Source: a virus | IMG/VR virus record: IMGVR_UViG_3300047446_000161 | Location: 1-46,781 of that record | Strand: one strand, 5' to 3' | Length of the DNA stretch: 46,781 nucleotides | In this document: positions 1 through 46,781 of the stretch, piece after piece | Layout: each line of letters opens with the position of its first letter | Position numbering within the stretch: position 1 is the stretch's first letter | Translations under genes and position numbers: made by a program | The notes under the pieces: generated by a model | Database searches by the model: none | What the model saw: only the letters and a program-made list of their open reading frames with translations | What the model was told of the DNA's origin: nothing

Positions 1-573
1 GGAGAAAAATCCGAGCAAGGGTCGGAAAAATCTCCGACAAATCAGGATACCAATCATCAGGGTACCAATCAGGATACCAGTCAGGACTTGCAAGACGGCC
101 CGGACAAGCCGGCCCGCAACCTGGTGCTGGTGGTTGATCGCGCCGACGGTCCCCGCGTCGAGATTCCCGCTGACATGCCCGGCCCCAAAGACCAGACCTG
201 CAAAACCTTCAAGGTCTGGGCGAACTACGCCATGGCCTACCGCAAGCGCTACAGCGCCTGGCCGGTGTGGAACGCCAAGGTCGGTGGGCAGCTCGGCCAG
301 TTGGTCGACCGCCTGGGTGCCGATGTTGCCCACCACGTCGCCGCCCACTTCCTGAAAACCAGCGACGCCGCCGTCCTGCGCAAGTGCCACAGCCTCAACG
401 AGCTGCTGGTCAACGCCGAGAGCTACCACACGCAGTGGGTGACTGGTCAGCGGGTCAACGGCACAACCGCCCGCCAGATGGAGCGCACCGAAGCGAACCT
501 CTCCGCAGCGGAGCAGGCCGCCCAGCTCGTTCTGGCAAAGCGCCAAGCAGGTGACCGCAATGAGTACCTCTGA
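1..573 (+). CDS. Phage replication protein, O-like (5' end outside window)
   Basis: The frame is open from base 1, so the start lies upstream; about 190 C-terminal residues are visible. A low-complexity Gln/Asn/Asp/Thr linker (roughly residues 1-30 of the visible part) is followed by an acidic and then a helical C-terminal region. The place directly before a helicase-loader-like gene and NinB/NinG matches lambda O-type initiators, whose N-terminal DNA-binding domain would be in the missing part. The linker is encoded by iteron-like repeats (see 41-87), as in lambda where the origin lies inside gene O. The family assignment rests mainly on context and the linker; the visible part has no catalytic motif. 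A TTG at 88 could be read as a start but has no need to be used. Confidence 0.6.
   Translation, partial: GEKSEQGSEKSPTNQDTNHQGTNQDTSQDLQDGPDKPARNLVLVVDRADGPRVEIPADMPGPKDQTCKTFKVWANYAMAYRKRYSAWPVWNAKVGGQLGQLVDRLGADVAHHVAAHFLKTSDAAVLRKCHSLNELLVNAESYHTQWVTGQRVNGTTARQMERTEANLSAAEQAAQLVLAKRQAGDRNEYL
41..87. repeat. Iteron-like direct repeats inside the replication gene
   Basis: ATCAGGATACCA occurs at 41-52 and 68-79. ATCAGGGTACCA, one change, lies at 56-67, and a degenerate unit starts at 80. Unit spacing is 15, 12 and 12 bases. Repeats of this size within an O-like gene suggest an initiator-binding origin, as in lambda. The alternative is plain coding repetition of a disordered linker. Confidence 0.5.
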
Positions 574-1357
574 AATGAATGACCAGCAGGTTGCCGGGTT
601 GGCGTCTGCCATCTGTGCAACCGCCGAAGCCATGGGGCAGGAAATGAACCCAGGCACTGCCGCCATGATGGCCGAAGACCTGTGTGCCTATCCGGTGCCT
701 GCTGTCAAAGCTGCGCTGAAAGCCTGCCGCTTCGAGGTGAAGGGGAAGCTGGCTATGGCCGACATCCTCCAGCGCGTCCAGGCCTCCGACGGTCGTCCGG
801 GAAAAGACGAGGCCTGGGCTATCGCCATGACCACCAACGACGAATTCGAAACCGTGGTGCTGACCGACGAGATCCAACTGGCCCTGGCCGCCGCGAAACC
901 GGTCCTCGACGCCGGCGACAAGATCGGCGCGCGCATGGCGTTCATCAGCGCTTACGAGCGGTTCGTCGCCCAAGCCCGCCAGGACACGAAACCGGTGAAC
1001 TGGCATGTCTCGGTGGGTTTCGACGCTGGCCGCTGCATTCAGGCTGTGACCAAGGCCGTGGAGTTGAAGCGCATTCCGCGCGAACACGGCCAGAAGTACC
1101 TGGCAGACCTGAGCATTGAGCCGATCACCGAGGACGGGCGCGCCCTTGCCGGGCTGATCACTGGCGCCGTTACCCGACCGGCTCCAGCGCTGCGCGAAAA
1201 GCTGCAGCTCGTAAAGGAGTCGATGCTGGAAATGCGCGCGGCCAGTGCTGAAAGGAAGGATGAGATGCGGATTGACGCGGCCAATGAGTTGGCAGATCGC
1301 CGGGCGCTGCTGCTGAAGCAGGCGCGGGACTTGGAGCAGGAGAGGGCGCCGCAATGA
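560..1357 (+). CDS. Phage replication-module protein, helicase-loader-like N-terminus
   Basis: 265 residues. The first 90 or so residues form a helical domain ending in a Gly-Arg-Pro-Gly plus Glu-Ala-Trp segment that resembles the loader/inhibitor domain of replicative helicases (G39P type). The rest is Ala/Glu/Arg-rich helix, with a likely coiled coil over the last 50 residues. It sits between the O-like gene and NinB, where lambdoid phages place their helicase loader. The start was set at 560 because AGGTGA lies six bases before it; a GTG at 551 in the same frame is the alternative. The stop overlaps the next start (ATGA). The helicase-loader role is inferred from position and the short motif. 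Confidence 0.5.
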   Translation: MSTSEMNDQQVAGLASAICATAEAMGQEMNPGTAAMMAEDLCAYPVPAVKAALKACRFEVKGKLAMADILQRVQASDGRPGKDEAWAIAMTTNDEFETVVLTDEIQLALAAAKPVLDAGDKIGARMAFISAYERFVAQARQDTKPVNWHVSVGFDAGRCIQAVTKAVELKRIPREHGQKYLADLSIEPITEDGRALAGLITGAVTRPAPALREKLQLVKESMLEMRAASAERKDEMRIDAANELADRRALLLKQARDLEQERAPQ

Positions 1358-1827
1358 CCGACAAGATCAGCGTCAACTGCCGCTCCATGCTCACCGAGGC
1401 CATCACCCGCATGTCAAAGATGTTCGAGGACAAGCACTTCGTGGTGGTGAGCCTGCGACCTGGCAAGGACCGCACCCTGGACCAGAACCGGCTGTGGTTC
1501 GCGATGTACAAGCGCATCGCCGAGATGACCCAGATCGGTGACGCCGCCGACGCACGCCGGTACTGCAAGTTGCACGTCGGCGTGCAGATCCTGCTGAACG
1601 ATGACGCCGGGTTCCAGGCTGAATGGTATCGGGTGATGCGCCATCTGCCCTACGAGACGAAGTTGGACATGATGGGCGGGTGCCACCTGTTCGGCCCGGA
1701 CGGTTTCCCGGTGACCAGCCTGTTCAATCGCGCCCAGGGCATTGCCTACACCGACCGAATCGTCGCGCGTTTTGCACCGCAGGGTGTGTACTTCGATGAT
1801 TTGCTGAGCCAGGAGAGCGCCGCATGA
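1354..1827 (+). CDS. ninB: NinB-like recombination protein
   Basis: 157 residues. NinB (Orf) of lambda binds single-stranded DNA and takes part in RecBCD-independent phage recombination. The arrangement Arg-Thr-Leu-Asp-Gln-Asn-Arg near residue 40, followed by a helix with Trp, is the NinB hallmark (Arg-Ser-Leu-Asp-Gln-Asn in lambda). The rest is longer and more divergent than the enteric protein. The gene is translationally coupled: its ATG overlaps the previous stop, and its own stop overlaps the NinG start. Confidence 0.6.
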   Translation: MTDKISVNCRSMLTEAITRMSKMFEDKHFVVVSLRPGKDRTLDQNRLWFAMYKRIAEMTQIGDAADARRYCKLHVGVQILLNDDAGFQAEWYRVMRHLPYETKLDMMGGCHLFGPDGFPVTSLFNRAQGIAYTDRIVARFAPQGVYFDDLLSQESAA

Positions 1828-2423
1828 GTATCGAGCGGAAGCCGCCCAGGCCGAAGAAGTGCCGCGTCGCTACGTGCAGGGCCTCATTCGTCCCTTCGCG
1901 GATGGGTCAGGCGGTATGTAGCCCGGCCTGCGCCCTCGTCGACGGGCCACGCCACGCGCCGAAAGCCCGAAAGGCTCTGGCCGACATCGAGCGCGCTGAG
2001 ATCAAGGTCCGCAAGGAGAAGCTGAAGTTTCGCGGCGATCACATGCGAGAGGCGCAGCAGGCATTCAATGCGTACATCCGCGCAAGGGATCAGGCCGCCG
2101 GACACCTCTGCATATCCAGTGGAAAGCCGCTTGATTGGAGTGGTAACGCGGTAGATGCAGGTCATTACCGCAGCGTCGGCTCCGCGCCACATCTGCGTTT
2201 CGATGAGCGCAACTGCCACGCCCAGAGCAAGCAGGACAACCGGTTCCTCTCCGGCAATGCCGTGGACTACCGGATCGGCCTGATCGCGCGCATCGGCCAA
2301 GAGGAGGTTGACGCGCTGGAGTCCGACCAGAGCGTGCGCAAGTACACCGTCGAAGAGATCAAGGCCATCAAGGCCAAATACCGGGCAATGACCAGGGAAC
2401 TGAAGAAAGGGGAAGCCGCATGA
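1824..2423 (+). CDS. ninG: NinG (Rap) recombination protein
   Basis: 199 residues. NinG/Rap is a structure-specific endonuclease that acts on recombination intermediates. An N-terminal zinc-binding segment with Cys-Arg...Cys and Cys-Ser-Pro-Ala-Cys (residues 12-36) is followed by a basic helix, the conserved AFNAYIRARD helix, and a CISSG...DAGHY...NCHAQSKQDN region with the family's metal- and DNA-contact residues. Length and order fit the family. Overlapping ATGA junctions on both sides show tight coupling within the nin-like operon. Confidence 0.9.
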   Translation: MSIERKPPRPKKCRVATCRASFVPSRMGQAVCSPACALVDGPRHAPKARKALADIERAEIKVRKEKLKFRGDHMREAQQAFNAYIRARDQAAGHLCISSGKPLDWSGNAVDAGHYRSVGSAPHLRFDERNCHAQSKQDNRFLSGNAVDYRIGLIARIGQEEVDALESDQSVRKYTVEEIKAIKAKYRAMTRELKKGEAA

Positions 2424-2965
2424 CCTATCGCAACGTTGTTTCAGCAGTGGTTCGAGCCTTGGCGGCCGAGACAATCACTTCCGCCGGCGGCTGCGACTTC
2501 GAGCCCAAGGTTCAGTGCGCCAAGCAGAAGGGGGAGATCGTCGGCAAGGAAGCGGCGCTGCTCCAGGACTGCTGGGTCTTTGGCCGGCTGCACAAGGTGC
2601 TGACACCTGTGCATTGGCGAGCGCTGGTAGCGAAGTACTCCACTCACGAAGAGCGCAAGCACGGCGCAATTTTGGAGCTGTTGAATTCCGTGAAGTCGCC
2701 GGCGCCGAAACGGTTTCGCGAGTGCGCGGTGCTGACCTGGGCGATTCCGCAGGTTGCCGGTGCCGAGGGCAAGCGTTCTGCCGCAGTGCTGCCGGCCGCC
2801 TGGTATGAAATCACCAATTGGGACAATGACGGCAAGCCGGAATCCACCCGTTACCGGTGGCGGTCGTCGATCCGCAAGGCGCTGGATGACCAGGTAAACG
2901 AGGCGCTGATAGCTGCCCAAGAAATACTAGACAATGAGGGGTTAATTGAACTCCTTGTTGCGTAG
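2420..2965 (+). CDS. Putative late antiterminator (Q position; DUF1133-like)
   Basis: 181 residues. The gene follows NinG by a 4-base overlap and ends the early operon, the position of Q in lambdoid phages. The Asp-Cys-Trp-Val-Phe-Gly-Lys/Arg-Leu-His segment and the later Tyr-Arg-Trp-Arg motif resemble the DUF1133 family of phage proteins in the same place. No enzymatic motif is visible. An antitermination role agrees with the terminators placed in front of many late genes downstream, but this is inference. Confidence 0.55.
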   Translation: MTYRNVVSAVVRALAAETITSAGGCDFEPKVQCAKQKGEIVGKEAALLQDCWVFGRLHKVLTPVHWRALVAKYSTHEERKHGAILELLNSVKSPAPKRFRECAVLTWAIPQVAGAEGKRSAAVLPAAWYEITNWDNDGKPESTRYRWRSSIRKALDDQVNEALIAAQEILDNEGLIELLVA

Positions 2966-3007
2966 CTTATGTAGAGCTAGGAACTTTCTAGCGCAATCAA
3001 TTCAGGG

Positions 3008-3034
3008 GGCGGGAGCTGAAGTAAGGCTCCCGCC
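3008..3034. terminator. Hairpin between convergent genes
   Basis: A 9-bp perfect stem (GGCGGGAGC / GCTCCCGCC) with a 9-base loop lies between the ends of the early operon and the opposing phosphodiesterase gene. It has no T-run, so it may act as a weak or factor-dependent barrier in both directions. Confidence 0.45.
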
Positions 3035-3067
3035 TAAGGTGCGTTTGGAGAGTTTTGCTCAGACCTT

Positions 3068-4843
3068 TTATATTGCAGGTCGGAAGCCACCATTTTTTAC
3101 CCAGTCAGCCAGTAATGTTGCACTAAGAGGCTGAGTTATCAAATAGCCTTGGGCCTCTGTGCAGCCCCATTTGCTTATCAAAGCGAGCGTTTTATCTGTC
3201 TCTACGCCTTCTGCAACTACTCTATAGCCAAGTCCCTTGGCAAGCTCTATTAATGTTTTTACTAGCCGTTTATCTTTTTCGTTAGTTGTTAGGTTGCTGA
3301 TCAGCGACTGATCCAGTTTTACTGTGCTGACGGGTAGCTGTCGTAAATATGACCAGTTGCTGTAGCCAGTGCCGAAGTCGTCGACAGAGACCTCAATACC
3401 AAGGCGTCGTACTCGCTCTAGTTGAATTATCACTGTTTCAGGGTCGGACATGAGCACGCTTTCAGTAAACTCTAGCTCCAAATCTTTCGGCTCGAGTTCA
3501 CCTTGCTCAATAAGTATTTCGATTTGATCAACGAATTTTGGATTTTCTAAATCACTTACAGTAACGTTCATAGCGATTCGCAGTTCAATTCCTTGTTTTT
3601 TCCAATCTTTTGCTTGGCCTACAACAGCGGTAAGCACCCAAAAAGTGATAGATTTCATAAGTGCCGTTTTTTCGGCCAAAGGTATGAATTCTGCCGGACT
3701 TATTGGGCCGAGCGCAGGGTGATTCCAACGAATTAACGCCTCAACGCTTTCACAAGAAAAGCTTGGTAGATTGATTTTTGGATGGAACACTAAGGTTAAT
3801 TGTTCGGTAGAGCGCACGGCCTCCGACAGCGAGCTCAGCAGCACGAAAGCCCGTTTCTGCGCGGCATCCAAATCAGGCTGATAAAGCGCCCATCCTAAAT
3901 TTCGGACCCGAGCGTCATCAGCGGCACCGACCACTAGGCGAATCCAGTCTATTTTCTTTGAGTCGGTGATGGGTAATACGCCGATTCCTGTCTGCATCAA
4001 TATAGGAATTCCTTGGCAGTCAACTGGCTCGTCAAGATCATAAAGTATTTTCATGCAAAGTTTTTTGGCCGGTTCTCCTTCTTCCAGAAGAAAGCCAAAG
4101 CGCGTAGGGCTGATTTTGTATAAGATACAGTCTTTCGGAAGTAGTGCTTGAAGGCGAGCTTTCACGTTAAGCATAAGTTCCTGTGAATAGCTGTGCCCGA
4201 GCGCTTTTACCACGTCGTTAAGAAATTTCGGAGAAATGACATCAACTGCATAGAGATCGGACTGTTTTCCGCTAGAGCTAATTAGACGTATGTCTTCTTC
4301 TAGCCGCATGCGGTTGAATAATCCAGTCGGTTGGTCTACATAGTTTCGCGAGCGCAAGCCCATGATTCGCATTATTACGAGCTGAGAGAAGTAAACGAGC
4401 ATTTCGGCATCGCGTTTGCTCATTGGCTCTCTGGGCGAGGTGTCTATTATGCAAAGACTACCGAGGGAAAACCCATCACTCGTGAGCAGTGGTGCACTTG
4501 CGTAATAACTTATGTAGGGAAGTCCTGTCACCATCGGATTGTCTTTAAAGCGATCATCCTTTTTAGCGTCTAAAATTTCGAGTGTTTCTCGATCCAGTAG
4601 CGAATGTGCGCAAAACGATACACCTCTAGGTGTAGATTTTTCTTCAATCCCTATGCGTGCTTTAAACCATTGCTCGTGTTCGTCTACTATTGAAATTAGC
4701 GCAATAGGTACGTTGAAGTATTCCGAAGTAATTGCAATGATCTTTTCAAAAACGTCATCTTTCTGATCGTCTCGCGAGCACAGCTCCGCGACGCGCTCAA
4801 GACGCAACGTTTCGTAATCTGGGGTTGAATCGGTAGCGTCCAT
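3068..4843 (-). CDS. GAF-GGDEF(degenerate)-EAL cyclic-di-GMP phosphodiesterase, prophage cargo
   Basis: 591 residues. A GAF sensor domain (about 27-160) is followed by a degenerate GGDEF domain (about 168-325) in which the GGDEF signature is replaced by Ser-Pro-Thr-Arg-Phe near 245-249, so no cyclase activity is expected. The EAL domain (about 345-588) looks catalytic: Glu368 of EAL, Asn426, Glu458, Asp488-Asp489, Lys509, Glu545 and Gln565 are all in place. It should hydrolyse cyclic-di-GMP to pGpG, possibly controlled by a small ligand or redox signal at the GAF domain. It lies opposite to the phage operons, with visibly lower GC, between the antiterminator and the late promoter region, which marks it as an acquired cargo gene. 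GAGGG lies 6 bases before the ATG. Confidence 0.9.
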   Translation of the reverse strand: MDATDSTPDYETLRLERVAELCSRDDQKDDVFEKIIAITSEYFNVPIALISIVDEHEQWFKARIGIEEKSTPRGVSFCAHSLLDRETLEILDAKKDDRFKDNPMVTGLPYISYYASAPLLTSDGFSLGSLCIIDTSPREPMSKRDAEMLVYFSQLVIMRIMGLRSRNYVDQPTGLFNRMRLEEDIRLISSSGKQSDLYAVDVISPKFLNDVVKALGHSYSQELMLNVKARLQALLPKDCILYKISPTRFGFLLEEGEPAKKLCMKILYDLDEPVDCQGIPILMQTGIGVLPITDSKKIDWIRLVVGAADDARVRNLGWALYQPDLDAAQKRAFVLLSSLSEAVRSTEQLTLVFHPKINLPSFSCESVEALIRWNHPALGPISPAEFIPLAEKTALMKSITFWVLTAVVGQAKDWKKQGIELRIAMNVTVSDLENPKFVDQIEILIEQGELEPKDLELEFTESVLMSDPETVIIQLERVRRLGIEVSVDDFGTGYSNWSYLRQLPVSTVKLDQSLISNLTTNEKDKRLVKTLIELAKGLGYRVVAEGVETDKTLALISKWGCTEAQGYLITQPLSATLLADWVKNGGFRPAI

Positions 4844-5070
4844 GATTACCCTCGCGTGGAACGTCTATATCCCTTCAAGGTATCAGATGCGATGCACGGC
4901 TTCGACTGCATTTATCTATAGCTTCGATAGTAGCGTTCAGCGCTAAGGTTAAGCGTGTCAACCGCGTGTGGCGGCAGTTATCCCCACCCCCGCACGCTTG
5001 CCTTTTGATCGAGATGGCAGGGCCGTCTACATAAGCTGGAAGCAAAAAAACATATCACTGAGAAGAGTAC

Positions 5071-5099
5071 TTGCAGAAAGTGAGAAAGTGAGAGATTAT
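5071..5099 (+). promoter_or_regulatory. Candidate late promoter (pR'-like)
   Basis: TTGCAG at 5071-5076, a 17-base spacer and GATTAT at 5094-5099 match a sigma70 promoter at four of six bases in each box. The spacer contains AAAGTGAG twice in tandem. A terminator begins about 35 bases after the expected start site. Promoter followed at once by a terminator is the layout of lambda pR'/tR', the site of Q action. Confidence 0.4.
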
Positions 5100-5142
5100 T
5101 TATTCATCCTGTCGATCTTGCGCGTAAGGGATTGATACTGAG

Positions 5143-5170
5143 AAGCCCCGCCATTGTGTGGGGCTTTTTG
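5143..5170 (+). terminator. Intrinsic terminator after candidate late promoter
   Basis: AAGCCCC (5143-5149) pairs with GGGGCTT (from 5160) and is followed by a T-run. It would stop late transcription unless an antiterminator is loaded. Confidence 0.7.
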
Positions 5171-5265
5171 CTTTTCGCCGTTCGTCTAGTGCGTGGCACT
5201 CGCTGACAGCCGCCGGCTCCCATCTATAAGCGCGGATATCCCGAGCGCAAGTACGGAGAGCCAGC

Positions 5266-5463
5266 ATGGAAATCAATGAAAATGCCCCAGGCAATATTTC
5301 CCAGCAGGATGTGACGCGAGGCACTGACAACGAGACGGGTCACGATCCGAGGCGCGACGAGGATGGCATCCTGTTGCCGCCAGACGACGATACGCCTCTC
5401 GAAGAGGACATGTCGGATGTGGACGCTGCTGATTCAGTAGCGAGCGAGCACCCCGACAATTGA
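5266..5463 (+). CDS. Small acidic phage protein, function unknown
   Basis: 65 residues, strongly acidic (many Asp/Glu, especially in the second half) and probably disordered. GGAGAG lies just upstream of the ATG. It is the first gene after the candidate late promoter and is flanked by terminators at 5143 and 5481, so it forms its own small transcription unit. No family was recognised. Confidence 0.55.
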   Translation: MEINENAPGNISQQDVTRGTDNETGHDPRRDEDGILLPPDDDTPLEEDMSDVDAADSVASEHPDN

Positions 5464-5480
5464 CGGCTTTTATCTCAACG

Positions 5481-5507
5481 AGCCCGGCCACTGTGTCGGG
5501 CTTTTTT
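5481..5507 (+). terminator. Intrinsic terminator
   Basis: AGCCCG (5481-5486) and CGGGCT (5497-5502) form a stem followed by six T. It closes the small acidic gene. Confidence 0.75.
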
Positions 5508-5523
5508 ACGACTTGAATTCACC

Positions 5524-5665
5524 TGTAGCCAGGACAGCCTTCGGGAAGGCCTGGACGCTGATAAGCCGGTAGTGCAGCGCTACGGAAAAACACCGGCAGC
5601 TCGCGCATTCTGTTCACACCTGACTTCCAGGGTGGCGTCGGCAGACAGCGCGGAAAGACGCGCAC
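5524..5665 (+). ncRNA. Structured leader region, possible RNA element
   Basis: This gene-free stretch carries several nested inverted repeats. CCAGG/CCTGG encloses GCCTT/AAGGC (about 5529-5554). GCCGGT/ACCGGC (about 5565-5596) encloses a GTAGTG/CGCTAC hairpin with a 3-base loop. A GCGC/GCGC hairpin lies near 5648-5663. The density of pairs suggests a folded RNA upstream of the late genes, perhaps a leader on which the antitermination complex acts. No known RNA family was recognised. Confidence 0.35.
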
Positions 5666-5673
5666 ACCTATTC

Positions 5674-5700
5674 AGGGCCTCGACATGATCGGGGCCTTTT
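5674..5700 (+). terminator. Probable terminator with bulged stem
   Basis: AGG-CCTCGA pairs with TCGGGGCCT (one bulged G, one G-T pair, loop CATGA) and is followed by four T. It is weaker than its neighbours and lies before the first lysis-region gene. Confidence 0.45.
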
Positions 5701-5794
5701 CGCTTTCGGCCCCACTACACCCATTGCTCCGAGCTGGGAGTGCTGCTGGGGCTGACCAATTTCTGGCAAATGCCATTTTCTTCACGGAGCGACG

Positions 5795-6166
5795 ATGGAT
5801 CCTACTGACCTCGGCCCAGGCACAGCTACCTGGCTGGGCGGTACTGGAACCGTATTGCTGGGCAGTTTTCTGTGGTTGAGGAAATTCCTCTCCAAGGACG
5901 CGACCGACCGGGCAATGGATAACGCCGACATCGGCACCGTACGCCGGCTGAATGAGCTGCTCGACACCGAACGCGCCCGTGCCAACGCCGCCGAGGCTCG
6001 TGCTGACCAGTTCGCCAAGGAGCGAAACGAGCTTGCAGCGGCCGTCGGCAGAATGGAAGGCAAGATCGAAGCCCTCACCAGCCAGGTGCAGCAACTCACT
6101 GACAAGGTCACCACGCAGAGTGAAGAGATCGCGCGCCTGCGAACCAAGCTGGGAGGCATCAACTGA
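5795..6166 (+). CDS. Membrane-anchored coiled-coil protein, holin candidate
   Basis: 123 residues. One hydrophobic segment (about 12-29) near the N-terminus is followed by basic residues and then a long heptad-rich coiled coil to the C-terminus. Position at the head of the late operon and adjacency to a second one-TM gene suggest lysis or envelope function. A holin is possible, but a single TM plus long coiled coil is not diagnostic. A GGAG-like site precedes the ATG; the stop overlaps the next start. Confidence 0.55.
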   Translation: MDPTDLGPGTATWLGGTGTVLLGSFLWLRKFLSKDATDRAMDNADIGTVRRLNELLDTERARANAAEARADQFAKERNELAAAVGRMEGKIEALTSQVQQLTDKVTTQSEEIARLRTKLGGIN

Positions 6167-6504
6167 TGGACAGATGCGCAATCAACTTCATCGCCCGGCA
6201 CTGGTGGAGACGAGTCGAAGTGTGGGTCATTGCGAGCCTGCTGGTATTCGGGGGCCTGACTCTTGGCTATCAGGCTGGTGTGTGGTCCGCCAGCAGCGAG
6301 CAGACCAAGCAGCTTGCCGAGGTGCGCGCTGCGTATGACGCAGCGCTGGGTAAGCGCGACCTTAGGCTGACCAGTCTCGCCGAGAAAACCCAGGACGCGG
6401 CCGTGAAGGTGCAAGAGGCTTCGAACTCGGCGGTTCAGGCGGCAGACACCGCAAGCAAAGCCGCTGACAAGGTCAATGAGGCGGTAGAGCGAAAGTCGCC
6501 CTAA
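6166..6504 (+). CDS. One-TM coiled-coil phage membrane protein
   Basis: 112 residues. A basic N-terminus is followed by one TM segment (about 18-40) and an Ala/Lys/Asp-rich helical tail. Overlap with the preceding gene implies joint action, for example as a holin pair or membrane accessory. Its 3' half is homologous to the fragment kept in the second prophage at 36873-37029 (shared AYxxA..., QAADxASKAADKxNEA pattern), which shows that this gene is part of the phage's conserved backbone. Function unknown. Confidence 0.55.
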   Translation: MDRCAINFIARHWWRRVEVWVIASLLVFGGLTLGYQAGVWSASSEQTKQLAEVRAAYDAALGKRDLRLTSLAEKTQDAAVKVQEASNSAVQAADTASKAADKVNEAVERKSP

Positions 6505-6545
6505 CTAGATTCCCACAATCAGCCTGTGCGCAGGCCGGAGGCATC

Positions 6546-6794
6546 ATGAGTACTGAATACCAAGTTCGCCCAGTGACCCGCTACATCGTGACCCGCTACG
6601 AGGCCGCGTCGAATCAAGACGGCTCGTATGCCGGCGCTGCGTCAAGCGTCATCGGCGAGTTCGTCAACGGCCATATCGCTGATGACGTTGCTGACGGGAT
6701 GGTCGCCAAGGATATCGCGGCCGGGATCAATTCCCGGCGAGTCCGACACGGCCTGTCGCTCGGCGAAGTGATCTCCGGTCAGCGGATCGGGTAA
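6546..6794 (+). CDS. Conserved-looking phage protein, function unknown
   Basis: 82 residues with a strong ribosome site (GGAGG, 4-5 bases before ATG). It is soluble, with no TM segment or known motif. The C-terminal half has two short helices rich in Ala/Asp/Gly. It lies between the membrane genes and the HslV-like gene; the second prophage has other genes in this slot. Confidence 0.5.
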   Translation: MSTEYQVRPVTRYIVTRYEAASNQDGSYAGAASSVIGEFVNGHIADDVADGMVAKDIAAGINSRRVRHGLSLGEVISGQRIG

Positions 6795-6803
6795 CGATAT
6801 TCC

Positions 6804-6839
6804 CGCGCCACGTTTTCGAATGCGCCAAATCGTGGCGCG
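6804..6839 (+). repeat. Intergenic inverted repeat, shared with second prophage
   Basis: CGCGCCACG (6804-6812) and CGTGGCGCG (6831-6839) form a 9-bp perfect stem with an 18-base loop. A related element (8-bp stem, same left arm) lies at 37032-37067. There is no T-run. Both copies precede the variable genes upstream of terminase. Confidence 0.6.
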
Positions 6840-6857
6840 CAATCATGAGGGTTTCAG

Positions 6858-7289
6858 ATGACGACCATTGCCTACAAAGACGGCGTGATCGCCTATGACT
6901 CCCAGGTAACCCGTGGCGACATCATCACCGATGACGCTTACGAGAAGTGCATTGAACTGAAGGGCGTCAAGTTCTTCTGTGCTGGTGCGCTCTCAGACCA
7001 TCAGCGATTGGTGGATTTGTATTTCGGCGCGAAGTCGGAAGGCAATATCGATGCGTCCGCCCTCGTGTTCGACGGCGTAAGCCTGATGATGGTTGCGGTG
7101 GATGACAGCACAGGCCTGTGGAAGTCGCCCATCTTGCTTGATCGCATCTACGCCATCGGCAGCGGCTCACCGTTCGCGTTCGCTGCGATGGATATGGGTG
7201 CCAGTGCATACCAGGCAATTGAGATGGCCGCGAAGCGCGACACCAACACCGGCGGGATGATCCGCACGGCGACCATCAAGCAAGAGTAA
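6858..7289 (+). CDS. HslV/proteasome-beta-like Ntn hydrolase
   Basis: 143 residues. Removal of Met1 would expose Thr as the N-terminal nucleophile. The opening TTIAYKDG and the later AYDSQVTRG align with HslV (TTI..., AGDGQATLG). In mature numbering Thr1, Asp13 and Lys29 correspond to HslV Thr1, Asp17 and Lys33, and an Ile-Gly-Ser-Gly-Ser-Pro turn near 109-114 matches the conserved HslV IGSGGPYA. The catalytic set therefore appears complete, although the protein is shorter than HslV (about 175). No ATPase partner such as HslU is nearby. It sits directly before terminase, so it may process a head or lysis protein, or act on host proteins; its substrate is unknown. GAGGG lies before the ATG. 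Confidence 0.75.
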   Translation: MTTIAYKDGVIAYDSQVTRGDIITDDAYEKCIELKGVKFFCAGALSDHQRLVDLYFGAKSEGNIDASALVFDGVSLMMVAVDDSTGLWKSPILLDRIYAIGSGSPFAFAAMDMGASAYQAIEMAAKRDTNTGGMIRTATIKQE

Positions 7290-7298
7290 GGATTCCCC

Positions 7299-7907
7299 AT
7301 GACAACCAAGCAACCCGACTGGGAGGCAATCGAACGCGCCTACCGAGCCGGGCTGCTTTCCATCCGCGAGATTGCGTCAACCCAAGGCATCACCCACGGC
7401 GCCATCAACAAGCGCGCCAAGCGTGACGGATGGGAGCGAGACCTCAAGGCAAAGATCCAGGCCAAGGCCGATGCACTGGTATCCAAACGCACGGTATCCA
7501 CTGAGGTATCCACCAAACAGGCGGATACCGAACGAGAGATCATCGAGGTCAACGCTGAGGTCATTGCGAACATCCGCATGGCTCACCGAGGCGACATCTC
7601 CCGCAGCCGGCGACTCACCAACAAGCTGCTGGACGAACTGGAAGGCCTGACCGACAACCGAGAGTTGTTCGAAGAGCTGGGCGAGTTGATGCGCGACCCG
7701 GACGACAACGGCTTCGACAAGCGCAACGACCTGTATGGAAAGGTGATCAGCCTGCCAGGCCGAACGAAGACCATGAAGGAACTGGCCGAAACCCTGAAGA
7801 CGCTGGTTGCCCTGGAACGCCAGGCTTACGACCTCGACACCAAAACCGGCAACAGCGACGCCGATGAGCTATCGAAACTGATGGACGATCTATCGAAGGA
7901 AGCCTGA
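7299..7907 (+). CDS. Terminase small subunit
   Basis: 202 residues. An N-terminal helix-turn-helix (about 10-45, pattern LSIREIASTQGITHGAINKRA) recognises the packaging site. A central helical oligomerisation region and an acidic C-terminus that should contact the large subunit follow. The next gene, two bases after the stop, is the large subunit. A near-identical copy of its first 88 codons survives at 38202-38469. Confidence 0.88.
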   Translation: MTTKQPDWEAIERAYRAGLLSIREIASTQGITHGAINKRAKRDGWERDLKAKIQAKADALVSKRTVSTEVSTKQADTEREIIEVNAEVIANIRMAHRGDISRSRRLTNKLLDELEGLTDNRELFEELGELMRDPDDNGFDKRNDLYGKVISLPGRTKTMKELAETLKTLVALERQAYDLDTKTGNSDADELSKLMDDLSKEA

Positions 7908-7908
7908 C

Positions 7909-9393
7909 ATGAAGCCCGAGCACTTGAAGCTGCTCCGGGACAAGTACTGGCGACTGAACAACCTCTACTTCATCACGGACAAGCAGGGCAAGAAGGTCCG
8001 CTTCCGGATGACGGACGAGCAGATCGAATACTTCGACGGGATGCACACGCGAAACATCATCCTGAAGGCTCGGCAGCTCGGTTTCACCACCGAGTGCTGC
8101 ATCATCCAGCTCGACGCGGCGCTGTTCGAGTCAGCCAAGTGCGCCCTGATCGCTCACACCCTCAACGACGCCAAGCGCCTGTTCCGGGAGAAGGTCAAAT
8201 ATGCCTATGACAACCTGCCTCCTGAGATACGCGCCGCCAATCCTGCTTCTAACGATGCTGCTGGTGAGCTTGTGTTCAGCAAGGGCGGATCGCTCTACGT
8301 GTCCACATCCTTCCGGGGTGGGACTCTACGGTATCTGCACGTATCCGAGTTCGGGAAGATCTGCGCCAAGTTTCCCCATAAGGCCCGAGAGATCGTCACC
8401 GGCGCCTTCGAGGCTGTCGCCACCGATTGCTTCGTCACGATTGAGTCGACGGCGGAGGGCAGGGCGGGCTACTTCTTCGACTACTCGCAGAGCGCGGAAC
8501 GCCAGCAACTGGCTGGTGTGCCCCTGGGCCTGCTGGATTGGAAGTTTTTCTTCTTCTCCTGGTGGAAGAACAAGGCCTATTGGCTTGACCCGACCGACGT
8601 GGTCATCCCGCAGCGCCTGACCGACTACTTCAACGAACTGCTCGCCAAGCACGGCATCGTCACCAATGACGGCCAGCGCGCTTGGTATGCGGCGAAGGAG
8701 AAGACGCTCGGCGACGACATGAAGCGGGAATACCCGTCGATCCCGGTCGAGGCCTTCCAGCAGTCGGTCGAGGGCGCCTACTACGCCCAGCAACTGACCA
8801 AGCTCTACGCGCAACAGCGCATCGGCGTGATCCCCAACAACAGCCACCTCCCGGTGATGACCTTCTGGGATATCGGCGTCGGCGACTCCACGGCCATCTG
8901 GTTCGTGCGTCAGGTCGGTGAAGAGTTTCACGTCATCGACTACTACGAGAACAGCGGAGAAGGCCTGCGCCATTACATGAAGGTGCTCAAGGACAAGGGT
9001 TACACCTACACCGAGCACTGGGGTCCGCACGACATCGACAACCGGGAGTTTGGCAGTGACGCCAAGACTCGCCGGGAGCTGGCCCGCGAGGGCTATGAGA
9101 TTGACGGGCAGAAATACAGCATGAGGTTCCAAGTAGTACCGAAAATTGGTGTCGACGATGGTATTGAGGCTGTGCGTGAGCTCTTGCCGCTTTGCGTGTT
9201 CGATGACTCTAGGTGCGAAGCCGGGATCAGCCACCTTGAGAACTACCGTAAGGAATGGGATGACAAGCGTGGCTGCTGGAAAGACAAGCCTTTGCATGAC
9301 AGCACATCACACGGTGCCGACGCCTTCAGATATTTCGCTGTTGCGAAGACCAAACGTGTACGCACCGCCTCCACCCAATCCCTGAGAATGTGA
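7909..9393 (+). CDS. Terminase large subunit (ATPase-nuclease)
   Basis: 494 residues. It drives DNA packaging into proheads and cuts concatemers. The ATPase has a Walker A-like KARQLGFTT (53-61), a Walker B segment ending in LHVSEFGK with Glu147, and a motif III TIESTAEG (177-184). The RNase H-like nuclease has Asp321 (FWDIG), Asp344 and Asp471 (HGADAFRY). Length and order are normal for the family. The start follows an AAGGAAG site within the end of the small-subunit gene. Confidence 0.95.
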   Translation: MKPEHLKLLRDKYWRLNNLYFITDKQGKKVRFRMTDEQIEYFDGMHTRNIILKARQLGFTTECCIIQLDAALFESAKCALIAHTLNDAKRLFREKVKYAYDNLPPEIRAANPASNDAAGELVFSKGGSLYVSTSFRGGTLRYLHVSEFGKICAKFPHKAREIVTGAFEAVATDCFVTIESTAEGRAGYFFDYSQSAERQQLAGVPLGLLDWKFFFFSWWKNKAYWLDPTDVVIPQRLTDYFNELLAKHGIVTNDGQRAWYAAKEKTLGDDMKREYPSIPVEAFQQSVEGAYYAQQLTKLYAQQRIGVIPNNSHLPVMTFWDIGVGDSTAIWFVRQVGEEFHVIDYYENSGEGLRHYMKVLKDKGYTYTEHWGPHDIDNREFGSDAKTRRELAREGYEIDGQKYSMRFQVVPKIGVDDGIEAVRELLPLCVFDDSRCEAGISHLENYRKEWDDKRGCWKDKPLHDSTSHGADAFRYFAVAKTKRVRTASTQSLRM

Positions 9394-9396
9394 CCC

Positions 9397-10791
9397 ATGA
9401 GCAACGACCCAAGCAAAACGCTACCGGCAGTAGACGCCATGCGCGAAGACTGGGCTCTTGTTGACGCACTGATGGGCGGAACGAAGTCGATGCAACTCGC
9501 GGGCAAGCTCTACTTGCCGAAGTGGCCAAAGGAAGACGACGACGCCTACAAGGAACGCCTAGGGCTGTCCACGCTGCTCCCTGCGTTCAGCGAGACGGTG
9601 CAGAACATGAAGGGCAGGGTGTTCGCTGAGAACATTGTGCTTGGTGAGGATGTGCCTGAGACGATCAAGCCCTACGTGCAGAACTTCGACCGGCAGGGTA
9701 ATAACCTGCAGGTCTGGGCTCAGCAACTGTTCACCGTTGGACTATCCCATGGCCTTTGCCACGTGTTGGCCGATTACCCGAAAACAAAAGATGAGCAAGG
9801 CAACTCTGTTGTACGCACTGCGGCGGATGAGAAGGCCGCGGGCGTTCGACCATACGCGGTCATGATTCACCCACAGCAGGTTATTGGCTGGCTAACTGAA
9901 GAGACGGGCGGCGAATGCTCGCTGTCCCAGTTCTGGTATGCCGAGGCGGTCGAAGAGCGCGCTGGCGATTTCGGTGTGACAGTCATCCCACAGATCAGGG
10001 TTTTGATTCCTGGTGGCTGGAGGGTGTATCGCAAGACTGAAGACGCCAACGGGAAAAAGGAGTGGACCAAGACCGATGAAGGAACGAACACGCTCCCGAT
10101 CATCCCATTGGCTACGTACTACACCAAGCGCACGGGCTTCATGACAGCTACGCCGCCGCTATTGGAGTTGGCACACCTCAACAAGAAGCACTGGCAGTCC
10201 CAAAGCGATCAGGACAACATCCTCCACATCGCCCGGGTGCCGATGCTGATGATCTCCGGTATCGACGACGACGCTTTTGAACTCAAGGTCGGGACCAGTT
10301 CCGCTACCAAGCTGCCAACTGGCGGCGACATGAAGTGGGTGGAGCACACCGGCACCGCCATTGAGGCTGGCCGCAAGTCACTGGAAGACCTTGAGGATCA
10401 GATGCGCATCGCGGGTGCCAAGCTGCTTCAGAAGGACAAACAGTCCACGAAGACAGCGACCCAGGCCGAGGAAGAGGCGGCTCAGGAAATGAGCCCGCTG
10501 CAAACCATGGCCGGCCAACTGGAGGACACGCTTGACCAGGTGCTTCAGTTCTTCGCGCTGTGGAAGGGCGAGAAGGAAGGCGGGCACGTGAAGGTGAATG
10601 GTAACTTCGACGTGGACTTCGCTCCTGAAACCACTCTTCCACTGCTGCTCAACATGGCAACCCAAGGCCGGCTCTCTGACGAAACCCTGTTCAATGAGTA
10701 CAAACGCCGCGGCGTGGTCTCGGATGACATTGTGTGGGAGGTTGAGAAGCAGAAGATCGCCGACCAGGGGCCAGCGCTCGGAGCTCTCTAA
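9397..10791 (+). CDS. Portal protein, DUF4055 type
   Basis: 464 residues. It forms the dodecameric DNA gate of the head. The N-terminal part (YLPKWPKEDDDAYKERLGLSTLLPAFSETVQNMKG pattern, residues 39-72) and the central segments that mention neither catalytic nor membrane motifs match the DUF4055 portal family. A polar Gln/Glu-rich helix lies near 345-370. It directly follows terminase and is immediately followed, without gap, by the head morphogenesis gene. Confidence 0.85.
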   Translation: MSNDPSKTLPAVDAMREDWALVDALMGGTKSMQLAGKLYLPKWPKEDDDAYKERLGLSTLLPAFSETVQNMKGRVFAENIVLGEDVPETIKPYVQNFDRQGNNLQVWAQQLFTVGLSHGLCHVLADYPKTKDEQGNSVVRTAADEKAAGVRPYAVMIHPQQVIGWLTEETGGECSLSQFWYAEAVEERAGDFGVTVIPQIRVLIPGGWRVYRKTEDANGKKEWTKTDEGTNTLPIIPLATYYTKRTGFMTATPPLLELAHLNKKHWQSQSDQDNILHIARVPMLMISGIDDDAFELKVGTSSATKLPTGGDMKWVEHTGTAIEAGRKSLEDLEDQMRIAGAKLLQKDKQSTKTATQAEEEAAQEMSPLQTMAGQLEDTLDQVLQFFALWKGEKEGGHVKVNGNFDVDFAPETTLPLLLNMATQGRLSDETLFNEYKRRGVVSDDIVWEVEKQKIADQGPALGAL

Positions 10792-11904
10792 ATGGCAACG
10801 GTCAACGAGATCCTTCAGGACGAGCATATCGCTCATGCGGTATCGCTGGAGAAGTACAAGCTTGGCGTGGTGCGGCGCATCATCGCTCAGTTGAATCGGT
10901 CGGATGCGAGCCTTTCGGCTGCGCTGACTGAGGCCCTGGAGCGCATGCCCGCCGAGTCCTTCACCGTGGAGCGCTTGGAGCTGCTGCTGGATGAGGTGAG
11001 GGCCGTCAACGCTCAAGCCTACGATCAGGTGTTCGCGGTGCTTGAGGCTGACCTGCAAGAGCTTGCGGGCTACGAGGTCAACTGGCAACAAACACTGTTT
11101 CAGCAGGCGCTGCCGGAACCCGTTTTCGTGCGCTTTCCGCTGGTGAGCATCAGCTCTGAGCAGGCATATGCGGCGGCCATGTCTCGGCCGTTCCAGGGGC
11201 GCCTGTTGCGCGACTGGGGCAAGCAAGTGGGCGCCGAGCGCATGGTCAAGGTTCGCAATGCGATCCGATCCGGCTACTTGGAAGGCAGAACCACCGACCA
11301 GATTATCCGCAGCATTCGTGGCACCAGGGCGGCCGGATATGCCGACGGCTTCCTTGAGCGGCCCCGTAAAGACCTGGCAGCGGTCGTGCAAACAGCCGTG
11401 AGCCACACAGCGGCCACTGCACGCGAACAGTTCAACGTCGCAAACAGCGAGATCCTGAAGGCCGAAGATTGGCTCAGCACTCTGGACACGAAGACCTCCA
11501 CCGACTGCATCATCCGGGACAAGCTTTCGTATGAGGTCGGCACGCACAAGCCGATAGGGCACAAGGTGCCGTGGCTGCAAGGCCCGGGGCGGATTCACTT
11601 CTGTTGTCGCAGCACTTCAACGCCGCGAACCAAGTCATGGCGAGAGCTTGGCATTCCCATTGACGAGATGACGCCAAGTCAACGGGCAAGTATGGATGGC
11701 CAGGTGCCGGGGGATACGACTTACGGAACCTGGCTTGACCGTCAGTCGGAGGCACGCAAGGCCCAAGTGCTTGGGCCGATGCGGTTCCAGCTCTACAAGG
11801 ACGGCAAGAGTCTTGAGGATTTCTACTCGCCAACTGGTGAATGGCTGACCCTGGAGCAGATCAAGCAGCATGACGCGCAGGCATTCGCTAAGATGGCTGC
11901 ATGA
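10792..11904 (+). CDS. Head morphogenesis protein (Mu gpF / SPP1 gp7 type)
   Basis: 370 residues. A minor head protein that joins the portal during prohead assembly. The C-terminal half has the family features: a helix with QTAVSHTAATAREQ, then Asp-Thr-Lys-Thr-Ser-Thr-Asp-Cys and Gly-Arg-Ile-His-Phe-Cys-Cys-Arg-Ser, the Cys/His cluster of the phage Mu F domain. It starts at the base after the portal stop; its end overlaps the next gene by four bases. Confidence 0.88.
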   Translation: MATVNEILQDEHIAHAVSLEKYKLGVVRRIIAQLNRSDASLSAALTEALERMPAESFTVERLELLLDEVRAVNAQAYDQVFAVLEADLQELAGYEVNWQQTLFQQALPEPVFVRFPLVSISSEQAYAAAMSRPFQGRLLRDWGKQVGAERMVKVRNAIRSGYLEGRTTDQIIRSIRGTRAAGYADGFLERPRKDLAAVVQTAVSHTAATAREQFNVANSEILKAEDWLSTLDTKTSTDCIIRDKLSYEVGTHKPIGHKVPWLQGPGRIHFCCRSTSTPRTKSWRELGIPIDEMTPSQRASMDGQVPGDTTYGTWLDRQSEARKAQVLGPMRFQLYKDGKSLEDFYSPTGEWLTLEQIKQHDAQAFAKMAA

Positions 11905-12149
11905 CCGACAAACCCAAGCTTCACCTCATTCAAGGCACGCCAGCCCCGGACACTCCGGCGGAACAGGTGCGCAAGCGCGTACGTGCGATGCCCAAGCCGG
12001 CAACGATGGTCCAGTGCCATCGCTGCGGCGGGCGTGAGGTGATCGAAACGAAGATCGGCGTGCTGATGAAGAATGGCAAGCCGACTGGCGGGACGAGGAC
12101 GCTGATTTGTGTGGGGTGCTTGCTGCGCGGCGATAGAGTCGTTCTTTAG
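11901..12149 (+). CDS. Small zinc-ribbon phage protein
   Basis: 82 residues. Two Cys-X2-Cys knuckles (QCHRCGG near 38-44 and LICVGCL near 69-75) form a probable zinc ribbon. The gene is coupled to the head morphogenesis gene by ATGA overlap, so it is probably made with the virion proteins. Role unknown; DNA binding or a structural zinc site are both possible. Confidence 0.6.
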   Translation: MTDKPKLHLIQGTPAPDTPAEQVRKRVRAMPKPATMVQCHRCGGREVIETKIGVLMKNGKPTGGTRTLICVGCLLRGDRVVL

Positions 12150-12159
12150 TACACCTGAC

Positions 12160-12765
12160 TCAGCAATTGAATACCGGTGCGTAGCGCTCTTCACGTTTCT
12201 TGAAGTGGATAGGCGCCATCGGCACTTTTTCACCGTTCACGAAAATATCCGGAAAGGTGACGGTGAAGTCGTCCATATCACCTTTCCCTAAAGGCGTTCC
12301 CTTGAAGCCGGAGTGGAAGATTTTCCTCGGATCAAAACCAGTTTTCAGTTGTTCAACGCTGACCTGATAGGACTGGCCTGTAACCAGTTGCACGGTGACC
12401 ATCGGCGATGCGGCGCTCACCCAAAGGTCGGGCGGGGTCTCTTTGAAGGCCGCTCTGCGTTGTTCCGGAGTGTGCAGGTCACGCAGGTAAGGCGGCTTGT
12501 AGAGGCGGCCAAACAAGCGAAGCTCAGTTTCGGTTGATCGGATATTTCCCGGCAGGCTGGATGTCCCCGGCGGCGCTGCATAAACCAAAACATGAACCCA
12601 GTCGAGCTCTTCAGAAAGCGGCGCATAGCTCATCGCAGTTTTCGGCCCAGGACATGTGCGTTCGAGAAGGGCGTTTTGGCCCACCGCTGATTCGGGATGG
12701 AGATAGGGGCCTGTACTGCACCCCGTCAGTAGCAATAACAGTGCCCACAATGTGTGTTTTCTCAT
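12160..12765 (-). CDS. Lipoprotein cargo gene inside head cluster
   Basis: 201 residues. The lipoprotein signal MRKHTLWALLLLLTGC ends in a lipobox with Cys16. The mature part has alternating beta-like segments and a Phe-Lys-Lys-Arg tail. The frame is open further upstream, but this start is chosen because it opens the signal peptide and has GGAG eight bases before it. The gene is opposite to all head genes, with its own transcription, which is typical of a lysogeny-expressed cargo gene. Exported to the periplasm or outer membrane; superinfection exclusion is a common role for such genes but no evidence for it is visible. Confidence 0.75.
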   Translation of the reverse strand: MRKHTLWALLLLLTGCSTGPYLHPESAVGQNALLERTCPGPKTAMSYAPLSEELDWVHVLVYAAPPGTSSLPGNIRSTETELRLFGRLYKPPYLRDLHTPEQRRAAFKETPPDLWVSAASPMVTVQLVTGQSYQVSVEQLKTGFDPRKIFHSGFKGTPLGKGDMDDFTVTFPDIFVNGEKVPMAPIHFKKREERYAPVFNC

Positions 12766-12820
12766 AGGGTCAACTCCATTTGCTAAGCGATAAAACACGC
12801 ATTTAAGCACTTCTAACCAT

Positions 12821-12850
12821 AAGCCTTGGCATCCGCTAGGGCTTTTTTTT
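12821..12850 (+). terminator. Terminator before scaffold gene
   Basis: AAGCCT pairs with AGG-GCTT (one bulge) and is followed by eight T. On the plus strand it lies after the head morphogenesis block and 77 bases before the next late gene, so late transcription must pass it. Confidence 0.55.
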
Positions 12851-12926
12851 GGGCGCGATTCCGGATGGATAGCGCCGCATCGGGCCGGATGGCCCACCAG
12901 ATGGGCGGATGCCCGGAGACGAACCG

Positions 12927-13715
12927 ATGAAACTGAAACTCGACGAACAAGGCCATGTGGTTGTGCAGGATGGCAAGCCGGTCTACACGCATGACGATGG
13001 GAAGGACGTAGCGTTTGACGCACCGTCGGCCGTATCCAAAATCACCGCGCTGAACGCCGAAGCCAAAGGGCATCGCGAAGCCAAAGAAACCGCCGAGGCT
13101 CGCGCCAAGGCATTCGAAGGCATCGAAGACCCGGAAAAAGCCCGCGCGGCACTGGCAACTGTCGCCAACCTCGACGCCGGGCAGTTGGTCCAGGCCGGAA
13201 AGGTGGATGAGATCAAGCAAGCTGCCATCGCGGCCACCGAGGAGAAGTTCAAGGCCCAGGTGTCCACGCTCACCGAGCAGATCAAGACCGTCACCACGGA
13301 GCGCGACACCACCACCGGCATTCTCTACCAGGAGAAGATCGGCGGCGCCTTCGGCCGTTCCAAGTTCGTCACCGACAAAATCGCTGTTCCGCCCGACATG
13401 CTGCAAAACACCTTCGGCAAGGTTTTCAAGGTCGAGGAAGGCAAGGTCGTGGCTTATGGCGACGATGGCAACAAGATCTACAGCCGCGCCCGCCCTGGTG
13501 AGCTGGCTGACTTCGACGAGGCGCTGGAAGCCCTGGTCGAGCGCTACCCATATCGCGACAACATTCTCAAGGGCACCGGCGCCAGTGGCGGCGGCTCTCC
13601 GAACAATGGTGGCAAGGGTGGCGACAAGAAGACCCTTCCGCGAGCCGCATTTGATGCGCTTGATCCAGCCGCCAAAGCTGATCATGCACGCAATGGCGGC
13701 TTGGTAACTGACTGA
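12927..13715 (+). CDS. Scaffold candidate (DUF6651-like)
   Basis: 262 residues. Highly charged, helical and coiled over residues 40-130 (Ala/Glu/Lys repeats), with a Gly/Asn-rich linker near 225-245 and a short helical C-terminus. Composition and place right before the coat gene fit a scaffolding protein. The start at 12927 has GGAG nine bases upstream; an ATG six codons earlier has no ribosome site. The scaffold role is inferred. Confidence 0.65.
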   Translation: MKLKLDEQGHVVVQDGKPVYTHDDGKDVAFDAPSAVSKITALNAEAKGHREAKETAEARAKAFEGIEDPEKARAALATVANLDAGQLVQAGKVDEIKQAAIAATEEKFKAQVSTLTEQIKTVTTERDTTTGILYQEKIGGAFGRSKFVTDKIAVPPDMLQNTFGKVFKVEEGKVVAYGDDGNKIYSRARPGELADFDEALEALVERYPYRDNILKGTGASGGGSPNNGGKGGDKKTLPRAAFDALDPAAKADHARNGGLVTD

Positions 13716-13751
13716 CCAACGCCGCCGGGGTTTGCCCGGCAAGTAATCAAT

Positions 13752-13775
13752 GCCCGCCACTGAGCGGGCTTTTTT
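13752..13775 (+). terminator. Terminator directly upstream of coat gene
   Basis: GCCCGC-CACTGA-GCGGGC followed by six T. The coat gene's ribosome site (GGAG) starts just a few bases after the T-run, so this is a terminator/ribosome-site cassette rather than an operon end. Confidence 0.8.
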
Positions 13776-13790
13776 GTGGAGAAAGCCAAA

Positions 13791-14939
13791 ATGGCGAACA
13801 CCCTTAACGGCCTGGTGCCGGCTCTGTACGAAGCGCTTGATGTGATCTCTCGCGAGATGACTGGCTTCATCCCGGCGGTATCCCGTGACTCTTCCGTTGC
13901 CCGGGCGGCAATCGGCCAGGACGTGCTGGTGCCCATCACCAGTGAATCGGCTGCGGCCGACAACACCCCGGGCGTAACCGCGCCGGACTCGGGCGATGCC
14001 ATCGTCGATAGCGTTGCGGTGGCCATCACCAAGAGCAAGCACGTTCCGGTGCGCTGGAATGGTGAGCAGACCAAAGGCCTGCAAAACGCCGGCACCTTCT
14101 CGTCCATCCAGGCTGACCGCTTCTATCAGGCGATGCGCACGCTGGTGAACGAAGTAGAGAAGGATCTGTGGTTCGAGGCCTACCGTAACGCGTCGCGCGC
14201 CTACGGCACCGCCGGCACCACGCCATTTGGCACCGCGGCTGACCTGTCCGACTTCGCTGGCGTGCTGGGCATCCTGGAGCAGAACGGCGCCCCCACCAAC
14301 GACCTGCAGTTGGTCCTGGGCCACTCGGCCATCGGCAACATGCGCGGCAAGCAATCCGGCCTGTTCAAGGTCAACGAGGCCGGCTCCAGCGACATGCTGC
14401 GCAACGGCATGACCGACCGCATCATGAACATGGCGATCCGTCATTCCCACCAGGTGGGCCGACACGTCAAGGGTACTGGCGCTGCGTACGTCACCAGCGG
14501 CTCCACGGCTATCGGCGCGACCAACGTTGCGCTGGCAACCGGTGCGGGTACGGTGTTGGCTGGCGACATCGCGACCTTCGCGGCTGACGGCGACAACAAG
14601 TACGTCGTCGGTACCGGTGTTGCGGCTCCGGGCACCATCACCCTCAACAAACCTGGCTCGCAGATTGTCATCCCGACCGGCAACGCCCTGACCCTCGGTA
14701 ACTCGTACACCGCGAACGTGGCGTTTGCCCGCTCGGCGATCGTACTGGCCACCCGTGCCCCTGCAATGCCTGAGGGCGGTGACTCGGCGGACGACGTGAT
14801 CACCATCACCGACCCGCTGACCGGCCTGTCGTTCGAGATTGCGGTCTACCGCCAGTTCCTGCAAACGGCCTACCACGTCCGTCTGGCCTGGGGCTGCCGC
14901 GCGATCAAGGATGAGCACATCAGCCTGCTGGTCGGCTAA
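13791..14939 (+). CDS. Major capsid protein, P22 coat type
   Basis: 382 residues. The N-terminus (MANTLNGLVPALYEALDVIS) and the general layout match the P22 gp5 coat family (HK97 fold). A Gly/Ala/Thr-rich insertion at about 228-313 corresponds to the P22 insertion (I) domain. The core resumes with DVITITDPLTGLSFEIAVYR and a helical end. The start is set at 13791 with GGAG seven bases before; an ATG five codons upstream overlaps that site. Confidence 0.88.
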   Translation: MANTLNGLVPALYEALDVISREMTGFIPAVSRDSSVARAAIGQDVLVPITSESAAADNTPGVTAPDSGDAIVDSVAVAITKSKHVPVRWNGEQTKGLQNAGTFSSIQADRFYQAMRTLVNEVEKDLWFEAYRNASRAYGTAGTTPFGTAADLSDFAGVLGILEQNGAPTNDLQLVLGHSAIGNMRGKQSGLFKVNEAGSSDMLRNGMTDRIMNMAIRHSHQVGRHVKGTGAAYVTSGSTAIGATNVALATGAGTVLAGDIATFAADGDNKYVVGTGVAAPGTITLNKPGSQIVIPTGNALTLGNSYTANVAFARSAIVLATRAPAMPEGGDSADDVITITDPLTGLSFEIAVYRQFLQTAYHVRLAWGCRAIKDEHISLLVG

Positions 14940-14957
14940 CTCAACCACAACCACAAC

Positions 14958-14975
14958 CAGGGGCTTCGGCCCCTG
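14958..14975 (+). other. UUCG-capped hairpin after coat gene
   Basis: CAGGGGC-TTCG-GCCCCTG, a 7-bp stem with a very stable tetraloop, lies 18 bases after the coat stop. It has no T-run; it could protect the abundant coat mRNA from 3' decay. Confidence 0.6.
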
Positions 14976-14996
14976 CGTTGCTTCTGGAGAATGACA

Positions 14997-15332
14997 ATGG
15001 CTGGACTGACGAAAGAACAGAAGGCAGCAAAGGCGCTGCTGGCCAAGGCTATCGAACTCAGTGGTTTGAGCGCGGAAGCCTTCGAGGCACTGGGTGAGCA
15101 AGAACGTGCCGACTGGAGCAAAAGCGCGCAGGACGCGATTGATCTGGCGGTGGCGGATGCGCAGCGCCTTGCGGATGAAGCTGCAGCGGCGAAGCCGAAA
15201 GGTAAGCCTGCCGTGGCAGACGATGAACCGGACTACACCGGCCTGGTGAAGGTTGAGCAGGGCGGCGAAGAACTGCACGTTCACCCTTCCTGCCTCGAAG
15301 ACCACAAGCGACTCGGCTGGAAAGAGGTCTGA
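14997..15332 (+). CDS. Small head protein, function unknown
   Basis: 111 residues: Ala/Lys-rich helices, a Pro/Lys linker near 60-72 and a C-terminal HPSCLEDHKRLGW segment. Position between coat and connector suggests a decoration or completion protein. ATG at 14997 has GGAG seven bases upstream; the ATG at 14991 is too close to it. Confidence 0.55.
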   Translation: MAGLTKEQKAAKALLAKAIELSGLSAEAFEALGEQERADWSKSAQDAIDLAVADAQRLADEAAAAKPKGKPAVADDEPDYTGLVKVEQGGEELHVHPSCLEDHKRLGWKEV

Positions 15333-15333
15333 T

Positions 15334-15828
15334 ATGGCTCTGGTGATCGAGAACGGCAAGGTGGTGCCAGGCGCCGATAGCTTCGCAACGGCCGCCGAAC
15401 TGGTCATCTATGCCACGAACTTCGGCAAAACAATCCCCGTTGATGAGGTGGCGCAGGAATCCCTGCTACGCCGCGCCGCCCTGCAAATGGATGCGATGCC
15501 ATGGAAGGGCAAGGCTGTGAACCGAGATCAGGCTCTGGTCTGGCCTCGGGCCGAGGTCAAGCGTCAGGGCTGGGTGTTGCGCTTCGACGAGATCCCGCCG
15601 CAGATCAAGGCCGGCCAGATGGCGTTGGCCGCCGAGATCCATGCCGATGACCTGATCGCCCCCGAAACCAAAACGGGAGCGGTTGTTTCCGAAACGGTTG
15701 GACCGATCAGCACCACGTTTGCTGTCGCCAGCAAGTCGGTAAGCAAGCCTGCGGCAACCCGGCAGTCGTATGCGCAGTTCGCCGGGCTGCTGGAGTCCTC
15801 AAGTCAGGTCAACCTGGTACGCAGCTGA
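15334..15828 (+). CDS. Head-tail connector, DnaT-like family
   Basis: 164 residues. It resembles the phage family labelled DnaT-like ssDNA-binding protein, which in this position acts as a head-tail adaptor. Typical features are the N-terminal MALVIENGKVVPGADSF, a helix with RRAALQMDAMPWKG, and VWPRAEV followed by a helix. The start two bases after the previous stop has AGAGG upstream; the open frame extends further but without support. Confidence 0.75.
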   Translation: MALVIENGKVVPGADSFATAAELVIYATNFGKTIPVDEVAQESLLRRAALQMDAMPWKGKAVNRDQALVWPRAEVKRQGWVLRFDEIPPQIKAGQMALAAEIHADDLIAPETKTGAVVSETVGPISTTFAVASKSVSKPAATRQSYAQFAGLLESSSQVNLVRS

Positions 15829-16217
15829 TGGCAGATATCTATGATCGGGCAAAAGCAAGCGCAGCAAGGATGCTCGCCCCGCGATCCAGGGGCGGCAAGG
15901 GGCTTGAGCTTTCGCTGATTCGGGTCACTACCGGCGAGTACGACCCCGAGGTCGGCGGGAGCCCGGCACTCACGGAGCAATTCGACGGCTCAGGGCTTCG
16001 CCAAAACTATCGCCAACAAGACATCGACGGTTCGCTGATCAAGCAGGGCGACGTCAAGATCCTGATTTCCCCGGTGTTGCTGGATGGCGTAGACACGCCC
16101 CAGCCGGCGACGCTGGACAAGATCGCGTTCGACGGCGACACCTACACGGTGCAGCACGTTGACCCATGGGATTACGCTGGCATCGCCGTCGGCTTCAGTG
16201 TGCAGGCCAGAAAATGA
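15828..16217 (+). CDS. Head closure / connector protein
   Basis: 129 residues, mostly beta, with a DIDGSLIKQGDVKILI strand pair and an FDGDTYTVQHVDP segment like phage head-closure proteins (SPP1 gp16 type). It overlaps the preceding stop by one base and the next start by four. Assigned by order and length. Confidence 0.6.
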   Translation: MADIYDRAKASAARMLAPRSRGGKGLELSLIRVTTGEYDPEVGGSPALTEQFDGSGLRQNYRQQDIDGSLIKQGDVKILISPVLLDGVDTPQPATLDKIAFDGDTYTVQHVDPWDYAGIAVGFSVQARK

Positions 16218-16849
16218 GCTTCAGCCTGGACATCAAGGAGTTCGCCGAAAAGACCAAGGGGAACATCGAGGAAATCGTTAAAAAGGTCTCGATTGACCTG
16301 CTGAGCTCCGTCGTCGATCGCTCCCCAGTGGGCAACCCTGAGTTGTGGGCAGCGAACATAGAACACCGCGCAGCCAATACCCGTGCTGCGGACGACTATG
16401 ACTTCAAGGTGGCAGCGCGCAATACGGTCATCAACCTGACCGACAGCAATTTCACCAAGTCCGGCAAGCTTAAGCGCAACGTGAAGTACGCCAAGCCCCT
16501 GACAAAGACCGAGCGCGACCAGAACTTCAATGTGAATGGCTTGGTCGCCGGCAAGGGTTATGTCGGTGGGCGGTTCCGGGGTAACTGGCAGGTTTCGTTT
16601 GAGGTCGGCGCCACCGGCATGCTGGACCTTGTCGATCCAACGGGTTCCGCCGCCAAAGCCATTGGCAAAGGTGTTCTTGAGCATTACCAAATCGGCGTCG
16701 GCAAAATCTGGATCATGAACAATCTCCCATATGGCCCGCGGCTTGAGTACGAAGGCTGGTCCAACCAGGCCCCGGCCGGAATGGTGCAGATCACCGTGAC
16801 GGAGTTTCAGATGTACATCAACAAAGCAGTCTCGGAGCTTTCAACATGA
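16214..16849 (+). CDS. Tail completion protein (HK97 gp10-like)
   Basis: 211 residues. An N-terminal helix that lies across the sequence LDIKEFAEKTKGNIEEIVKKVSIDLLSSVVDRSPV, a GNWQVSF strand, and a late Asn-Asn-Leu-Pro-Tyr plus Leu-Glu-Tyr-Glu-Gly-Trp motif are typical of gp10-like tail completion proteins. The start at 16214 forms an ATGA overlap with the preceding stop. Confidence 0.75.
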   Translation: MSFSLDIKEFAEKTKGNIEEIVKKVSIDLLSSVVDRSPVGNPELWAANIEHRAANTRAADDYDFKVAARNTVINLTDSNFTKSGKLKRNVKYAKPLTKTERDQNFNVNGLVAGKGYVGGRFRGNWQVSFEVGATGMLDLVDPTGSAAKAIGKGVLEHYQIGVGKIWIMNNLPYGPRLEYEGWSNQAPAGMVQITVTEFQMYINKAVSELST

Positions 16850-17265
16850 GCGACCGGATTATCCGAAGTCTGTTCGAAGCGCGCTTGAAGGCCTGGGCCG
16901 ACGCGCGTGTACCCAAGCTGGTGATTGCATATGAGGGCGCGACATTCACGCCGCCGGCTGGCGGTGCTGCCTACCTGAGGGCGTACCTCATGCCAGGTAA
17001 TACCGACAGCGAGGACTTGGCTGGCAAACACGTCTCCTATCGGGGCGTATTTCAGGTCAGCGTGGTCACAGCGTCAGGTTCGGGCACTGGCGCCGCCGGC
17101 GCGATTGCCGAAGAGGTCGCACAGCTGTACCCGAACAACCTGCCGCTGATGAAAGCTGACTTTGCGGTTTACGTTCGCTCGCCCATGGCCACGGCCGCAC
17201 CCATCCAAGGCGAGACTACGAGTACTTTGCCTCTGTCGTTTCAGTATCGAGCCGACACGTTCTAA
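16846..17265 (+). CDS. Tail terminator (DUF4128-like)
   Basis: 139 residues. A helical start (IIRSLFEARLKAWADAR) and a beta core with YRGVFQVSVV and a final LPLSFQYRA strand match DUF4128/tail terminator proteins that cap the tube and join it to the head. ATGA overlap with the previous gene; last gene of the connector block. Confidence 0.75.
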   Translation: MSDRIIRSLFEARLKAWADARVPKLVIAYEGATFTPPAGGAAYLRAYLMPGNTDSEDLAGKHVSYRGVFQVSVVTASGSGTGAAGAIAEEVAQLYPNNLPLMKADFAVYVRSPMATAAPIQGETTSTLPLSFQYRADTF

Positions 17266-17287
17266 TCCGCCCGTTGGGCAAACCCCG

Positions 17288-17310
17288 AAACCCGCCTCAG
17301 CGCGGGTTTT
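17288..17310 (+). terminator. Terminator upstream of tail tube gene
   Basis: AAACCCG...CGGGTTTT, loop of about 8, short T-run. It lies just before the ribosome site of the tail tube gene. Confidence 0.6.
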
Positions 17311-17336
17311 GTCATTTCTGGAAAGAGGAAACACCC

Positions 17337-17993
17337 ATGGCCGGCATCCAAATGCCCAACGGCGCCACCCTTGAGATTGCAGCCACTTACGGCAATGCAA
17401 TCCCATTTACCGCATTGACCAATGCCAATCCGGCGGTAGCCACTGCTGCTGCGCATGGCCTGGCTGAGGGGGATGTGATCGCTATCAGCTCTGGCTGGAC
17501 CCGCCTTGAAGGCCGAGGTCTGCGCGTGGGCGAGATTGCCAGCGGCACGTTCGCCCTGGATGGTGTAAATACCACCAACGTGCAGCAGTATCCCGCAGGC
17601 TCTGGCATCGGCTCGGTCCGCGAGGTGACTGGCTTTACTGAGATCTCGCAGATCACCGAGCTGAACTCGACCGGTGGCGAGCAGCAGTTCCTGACCTTCG
17701 GATTCCTCGCTGACGATGACGACCGCCAAATGCCGACCACCAAAAACCCGATCACGCTGACCTTTACCGTCGCTGATGACCCGTCCAAGCCTTACGTAGC
17801 TGTCTGCGAAGCGGCTGACGACGATAAGCAGGCGCGCCTGTTGCGCCTCAACCTGCCGGGCGGCAGCAGCATCATCTACAACGGCTACGTATCCATCACG
17901 TCGACCCCGGCCATGTCCCGCAACAACCTGATGACCCGCGTTATCAGCCTGGCACTCACAGGCCGTCCGGCTCGCTACGCGGCCACGGTGTAA
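17337..17993 (+). CDS. Major tail tube protein
   Basis: 218 residues, beta-rich. Place between tail terminator and the assembly chaperone pair, the size and the repeated Thr/Gly/Asp strands fit a siphovirus tail tube protein (lambda gpV type), including a central EISQITELNSTGGEQQFLTF segment. The start at 17337 has GAGG upstream; upstream in-frame codons read into the terminator. Confidence 0.8.
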   Translation: MAGIQMPNGATLEIAATYGNAIPFTALTNANPAVATAAAHGLAEGDVIAISSGWTRLEGRGLRVGEIASGTFALDGVNTTNVQQYPAGSGIGSVREVTGFTEISQITELNSTGGEQQFLTFGFLADDDDRQMPTTKNPITLTFTVADDPSKPYVAVCEAADDDKQARLLRLNLPGGSSIIYNGYVSITSTPAMSRNNLMTRVISLALTGRPARYAATV

Positions 17994-17996
17994 CCC

Positions 17997-18377
17997 ATGG
18001 CCAAGTTCAAGCTGATCCAAAAACCCACCTTCAAGGCAACGGTGTTGATTCAGCGCGCCGGCTACAACGCCGAAAAGGTGGAGTTCGAGTTCAAGTACCT
18101 GGACCGAACCGCGCTGGCCGAGCTGTACACCGACTGGAATGAGCGCCACAACGAGCTGAGTAAGCAGGTCGGTGACATGGACCTCAAGGCTTTTACCGCC
18201 GCCCAGATCGCTCTGCAAGCCGACCAGTTATTGGATGTGGTCGTCGGTTGGGACATTGAAGAGGCGTTCACGCCTGAAAACGTGCGAATCCTCGTCAATT
18301 CGATCAACTCGGCGCCCAAGGCGGTGCTGAATGCGTACGCCGAGGCTTTCGGTGAAGCCCGCCTGGGAAACTCCTAA
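17997..18377 (+). CDS. Tail assembly chaperone, G-like
   Basis: 126 residues. It coats the tape measure protein during tail assembly. The fold-like pattern (FKATVLIQRAGYNAEKVEFEFKYLDRTAL) matches the phage tail assembly chaperone family. The frame ends in CTG GGA AAC TCC TAA; G GGA AAC at 18365-18371 is a slippery heptamer of the lambda G/T kind, from which a -1 shift reads into the next frame. Confidence 0.8.
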   Translation: MAKFKLIQKPTFKATVLIQRAGYNAEKVEFEFKYLDRTALAELYTDWNERHNELSKQVGDMDLKAFTAAQIALQADQLLDVVVGWDIEEAFTPENVRILVNSINSAPKAVLNAYAEAFGEARLGNS

Positions 18378-18694
18378 GCGCCTCCCGCGCCCTCTATGAG
18401 CCAGGGCCATCAGATGCAGACCTGATGGCCTTCGGTTTGTCGCGGCAGGACATCCCCGACAAGGAAGTCGGTATCTGGCCGGACAACTGGGAGGTCTTCA
18501 AGGTCTTCGAGGCCATGAGCACCCAGTGGCGCGTGGGCGCGTGCGGCGCAACAGGCATGGATTACAGCGTTCTCTCCGGAGTGATTCGGATGTGCGGCGT
18601 GCCGATCAGCCAACGACAAACCATTTTCAGCGACTTCCGGCGGATGGAGGCTGAAGCCTTGCAGGTGATGGCGGAACAGAGAGAAACCAAATGA
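17997..18694 (+). CDS. Tail assembly chaperone fusion (GT-like) by -1 frameshift
   Basis: Predicted join of 17997-18371 and 18371-18694 by a -1 slip at GGGAAAC, giving about 232 residues. After the slip the frame reads LLSASRALYEPGPSDADLM and runs into a DUF1799-like domain (…WPDNWEVFKVFEAMSTQWRVGACGATGMDY…). The ALYEPGP segment typical of that family lies upstream of the first ATG at 18425, which shows that the second part is made as a fusion rather than from its own start. In lambda the ratio of G to GT sets correct tail assembly. Confidence 0.8.
18365..18371 (+). other. Slippery heptamer GGGAAAC
   Basis: The site is in the G GGA AAC register of the first frame, two codons before its stop. 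The -1 frame is open from here to 18694. Confidence 0.75.
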
Positions 18695-21600
18695 GCACCA
18701 ACTTCGCTTCCCTGGGCATCGCGGTTGAGTCGTCGCAGGCCGCCAAGGCTGCTGACGATCTGGATAAGCTGGTCGATTCGGCTGAAGGCGCCCAGAAGGC
18801 GATTGATGACCTTGGCAAAACCGGCGAAGGCCTGGCCAACACCGGCAAGAAGGTTTCGCAGGCTGAAGCGGAAGTCGCGCAAAGCATCGACAAAACCACT
18901 GCCGCCAAGGATCGGCAAGCCGGGGCGAGCCGTAAGGCTGCCGACAGTGCAGTCGCTGAAATCAGCGTTATCAGCCAACTCGACAAGGCGATGACCGGCA
19001 ACATCGATAGCATGGAGTCGCTGATTCAGGCCGAGGGCCTGCTGGAGCGCGCCCGCAAGGGTGGCCTGGTCACGATCGAGGAGCAGGCGAAGTACCAGGA
19101 TCAATTGGGCAAGGCCTACGACAAGATCGAGAAGGCCGAAGCCAAAGAGCTGGCCCAGAAGCAGAAACTGATCGAGGCGGAAAACCGTCAGATTGAGGCA
19201 CTGAAACGCACGGTCAATGGGATTGATCCTGTTACCGCCAAGCTGGCGAAGCTGGAAGCCCAGGAGAAGGCGCTCAACGACCTGCATAAAACCGGTCAGA
19301 TCGACGCCGAGCGTTACAACGAGGCGCTGGCGAAGATCGGAAAGGATCGCGCTGGGCTTACTGAAGCCGCTGGCGCGTTCGACAAGCTCAAACTGGGCAC
19401 GCGCCAGGCGCAAGAAAACGTGATGCAGCTCGTCAACGCCATCCAGGCGGGCGACCTGGGCAGCGGGGCGCGGGCCATCGCACAACTGGGTGCCGGCGCC
19501 GGCGAGTCGGCAAAGAGCCTGGCGGGGATGCTGATCCCGGCCGGCCTGCTGGTCGCTGTGATTGGCTCGCTGGGCTACGCCTACTTCGACGCAATGAAGC
19601 AGGCTCGCGAGTTCAACGCTGCAATCAACGGTGGTACGAACGGCGCCGGGCAAACCATTGCCAGCCTGAAGGATATGGCTGACGGTGCTGGCCGTGTTAC
19701 TGGGAATATGGCCGGTGCGCGGGAAGCAGTTATCTCCCTCGCGTCCGGTGCCGCCACCAGTGGCACGCAGATGCGCAACCTGGCCGAAGCAGCCGCCGCT
19801 GTCAGTGAAGTGACCGGGCAGGGCGCGGGCGAACTTGCGAAGTCCTTCGCAACCGCCGGCGAAACAGCAACCGAAGCCGCCGGGAAAATCAGCAGCCAGT
19901 ACGGCCTGCTGACCCTTGAGCAGTATCAACTGATCAAGGGGCTGGATGACCAGGGCGATAGTCAGCGCGCCTTGGATGTCCTCAGCGAAGACCTAAACCA
20001 GGCGGCACTGACGCGCCTGAAGACCTACCGCGAATCGCTATCTGATGTCGAGCGCGACTGGGACAAGATCAAGAGCGCCATCAAGGGCGCGTACGCCGAA
20101 GTCAGGTCGGAAATATTCCCTGACCTGGCCAAGCAGATCGAGATCACTCAGCGCGTTCTGGATACGCGCAAGGGCGGCGGCGTAGCCGGTGCAATCTCCA
20201 ATGGCCTGAGCTCGCTCAACACTGCGCTCGGGCTGGGCACTGGTGAGCACGACGACTCCACCGAGGCGCTGGAGAAGAAGCTGGCCGGCCTGAAGTCGCG
20301 ACTTGCAGCAAGCACCGCCCAGACGGCTGCGACTGGTGAGGCTACAGACGCTAACCAGAAGGCGATTGAGGCACAGAAGGCGCTCGACGCGCAGCTCGAC
20401 AACATCAACCCACTGAACAAGCGCAAGGCCGCGCAGGACAAGCTCAACCTTCAGTTCAAAACGCTGTACGAGAACGCGGAGAAAACAGGGCAGAAGTCGC
20501 CTCTGCTGGACGGCGTCAGCTATGACGGCAGCAACTTCTCTGGCGGCGCCTACGACACGCTGAAGAAGGGGCTTGATGCCAAGAACAAAGACCCAAAGGC
20601 CGCCGGCACCCAGGTCGATCTCACCGGCTTCAACGACGCCAAGAACAACCTGGCGGCGATCTCAGCCGATTACAAAAACTACCAGAAGGAACTCGACGCC
20701 GCGCAGAAGGCTGGCCTGATCTCCGAGGCCGACTACCTGGTTCGGCGCCAGGAGCTGATCGGCAACGAACGCGACCAGGTAACGGCCGCCTACGAGTCCG
20801 AAATTTCCGCGCTGGAAGCCGCCAAGGGCAAGACGACCACGTCGGCCGCGCAAAGCATCCAGCTCGACCAGAAGATCGCCGACGCGCGCGCAGGGATGGT
20901 CAAGGCGCAGAAGGATGCCGACAGCCAGCTTGAAGTGTTGTCGACCAACGAAACTGCGCGACTCGCCAAGCAAGAACGGTCGATCAGTTCGTACGTGCAG
21001 GCGCTGGGGCAGCAACAGAAAGCTCTGGAGCTGGCCGGGCAGCGTGCCGTGCTGGGCGTCGGCCAGGGCGATCGCCAGAACGCGCTCAACGGGCAACTGA
21101 ACAGCCAGCAAGACCGTTTTGCTCAGCTGTCTCTGGATCTGGACAACCAGCGCTCCGACCCATCGCGCAAGATGTCGGACGAAGAGTTCACCCGCAAATC
21201 CCAGGCCCTCGCCGATGCGAACAAGAAGGCGACCGACCAGATCCGGCAGAACTACGCGGATGTGGAAAGTGCCCAGGGCGATTGGACCAACGGCGCGACG
21301 GCGGCCTGGCAAAACTATCTGGACTCGGCGCAGGACGTGGCCGGCCAGACCAAGTCGCTGTTCGGCAACGCCTTCAGCTCAATGGAAGACGCTGTCGTCA
21401 ACTTCGCCATGACCGGGAAGATGTCGTTTGCTGACTTTACCAAGTCGATCCTGGCGGATATGGCGCGGATTGCGACGCGCCAAGCCAGCTCGGCATTGCT
21501 GGGCAGCCTGGTGGGCGCGGCTGCGAGCTACTTCGGTGGCAGCGCTGCCGGGGGCGGCAATGGCATGGCGGCTGGGTCTGCCGGCGCCACGTCGTCGAAC

Positions 21601-22038
21601 CTTGGGGCATCTCAAGCTGGTTACACCGGGATGTACGCTCAAGCTATGGGCGGCGCCTGGTCCGGCGGCGTGCAAATGTTTGCCGACGGCGGCGCCTTCA
21701 CCAACTCTGTCGTCAGCAAGCCCACGGCGTTCGGCATGGCCAACGGCAAGACCGGCATCATGGGTGAGGCGGGCGAAGAGGCAATCATGCCGCTCACGCG
21801 AACCTCTAGCGGCAAGCTTGGCGTCATGGCCATGGGCGGTGGCGGCGCCGGCGGCACGCAGATCAACGTCGAGGTGCACATTGATGGAGACGGCAATGCA
21901 TCGTCCTCTTCCGATGACCCTGGGTACGACCTGTTCGGCAAAGAGCTGGCGACGTTCGTCGAGCAGAAGTACCAGGAGCTGCGGACGAAGGACATGCGCC
22001 AGGGCGGCGTCATCAACAAAGCAATCAAGGGGCGCTGA
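18691..22038 (+). CDS. Tail tape measure protein (lambda gpH type)
   Basis: 1115 residues. It sets tail length and is ejected ahead of DNA. Long helical/coiled-coil stretches fill most of the protein; a hydrophobic segment lies near 275-300 (LAGMLIPAGLLVAVIGSLGY). The C-terminal part (QDVAGQTKSLFGNAFSSMEDAVVNF… with FADFTKSILADMARIATRQ) is the lambda tape measure C-terminal domain, followed by Gly/Ala-rich hydrophobic stretches. It overlaps the chaperone stop by four bases. Confidence 0.92.
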   Translation: MSTNFASLGIAVESSQAAKAADDLDKLVDSAEGAQKAIDDLGKTGEGLANTGKKVSQAEAEVAQSIDKTTAAKDRQAGASRKAADSAVAEISVISQLDKAMTGNIDSMESLIQAEGLLERARKGGLVTIEEQAKYQDQLGKAYDKIEKAEAKELAQKQKLIEAENRQIEALKRTVNGIDPVTAKLAKLEAQEKALNDLHKTGQIDAERYNEALAKIGKDRAGLTEAAGAFDKLKLGTRQAQENVMQLVNAIQAGDLGSGARAIAQLGAGAGESAKSLAGMLIPAGLLVAVIGSLGYAYFDAMKQAREFNAAINGGTNGAGQTIASLKDMADGAGRVTGNMAGAREAVISLASGAATSGTQMRNLAEAAAAVSEVTGQGAGELAKSFATAGETATEAAGKISSQYGLLTLEQYQLIKGLDDQGDSQRALDVLSEDLNQAALTRLKTYRESLSDVERDWDKIKSAIKGAYAEVRSEIFPDLAKQIEITQRVLDTRKGGGVAGAISNGLSSLNTALGLGTGEHDDSTEALEKKLAGLKSRLAASTAQTAATGEATDANQKAIEAQKALDAQLDNINPLNKRKAAQDKLNLQFKTLYENAEKTGQKSPLLDGVSYDGSNFSGGAYDTLKKGLDAKNKDPKAAGTQVDLTGFNDAKNNLAAISADYKNYQKELDAAQKAGLISEADYLVRRQELIGNERDQVTAAYESEISALEAAKGKTTTSAAQSIQLDQKIADARAGMVKAQKDADSQLEVLSTNETARLAKQERSISSYVQALGQQQKALELAGQRAVLGVGQGDRQNALNGQLNSQQDRFAQLSLDLDNQRSDPSRKMSDEEFTRKSQALADANKKATDQIRQNYADVESAQGDWTNGATAAWQNYLDSAQDVAGQTKSLFGNAFSSMEDAVVNFAMTGKMSFADFTKSILADMARIATRQASSALLGSLVGAAASYFGGSAAGGGNGMAAGSAGATSSNLGASQAGYTGMYAQAMGGAWSGGVQMFADGGAFTNSVVSKPTAFGMANGKTGIMGEAGEEAIMPLTRTSSGKLGVMAMGGGGAGGTQINVEVHIDGDGNASSSSDDPGYDLFGKELATFVEQKYQELRTKDMRQGGVINKAIKGR

Positions 22039-22376
22039 TGGCCATCGAACGATTCATCTGGGAAACGGAGAAGGGCGCGGAAGGGGATGTTGCCCAGCGC
22101 GTCCGCACCAAGCAGTTTGGCAACGGGTACGAGCAGTCGGTCGAGGACGGCCTCAACAACCAGTCCCAGTCCTGGCCGCTCGTCTTCACTGGTGCCAAGC
22201 CTCGGGTGATGTTGATCAAGGCGTTCTTTGATCGGCACAAAGGGGCAAAAGCGTTTCTCTGGACGCCGCCCCTCGGGGAGCTTGGCCTCTACAAGTGCAA
22301 AGGCTACAAGCCCGTGCACCGGGGCGGCCAGGTCTACGCCATCACCGCCACCTTCCTGCAAGCCTTTCACCCCTGA
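22038..22376 (+). CDS. M: Minor tail protein M (lambda gpM type)
   Basis: 112 residues, beta-rich. The pattern RTKQFGNGYEQSVEDGLN and WTPPLGELGLYKC…ITATFLQAF is that of the gpM family at the tail tip. One-base overlap with the tape measure stop, and the next gene is gpL, as in lambda. Confidence 0.88.
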   Translation: MAIERFIWETEKGAEGDVAQRVRTKQFGNGYEQSVEDGLNNQSQSWPLVFTGAKPRVMLIKAFFDRHKGAKAFLWTPPLGELGLYKCKGYKPVHRGGQVYAITATFLQAFHP

Positions 22377-22387
22377 GATAACCGCCC

Positions 22388-23140
22388 ATGGCACTGATTA
22401 CGGACATCCAGAAACTGGAGCCCGGCGGCGAGATTCGCCTGTTTGAAATCGACGGGACCGAGTACGGCGCCGATTACCTGCGCTTCCATGGGCACGCGAT
22501 TCCGCACACGCCCGAAGAGCTGCTGGCCTACGAGCACTCGGAAGAGGATCTGCCGGCCAAGTCCATCTGGTGGCAGGGCGAGGAATACGCGGCGTGGCCG
22601 GTGCAGATCGAGGGCATTTCCTCCAGCAGCGACGGCACCGCCTCACGCCCGACGTTCGCCGCTGGCAACATCAACGGTCGCGTCACGGCGCTGTGCCTGG
22701 CCTTCGAGGACATGCTCAAGTTCAAGCTGACGGTTCGCGAGACTCTGGTGCAGTACCTGGATGCGGCGAACTTTCCCGAGGGGAACCCAGCGGCGAATCC
22801 GACCCAGGAGGCGCTGGAAATCTGGTTCATCGACCAGAAAACCAGTGAGGACGGCGAGGCGGTGGTGTGGGAGCTGTCTTCCCCGGGCGAGATCGACAAC
22901 CACGGGCTGCCCGGCCGGCAGATGACGACGTTTTGCCACTGGGCCATGACCAATGGATATCGCGGGCCGGATTGTGGCTACACCGGCGCGGCGATGTTCG
23001 ATGACGAGGACAGCGCCACGGACGATCCGGCACTGGATCAGTGCAAGGGCTGTTTGTCGTCCTGCAAGCTGCGCTTCGGCGAAAACAACGAACTGTCCTT
23101 CGGTGGATTCCCCGCTGTTTCCCTGATAGCTCGGAGCTGA
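22388..23140 (+). CDS. L: Minor tail protein L (lambda gpL type)
   Basis: 250 residues. gpL lies in the tail tip and holds an iron-sulfur cluster in lambda. Here Cys183, Cys196, Cys219, Cys222 and Cys226 lie in the C-terminal third; the spacing 196-219-226 equals that between the last three cluster cysteines I recall for lambda gpL, so a cluster is likely. Order M-L-K is conserved. Confidence 0.88.
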   Translation: MALITDIQKLEPGGEIRLFEIDGTEYGADYLRFHGHAIPHTPEELLAYEHSEEDLPAKSIWWQGEEYAAWPVQIEGISSSSDGTASRPTFAAGNINGRVTALCLAFEDMLKFKLTVRETLVQYLDAANFPEGNPAANPTQEALEIWFIDQKTSEDGEAVVWELSSPGEIDNHGLPGRQMTTFCHWAMTNGYRGPDCGYTGAAMFDDEDSATDDPALDQCKGCLSSCKLRFGENNELSFGGFPAVSLIARS

Positions 23141-23142
23141 CC

Positions 23143-23934
23143 ATGCGCAAGCACATTGTCGCGGCCATCCAGACGCACGCGGCGGCGGAATATCCGCGCG
23201 AGTGCTGCGGCCTGTTGTTGGCCGTTGGCCGAGCGCAGAAGTACTTCCCGTGCCGGAACATCGCCACGGAGCCGAATGAAGAGTTTCGGCTTGATCCGGA
23301 GGACTACGCTGCGGCGGAAGATTTGGGCGAGGTGATCGGCATCGTTCACTCGCACCCGGACGCCACCAGTCGGCCGTCGCCGCATGACCTGGCCATGTGC
23401 GAGGCCACAGCCTTGCCATGGCACATCCTGAGCTGGCCCGAGGGCGACTTGCGGACGATCACGCCGACCGGCTGCACGCCGCTGCTCAAACGCCCATTCG
23501 TACACGGCGCCTGGGACTGCTGGCAGATCTGCGCTGACTGGTATCAGCGCGAGTGGGGGATCGAGTTCGAAGCCTTCCAGCGCGTCGATGGCTGGTGGGA
23601 GAGCACGGAGAACGCCAGTCTGTACGAGCAGCATTACGAGGCCGCTGGCTTTGTGCGGGTTGACCAGCCGCAACGCGGTGACCTGATTGTCATGCATGTC
23701 GGTCGAACGGTTCACCCGAATCACGCCGGGATCTACCTGGGCACTGATCCGGCGCTACCTGGCGAAGAGTCGGGGACCTTTGGGCCAGGCCCATTCCTGC
23801 TGCACCACCTGTACGGCAGGCCGTCCGAGATCATCGTGTACGGCGGTCCCTGGCATGACCGGACGCGACTGATCCTCAGGCACAACATGCAAAACAAACA
23901 ACATGACGCGGCTGGGCCGCAGGAAGGTCTATGA
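23143..23934 (+). CDS. K: Tail protein K: JAMM plus NlpC/P60 peptidase
   Basis: 263 residues. The N-terminal JAMM/Mov34 metalloprotease-like domain has Glu20 and the HSHP…D motif (His69, His71, Asp82). The C-terminal NlpC/P60 domain has Cys126 (GAWDCWQ) and His194 (PNHAGIYLG) and should cut peptidoglycan peptides during DNA entry. Start at 23143 is chosen for its GGAG six bases upstream. Fragments of both domains survive in the second prophage (38465-38821). Confidence 0.92.
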   Translation: MRKHIVAAIQTHAAAEYPRECCGLLLAVGRAQKYFPCRNIATEPNEEFRLDPEDYAAAEDLGEVIGIVHSHPDATSRPSPHDLAMCEATALPWHILSWPEGDLRTITPTGCTPLLKRPFVHGAWDCWQICADWYQREWGIEFEAFQRVDGWWESTENASLYEQHYEAAGFVRVDQPQRGDLIVMHVGRTVHPNHAGIYLGTDPALPGEESGTFGPGPFLLHHLYGRPSEIIVYGGPWHDRTRLILRHNMQNKQHDAAGPQEGL

Positions 23935-24104
23935 CATTTCCGACTGATGCAAAAATGATGGAAAACGAAGATGGGCGTGATTCTGCTGATGCCTATCTGG
24001 CAGTTGCTGATGACGCAGCTGCTAGACAGGCCGATTCAATTAGAATCGCCCTTCAGCAGCTGCTAGAAAATTCCCAATCATCTTGTTGTAATGATCCTCA
24101 TTGA
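23931..24104 (+). CDS. Small protein after gpK, K-I island
   Basis: 57 residues beginning MTFPTDAKMMENEDG, coupled to gpK by ATGA overlap, acidic and helical, with a Cys-Cys near the end. Too short to identify. Its last 65 bases overlap the convergent small gene at 24040-24264. In the second prophage an unrelated 53-residue gene takes the same place. Confidence 0.45.
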   Translation: MTFPTDAKMMENEDGRDSADAYLAVADDAAARQADSIRIALQQLLENSQSSCCNDPH

Positions 24105-24264
24105 GCGTCCCGTTTTCTCGATCGACATCTGAGAAAAATTGAAGCGCGTCTCGAAAGGCGGTGGTGTTGAGGTCACCGGACTTCTTCAGACTCAGAATTA
24201 GTGCGAGCAATGCGGATGTGTTAGCAAAGTGCCCGGCTGCTGCTGCGAACTCGTTTTCGCTCAT
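24040..24264 (-). CDS. Small helical protein with conserved 80-bp leader, copy 1
   Basis: 74 residues, helical; GGAGG lies just before the ATG. It shares a pattern (…LLALxLxLKxSG…N…A…QFF.D…) with the 90-residue protein at 39054-39326, and both share a near-identical leader, so they are members of one cassette family. Function unknown. Transcribed against the tail operon, so probably expressed in the lysogen. Confidence 0.6.
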   Translation of the reverse strand: MSENEFAAAAGHFANTSALLALILSLKKSGDLNTTAFRDALQFFSDVDRENGTLNEDHYNKMIGNFLAAAEGRF

Positions 24265-24345
24265 TTGACCTCCAGGTCATAAACGCGCCGAAATTGGCGC
24301 AATCCCAGTCCTTGGGCTTGCAGGCGAAGGACTGGGGGAATCCTT
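24265..24345 (-). promoter_or_regulatory. Structured leader element, copy 1
   Basis: 81 bases, differing from 39328-39407 by one substitution and one indel. Read on the minus strand it has a 10-bp perfect hairpin (CCCAGTCCTT / AAGGACTGGG), a 5-bp hairpin GCGCC/GGCGC, and TGACC-TGGA-GGTCA, which includes the GGAGG ribosome site. The left limit coincides with the stop codon of the upstream minus-strand gene. It looks like an intercistronic or 5' regulatory element that could hide the ribosome site. Confidence 0.6.
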
Positions 24346-24602
24346 TATGCTTTTGTTTTAGTCATCACGATCAGCTCCCAAAGCACATCAGCCTTTGAGC
24401 CTGGGTGCTGGTGATCGTTTTGGGGAGGAAAGTCATCGCCTTTGTTGGATGTGATTTCGCTGCCGCATCCGGTGCAGCGATAAATTCCAGAGGCCGGTAC
24501 TTTTGCACTGATGCCGTAGGTCTTCCCCCATTCCTCTCCAGCAAGGATGGTTGGGTGGATCTGGGTAATTCGGTGGGCTGTATTCGCAGTTACAAATGCC
24601 AT
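24345..24602 (-). CDS. Small zinc-binding protein
   Basis: 85 residues. A probable zinc ribbon: YRCTGCG (Cys-X2-Cys) with a later FPP and His-Gln-His. The start at 24602 is set by GAGGGA upstream; the frame extends 11 codons further without a site. It precedes the leader-linked small gene on the same strand, so the two may form one unit. No function known. Confidence 0.6.
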   Translation of the reverse strand: MAFVTANTAHRITQIHPTILAGEEWGKTYGISAKVPASGIYRCTGCGSEITSNKGDDFPPQNDHQHPGSKADVLWELIVMTKTKA

Positions 24603-24745
24603 TGTCGTTCCCTCACATGACTTTGCAGGAGGCACAAAGCTACTACGCCGCGTCCTGTCTCAGTTACTGGCATTCCATCCACGCTGGATGCCCGGACAGG
24701 CAAAGTGCTATCGTCGGTTTTCAATCAAGGCGAAGGAGTCGCAAC

Positions 24746-24901
24746 GTGGCAGCAGTGAAGACATTTGTGTTCAAGTTGAAAGCAAGCAACGGTTCCGGGA
24801 TGAGCAATGTGCTTCAGAACGGGGTGGATCAGCGGGAGGCTGAACGAAAAATACTCGCTAAGTATCCAGGCGCGACAATTTTAGAAGTCCGCCAGCAATG
24901 A
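24746..24901 (+). CDS. Small conserved-type protein
   Basis: 51 residues from a GTG start with AAGGAG eight bases upstream. The sequence VKTFVFKLKASNGSGMSNVLQ and the AERKILAKYPGATILEV ending resemble a widespread gammaproteobacterial small-protein family of unknown role. The open frame extends upstream to 24596 but that part has no ribosome site. It ends at a strong terminator. Confidence 0.6.
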   Translation: MAAVKTFVFKLKASNGSGMSNVLQNGVDQREAERKILAKYPGATILEVRQQ

Positions 24902-24906
24902 GAAAT

Positions 24907-24931
24907 AGCCCAGCCCCGCGCTGGGCTTTTT
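24907..24931 (+). terminator. Intrinsic terminator
   Basis: AGCCCAGC-CCCGC-GCTGGGCT followed by five T, six bases after the stop of the small gene. Confidence 0.85.
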
Positions 24932-25010
24932 GTATGTGGCAGGAAATATCGGGTTAATGAAAATCCATTCGAGCGTGATATCGTTTTGCCTCTTGCAGTG
25001 GAGGTAGTGG

Positions 25011-25439
25011 ATGAAGATCAAAAATTGGACGGGCTGGGAGCCAGTGTGGCTCAAACTGACCGAGCACTACCTTGATGCCCCGGCCGCACCCGGTGCATAT
25101 CTAATCTGCGCCGATAGAGCTATTCACCGCGCTGTAGGCGTCGATGATAATGGCGTCCTGACTATTGGCGAATCGGATAATTTGAGGCGCCGCCTTGCTG
25201 CGTTTGTTAGATGCGCCAAAAATCCTGGTGCCGCTGGGCATATGGCCGGCTGGCGCTTCAATTACGCGGCTTTCGAGAAGGTTTTTCCGTTGGAAACTCT
25301 CTGGGTTAGCTGGCATCCGACTGTTGATAAAGCCACAGCTTACGCAAAGGAAGGAGAGATGCTTGCACTCTACTTGGCCGAGCACTATGAGCTGCCTCCC
25401 CTGAACTACAAATTTAATTGGCCCAGGCTTGAAGGTTAA
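25011..25439 (+). CDS. GIY-YIG-like protein, K-I island cargo
   Basis: 142 residues. PGAYLI (Gly28-Tyr30) followed by LTIGESDNLRRRL (50-62) matches the GIY and YIG strands plus the Arg-bearing helix of GIY-YIG nucleases. A later Glu115 (KEGEMLALYLAEH) and Asn132 (PPLNYK) fit the metal Glu and the conserved Asn. A nuclease role is plausible; the first Tyr position is displaced relative to the consensus, so activity is uncertain. GGAGG precedes the ATG. It is its own unit between a terminator and the lipoprotein gene. Confidence 0.55.
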   Translation: MKIKNWTGWEPVWLKLTEHYLDAPAAPGAYLICADRAIHRAVGVDDNGVLTIGESDNLRRRLAAFVRCAKNPGAAGHMAGWRFNYAAFEKVFPLETLWVSWHPTVDKATAYAKEGEMLALYLAEHYELPPLNYKFNWPRLEG

Positions 25440-25500
25440 CAGCGCTGGTTGATCGGTTTGTGCCGCGCTACAGTTCCTGATTTCAGAACAAGGAAGAATT

Positions 25501-25923
25501 ATGCGGATTTTGATAGCGGCGGTAGCAGTTGCGATGCTGGCAGGTTGTGCATCTACAGCGATTTCAGTGCGTGACGCGAGGCCGGTACCGGCCGATGAGG
25601 TGTACGCATTCCAGTCCAAGCCAGCAGGCGAAAGCGGTAAAATCACTGTGGTGCGCGACTCCGGCGCGGTCGGCTCCGGCTGCGACATCGTTGTCTATGT
25701 TGATGGCCGACGAGCTGCAAAAATCGGCACCGGCCAACGGGCCACATTCTACCTTCCGCCAGGATCCCCCAATCTCGGTGCCGGTCTGGCTGGTTCTGGT
25801 TTGTGCGCAGGCGCTGCAATCCGGACCATTGGTGCGACGGTGCAACCTGGCAAGGAAAGTCTCTACAGGATCAGCGGAGACATGTCGGGCTTCTACATCG
25901 GGCCGTACGTCGACTACAACTGA
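25501..25923 (+). CDS. Lipoprotein upstream of gpI, copy 1
   Basis: 140 residues. Signal MRILIAAVAVAMLAGC with lipidated Cys16; the mature part is beta-rich with Gly-rich turns and two more Cys. The signal peptide is nearly the same as that of the lipoprotein at 41823-42173 in the second prophage, but the mature parts are unrelated. AAGGAAG precedes the ATG. As a lipoprotein expressed beside tail-tip genes it may block receptor use or DNA entry of related phages; this is only suggested by context. Confidence 0.7.
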   Translation: MRILIAAVAVAMLAGCASTAISVRDARPVPADEVYAFQSKPAGESGKITVVRDSGAVGSGCDIVVYVDGRRAAKIGTGQRATFYLPPGSPNLGAGLAGSGLCAGAAIRTIGATVQPGKESLYRISGDMSGFYIGPYVDYN

Positions 25924-25937
25924 ATCCCAAACCATCA

Positions 25938-25961
25938 AAACCGCCTTCTGGCGGTTTTTTT
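25938..25961 (+). terminator. Terminator upstream of gpI
   Basis: AAACCGCC-TTCT-GGCGGTTT with a run of T, followed at once by CCTGGAGAAA and the gpI start. Confidence 0.85.
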
Positions 25962-25977
25962 ACGCCTGGAGAAAGTG

Positions 25978-26571
25978 ATGCAGGCCTCAGCAATCAACTA
26001 TCAACCCATGACGACTATTCGGCTGCACGGGCAGCTTCGGCAATTCGGGAAGTCGTTCAGGCTTGCAGTGAAGTCTCCGGCGGAGGCTATCAAGGCCCTT
26101 TGTGTGCAGATTCCGGGGTTCGAGCGTTTTTTGTCGAACGCAAAGTCGCGCGGACTTGAGTTCGCAGTGTTTCGCGACAAGCGCAACATTGGTGAAAAGC
26201 AACTGAGCTATAGCGGTGCCGGTGACATCCGGATTGCTCCCGTGGTCGTGGGCAGTAAGCGCGGCGGCATTCTCCAAACTATCGTCGGCGCGATCTTGAT
26301 TATTGTGGGTGTGATCTTCTCGGCCACGCCCTTTGGCACTCCGCTCATCGGCGCGGGCATCGGCCTTGTCGCCGGCGGCGTGATCCAGATGCTCAGCCCC
26401 CAAGCCGGCGGCCTGAAGACCAGCGCCGCGCCTGAGAACACCCCCGGCTACGGCTTTGGCAGCGCCAAAAACACCACGGCATCCGGCAACCCTGTCCCGC
26501 TTTGCATCGGCGAACGCCGCTGGGGCGGTGCAATCATCAGTGCCGCCATCTACGCCGACGACCAGATGTAG
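25978..26571 (+). CDS. I: Tail assembly protein I (lambda gpI type)
   Basis: 197 residues. A ubiquitin-like N-terminal domain with YQPMTTIRLHGQLRQFGKSFRLAV, two hydrophobic helices (about 96-140) rich in Gly/Ile, and a C-terminal segment PLCIGERRWGGAIISAAI are typical of gpI. ATG at 25978 follows GGAG; a GTG lies one codon upstream. The first 31 codons have a counterpart at 42237-42332. Confidence 0.88.
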   Translation: MQASAINYQPMTTIRLHGQLRQFGKSFRLAVKSPAEAIKALCVQIPGFERFLSNAKSRGLEFAVFRDKRNIGEKQLSYSGAGDIRIAPVVVGSKRGGILQTIVGAILIIVGVIFSATPFGTPLIGAGIGLVAGGVIQMLSPQAGGLKTSAAPENTPGYGFGSAKNTTASGNPVPLCIGERRWGGAIISAAIYADDQM

Positions 26572-26590
26572 CCGTCACTCGCAGCACCAC

Positions 26591-26613
26591 AACCGCCCCA
26601 TAGGCGGTTTTTT
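26591..26613 (+). terminator. Terminator upstream of gpJ
   Basis: AACCGCC-CCATA-GGCGGTT plus T-run, followed by ATTGCCTGGAGAAAAGC and the ATG of gpJ. Confidence 0.85.
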
Positions 26614-26630
26614 ATTGCCTGGAGAAAAGC

Positions 26631-29600
26631 ATGGGCGCAGTACGCAAGTTAGACATCCACGGCGCCAAGGGCGGCGAAGAAAAACCCAAAACGCCAACGG
26701 AAGCCCCGGACAGCCTGCGCTCGGTCGCTATCGCCAAAATGCTGATCGCCGTGGGCGAGGGTGAGTTCGAAGGCACGCCGACCGCTCGCGACATCTTCCT
26801 CGACAACACCCCGCTGCAAGACCCGCAGGGCAACATGAACTTCCCGAACGTGAAGTGGGAGTGGCGCACCGGGGCCGTGGACCAGACCTATATCCAGGGT
26901 ATCCCGTCGATTGAAAACGAAACCACCATCGGTACAGAGCTGCGCAGCGGCACGCCGTGGGTGCGCTCGATCAGCAACACGCAGCTTTCCGCCGTGCGCG
27001 TGCGCTTTGCCTGGCCCGCGCTTCAGTCCGTGGATTCGAGCAACAACATCAACGGCTACCGCATTGAGTACAAAGTTGAGCTGGCCACCGACGGCGGCAC
27101 GTATCAGCAGGTGCTGAGTGAAGCAGTCGACGGCAAGACCACCAGCACCTACGAGCGCACCCGCCGTATCGATTTGCCCCGGGCAACCACTGGCTGGCTG
27201 ATGCGTATCACCCGCCTGACGATCAACCAGAACAACAACAAAATCTCGGACACCATGCAGATTGCCGGCTTCACCGAGGTGATCGACGCCAAGATTCGCT
27301 ACCCGAACACCGCGCTGCTCTACATTGAATTTTCCGCCGAGCAGTTCCGCAGCATCCCGGCGGTGACCGTCGGCTGCAAGGCGCGCAAGTGGCAAGTCCC
27401 GAGCAACTATGACCCTGTGTCGCGCACATACAGCGGCATTTGGGATGGGACGCTCAAGGAGGCATACACCAACAACCCGGTTTGGGCCACGCACGGCATC
27501 ACCACGGTTGACCGCTTCGGCTTGGGCCGTCGCATCAAACCGTGGATGGTGGACAAGTGGGAGCTTTACCGGATCTCCCAGTACTGCGATCAACTGGTGC
27601 CGAACGGTAAGGGGGGCATGGAGCCTCGCTTCATTTGCAACCTCAACCTGCAAAGCAAGGCCGACGCCTGGTCGCTACTGCAAGACATCTCGACGATCTA
27701 CCGGGGCATGACCTACTGGGCGCAGGGCCAAGTCTTCACGCTGGCGGACATGCCGCGCGCCACCGACTTCGACTTCGCCTACGTCCGGGCGAACGTGATC
27801 GACGGCAAGTTCACCTACTCCAGCGCCTCGGAGCGCACGCGCTACACCCGCGCGTTGATCAGCTACGACAACCCGGCCAACAACTACGACACCGACGTCA
27901 CGGCGGTCACTGATCCAAAGTTGCAGCGGCGCTACGGCGACAACCCGCTGGAGATCAGTGCCATCGGCTGCACCCGCGAGTCGGAGGCGCAGCGCCGTGG
28001 CAAGTGGGCGCTGCTCACCAACTCCAAGGACCGCGCCGTCACCTTCAAGGTCGGCCTCGACGGACGTATCCCGCTGCCTGGCTATGTAATCCCGATCGCC
28101 GACGAGCTGCTGGCCGGTCGGCCAGTGGGCGGACGCATTTCGGCGGTGAACGGCAAGGTCATCACCCTTGACCGCGACACCCAGGCCAAGCCCGGCGACC
28201 GGCTGATCCTCAACCTGCCTGACGGCAAGTGCGAGGGGCGCACCGTGCAACTGGTCAGCGGCCGGCAAGTCACCGTAACCCTGGCCTACTCCGTGCCGCC
28301 TGAGCGCGAACTGGTGTGGGCGCTGGATGCGGACGACCTCGCCATCCCGCTTTACCGCGTGGTGAGCGTGGCCCGGCCAGAGGCTGGCGTGTTCGAGATC
28401 TCGGCTGTGCAGTACGACCCGAGCAAGTTCGATCACATCGACACTGGCGCGCGCTTGGAAGATCGGCCAATCAGCGTTGTGCCGATCACCATGGTCCCGG
28501 CGCCGGCGAGCGTCACCATCACGTCGAACTACGCCGTGGACCAGGGCCTGGCGATTAGCACCATGAACATCTCGTGGCCTGCCGTGCCTGGGGCGGTCGC
28601 GTACGACGTGGAGTGGCGCAAGGACAGCGGCAACTGGATCAAGCTGCAACGCACCGGCTCGACGAGCGTCGACGTCACTGGCATCTACTCGGGCGCCTAC
28701 TTGGCGCGAGTCCGCTCGGTGAGCGCGTTCGAGATCTCGTCGATCTGGAAAAACTCCAACCTGACCAACCTGGAAGGCAAGGTCGGCCTGCCGCCGGCGG
28801 TGGCGTTCCTGAACACTGTCAGCCTGGTCTACGGTATCGCCATTCAGTGGGGATTTCCTCCTGGGGCCGAGGACACGCAACGGACTGAGCTTTGGTGCAG
28901 CCCTTCGCCAGATCTGGCGAGTGCGCTGAAATTGGGCGACTTTAGCTACCCGCAGGCCAAACATGAAATGCATAGCCTGTTGGCGGGTGCGAGCCTGTTT
29001 TTTTGGGCTCGCCTCGTCGATCGCACTGGGAACGTGGGGCCTTTCTTCCCCGTTCCAGGTGCAGTAAACGGCCAGGCCAGCTCGAACCAAAGCGAGTACG
29101 ACGCGTACTACGCCGAGAAAATTGGAAAGGGCGCGCTGTACCAGAGCCTGCGCGAGGAAATTGAGCTCATAACCGGTGACGGTCCGGGCTCTGTCAATGA
29201 TCGCCTGGAGCAGGCCAAACAGGAAATGGAAGACTTGATTGGCCAGGTAACGGACGCCCTTGTCTACGTGCCGAACAAAACCTATAGCGCCGGACAAATT
29301 GTTCGCACGGATCAAAATCTATGGCAGGCACTGAAAGCGGTACCGGTGAATACCCCGCCGCCGGCCGCTGAGTTCTGGTTCAACATGGGCACTATTGCAG
29401 AAACGTCCAAGGCCATGGCGTTTCAGATCGAGCAGAACAAGTCTTCAATCGAGACGGTGGACGGCAAGGTCACGGCGAACGCTTCGGCGCTGCAATCGCT
29501 TCAGGCCAGTTGGCGCGAAGATGACGGGGAGGGCGACCTTGCCGATGCGGTGAAAGGCTGGGATTCCACGGCCAAGTTTGCGCAGCAGGTAAAGGTGCAG

Positions 29601-30380
29601 GCTTCCGATAACAGGGCAATGGTTGAGCGCACTACGGCGCTGGACGCGGCCGTGGGGGCCAACAAGGCGGCACTGACCACGCTTGAGCAGGTGGTGGCCA
29701 CCGACAAGGTCGCGACTACCGAGCGTATGGACCAACTGAAAAGCTCCGTCGATACCAATTCGGCAGCCGTCCAGACCGTCACCCAGTCGCTCGCGGATAC
29801 CAATAAGTCGATTGCATCCCAATCTACTACGCTCGAAGCCATTTCTGGTGGCGGGCGCGATGGTACGGATGAGGGGGATTTGGCTGCGGCGATCAACGAC
29901 TGGAAAAATCAGTCGTCGATTCAGTTCACGGCGAAGGCTCAGGCCGGTACCGACGGCAAGGTTTCTTCGATGGTGACTTTCAAGGCGCAAACCATTGCTG
30001 ATGGCAGAAAGGTAGCTGCCGGATTCGCGTTTGGTTCTGATGGTGAGCAATCGGAATTTCTCATCTTTGCCCAGCGCTTTGCTGTCGTCAACGAGGCCGA
30101 TGGCCGGGTTGAGCCGATGTTTGTGCTTGAAAATGGTCAGGCGATATTGAACACGGCAATCATCAGCAGGGCGTTCATCCAAGAAATCATTCTCGGGATG
30201 ACGCTGAGGTCTGAAGCCGTGGACTCAAAAGGTCTTCCGCTGCTGGAGATCAACGTGAAGGCGGGGACGTTCACCCTGCGGAGCGCTGGTACTGGCGGCT
30301 CGTCTCTGCTGAACAACGACGGGCTTTCTGTTTATGACGGAAATGAAAACCGCCGAGTGATGGTCGGGAGGCTTCAGTAA
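26631..30380 (+). CDS. J: Tail tip host-specificity protein J (lambda gpJ type)
   Basis: 1249 residues. It forms the baseplate hub and central fibre. The N-terminal two thirds have the gpJ pattern (VGEGEFEG…FLDNTPL…, LGRRIKPWMVDKWELYRISQYCDQLV). Fibronectin-like segments lie near 620-720. The part after about 860 is a helical/fibre stem with Asn/Gln/Ala-rich repeats, and the C-terminal end carries a DUF1983-like domain that would contact the receptor. The first codon follows a terminator and GGAG; its stop overlaps the next start. Confidence 0.92.
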   Translation: MGAVRKLDIHGAKGGEEKPKTPTEAPDSLRSVAIAKMLIAVGEGEFEGTPTARDIFLDNTPLQDPQGNMNFPNVKWEWRTGAVDQTYIQGIPSIENETTIGTELRSGTPWVRSISNTQLSAVRVRFAWPALQSVDSSNNINGYRIEYKVELATDGGTYQQVLSEAVDGKTTSTYERTRRIDLPRATTGWLMRITRLTINQNNNKISDTMQIAGFTEVIDAKIRYPNTALLYIEFSAEQFRSIPAVTVGCKARKWQVPSNYDPVSRTYSGIWDGTLKEAYTNNPVWATHGITTVDRFGLGRRIKPWMVDKWELYRISQYCDQLVPNGKGGMEPRFICNLNLQSKADAWSLLQDISTIYRGMTYWAQGQVFTLADMPRATDFDFAYVRANVIDGKFTYSSASERTRYTRALISYDNPANNYDTDVTAVTDPKLQRRYGDNPLEISAIGCTRESEAQRRGKWALLTNSKDRAVTFKVGLDGRIPLPGYVIPIADELLAGRPVGGRISAVNGKVITLDRDTQAKPGDRLILNLPDGKCEGRTVQLVSGRQVTVTLAYSVPPERELVWALDADDLAIPLYRVVSVARPEAGVFEISAVQYDPSKFDHIDTGARLEDRPISVVPITMVPAPASVTITSNYAVDQGLAISTMNISWPAVPGAVAYDVEWRKDSGNWIKLQRTGSTSVDVTGIYSGAYLARVRSVSAFEISSIWKNSNLTNLEGKVGLPPAVAFLNTVSLVYGIAIQWGFPPGAEDTQRTELWCSPSPDLASALKLGDFSYPQAKHEMHSLLAGASLFFWARLVDRTGNVGPFFPVPGAVNGQASSNQSEYDAYYAEKIGKGALYQSLREEIELITGDGPGSVNDRLEQAKQEMEDLIGQVTDALVYVPNKTYSAGQIVRTDQNLWQALKAVPVNTPPPAAEFWFNMGTIAETSKAMAFQIEQNKSSIETVDGKVTANASALQSLQASWREDDGEGDLADAVKGWDSTAKFAQQVKVQASDNRAMVERTTALDAAVGANKAALTTLEQVVATDKVATTERMDQLKSSVDTNSAAVQTVTQSLADTNKSIASQSTTLEAISGGGRDGTDEGDLAAAINDWKNQSSIQFTAKAQAGTDGKVSSMVTFKAQTIADGRKVAAGFAFGSDGEQSEFLIFAQRFAVVNEADGRVEPMFVLENGQAILNTAIISRAFIQEIILGMTLRSEAVDSKGLPLLEINVKAGTFTLRSAGTGGSSLLNNDGLSVYDGNENRRVMVGRLQ

Positions 30381-30733
30381 TGGCTGAATATGGACTTTGG
30401 ACATGGGCGCCAGGCAATGCTCCGGAGATAACACCAGACTCATTTACGGTGAGGATTGTTTACTCTGCGCTTGTAACTAAGAACCCACCAAATATATCAG
30501 GGGCAAGGAACGCCTACTTTGCTATTCCGGGTGTGGATCCGAGCACGCATTCGGCAATCTGCATTCCTTCAGGAGAATATCCGAAAGATCCTAATGCTCA
30601 GAACTCCTATGCTGCGCAGTTTGAACCTCAGGTTGTTGCAGGTGGAGTCTATGTGTGGTTTGCCAATAGGGCGCAATCAGGAACCACTATGGCGCTCGGT
30701 ACTCAGCGACTCCTGGTGATGAGGTATAGGTAA
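30380..30733 (+). CDS. Tail-tip accessory protein, function unknown
   Basis: 117 residues, beta-rich with many Asn/Ser/Tyr. TAATG coupling to gpJ and visible drop in GC. In related phages small proteins after J decorate the fibre; no family recognised here. Probably acquired together with the next gene. Confidence 0.55.
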   Translation: MAEYGLWTWAPGNAPEITPDSFTVRIVYSALVTKNPPNISGARNAYFAIPGVDPSTHSAICIPSGEYPKDPNAQNSYAAQFEPQVVAGGVYVWFANRAQSGTTMALGTQRLLVMRYR

Positions 30734-31363
30734 ATGGGCTACGGATTAGAATTCAAAAACAATGGAGATGTGGTCACTTTAGATTCTGAATTTTCTCGGC
30801 TGGTCGTATTACAAAAGGGAAGGTATTCCGGGGGGGCGACATTTTCTCCGGCGATTACAACTGAGGAGCCGCCGCTGGTTTTTGTTCGACCAGACGCCTC
30901 CTGCACCTTCAGCTACGTGACGATTGGGGGAAGTCCGGGTAACTGGACGGGTTTCTCTTTTATCATCGATGGTGTTGGCAGTTATTTTGTAGCGGCTTTT
31001 CAATCGAAAGCGACATCTGAGTACGGCCTTCGACTCTGGGATGGCACTCCTAAGCTGCTGATGGATATCGGAACCCCCTGCGCTCAATTTACAAGAACCA
31101 TTACTAACTGGACATATTTAGGCTCATCCACCGGCGCGCAAGGAACTAGCAAGTCCTCTTGGACTGCTTACTCTCCCTTGGATTCTGGTGATTACATGCT
31201 TATAAATAATATAGGTATGGATGTCGGCGGTGCTTCGACGCGCTTTGCGAAGCTGTATTGTACTTGGGACTACGCAAATAATAGAGTGGTCCCATTTATA
31301 ATTGGAGTAGCTAACTCAGTTAACTTCTTCATTCCTGTGACGTTCGCAAAGCCCGTATCGTAG
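30734..31363 (+). CDS. Tail-tip accessory protein, function unknown
   Basis: 209 residues starting immediately after the previous stop. Beta-rich, with Gly/Ser/Thr and aromatic residues, like a fibre or receptor-binding decoration. The coding sequence is AT-richer than the neighbouring tail genes, which suggests recent exchange of host-range genes. No family recognised. Confidence 0.55.
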   Translation: MGYGLEFKNNGDVVTLDSEFSRLVVLQKGRYSGGATFSPAITTEEPPLVFVRPDASCTFSYVTIGGSPGNWTGFSFIIDGVGSYFVAAFQSKATSEYGLRLWDGTPKLLMDIGTPCAQFTRTITNWTYLGSSTGAQGTSKSSWTAYSPLDSGDYMLINNIGMDVGGASTRFAKLYCTWDYANNRVVPFIIGVANSVNFFIPVTFAKPVS

Positions 31364-31389
31364 TTGATCCTGTAAATCAGTATTTAATG

Positions 31390-31410
31390 GCCGCCAAGTG
31401 CGGCTTTTTT
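31390..31410 (+). terminator. Terminator upstream of fibre gene
   Basis: GCCGC-CAAGT-GCGGC followed by six T, then ATTGCCTGGAGAAAAAC and the fibre ATG. Confidence 0.8.
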
Positions 31411-31427
31411 ATTGCCTGGAGAAAAAC

Positions 31428-32237
31428 ATGGCCTGGTATAGAACCGGCACCATTGCTGTAGCTTTAAATTCCAATACCGTTACAGGCACCGGTACATCCT
31501 TCGTCGCCAACAGTCGGGTAGGTGATGCCTTCCTCGGTCCGGACGGCGGATGGTACGAGGTCACTAATGTTGTCAGCAACACCGTGCTGGCGATCTCACC
31601 GAACTACCGCAGCGCTACGGCCGCAGCCGGCACGTATGCGATTGTTCCGGTGCAGGGGTACACCAAGAGCTTGGCCGACCAGGTGCGGCAGATCCTGAAT
31701 GACTGGGGCGCCACGCTCGCAGGTCTTGGCTCCGTTTCGACAGAGAATGTCGTACCGGTACTCAAGGGCGGCACCGGCGCTACAACTCAGGCTGGCGCCC
31801 GCGCAGCGCTCGGGCTTGGTAGTGTTGCGACGCAAAGCGTAGTGCCGGTGGAAAATGGCGGAACGGGTGGTGCTACGCAAGTAGCTGCTCGGGCCGGGCT
31901 TGGCCTCGGCTCGTCGGCGACGCTCGCGGCGGGTTCCGCCAACGGAAACGTATTGCTGGTCGGTGACCGGACTTCACCACTGGCAGACACAATCAACGTC
32001 TATGGAAACTCCTTCATGACGTGGGCAGCGTCGACTGCCGGGGCGCCTGAGACTTCAACGCAAGGCACGATGATCAACGCCGGTTACAACAGCACAAGTT
32101 ACGGCTCCCAGATCATGATGTCTTTCTTTGGCCGCATTTACTTCCGATCCGGGACTTATGCGAGCGCCATCATGCGTGAGATCTATCACACCGGTAACAC
32201 CACCAAAGCCGCTGACGGCACACTTAAGGCAATCTGA
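31428..32237 (+). CDS. Tail fibre protein
   Basis: 269 residues. Collar-like repeats with VVPVLKGGTGATTQAGARAALGLG and VVPVENGGTGGATQ (about 105-160) are the T4 gp12/lambda Stf type fibre repeats. An N-terminal beta domain should attach it to the tail, and the C-terminal end with YHTGNTTKAADGTLKAI is a usual fibre tip ending. Start at 31428 follows GGAG. Followed after two bases by its chaperone candidate. Confidence 0.85.
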   Translation: MAWYRTGTIAVALNSNTVTGTGTSFVANSRVGDAFLGPDGGWYEVTNVVSNTVLAISPNYRSATAAAGTYAIVPVQGYTKSLADQVRQILNDWGATLAGLGSVSTENVVPVLKGGTGATTQAGARAALGLGSVATQSVVPVENGGTGGATQVAARAGLGLGSSATLAAGSANGNVLLVGDRTSPLADTINVYGNSFMTWAASTAGAPETSTQGTMINAGYNSTSYGSQIMMSFFGRIYFRSGTYASAIMREIYHTGNTTKAADGTLKAI

Positions 32238-32239
32238 AT

Positions 32240-32797
32240 ATGGCTACTCGCGCAGCAGTAAACATTCTCGGCGCCACGGGCGCCATCATCGATGTCACAT
32301 CTCTCGGGACCGATTCACTCTCCGCAGAGCACCCCAGCACTGGGATTTACCTTATTCACGGGACGCTCGGAATGGTGCCCCCGCCAGAGGGCTGGGGATA
32401 CGTGCTGAACCAGGCAGACAATGGCGCCTCCGTGGCTATCAGCTTTGCCGAGGGCGTTCTGACTGTAAGCGTCGAGAAGGACGGGGAGCCCTCTGACCTG
32501 GCTCATAGCATCACGCTGCACGTGGCTGTTGAAGACCTGCATCCTGTGGAGGTTCCCGATCCACTGCCGCCTCCCGCCGCTGACCCTTTGGAAGAAGCCC
32601 AGATCAAAGCTGCCCGCCTGCGCGAATCTGCCGACTATGCGGTTGTTCCATTGCAGGATGCCGTGGATGGCGACGAGGCGACCGACGCAGAGATCGCCGC
32701 GCTGAAGGCCTGGAAGAAGTACCGAGTTGCACTGAATCGCGTGCCGGAGCAATCGAGCTATCCAGATATCATTGAATGGCCTCCAGTGCCTGAGTGA
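32240..32797 (+). CDS. Tail fibre assembly (Tfa-like) protein
   Basis: 185 residues. The C-terminal part (LKAWKKYRVALNRVPEQSSYPDIIEWPPVPE region) is typical of caudoviral tail fibre assembly chaperones, which fold and stay on the fibre. The N-terminus is variable and contains a Pro-rich linker near 95-112. Immediately follows the fibre gene. Confidence 0.75.
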   Translation: MATRAAVNILGATGAIIDVTSLGTDSLSAEHPSTGIYLIHGTLGMVPPPEGWGYVLNQADNGASVAISFAEGVLTVSVEKDGEPSDLAHSITLHVAVEDLHPVEVPDPLPPPAADPLEEAQIKAARLRESADYAVVPLQDAVDGDEATDAEIAALKAWKKYRVALNRVPEQSSYPDIIEWPPVPE

Positions 32798-32816
32798 TCA
32801 GGGCCCGAACATTTCC

Positions 32817-32842
32817 ACCCGCCATTGAGCGGGTTTATTTTT
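32817..32842 (+). terminator. Terminator upstream of endolysin
   Basis: ACCCGC-CATTGA-GCGGGT and a T-rich tail, then TTGCCTGGAGAAAAGC and the endolysin ATG. Confidence 0.7.
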
Positions 32843-32856
32843 GCCTGGAGAAAAGC

Positions 32857-33288
32857 ATGCGCACATCGCAGAAGGGCGTGAGCCTGATCAAGTCGTTTGA
32901 GGGGCTTCGGCTCAAGTCCTATCAGGACTCGGTCGGGGTATGGACTATCGGTTATGGAGCAACGCGCGGTATCACCTCGGGCATGAGCATCACCAACGAG
33001 CAGGCCGAACGGATGCTGGTGAACGACATTGGACGGTTTGAGCCTGAGATTGAGCGATTGGTGAAGGTGGCGCTCAACCAAGGCCAGTGGGACGCGCTGA
33101 TGAGTTTCACCTACAACCTTGGCGCCTCCAACCTGGGTTCGTCGACCCTGCTGAAACTTTTGAACGCTGGTGACTACTCCGGCGCGGCCGAGCAGTTCCC
33201 GCGCTGGAACAAGGCGGGCGGCCAGGTGCTGGCCGGCCTGTCGAAGCGTCGTGCGGCGGAGCGGGCGATGTTCCTGGGTGCGGCATGA
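32857..33288 (+). CDS. Endolysin, glycoside hydrolase family 24 lysozyme
   Basis: 143 residues. The T4-lysozyme catalytic set Glu15-X8-Asp24-X5-Thr30 is present (SFEGLRLKSYQDSVGVWTIGYG region). There is no signal or anchor segment, so release depends on a holin. Start at 32857 is set by GGAG; the last bases overlap the i-spanin start. Confidence 0.93.
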   Translation: MRTSQKGVSLIKSFEGLRLKSYQDSVGVWTIGYGATRGITSGMSITNEQAERMLVNDIGRFEPEIERLVKVALNQGQWDALMSFTYNLGASNLGSSTLLKLLNAGDYSGAAEQFPRWNKAGGQVLAGLSKRRAAERAMFLGAA

Positions 33289-33656
33289 GCCCGGTGCAAA
33301 AGCTGGTGATCCTGGGGCTGGCGGTGATCCTGCTACTGGTCCTCGGCGCAGCCGGCGGGGTGTGGCGTGCCGCCGCCCACTACCGCCCGCTGCTCGATGA
33401 GGCCAACAGTGAGTTGTCAGGGGCCAAGGCTGCCCGTGACAACCTGGTAACGCTGACTGGCGAGCAGGGCAAGAAACTTGGCGAGCTTGTGCAGGCCGGT
33501 AAGCTGCGGGAGCGGAACGCGGCCCTGGCGCAGGAGAAAGCGAGCCAGGAGGCCCAGCCAGACTATGCCGCAGCCAATCAGTTGTTGCGGGAGCGGACGG
33601 GGGGCGACCCTGCCAAGGCAGCCGGGGACATCATTGACCAGGAGTTGGGGCTATGA
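33285..33656 (+). CDS. Inner-membrane spanin (Rz-like)
   Basis: 123 residues. An N-terminal TM anchor (about 7-26) is followed by a periplasmic Ala/Glu/Lys coiled coil, the i-spanin layout. ATGA overlap with the endolysin and with the o-spanin. Together with the next protein it should fuse inner and outer membranes at the end of lysis. Confidence 0.82.
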   Translation: MSPVQKLVILGLAVILLLVLGAAGGVWRAAAHYRPLLDEANSELSGAKAARDNLVTLTGEQGKKLGELVQAGKLRERNAALAQEKASQEAQPDYAAANQLLRERTGGDPAKAAGDIIDQELGL

Positions 33657-33910
33657 GGTGTTTGTTGATGGTGCTGGCCCTGGCGCTGACCGGGTGCGCA
33701 GCCAGGGAGCCCGAGGTACGGACTGTGCGCGTGGAGGTGCCGGTACTGGTGCCGTGCAAAACGACAGCGGTCGCCGTGCCGCCGTGGGCGGCACAGGGAC
33801 TCAAGAAGTCCGACAGCCTGGAGGTGAAGGTGCGGGCCTTGCTGGCAGAGCGCCGGCAGCGAATCGGTTATGAGCGCCAGTTGCTGGCAGCGGTTACGGC
33901 GTGCCAGTAG
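33653..33910 (+). CDS. Outer-membrane spanin (Rz1-like lipoprotein)
   Basis: 85 residues. Lipoprotein signal with lipobox LALTGC (Cys15), Pro/Val-rich segment and a helical C-terminus. It overlaps the i-spanin only at the ends (separate rather than embedded Rz1). Its last 17 bases overlap the end of the opposing LexA-box gene. Confidence 0.78.
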   Translation: MRCLLMVLALALTGCAAREPEVRTVRVEVPVLVPCKTTAVAVPPWAAQGLKKSDSLEVKVRALLAERRQRIGYERQLLAAVTACQ

Positions 33911-34247
33911 CCGCCACCCCTTTTTCCAGCAGTAGACGCTGATTCTCCCTGAGCAGATAGTCGCGCTGCTCGGCAACGAGTCTCATGCCGAGGATGGCGG
34001 GCTCTGAGCATTTCTCTTTGAGTTCTGCGATCTCCGCCAAGGCTGCCTTCAGCGCGTTTTCCGCTATGGCCTTGCCGGTGGTCAGCGCGTCATTCATTTG
34101 CACAAGCCCGGCGATGTTCTTCCGGGCATTGCGTAGCAGCGCCTCAGTTTGGGTTAGTTCGTCCTCAAGCAGAGTGCACTGGTGCTTGTACATTTCCAGA
34201 GGCGTGGGGCAGCCAAGCCACGCGGAGGTGTCTTCGTCGATGTTCAT
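33894..34247 (-). CDS. Coiled-coil protein under a LexA box
   Basis: 117 residues beginning MNIDEDTSAW, with a long coiled coil (about 20-100) and no TM segment. The start is not certain: a poor ribosome site precedes 34247, and an upstream ATG at 34277 lies inside the LexA box. A perfect LexA palindrome stands 19 bases upstream, so expression should rise in the SOS response. It lies against the lysis genes. It could take part in induction (like small antirepressors) or protect the host; no family recognised. Confidence 0.6.
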   Translation of the reverse strand: MNIDEDTSAWLGCPTPLEMYKHQCTLLEDELTQTEALLRNARKNIAGLVQMNDALTTGKAIAENALKAALAEIAELKEKCSEPAILGMRLVAEQRDYLLRENQRLLLEKGVAATGTP

Positions 34248-34491
34248 GGTGGGAAAACTCAAGTGCTGTATGTGCATACAGTAATCGAGGCGAGATAGAT
34301 TTGGGAGGGGTGTTCGTCGGCAGGTCGCCAGAGGAGGCTTTCGCTGTCTAATACTAGCAGGTGCCAACCCGGTTTCATTGGTCCTAAATCGCCAATAATG
34401 GCGATGGAGTTTTAGACGGTGAATCTCTGAACGCCGTGTAGCACGAGGCTTGCGACCACATCCAGCCCTTACTGCTGCAGTATCGGGGCGG
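34248..34491. other. Intergenic region between two minus-strand SOS-linked genes
   Basis: Besides the LexA box it holds a small ATCGCC/GGCGAT hairpin near 34388-34405 that may end transcription from the SRAP gene. No gene was seen. Confidence 0.4.
34266..34281 (-). promoter_or_regulatory. LexA (SOS) box
   Basis: CTGTATGTGCATACAG is a perfect palindrome with the CTGT-N8-ACAG consensus; on the minus strand it is preceded by TA, as in the extended consensus. It ends 19 bases before the start at 34247. Confidence 0.85.
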
Positions 34492-35175
34492 CTATTGAAT
34501 CATTGGCTCAATCAACTTTGGCCCTTTGTTCCGGACATTGCCCACGGCCGTGTCGACCTTGAACCATTCAAACACTTCTGCGGGTTCGCCCTGATGCAGC
34601 ACCATCTGCTCGGCGCGCTCCTTGGGCGTAGCCGGGTCCCGCCATTCCCGCGCAAGGTCCGGCGTTAACACAACGGGGCGCCGGTCGTGAATGTCCACCA
34701 TACCGCCCGCGCTGTCGGCGGTGATGATCACGAAGCCGTCGTGCTCGCTTGGGCCTTCATCGGCGTCGGGTAGTTGGCCGATGGCAGCACACAAGACCGG
34801 CGCACCATCGCGTCGACGAATCAAATAGGGTTGCTTTTTGGGCCCGCCTTCATCAACCCACTCGAACCAGTTATCGATCGGCGTGATTGCCCGGTGTGGC
34901 CAGATCGCCCGGAAGAACGGGCCATGAGCTACCTTCTCCACGCGGGCATTTATCGGCGCGGCACGGTCCTTGGCCCAGTGAGGCCGCCATCCCCAGCGCA
35001 CGGGGTCAGCGTGCAACAGATCTTCCTGGATGTGCAGCAATGCTACCTGGGTGGATGGGGCTACGTTGTAGCGCTCAATCGGCTGGTCACCCACGGAATT
35101 CGCCAGGGCATTGGGCATGCTCAACGCGGCAACGAAATCGTGGATTCCTCGATACTGCGTAAGTCTCCCGCACAT
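34492..35175 (-). CDS. SRAP (YedK/HMCES-type) abasic-site crosslinking protein
   Basis: 227 residues. It should form a protective thiazolidine link to abasic sites in single-stranded DNA through Cys2. Cys2 (MCGR), Asn76 and Arg78 (NARVE), Glu105 (WFEW) and His163 (DIHDRRP) all match the catalytic set. Autoproteolytic removal of Met1 exposes Cys. Although the family is often SOS-linked, I see no LexA box directly upstream. Prophage carriage would help DNA repair during replication or induction. Confidence 0.9.
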   Translation of the reverse strand: MCGRLTQYRGIHDFVAALSMPNALANSVGDQPIERYNVAPSTQVALLHIQEDLLHADPVRWGWRPHWAKDRAAPINARVEKVAHGPFFRAIWPHRAITPIDNWFEWVDEGGPKKQPYLIRRRDGAPVLCAAIGQLPDADEGPSEHDGFVIITADSAGGMVDIHDRRPVVLTPDLAREWRDPATPKERAEQMVLHQGEPAEVFEWFKVDTAVGNVRNKGPKLIEPMIQ

Positions 35176-35343
35176 TCCCGCGTTCCTCCCTATTTTCAGT
35201 CAGTGTAGATCGTGACCGCTAAGCGAGCAGTGGGGGCGGGCGCGATAGATAGATCAGAACGAGATGCTGATTTAAGCCTTGCTGCGGCGCCGAAAACTCG
35301 ATGGTAATCTTATGAGAAGGGCTTTTGTTCGAGGGTATTTTAG

Positions 35344-35622
35344 ATGGGTATCGGTGCTAGATTAAAATCTGAAAGGATTCGCCTCGGCTTAACCCAAGCC
35401 ATGCTCGGTGCCGCAGGGGGAGTGGAGGTGAATGCTCAAGGTCGATATGAGGCCGGAGCTAGAATTCCGCGGGCGGACTATCTAGCGTCGATCGCTAAGG
35501 TCGGCATCGACGTTCTTTATGTCGTCACTGGGCAGCGAATGAAGAATCGGGCAGCTGACTTCACGAGTAGTTGCGGTTCACCACCAGTGAGTCAAAGCGA
35601 ATCCAAGATCCGAGTGCACTGA
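35344..35622 (+). CDS. Small XRE-type HTH regulator
   Basis: 92 residues. An N-terminal helix-turn-helix (about 4-58, MGIGARLKSERIRLGLTQ…) and a GIDVLYVVTGQR motif after it are typical of small Pseudomonas phage regulators near attachment sites. The C-terminus is short and polar, so no cleavable repressor domain is present. GAGGG precedes the ATG by about nine bases. It is not the main SOS-cleaved repressor. Confidence 0.75.
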   Translation: MGIGARLKSERIRLGLTQAMLGAAGGVEVNAQGRYEAGARIPRADYLASIAKVGIDVLYVVTGQRMKNRAADFTSSCGSPPVSQSESKIRVH

Positions 35623-35639
35623 ATTCTGCACTGGCGAAC

Positions 35640-35849
35640 TCACTCTGGCGACATTAGTAGTGCCAGTGCCAGCTTTATGAACTCCTCATTCTCATCAATG
35701 GTGTGCAGAGCTCCTCGTATATTCTCGGCCACCTCAGCAGAGCCGCGTTGCTCGACCCAACCTGACAGCTCCATGATAGATGCTTCAAGCGCTAGCTGGT
35801 TTTCGTACAGTTTTGAGAGCAGGGAAGGGAGTAGGTCTGAGTTGGGCAT
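35640..35849 (-). CDS. Small protein near attachment site
   Basis: 69 residues, helical and acidic, with a strong GGAGG site before the ATG. It faces the HTH gene. A pattern with LLPSLLSKLYENQLALEASIMEL and a Glu-rich end is seen; no function known. The open frame extends 37 codons further upstream without a site. Confidence 0.55.
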   Translation of the reverse strand: MPNSDLLPSLLSKLYENQLALEASIMELSGWVEQRGSAEVAENIRGALHTIDENEEFIKLALALLMSPE

Positions 35850-36063
35850 ATCTGTTCCTCCGTGAAGTGAACAGCGTAGCAGTCGATGTGATTTGAGTAT
35901 TTGATTTAGGCCGGCAGAACGCCGAGATAGGGGTTTTGCGGCGCAATTTCTGCACCGCAAAATTTTTAGACCCCTTGAATTGAAAGGGTTGCATAGAAGG
36001 CAATTAAGCCTTGTTGCGTTGCAAGAAAGAGGCTAGTTGGTTGATTTTAAAAGAAAAAGCTAC

Positions 36064-36121
36064 GGACTTAAAATCCCCCGCTCGTAAGGGCGTCCCGGTT
36101 CGATTCCGGGTTCGGGCACCA
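36064..36121 (+). other. 3' fragment of tRNA-Leu(UAA), likely attachment site
   Basis: From GGACTTAAAATCC (anticodon loop with TAA) through a variable arm, a TpsiC arm (CCCGG-TTCGATT-CCGGG) to TTCGGGCACCA this is the 3' part of a leucine tRNA. The 5' acceptor, D arm and anticodon stem are missing, so it is no functional gene. An integrase gene on the minus strand ends 83 bases away. It is the natural att site between prophage 1 and the second prophage. Confidence 0.8.
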
Positions 36122-36203
36122 ATTAAAATCAAGGGTTTGCTGGCGAAAGCTGATGCAAGCCCTTGTTTGTTTTTGGTCCGCGATTTATCAGTTGGTCCGC
36201 AAT

Positions 36204-36875
36204 TCATTTCGTCGGCGAGACTTTTTTGCCTTTTCGATTGCGGATGTACTGCTCGGTCATCACCACAGTGGTATGCCCAAGTTGATCCTTGGCCTGCATG
36301 ATGTCCCCGCTGGATTCCGCTCTGTCTGTACCAGCCTTTGCGCGCAAATCTCGCATCTGAAACTCAGGCTTTTTAACGCCAGCAGCCTCCCTTGCCACGT
36401 CAAACCTTCTGCGCAACATGGACACCGTCATCGGTGCGCCTTCCTCCGTAACGATCAGCCGCGTCGAGCGGACTTTATGGCCCCACTTTCGGGACATTAT
36501 CCGATCAATCAAAACCTTCAGCTCGCCAGTCACCTCAATCCGGCGCTTAGCCTTTGTTTTCCCCTGGAGCACCCAAATCTGCCCATCCCTGACGTCTCGC
36601 TCGTCCATCAGGCGCGTGTCCGTTACCCGTTGGCCTGTCAGGTAGGCGAGATCCATGGCATCGCGCAGACCCACGTCGGCCTTGTCATGGACGCACTTGA
36701 AGAGCTCATCTTCCACATAGGTATCCCGCCCGGTTTCCTTGTTGCCCTTGATCCCCGCGCAGGGGTTCGCAAGCGATGTGTAGCCCTTGTCCCTGGCAAA
36801 GTTCCAGGTAGCACTGAGCAAGGCTTTTTCCCGATTCGCCCTGACCGGGACGGACTTGCGCCAGGTCATCCGCAA
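36204..36875 (-). pseudogene. Tyrosine integrase, N-terminally truncated
   Basis: About 223 residues of the C-terminal part. Tyrosine recombinase features are present: Arg in TGQRVTDTR, Lys in QGKTKAKRR, RDLR in the box II motif (common in this Pseudomonas integrase type), LGHTT and the catalytic Tyr in MTEQYIRNRKG. The N-terminal arm/core-binding region of about 100 residues is missing; upstream the frame meets stops in unrelated phage sequence at about 36876-36890. The gene is therefore broken by a deletion. Confidence 0.85.
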
Positions 36876-37029
36876 GGCTTACTACACGGCGATGACTGAG
36901 CGTCACAAGCGCCTGGAGGAGTTGACCCGCAAGACTGGCACGGCCGCCGACAAGGCCACCAAGGCTGCAACCATTGCCGCTCAGGCTGCCGATAAGGCAA
37001 ATGAAGCCCTCAATCGGGCGACGCAGTAA
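36873..37029 (+). pseudogene. 3' end of lysis-region membrane gene, second prophage
   Basis: The frame encodes RKAYYTAMTERHKRLEEL and continues through QAADKANEA, matching the C-terminal half of the gene at 6166-6504. The TM segment and start are missing; the sequence abuts the integrase remnant in the opposite strand. It is a direct deletion junction. Confidence 0.75.
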
Positions 37030-37031
37030 TC

Positions 37032-37067
37032 CGCGCCACGTTTTCTTAACTCATAAATTGTGGCGCG
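37032..37067 (+). repeat. Intergenic inverted repeat, second copy
   Basis: CGCGCCAC and GTGGCGCG with a 20-base loop, partner of 6804-6839. The left arm and the following GTTTTC are the same; the loop differs. Confidence 0.6.
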
Positions 37068-37088
37068 TAATGCGCCGAGGGTATCGTC

Positions 37089-37187
37089 ATGGCTTCGAAC
37101 ACCAATTCTTCCAAGACTGTCACCCTGTTCGGCGGGATCGCACTGGTGATCATCGTCCTGGTGGTGGCTGCATTCATCTTCGTGTGA
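37089..37187 (+). CDS. 32-residue single-TM peptide
   Basis: MASNTNSSKTVTLFGGIALV followed by a hydrophobic run to the end: a polar Ser/Thr/Asn start of about 10 residues and one TM helix. GAGGG precedes the ATG. The next gene starts five bases after the stop. It could be a small membrane regulator or holin-like peptide; it is too short for family assignment. Confidence 0.55.
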   Translation: MASNTNSSKTVTLFGGIALVIIVLVVAAFIFV

Positions 37188-37191
37188 CGCA

Positions 37192-37392
37192 GTGAGCAAC
37201 GTCACCCGACTGCGCCACGCGCTGCCGATGAGCCGAGACATCAATGCGGCGGTAAGCGCGCTCGACAAGGCCATTGCCGATGCCGTGGACGCTGCCAGGG
37301 AATCCGGGCTGCCCCAAGGCCTGATCGTTGGACTGCTCCACGGTCATGCACACGCACAGACGCACCAGATGGTTACTCAAGCTGCTGAATGA
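37192..37392 (+). CDS. Small phage protein, function unknown
   Basis: 66 residues from a GTG start, five bases after the TM peptide. One helix with SRDINAAVSALDKAIADAVDAA and a His-rich GLLHGHAHAQTHQ end that could bind metal. This type is common in Pseudomonas prophages; role unknown. Confidence 0.55.
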   Translation: MSNVTRLRHALPMSRDINAAVSALDKAIADAVDAARESGLPQGLIVGLLHGHAHAQTHQMVTQAAE

Positions 37393-37441
37393 GCATGGAA
37401 GAGGGTTATCATGAGATGAATCACTATCTGAAGGAACGAAA

Positions 37442-37870
37442 ATGAGCACGGATACGCGCAGTGTGCTGCTTCATCAATCGGCGAGCACTGAATCGATGGG
37501 GTTTGACCGGTTTATCTTGGGTGCCACTTTAGCTGCGTGCGCTTATATGGCTCAGACGATTCCTTTTGGCCCCTTGGGTCACAACATTGAAACGATGTAC
37601 CTGTGGACGCTGGCCGTGATGGCAGCAGCAGCATTTTTTGGGTTTAAGCGAATCGAAGCGGTAATCGAGATGGTGAAATACAACTCTCAATACCTGGCGG
37701 ATTTAGAGACCGGCAAGGTCAAAACCGAAGAACATTTCGACCGGTACCAGGCCACACTTAAAAGCAAATCGCGCCGAACATTGAGTTTTTATAAAGCGCG
37801 TAACACTACTCTATTCATGTCGTTTACTTGCTATGTGGCAACGAAGGTTTTTGCAACCTATCAAATTTAG
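37442..37870 (+). CDS. Small membrane protein, cargo upstream of terminase
   Basis: 142 residues with probable TM segments near 25-45 and 52-68 and a weaker one at 121-138, and a charged cytoplasmic stretch between. GAAGGAACG precedes the ATG. It stands where prophage 1 has the 82-residue and HslV-like genes. Function unknown; inner-membrane cargo proteins of prophages often affect superinfection. Confidence 0.55.
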   Translation: MSTDTRSVLLHQSASTESMGFDRFILGATLAACAYMAQTIPFGPLGHNIETMYLWTLAVMAAAAFFGFKRIEAVIEMVKYNSQYLADLETGKVKTEEHFDRYQATLKSKSRRTLSFYKARNTTLFMSFTCYVATKVFATYQI

Positions 37871-37872
37871 TT

Positions 37873-37894
37873 GTGCCGCAGGTGAGTGCGGCAC
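37873..37894. terminator. Hairpin between convergent genes
   Basis: GTGCCGCA-GGTGAG-TGCGGCAC, 8-bp stem between the membrane gene and the opposing small gene. No T-run on the plus strand; AT-rich on the minus side. Confidence 0.5.
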
Positions 37895-37901
37895 GGGTGG
37901 G

Positions 37902-38114
37902 TCACTTCAGTTTCAACGCTTCCTGGATTTTATCAGCGTAATCGCCCAGGCTGTTTAGTTCCGCATCCAACAGGCCGCCACTGTGCGCACCGCTTACATT
38001 CAGGGCAATAAGATCAAGAGCTGCTGCGACGGCCATTGCTCTTTGTGATTCAACTGATTGGCCCCGGTAGGTATGGGAAGCGATGTTTCCGATGTTCTTG
38101 ATGCCTTCACTCAT
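37902..38114 (-). CDS. Small phage protein, function unknown
   Basis: 70 residues with GGAG before the ATG. Helical; SQRAMAVAAALDLIALNVSG forms an amphipathic middle helix. It is convergent with the membrane gene. No family recognised. Confidence 0.5.
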   Translation of the reverse strand: MSEGIKNIGNIASHTYRGQSVESQRAMAVAAALDLIALNVSGAHSGGLLDAELNSLGDYADKIQEALKLK

Positions 38115-38201
38115 GGCTGAAGCTCCATTGACATGAGCCTTACCAATACCGGCAACTCGCCACTATTGCAATCCTACATTTAGCCGTACCTGAGATAATT
38201 T

Positions 38202-38469
38202 ATGACAACCAAGCAACCCGACTGGGAGGCAATCGAACGCGCCTACCGGGCCGGGCTGCTTTCCATCCGAGAGATCGCTTCAACCCAGGGCATCACCCAC
38301 GGCGCCATCAACAAGCGCGCCAAGCGTGATGGGTGGGAGCGCAACCTCAAGGCAAAGATCCAGGCCAAGGCCGATGCACTGGTATCCAAACGCACGGTAT
38401 CCACTGAGGTATCCACCAAACAGGCGGATACCGTGCGGGAGATCATCGAGGTCAATGCTGAGGCCATTG
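38202..38469 (+). pseudogene. Terminase small subunit, N-terminal fragment
   Basis: Near-identical to the first 88 codons of the gene at 7299, including the HTH. The match stops at CATTG (38465-38469), a 5-base microhomology shared with gpK (23154-23158) and terminase (7562-7566). The usual ribosome site is missing upstream. Confidence 0.9.
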
Positions 38470-38821
38470 TCGCGGCCATCCAGGCGCACGCGGCGGAGGA
38501 ATATCCGCGCGAGTGCTGCGGCCTGTTGTTGGCCGTCGGCCGAGCGCAGAAGTACTTCCCGTGCCGGAACACCGCCACGGAACCCCAGCCAGTACGAGCA
38601 GCATTACGAGGCCGCTGGCTTTGTGCGGGTGGACCAGCCGCAGCGCGGTGACCTGATCGTCATGCATGTGGGACGGACGGTTCACCCAAATCATGCAGGG
38701 ATTTATCTGGGCACTGATCCGGTGTTACCTGGCAAAGAGTCAGGCACGTTCGGCCCTGGCCCTTTCTTGTTACACCACCTATACGGCAGGCCGTCCGAGA
38801 TCATCGTCTATTGCGGTCCCT
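38465..38821 (+). pseudogene. gpK remnants (JAMM and NlpC/P60 pieces)
   Basis: 38465-38580 matches the start of gpK (Glu and the ECCG part of the JAMM domain) in frame with the terminase piece. A second deletion then joins, out of frame, the C-terminal P60 part (YEQHYEAAGF onwards, with PNHAGIYLG) from about 38594. The P60 frame is stopped at 38821 by TAG where the intact gene has TGG. Catalytic His71 and Cys126 equivalents are lost. Confidence 0.88.
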
Positions 38822-38902
38822 AGCACGAGAGAACACGCCTGATACTCAGGCATAAAGACGCAAAACAACCAACATGACGTGATTCAGCAGCAGGAGATTT
38901 GC

Positions 38903-39064
38903 ATGAAGAACAAAATTACGCGCGCGAAGGTCGGGAGTGTCATTTGCAGCGCTGCGAAAAACGCGGATGGTTCCCCTGTTTGGATTCTTTCTAAAGGCGG
39001 CGGCATCTCAATAAGCGCGCTGCCTAAGGAGTGCCGCTCGAGCTCTTCAGCTATCAGTGCTTAG
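38903..39064 (+). CDS. Small protein after gpK remnant, K-I island
   Basis: 53 residues, start at 38903 with AGGAG upstream. Basic N-terminus, a Gly-Gly-Gly turn and a Ser-rich end. Holds the same place as the 57-residue gene at 23931 but is unrelated. Convergent and slightly overlapping with the next gene. Confidence 0.45.
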   Translation: MKNKITRAKVGSVICSAAKNADGSPVWILSKGGGISISALPKECRSSSSAISA

Positions 39065-39326
39065 ACTCATCTTGTCCCAGCCATTGCATGACCTGAGCTT
39101 GGTCGCTGAGGATAATCCTTAGAGGCCTTGCGTAAGCCTCTTCCGCTTCAGGACCCCGAAATGGCTGAGGCACTTTATTGTCCAAGAAGAACTGAGTCAC
39201 CTTTTTCAATGCGTCGTTATTGAATCCTGGTGATGCCTTCAGGGCGATTGCGAGAGCGCCCAAAGCATTGACAACGCCAACGCCAACGTCGAATGCCGAC
39301 ATGCTCACTTTTACTTCTTCTGTCAC
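39054..39326 (-). CDS. Small helical protein with conserved 80-bp leader, copy 2
   Basis: 90 residues from a GTG start (GGAGG four bases upstream; the frame is open further but runs into the leader). The N-terminal half has NALGALAIALKASPGFNNDALKKVTQFF, resembling the 74-residue gene at 24040 in pattern; the C-terminal part is extended. Function unknown. Confidence 0.6.
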   Translation of the reverse strand: MTEEVKVSMSAFDVGVGVVNALGALAIALKASPGFNNDALKKVTQFFLDNKVPQPFRGPEAEEAYARPLRIILSDQAQVMQWLGQDESKH

Positions 39327-39327
39327 A

Positions 39328-39407
39328 TTGACCTCCAGGTCATAAACGCGCCGAAATTGGCGCAACCCCAGTCCTTGGGCTTGCAGGCGAAGGACTGGGG
39401 AATCCTT
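39328..39407 (-). promoter_or_regulatory. Structured leader element, copy 2
   Basis: 80 bases, about 97% the same as 24265-24345, in the same place just before the ribosome site. The 10-bp and 5-bp hairpins are fully kept, whereas the coding sequences downstream have diverged widely. Confidence 0.6.
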
Positions 39408-39522
39408 GTTTGAATGCCAGGTTTCTCTCAGTGCTTTGCTACCGTGTAGAGAAAGTTAGGTGCATTGAAATATTATTTGTGTGGGTAGTTACGAGCCAGA
39501 AATAAAAAACTTTATAGTGTTG

Positions 39523-41415
39523 TTATGGTGCTTTAATTCCGGGGCTAACTGTTGAGTTCACGAACTCAAGCACTTCCATTAGGCTGTTTAGCGTGTCTTT
39601 AGAAATAGAGGCTCGATCTATCTCGGATTCTGCGCATTTTTCCGACAAATACCAGCCTATTTGTTTCTTTGAAGGTGAGTTGGTTATTTCGTAATGGTTT
39701 TTAATCAATTCGATTGTGTTGCAATCAAGTAATTTCTCTAGAGCTACCTCCGAAAACTTTTCACTAATTGTCGCTAAAGTAAATACCGTCGCATCGGGAA
39801 GGAACCAGTCGGCCTTATACCGTGCGCATTCTTTTCTCCCTGCGGTATCATCATCAAGTAGGACTAGGAAGTGCTCACCTCTTCCCATCATTAGGCTTAT
39901 TAGAGGGCCGCTAGCACCTGAGCCGACACCTGGCAATATTCTAAAGTGCAGATTGATTCTGCTGATTTTCTGCGCAATTATTAATGCGTAGTAATCTGAT
40001 ATGCCTTCGACCAACAGATAAGGCGGGGCGCCTATTAATTCGGGCGTTATATAATCCAGACTTTCAATGACTGGCTGGAAGTAGCTAGATCTTGATGGGT
40101 AGTTTGAAAGGAACTCTTTGTATTTTGTGGCTTTAATTTTAGTGGGATTGAAGGAGAATTCAAAATGCTCTCCTTCATCTGGATTGAGTGCGGTATTTTC
40201 TACTATGTATGCGCCTCCTAGCCATCTAGGGTTTATCATGTGATGACTATGTGTTGAATATATTATTTTAGTTCCGTTAGTTGCAATTTTTTCAAAGCTT
40301 TTCAAAAGTTCTGCTTGTGCTTTTGCATGTAGATTTGCAGCGGGCTCGTCGAATATTAAAATAGATGGTTTGTTGCTGTCTCCTTTAAAGGCGGTGAACA
40401 AGAGAAACGAAAAAAACCAGCGAAACCCTAATGAGCGCTCGCTAATTTCGTAGTCAGACTCGCCGTCCGATACCATAAAGGAGGCATATGGAATATTGCC
40501 TTTACTTGTGTCAATATTCCACGTTATTGACATCTGCTTGGCTGAAGAGTCTTTTGAAAATACCCGCTTCCAACCACCAATAATTTCTTTTGTAACTAGG
40601 TTGGACGCCTTTTTAAATACTGCATCAATTAACGACTTTTCAGGGCTTGTCATAAAATTCGCAGGCCAGCTCGAATTTGGCTGGTTGACTGCGTAAGTGC
40701 TAATTCTGCGAGATACGTGTTTCTCTAAATCTAATCCTTCATCTATGCCCTCCATAATGGATTGAAATATGGATCGGTAATGTCGATTTGCGGCGGTTTC
40801 ATTTTCGTGTTCTTGTAAATATATTTTGTTTGGTATGTCTACAAGAAATGTTGGAAAATACGCAAGACTAGGAAGGTTCTTATGTAATGCATTCATACTT
40901 GCGAGCCAGAATTCCTCTGTTTCGCCGTCAGGCAGGCACTCGATAAACTCAGTGCCTTTTTTAGAGCGCACCCATAAATCAGCGTTCCACATGTCACTTG
41001 AAGATACAAGTATGCTATCTTCGAAAAGCATTTCTTTTGTTAGGGTGAATGGTTTGGATATTCGCTCTAAATCTATATAAAAGTCATTGGATTTTGCGAG
41101 CGAGGAGATTTCGCTGATATCTTTTTCATTAAGCACTACAACTGCTTCTATCTCTATGCTTGCATTGAATGCGGAACGTCTATTAATTGGAATTATTTCG
41201 TTGGTTTTGGTTTTGGCGCGGTTTCTTCCGAATATGCTTGATACTAATTTATCGCTACTAACAAAGTAGGATAGAGCCTCTAATATTGTGGTTTTGCCAC
41301 TTTCGTTTAAGCCGATTAGTGTAATGATTGGGCTGTTTGTTCTATCGTCTAGGGCAATAGATGTTTCTTCTATTCCCTTGTAATTTCTTATTGTGAACTT
41401 CTTAATTTCAGGCAT
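39523..41415 (-). CDS. OLD-family ATPase-TOPRIM nuclease, K-I island cargo
   Basis: 630 residues. An ABC-type ATPase: Walker A GLNESGKT (35-42), signature SERSLGF (325-331), Walker B ILIFDEP (352-358) and a His-switch STHSHH (387-392). A C-terminal TOPRIM domain has Glu470 (LLVEGISD) and Asp521-Asp523 (LLDDDTAG). This is the overcoming-lysogenization-defect class, which degrades DNA and serves in phage exclusion. The start is at MPEIKKF, where family proteins begin; 28 codons upstream are open. Clearly AT-rich compared with phage genes, so it is foreign cargo. No helicase or other partner gene is adjacent. Confidence 0.85.
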   Translation of the reverse strand: MPEIKKFTIRNYKGIEETSIALDDRTNSPIITLIGLNESGKTTILEALSYFVSSDKLVSSIFGRNRAKTKTNEIIPINRRSAFNASIEIEAVVVLNEKDISEISSLAKSNDFYIDLERISKPFTLTKEMLFEDSILVSSSDMWNADLWVRSKKGTEFIECLPDGETEEFWLASMNALHKNLPSLAYFPTFLVDIPNKIYLQEHENETAANRHYRSIFQSIMEGIDEGLDLEKHVSRRISTYAVNQPNSSWPANFMTSPEKSLIDAVFKKASNLVTKEIIGGWKRVFSKDSSAKQMSITWNIDTSKGNIPYASFMVSDGESDYEISERSLGFRWFFSFLLFTAFKGDSNKPSILIFDEPAANLHAKAQAELLKSFEKIATNGTKIIYSTHSHHMINPRWLGGAYIVENTALNPDEGEHFEFSFNPTKIKATKYKEFLSNYPSRSSYFQPVIESLDYITPELIGAPPYLLVEGISDYYALIIAQKISRINLHFRILPGVGSGASGPLISLMMGRGEHFLVLLDDDTAGRKECARYKADWFLPDATVFTLATISEKFSEVALEKLLDCNTIELIKNHYEITNSPSKKQIGWYLSEKCAESEIDRASISKDTLNSLMEVLEFVNSTVSPGIKAP

Positions 41416-41822
41416 GAGGGTCGTTATCCTTTTTCGATCCGCTATGTATGTACTTGGCTCGTGAGCCATGTTGTTCATATGACATTGAATTATCTTCAAT
41501 GATCCGTTGAAGCCATTGTGGGCTGGGCTTTTATGATCCTAGCCGGTCTTTTGAGTATCACCGCTAGTGATGTCATATTGCCCTGCATTTCATCGTTCGT
41601 CTCGAAATTCCGCTATTCATGCCTGTTTTTCTTGAAAAGAATTTTGAAAACCTTATGACTAGCCCTGCACGCCACTTGACTGACTGCATTGATATTTGAC
41701 CTTCGTCTCTTTACAGGCTCCGTCTTTAGCAGATAGCGGAACGGAAAAAGGTCTAGCCTCTCGTCTGCTTTTTCATCTGCGCCCTCAATGCTAAAGTCCC
41801 GCCAAACCAACGAGGGAACGAC
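41416..41822. other. Intergenic region between divergent cargo genes
   Basis: 407 bases, AT-rich near the nuclease start. It must hold the promoters of the OLD gene (minus) and of the lipoprotein (plus). I could not place boxes with confidence, and no gene was seen. Confidence 0.4.
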
Positions 41823-42173
41823 ATGCGGATTTTGATAGCGGTAGTATCGGTGGTGATGCTGGCAGGATGCATGGCTCCAACCATGAACGAGGCGCGCCAG
41901 GCGGGGCCATACAAAGTGCTCGCCTCGAAAAAATCCGACGCCGCACTGGCTAAATGCGTTCATTACGAATGGCAGAACCAGCCGATCTTCGGCGGAGCGC
42001 CAGGTGCAACGCTTCAGCCTGGGCGCGATACGGGTTACACCGTATTCACCGAGGGCTCGGAGTATTTCGTTGATATTCAGCCGCAAGGCTCGGGCTCTGT
42101 AGCGAAGTATTACGTGGTGCTCGGTAACTGGATCGCCAACAAGAGACTATCGGCCCTTCAAGGCTGCCTGTAG
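41823..42173 (+). CDS. Lipoprotein upstream of gpI, copy 2
   Basis: 116 residues. Signal MRILIAVVSVVMLAGC (Cys16), GAGGGA before the ATG. Mature domain unrelated to that of the lipoprotein at 25501, with two further Cys (about 45 and 115) that may form a disulfide. Followed by a terminator and the gpI remnant, as in prophage 1. Confidence 0.7.
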   Translation: MRILIAVVSVVMLAGCMAPTMNEARQAGPYKVLASKKSDAALAKCVHYEWQNQPIFGGAPGATLQPGRDTGYTVFTEGSEYFVDIQPQGSGSVAKYYVVLGNWIANKRLSALQGCL

Positions 42174-42193
42174 TTGCAAATCAAATCACCACA

Positions 42194-42217
42194 AGGCTCG
42201 CTTCGGCGGGCCTTTTT
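42194..42217 (+). terminator. Terminator upstream of gpI remnant
   Basis: AGGCTCGC-TTCG-GCGGGCCT and five T, followed by TGTCTGGAGAAAAGCGC and the ATG, the same cassette form as upstream of the intact gpI. Confidence 0.8.
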
Positions 42218-42236
42218 ATTGTCTGGAGAAAAGCGC

Positions 42237-42332
42237 ATGGCGGCACTGGCCATCAATTACCAACCCATGACCACGATTCTGCTTTATGGACAGCTTCGCC
42301 AGTTTGGGCGGTCCTTTAGGATGGCGGGGTAA
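42237..42332 (+). pseudogene. Tail protein I, N-terminal remnant
   Basis: 31 codons: MAALAINYQPMTTILLYGQL and on to GRSFRMAG, then stop. The first 29 match gpI at 25978. Homology to the phage ends at about 42325, so this is the right edge of recognisable phage sequence. Confidence 0.85.
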
Positions 42333-42754
42333 AGCCACCATTGAAGTTGGCACGGGTGTTGTTGCAGAGGTGAATGACTGCATCGATTGCGCCGCGCAGG
42401 CAGGGTTCGGTCCAACCGGCATCGACGGAGAATGATTCTGGCTGGTGTAAACAACAGGCACTCATGGCCAGCCCGCCAAAGTCTCCGGGGGCATCGGCAT
42501 GCCATGCCTGATTTGCCAAACTCACCAGGTCTTGAAAGGACAACCTCTGATAACACGCGACGATGCCTGAGGATCGCTTTGCGTCACGAACGCAGAGCAG
42601 TAGTCGTATACGGTAGTTCCGCACGTACGAATCTTTGCGGGGGAGGGGGTGGCAGGTAACTGCCATCCCTACCGTGACCGTCATGGTCGACGGATCTTAA
42701 TTGCCAGTGCACAGCCCTCCTCATCACTTAATCTAGTGACATGAAGAGAGCATC
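42333..42754. other. Border region without a convincing gene
   Basis: 422 bases after the phage homology ends. A minus-strand open frame (42316-42684) ends exactly at the junction; it has Cys/His residues and a RGAIDAVIHLCN segment and could be a truncated small gene, but codon use and start are not convincing. No tRNA 3' repeat was found here. Confidence 0.4.
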
Positions 42755-42931
42755 TTATTTTTTGACAGGGCAGTTTCTTGCGTCGTGGTTTCTGCCGTTA
42801 CAGATGCTGCAACGACGGGCCTCAGGACAAGTTTGCGCGTTGTGCCCAGATTTGTTGCAAACAGAGCAGCGATTAACATTGGGGCAATTTCTTAAAGTGT
42901 GGTTCCCAGCACCACAAGCACTACAGGACAT
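42755..42931 (-). CDS. Three-zinc-knuckle (CCHC) protein
   Basis: 58 residues built almost wholly from three CCHC knuckles of the form C-X2-C-X4-H-X4-C: Cys3/Cys6/His11/Cys16, Cys22/Cys25/His30/Cys35 and Cys41/Cys44/His49/Cys54, with an exact 19-residue period. This spacing is that of retroviral nucleocapsid and CNBP-type zinc knuckles, which bind single-stranded nucleic acid. GAGGA lies six bases before the ATG. The linkers are basic/polar and a Lys-Lys tail ends it. The gene is 40 bases after another small minus-strand gene, probably in one operon. Nucleic-acid binding is inferred from the motif; the biological role is unknown. Confidence 0.8.
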   Translation of the reverse strand: MSCSACGAGNHTLRNCPNVNRCSVCNKSGHNAQTCPEARRCSICNGRNHDARNCPVKK

Positions 42932-42971
42932 ACACGTTCCTCGTTAAAAATGTATAGAGTTCGAGTGAAAA

Positions 42972-43223
42972 CTAGCTCTTTGCCAAGAGTTTTTGAATCG
43001 ACTCTGGGTCGTAGCCCCTATTTTTAAGTTCACTATGCGCCGCGCCAGCTTTCAGAGGTGAAGAGCTACGCTCTTTTTTCACGATTGCCAGGAGCTCATT
43101 ATCAGAAAGGGTAGGCATCATCTCTTTGTATTCCCGAGAGCGATCCCCTGCGGCCTTAGCCTCTTGCACAGCGTAGGCTCCTGCCTTTTTTGCGAGTTCC
43201 CCAGCCTTATCCCAGAAGCCCAT
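42972..43223 (-). CDS. Small helical protein upstream of zinc-knuckle gene
   Basis: 83 residues beginning MGFWDKAGELAKKAG, an amphipathic N-terminal helix that may lie on a membrane. It is followed by a charged helix, LSDNELLAIVKKE, and a C-terminal SPLKAGAAHSELKNRGYDPESIQ helix pair like short helical-hairpin domains. GGAG is five bases before the ATG; two in-frame Met codons upstream are less likely. It resembles small conserved hypothetical proteins of other Proteobacteria. First gene of the probable two-gene operon. Confidence 0.65.
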   Translation of the reverse strand: MGFWDKAGELAKKAGAYAVQEAKAAGDRSREYKEMMPTLSDNELLAIVKKERSSSPLKAGAAHSELKNRGYDPESIQKLLAKS

Positions 43224-43643
43224 ATTCATCTCCATGTTGAACGAAAAAATCTGGATTCACCTTCCCAGTGGCTCAATGCTACTAGAGTGATGGCGCTTTG
43301 GCCACGCAACGCATCTTGCCGATTACACCAAACCGTCAGTGCGTGAAACATAACCGTCCGCAACACCACTAGCCGATCAGCCCTTCGGTGATACGCTCCA
43401 GCGCGTGGGTCAAATAGGCTGCGGGTTCAGGTCGTTGCAGTTGGCTGAGCCCACCAGGCTGTGCGCATGTCGGTGACGCCGGCGGCGATCCAGATGCGGG
43501 TTTACGACATTATTTTTTCGTACGGAGCCTAATTCGATCTGCTCAATCGCCGCATTGCCGAGGTTTCCTTATCAGTCACTGGCGAATGCACATGTTTTGA
43601 CGGAAAATTCGGTGCTTTAGAGATAAGCCGCCAAGGAATGGAC
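43224..43643. other. Region with IS66 remnant, no intact gene
   Basis: 420 bases before the GrpB-family gene. Apart from the transposase tail at about 43372-43500 I see only AT-rich sequence near 43500-43630 that could hold the promoter of the next gene. Confidence 0.5.
43372..43500 (-). pseudogene. IS66-type transposase C-terminal remnant
   Basis: Read on the minus strand with two frameshifts it gives AAGVTDMRTA, SLVGSANCNDLNPQ and AYLTHALERITEGLIG, the ending of IS66 TnpC proteins (SL.GSA..N.LNPQAYL.HVLERI). No inverted repeats or other IS parts were seen, so it is an old fragment. Confidence 0.6.
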
Positions 43644-44159
43644 ATGGCACTGACCAGTAAGATCGCGCCCTACAACACGACTTGGCCCGCCCGATTTCTG
43701 GCGGACAAGCCACTTATCGCTTCGGCCTTTGGCGATGAACTGATTACCCTCCACCACGTTGGAAGCACCTCTGTTTCAGGGCTTGCAGCAAAGCCTGAGA
43801 TTGATGTGCTCATCGTGGTTCACGATCATCGCAATGCCTCGTCGCGGGACGAAGTGTTGAGGGGGTTGGGGTATGTACGAGGCAGTGATCTATCGGAAGG
43901 GCATCATTTCTATCGGCGTAATGTGGATGGGATTCGCACGCACAAGCTCCACGTTTGTAACCGTGGGCACCTTACGATCACCCAGATGCTGGGGTTCAGG
44001 GATTTGCTTAGGCGAAATGCCTCGGTCCGCCAGCAGTATGAAGCGCTGAAGCTTCAATTGGAGTCGAGCAATACGGGAGGGATGGCTGAGTATCTGGAGA
44101 AAAAGTCTCCGTTTATTATCGCGGCGTTACTTCATGCCGGTATATTCACTTCTGAATGA
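43644..44159 (+). CDS. GrpB/UPF0157 family protein
   Basis: 171 residues with a nucleotidyltransferase-like fold: HHVGSTSVSGLAAKPEIDVLIVV holds the Gly-Ser motif and the Asp (KPEIDVLI), and EGHHFYRR…HKLHV is typical of the family. AAGGA precedes 43644 by six bases; the ATG at 43638 touches it. First recognisable chromosomal gene after the prophages. Substrate unknown. Confidence 0.85.
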   Translation: MALTSKIAPYNTTWPARFLADKPLIASAFGDELITLHHVGSTSVSGLAAKPEIDVLIVVHDHRNASSRDEVLRGLGYVRGSDLSEGHHFYRRNVDGIRTHKLHVCNRGHLTITQMLGFRDLLRRNASVRQQYEALKLQLESSNTGGMAEYLEKKSPFIIAALLHAGIFTSE

Positions 44160-44260
44160 CCGATGGGTCGCTAAGCACCCCCGGTATCAAGCATCCAATA
44201 GGTGATATCGGTGGAAAGAATGAGGTTGTTGACCGCTTTTGCATCAAATAGGACCCCCAC

Positions 44261-44287
44261 AAAAAACCTGCCAAGCGCAGGTTTTTT
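44261..44287. terminator. Bidirectional terminator
   Basis: AAAAAACCTGC-CAAGC-GCAGGTTTTTT, T-runs on both strands, between convergent genes. Confidence 0.85.
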
Positions 44288-44318
44288 GTTGTCTGGGTTT
44301 ACCCGCACTCATGCGGTA

Positions 44319-44600
44319 TTACACAAACGGCTGCCCACTAAACCCCCGTGGCAAGCGCTGCAACCCTGGCAAGTCGGTCAGGCGTTGCGTCCACGCACCG
44401 CGCCAGTCGCCGGCGGTGTGGGTCTTGGCCTTGCGCGCAGCGCGGCGGGCGGCGTTGCGTTGGGTGCGGCGCGCTTCTTTGTAGGCATCGGTGTTGCGGC
44501 AGGTACGGCATTTGACTCGGTTCAGCTCGGCGCTGGAAGGGAGGTTGGTGCCGTGGTGGCCGCAGGCCAAGTGGCCGGCGACCTTGAAGTGAATGACCAT
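44319..44600 (-). CDS. Small Cys/His-rich basic protein
   Basis: 93 residues. Cys13 and His15-His16, then Cys31-X2-Cys34, form a possible zinc site; an Arg/Ala-rich helix follows. GGAG upstream of the ATG. Resembles conserved hypothetical proteins of Pseudomonas; function unknown. Confidence 0.65.
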   Translation of the reverse strand: MVIHFKVAGHLACGHHGTNLPSSAELNRVKCRTCRNTDAYKEARRTQRNAARRAARKAKTHTAGDWRGAWTQRLTDLPGLQRLPRGFSGQPFV

Positions 44601-44750
44601 GTAAGCGTCTCCTTCTTATGGGGTACGCGCTTCGGCATTGCTCGCTGCGCGCGGGGAGGGCAGGACAGTTTGCCCGACGCCTCAAGGTTGTGACCCCGTG
44701 TGCGCAATCGCGTTCGCTTTTGTTTGTCCGGCCGCCAAGCCCGCGGGGGT

Positions 44751-45296
44751 TCAGTCGATAAGCGCCAGCAAGTCAGTGTCGCCGACGTCCACGCCGGCCT
44801 GGGTGAGCAGGGTGGTCGTTTGGCCGCGATGGTGGGTCTGGTGGTTGAAGAAGTGCAGCAGCAGGCTGGAAAAGTCCTTGTCGGCCGCAATGCCGCGCAT
44901 GTTGTGGTAGTGCAGACGGTGATCGAGATCGGCTTCGCGCACCGTCAGCGCCCAGTCGATGATGAGCTGGTCCAGCCAGGCACGGCGCGTGGCGAGTTGC
45001 TGGAAATCCGCGAAGGCCAGCTGTTTTAGGTCGCTGGGTGTGTCGAGGGCGCTCAAGGGCTCCAGCGCCGGATAGCCGGCAGGATGCCGGGCAAAGCGCT
45101 GGAGCCAGACGGTATCGCCCAATGCCAGGTGGTTCAGCGTGCCAAGGATCGAGCCGAAAAAGGCATGCCGGTCTTCGCGCAATTGCGCGTCCGATAGCCG
45201 ACCGGCCGCGTCGTAGAGCTTGCGGTTCATCCATTGGTTGTAGCGGGCCATCAGCGCGATGTGTTCGATCCGGTTCACGGGGCTGCTCGTTTGCAA
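44751..45296 (-). CDS. DinB-family protein
   Basis: Up to 181 residues; four-helix DinB/YfiT-like metal-dependent fold with the His ligands in LNHLALGD (near 55) and FFNHQTHHRGQ (near 150). The start is unsure: TTG at 45296 or GTG at 45278 (MNRIEHIALMARYNQW). The family comprises small-molecule thiol-dependent enzymes; this one is unassigned. Confidence 0.82.
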   Translation of the reverse strand: MQTSSPVNRIEHIALMARYNQWMNRKLYDAAGRLSDAQLREDRHAFFGSILGTLNHLALGDTVWLQRFARHPAGYPALEPLSALDTPSDLKQLAFADFQQLATRRAWLDQLIIDWALTVREADLDHRLHYHNMRGIAADKDFSSLLLHFFNHQTHHRGQTTTLLTQAGVDVGDTDLLALID

Positions 45297-45352
45297 AAGG
45301 CGGTGGCGCCATCATAGGTCGTGCCCGCCCGACAGTCATGCCGGCGAGTCAT

Positions 45353-46141
45353 CTAGAAACGCAGCGTCGCACCGGTGCTCAGCCATTGATCCCGCTCGCC
45401 GACCAGGCTGCGCCCGACCAGCAGGTCGACGTCGATGCGCTCGCCGACATGCAGGCGTGGCCCGGCCTGCCAGGCTTGATCGCCGCCCTGCTGACCGTAG
45501 CGTTCGGCGATTAACGTCCAGCGATCTGCGACCTGATACTCAGCACCTGCGCCCCACGTCAGGCGCTGATTGCGCTCGCCGTCATCGTAGGCATGGCTCC
45601 AACCGGCATTGAGGTTCAGGCGCAGCGGCTGGAACGGCTGCCACGTGAGCGGCACATTCAACTCCGCCCCCTCCAACGCGTGCCGACGGTCGAGCGCCAC
45701 GTGCAACCCGGCAGATATCGCGAGCTCCAGGCCGAGGTCCTCGCGCGCCACGACCTGCGTCTTGAGCTGCGGACTGAACTGGGTCTCGCCACCGCCCCGC
45801 GACAGCGGCGCGCCCCACTGCACCGTCGGCAGGGCGCTGAAGGTGCAGGCGGGCGACAGCGTGCCGCTGGCCTGGCGGCTGGCGCTGTACCAGGCGTCGA
45901 CATTGCAACTGCCCGGCGCGTTGATCGCGCCATCATCGACCACGTACGCACCGCCCGCCGCATGGGCCTTGGACAGCAGTGCAATGCACAGCACCAGGCC
46001 CAGGGCCACGCCGATAAATATCAAGTTGCGCCGCAGCGCGCGGCGTTTGGCCGGCGGCAACAGCAGCAGGCTGTGGCGTGCACTGCGGGCGTGCCGCGCA
46101 CGGAATTTGGCAAACCCATCCGGGGTATGTTTTTTGTGCAT
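45353..46141 (-). CDS. Predicted outer-membrane beta-barrel protein
   Basis: 262 residues. A basic N-terminus is followed by one hydrophobic segment (about 40-61) ending in Ala-His-Ala-Ala, a signal peptide or anchor of unusual length. Beyond it are alternating strands (LNLNAGWSHAYDDGERNQRLTWGAGAEYQV…) and a C-terminal Leu-Arg-Phe typical of outer-membrane barrels. Two Cys near 80 and 98. Function unknown. Confidence 0.65.
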   Translation of the reverse strand: MHKKHTPDGFAKFRARHARSARHSLLLLPPAKRRALRRNLIFIGVALGLVLCIALLSKAHAAGGAYVVDDGAINAPGSCNVDAWYSASRQASGTLSPACTFSALPTVQWGAPLSRGGGETQFSPQLKTQVVAREDLGLELAISAGLHVALDRRHALEGAELNVPLTWQPFQPLRLNLNAGWSHAYDDGERNQRLTWGAGAEYQVADRWTLIAERYGQQGGDQAWQAGPRLHVGERIDVDLLVGRSLVGERDQWLSTGATLRF

Positions 46142-46159
46142 GATGCACCTCGCGTGAAT

Positions 46160-46507
46160 TCAGCTTTCTACGGTCAGCACCGAAATGCCGCTGGCTTTGG
46201 CCTGGCTGACCAACTCCGACGTGTCGTCACCGCCCGGCAGGGCAATGACCACGTCGGGACGACTGTCGAGCAACATGAAATGGTTGCGCTGGCGTTCTGC
46301 CTGCTTGCCGTGGCGTTGCCAGTTGGGCGGATAACGCACGACGTCGATGCCCAGCTCCCTGGCCCATTCCTCGACGTCACTGCCGAGGAACTGGTTGCCA
46401 CCGTGGATCAACACCTGCACCGGGCGCAGGCGGTGGTAAGCGTCCAGCACTTGGCGGGACTTTTGGGTGTCGGCGTAATGCCGACCGGCACAGATCAAGA
46501 TGCGCAT
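46160..46507 (-). CDS. DUF2493 (SLOG/YAcAr-type) protein
   Basis: 115 residues. A Rossmann-like start MRILICAGRHYAD, then VLIHGGNQFLGSDVEEWARE and DVVIALPGGDDTSELV, are the nucleotide-sugar or phosphate binding pattern of DUF2493/SLOG proteins. Start at 46507 has AAGGA upstream; the GTG one codon earlier is also possible. Members are linked to nucleotide-derived ligand sensing; this one's ligand is unknown. Confidence 0.8.
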   Translation of the reverse strand: MRILICAGRHYADTQKSRQVLDAYHRLRPVQVLIHGGNQFLGSDVEEWARELGIDVVRYPPNWQRHGKQAERQRNHFMLLDSRPDVVIALPGGDDTSELVSQAKASGISVLTVES

Positions 46508-46560
46508 CACTCATGTCCTTACATGGCACGTAGGCGCCGGCAAGCCGGCGCCTACAAGGC

Positions 46561-46781
46561 TCAGTACCACTGCTTAAAGCGGCGGATGTAGATCGTTTTC
46601 ATCAGTTGCGCCACGCAGCAGTAGCTGAGCAGGGTGCCCACCAGCCATGGGAAATACGCCAGCGGCAGCGGTTGCAAGCCCACCAGCGTGCCCAGCGGCG
46701 AGAACGGCACGTAGATGCCCAGCGCGATCACCACGCAGGTCATCATCAACACCGGCCACGCGGCGGTGCTCTGGAAGAACG
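46561..46781 (-). CDS. mgtA: Magnesium-translocating P-type ATPase, C-terminal end (5' outside window)
   Basis: 73 residues of the C-terminus, open to the window edge. The sequence FFQSTAAWPVLMMTCVV and PLPLAYFPWLVGTLLSYC…QLMKTIYIRRF matches the last TM pair of MgtA/MgtB (SRASWPLL…PLSYFPWLVAIL…QLVKGFYSRR). MgtA imports Mg2+ at the inner membrane. Only the end is visible, so integrity cannot be judged. Confidence 0.85.
   Translation of the reverse strand, partial: FFQSTAAWPVLMMTCVVIALGIYVPFSPLGTLVGLQPLPLAYFPWLVGTLLSYCCVAQLMKTIYIRRFKQWY

Follow-up and report, generated by a model that had tools for sequence, protein, structure and literature searches.

A cargo site between tail genes K and I of lambda-like Pseudomonas phages, with a shared promoter-like element and a structured leader

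Introduction

Phage HK022 has annotated morons at two places in its tail operon: gp20 lies between K and I, and gp22 and gp23 lie between I and J. Other described systems that can be compared with the locus studied here are the following: (i) the variable hotspots of antiviral systems in P2 and P4 (Rousset 2022, PMC9122126); (ii) acr-aca operons, in which a conserved promoter region stands before diverse small phage genes (PMC9410906); (iii) the SAS/ESAS elements of Cluster K mycobacteriophages, SAS being a 13-bp repeat, GGGATAGGAGCCC, found at many genes of one genome (PMC3203893); and (iv) Tab, a moron defence gene of phage JBD26 located between the terminase genes (PMC10884400).

The window analysed here (the whole stretch of DNA, 46,781 nt, IMG/VR record IMGVR_UViG_3300047446_000161) contains two prophages. 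The reading favoured below, to which a probability of roughly three in four can be given, is that K-I is a docking site for cargo, where a shared and portable promoter (P) and a structured leader express exchangeable cargo, probably in the lysogen.

Comparison with described systems

The K-I locus of Pseudomonas phages and the morons of HK022 and HK97 are alike in that they lie between the same two tail genes, consist of extra genes absent from relatives and are accompanied by a minus-strand moron in I-J. In contrast to HK022 and HK97, the Pseudomonas K-I gap is filled in nearly every phage, with inserts as long as 9 kb, and a single promoter-like element plus leader is common to many unrelated cargo genes in it. 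The conserved flanks and variable contents by which a P2/P4-type hotspot is recognised are both found at K-I, together with a fixed phage position and an exchange of contents that includes defence genes. But unlike the P2/P4 hotspots, K-I lies inside a siphophage tail-tip operon, its defence genes are a minority, and it has a shared regulatory module.

Both acr-aca operons and K-I cassettes have a conserved promoter-type region before diverse small phage genes. Nevertheless, neither an aca gene nor an inverted-repeat core promoter of the acr-aca type was recognised at K-I, and P differs in sequence from the acr-aca promoter and is not sigma-70-like. Like SAS/ESAS, P and the leader are conserved, oriented elements with inverted repeats just upstream of the start codons of different families, whereas they occur in about 1-2 copies per genome, are tied to antisense cargo and have a consensus that differs from the SAS sequence. 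As for Tab, it is, like the K-I cargo, a small prophage gene in the late gene region, and it is expressed from the prophage; it differs in its position between terminase genes and has no known sequence in common with this cargo.

The K-I interval in the two prophages

As the preliminary description of the window had stated, about 2 kb of small genes on both strands separates the end of K (23934) from the start of I (25975) in the first prophage. The left border is tail assembly protein K (23158-23934, plus strand, start provisional; phrog_30, 2e-122), which has the Pfam domains Prok-JAB and NLPC_P60 and is 89% identical to K of phiAH14a. The right border is tail assembly protein I (25975-26571, plus; phrog_32, 3e-70; Lambda_tail_I).

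Two genes of the interval are on the minus strand: (i) a called gene of 74 aa (24040-24264), small and probably helical, with relatives in two other loci at 37-38%; and (ii) a zinc-ribbon-like gene of 85 aa (24345-24602, the ORF reaching 24635; phrog_15514, 4e-39), in whose alignment of 37 relatives CxxC and QH are invariant, and whose predicted model gave no confident match in the PDB. The plus strand carries a called 51-aa gene (24746-24901) with relatives in four other loci, a terminator-like hairpin followed by TTTTT (24907-24927), a GIY-YIG-like nuclease gene of 142 aa (25011-25439), a lipoprotein gene (25501-25923; phrog_890, 3e-43; family F0) and, read directly in the sequence, the terminator-like hairpin AACCGCCTTCTGGCGGTTTTTTT (25938-25961). 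The GIY-YIG assignment stays below threshold by Pfam (E 0.033), and a search of the PDB by sequence gave no match, but it is upheld by the predicted fold, a model of modest confidence (pLDDT 60) for which the best Foldseek matches are UvrC GIY-YIG domains (probability 0.97-1.00, top E 0.011), followed by R.Eco29kI; the gene thus probably has a GIY-YIG fold. A search of Rfam over 22000-43500 gave no family at E up to 1.

The second copy, located by self-comparison of the window, keeps the borders as described: a K remnant (38465-38895, plus) that has lost an internal part and aligns in two pieces, of 96% and 84% identity, the leader (39328-39407, minus; 98% identical to the first), a lipoprotein of family F0 (41823-42173, plus; signal peptide 41823-41869) and an I remnant (42249-42330, plus). 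The small plus-strand gene had also been counted among the common borders, and this claim fell: the two ORFs are not homologous. That of the second prophage (53 aa, 38903-39064) has relatives; that of the first, a weak gene candidate of 57 aa overlapping the K stop (23931-24104), has none in any locus searched and was not called by the gene caller. Behind the leader, a minus gene holds the same position in both copies, but the two genes (the second of 90 aa, 39054-39326, family F6) are at best remote homologues, their families being linked with 57% probability by profile comparison.

The contents have been exchanged, as proposed: an OLD/AriA-like AAA ATPase gene (39523-41415, minus, the ORF reaching 41499) stands where the first prophage has its zinc-ribbon, 51-aa and GIY-YIG genes. 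Its AAA part is clear (AAA_15, 1e-26; PADLOC AriA 6e-30, Old 5e-18), but the name "OLD nuclease" goes further than the matches, since no Pfam TOPRIM match was obtained. A 90% identical copy lies in the K-I interval of another locus. This OLD-like gene is AT-rich.

Occupancy and turnover in related loci

A K-I gap of at least 200 bp is found in 112 of 113 distinct related loci, with a median of 1.8 kb and a maximum of 9 kb. Other tail gaps are filled far less often (H-M, 0/98; M-L, 0/101; L-K, 3/110; I-J, 24/112). The empty site can be seen in locus L168 and in phage PARCL1pr, where K and I overlap. The cargo amounts to 180 protein families, 102 of them seen once, and only 8% of locus pairs have a cargo family in common. 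These data bear out the initial idea of an accessory hotspot with conserved borders; related phages without insertion, or always with the same genes, would have spoken against it, and neither situation holds.

Two traits of morons are found in this cargo: insertion between genes that are adjacent in relatives and a base composition unlike that of the neighbours (mean G+C 0.51, vs 0.61 for tail genes). Candidates for a third trait, a promoter and a terminator of its own, are P, at a fixed distance to start codons, and the terminator-like hairpins. The family F0 lipoprotein is the last gene before I in 102 of 114 intervals; it is a resident gene, not exchanged cargo.

Cargo functions

Defence-type genes are present in the K-I cargo, namely AbiTii, SieB, AbiU2-HEPN, OLD/AriA-like ATPase, Zeta toxin and NYN proteins. 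They are also enriched: 134 profiles of a defence library matched 150 cargo-family representatives (98 from the OLD-like protein alone) and 3 matched 150 tail and other phage genes, an enrichment that is flattered because these control genes are mostly structural. To this extent the earlier label of "defence island" can be retained, but recognisable defence genes are a minority of the cargo families. For the majority of families no function is known; antirepressor/Arc/HTH sets, chemoreceptors and small genes without known function are at least as frequent as the defence genes. So mixed a content makes it rather doubtful that K-I is a dedicated anti-phage hotspot like those of P2/P4, with cargo made up chiefly of defence systems. 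No anti-CRISPR family appears among the 25 listed of the 96 NCBIfam families matched by the cargo, nor was an aca model seen among the listed NCBIfam matches, though HTH genes occur in the cargo.

The promoter-like element and the leader

In the first prophage, P is a 73-bp promoter-like element on the minus strand (24627-24699), with the core CCAGTAAC-N16-GTAGTAGC at 24670-24639; its consensus is TGKAYGRAW-N2-CCAGTARC-N16-RTAGTAGC-N-TY-N-TGCC. Among 190 unique copies, in which related sequences inflate the conservation counts, the boxes are 86% and 93% identical, the spacer is at background (30%), and conservation drops to background outside -29 to +43. The copies are old and diverse, given that their spacers have diverged. 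The spacer, random in sequence, measures 16 bp in 132 and 15 bp in 13 of 145 unique sites; no other length was found when 8 to 26 were scanned.

Matches to P are oriented (78 minus vs 2 plus), and they occur in 70 of the 90 intervals with a minus gene vs none of the 24 without (Fisher 6e-13). A recognisable P is absent from the other 20, among them that of the second-prophage OLD-like gene, before which none was found even with relaxed matching. Most loci whose cargo lies on the minus strand have P and the leader, in antisense orientation to the tail genes. The gene families that follow this module number 59, and the distances are fixed: the start codon follows P at a median of 36 nt (41 families), or 96 nt with the leader between, and follows the leader at 21 nt. 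Most families behind P have no known function; they include a widespread zinc-ribbon family, which is the commonest first gene, and several families of ~80-residue proteins.

The leader of the first prophage (24265-24345, minus) consists of two hairpins plus a Shine-Dalgarno hairpin and ends at the start codon. Its RNA fold in the window has a z of -3.7; in the alignment, 95% of cells are paired, 4 pairs show changes on both sides, and the covariation score exceeds all 500 shuffles. Copies are 90-98% identical, with ~1 per genome, and the only phage records that contain the leader are three unannotated faecal contigs. The 80-bp leader noticed at the outset is, in consequence, real and conserved, but it is part of a shared regulatory module rather than a mere border mark.

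Some candidate readings of these elements were rejected: (i) a sigma-70 scan of P gave no match, TAGCNT being possible as -10 but without a supporting -35; (ii) a LexA-like reading of the left half of P (CTG-N10-CAG) fits the CTGTACGAAT variant only; and (iii) a single protein superfamily behind the leader is not borne out by profile comparison, which links few families (2 of 378 pairs at 80% or more).

Proposed mechanism and alternatives

In the mechanism proposed, the gap between K and I would serve lambda-like phages of Pseudomonas as a moron docking site, where cassettes enter to the left of the resident lipoprotein. Phages would exchange these cassettes with one another, and the simplest route for this is homologous recombination within conserved flanking sequence, namely K, lipoprotein-I and the leader. 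A large group of cassettes runs opposite to the late tail operon and has a fixed plan: P, an optional first gene (e.g., zinc-ribbon), the two-hairpin leader with its ribosome-binding site and then a gene that is exchangeable and mostly small. The most probable role of P is to initiate antisense transcription a few bases downstream of GTAGTAGC. As this start would not depend on the late promoter, cargo could be produced in the lysogen, where the tail genes are silent. Genes for superinfection exclusion and abortive infection are found in the cargo, together with antirepressors, regulators, chemoreceptors and many genes of no known function, and the cargo may bring some benefit to the host.

Instead of expression signals, P and the leader could be recombinase or integrase sites that swap cassettes in an integron-like manner. 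Conserved palindromic elements do adjoin exchanged genes, and the P-plus-gene unit is found at several positions. But the position is fixed with respect to the start codon (36, 96 and 21 nt) and to the strand, each element is usually present once and flanks the cargo on a single side, no gene for a recombinase was found to accompany them, and P has no constant crossover core, the 16-bp spacer being random; altogether, such sites are quite unlikely. It is less credible still that both elements are functionless relics of the descent of one inserted cassette: the near identity and low copy number of the leader would suit this, but the P boxes are nearly invariant next to spacers at background identity, the spacer length is fixed at 15-16, and none of the 24 intervals that lack a minus-strand gene contains P. 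Least probable of all, and largely refuted, is the reading of the P block as a small coding region on the plus strand (..YYxxxxx[SRG]YW..) in the late transcript. A single frame is preserved by spacers of 16 bp, and the peptide is encoded in several loci, but several copies have in-frame stops, 15-bp spacers break the frame and there is no common start codon.

Implications of the shared module

The module of P plus leader appears to be a new part, with a start-signal sequence previously undescribed. Prophage cargo genes are usually found singly and by chance, while the P motif gave 59 families; since many unrelated cargo genes share one start-signal sequence, a short motif can serve to find phage cargo in many genomes. 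P makes two questions testable: (i) how temperate phages express added genes inside a silenced late operon; and (ii) whether a shared signal renders cassettes exchangeable between phage types. It is an even bet, in our opinion, that P is a dedicated promoter class, read by a new factor and serving a pool of exchangeable cargo cassettes on which temperate phages of Pseudomonas draw even when they are unrelated (lambda-like, Mu-like and other types). If so, any gene landing behind P and the leader would be expressed from the prophage, and the motif could be used to look for new genes of defence, counter-defence or host alteration.

P hardly occurs elsewhere in the host genome and marks where cargo starts and its direction: the exact core occurs in 29 of 299 Pseudomonas genomes, with at most 2 copies in each, vs 0 for a reversed-pattern control. 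Scans not seeded from the K-I locus still land in K-I, and antisense units of P plus a gene are also found before the tape measure gene, in I-J and in Mu-like phages.

The K-I interval as a filled site

In the window, tail gene K of the lambda-like module ends at 23934 and tail gene I starts at 25975. Alignment of 23100-26600 against the window located a second copy of this locus in the second prophage, in which the following parts can be distinguished: (i) a K remnant (38465-38895); (ii) the leader, a minus-strand element of about 80 bp (39328-39407; 98% in the alignment); (iii) the lipoprotein signal peptide (41823-41869); and (iv) an I remnant (42249-42320). Gene content was established from ORFs, PHROGs, Pfam and a gene caller whose error rate was gauged on shuffled sequence (0.09 false vs. 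1.96 real calls per kb). The gene list of the preliminary description is correct in outline but not in two details: the 57-aa plus-strand ORF after K is without a relative in the loci searched, and the two minus-strand genes behind the leader in the window prophages belong to different families, being at best remote kin by profile comparison.

Relatives were collected with proteins I and K from IMG/VR, GTDB genomes and GenBank phages, repeats were removed, and intervals of 200 bp or more were regarded as filled. K-I is filled in 112 of 113 loci (median 1.8 kb, maximum 9.0 kb), compared with 0/98 for H-M, 0/101 for M-L, 3/110 for L-K and 24/112 for I-J. The empty state was also found, as an overlap of K and I in locus L168 and in phage PARCL1pr. 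The cargo comprises 180 families, 102 of them singletons; a family is shared by 8% of locus pairs, and the G+C content is 0.51 vs. 0.61 in tail genes. The lipoprotein gene immediately precedes I in 102 of 114 intervals and is therefore a resident, not exchanged cargo. Several loci (L116, L122, L123, L126, L129-L131 and others) have a gpI-like gene but lack a recognisable K or J in the vicinity; one of these, L116, retains leader, zinc-ribbon and lipoprotein and is, therefore, a prophage remnant.

Promoter-like element and leader

Element P (window 24627-24699, minus strand) lies 5' of the leader or of the first minus-strand gene. Its consensus, from 190 unique copies, is CTGTCCAGGCATCCAGCGTGGATGGAAtgCCAGTAAC-N16-GTAGTAGCgTTgtGCCtcca, and conservation falls to background outside -29 and +43. 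Identity between random pairs is 86% and 93% in the boxes and 30% in the spacer. Of the spacer lengths from 8 to 26, two alone occur: 16, at 132 unique sites, and 15, at 13. Of 80 P hits, 78 have minus-strand orientation, and the element occurs in 70/90 intervals with a minus-strand gene vs. 0/24 without one (p 6e-13). The distance to the start codon is 36 nt (median; middle half 33-39; 41 families) with no leader between and 96 nt with one. This is the spacing expected of a promoter whose 5' untranslated region is short, although a sigma-70 scan revealed no resemblance to sigma-70 promoters. The genes downstream form 59 families, mostly unrelated in profile comparison.

Of the 114 intervals, 55 contain the leader (window 24265-24345), invariably in minus-strand orientation and at about one copy per genome. 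The conserved part of the leader consists of two hairpins, followed in many copies by a Shine-Dalgarno hairpin. Base pairing is retained in 95% of cells; four pairs show both-side changes, and none of 500 shuffles reaches the covariation score. A conserved GGCGCG marks the 3' limit, beyond which the ribosome-binding region varies with the gene; the start codon lies 20-24 nt past the leader end in 131 of 158 distinct cases (27 families in all). At the 3' end (window 24265-24285), the Shine-Dalgarno sequence lies inside GACC-TGGA-GGTC, a GGA-in-loop hairpin of the type bound by RsmA/CsrA and, as such, a candidate site.

Occurrence outside K-I

In IMG/VR scans seeded with the elements themselves, not tail genes, 85 hits for P and 74 for the leader fell between K and I, and a further 39 and 31, respectively, had a single flank visible. 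About 20 elements lie 5' of the tape measure gene, with similar small minus-strand cargo genes; P is within I-J in four loci; and others are situated within Mu-like baseplate genes or head-tail genes, or close to lysis genes (translations read by eye). The exact P core occurs in 29 of 299 Pseudomonas genomes (32 sites) and its reversed-pattern control in 0/299. Among 20 genomic sites read in 14-kb windows, 11 adjoin tail genes, matched by the window's proteins or recognised by reading; the remainder are without recognised tail genes in that span. P therefore moves together with cargo and does not mark K-I as such. At two chromosomal sites (L442 and L450), phage tail genes are absent nearby and P is followed, about 45 bp on, by a gene resembling an HsdR N-terminal-type protein.

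A proposed portable expression cassette

The best-supported reading is that P, leader and gene constitute a portable expression cassette. What the sequences establish directly is where the elements lie, their strand, their spacing and their conservation. Antisense transcription would start at P, presumably through a factor recognising it; the leader may stabilise the message or control its translation as RNA; and the gene behind it would be exchangeable via the conserved flanks. Antisense orientation together with a putative promoter of its own could allow cargo to be made in the lysogen, during late-operon silence.

K-I cargo was already known: gp20 of HK022, between K and I, is annotated as a moron, as are gp22 and gp23 in I-J. 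Earlier work has also described phage hotspots with exchanged contents (PMC9122126), conserved promoters that precede acr genes of diverse kinds (PMC9410906) and, in mycobacteriophages, start-associated sequences (PMC3203893). Neither P nor leader has a match in Rfam, their matches in GenBank phages carry no annotation, and no description of them was found in the open papers searched. The novelty appears to lie in P and leader.

Cargo contents

The locus had been proposed to be an accessory or defence island. One representative from each of 150 families was scanned, and the Pfam matches include AbiTii, SieB, HEPN_AbiU2, Zeta toxin, NYN and an OLD-like AAA ATPase, together with GNAT, P22 antirepressor, Rha, Arc, HTH repressors and two chemoreceptors. 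A defence library gave 134 matched profiles in the cargo set, the OLD-like protein alone accounting for 98, vs. 3 in a control set made up of tail and other phage genes (n = 150). Defence genes are therefore enriched in the cargo, but they do not dominate it, and the defence part of the proposal holds to that extent. For the gene at 25011-25439, the best solved matches of the predicted fold are UvrC GIY-YIG domains.

Large K-I intervals contain a recurrent set formed by an Arc-like gene, an antirepressor (Rha/P22_AR-like) and two further genes (families F22/F19/F42, F3, F14/F49 and F33; loci L010, L064, L087, L090, L132, L133, L140, L147 and L161), which is a second cassette type. The chemoreceptor genes (L030:8476-9786 and L072:2640-4277; PAS-MCP and 4HB-HAMP-MCP) possibly enable the prophage to alter host behaviour.
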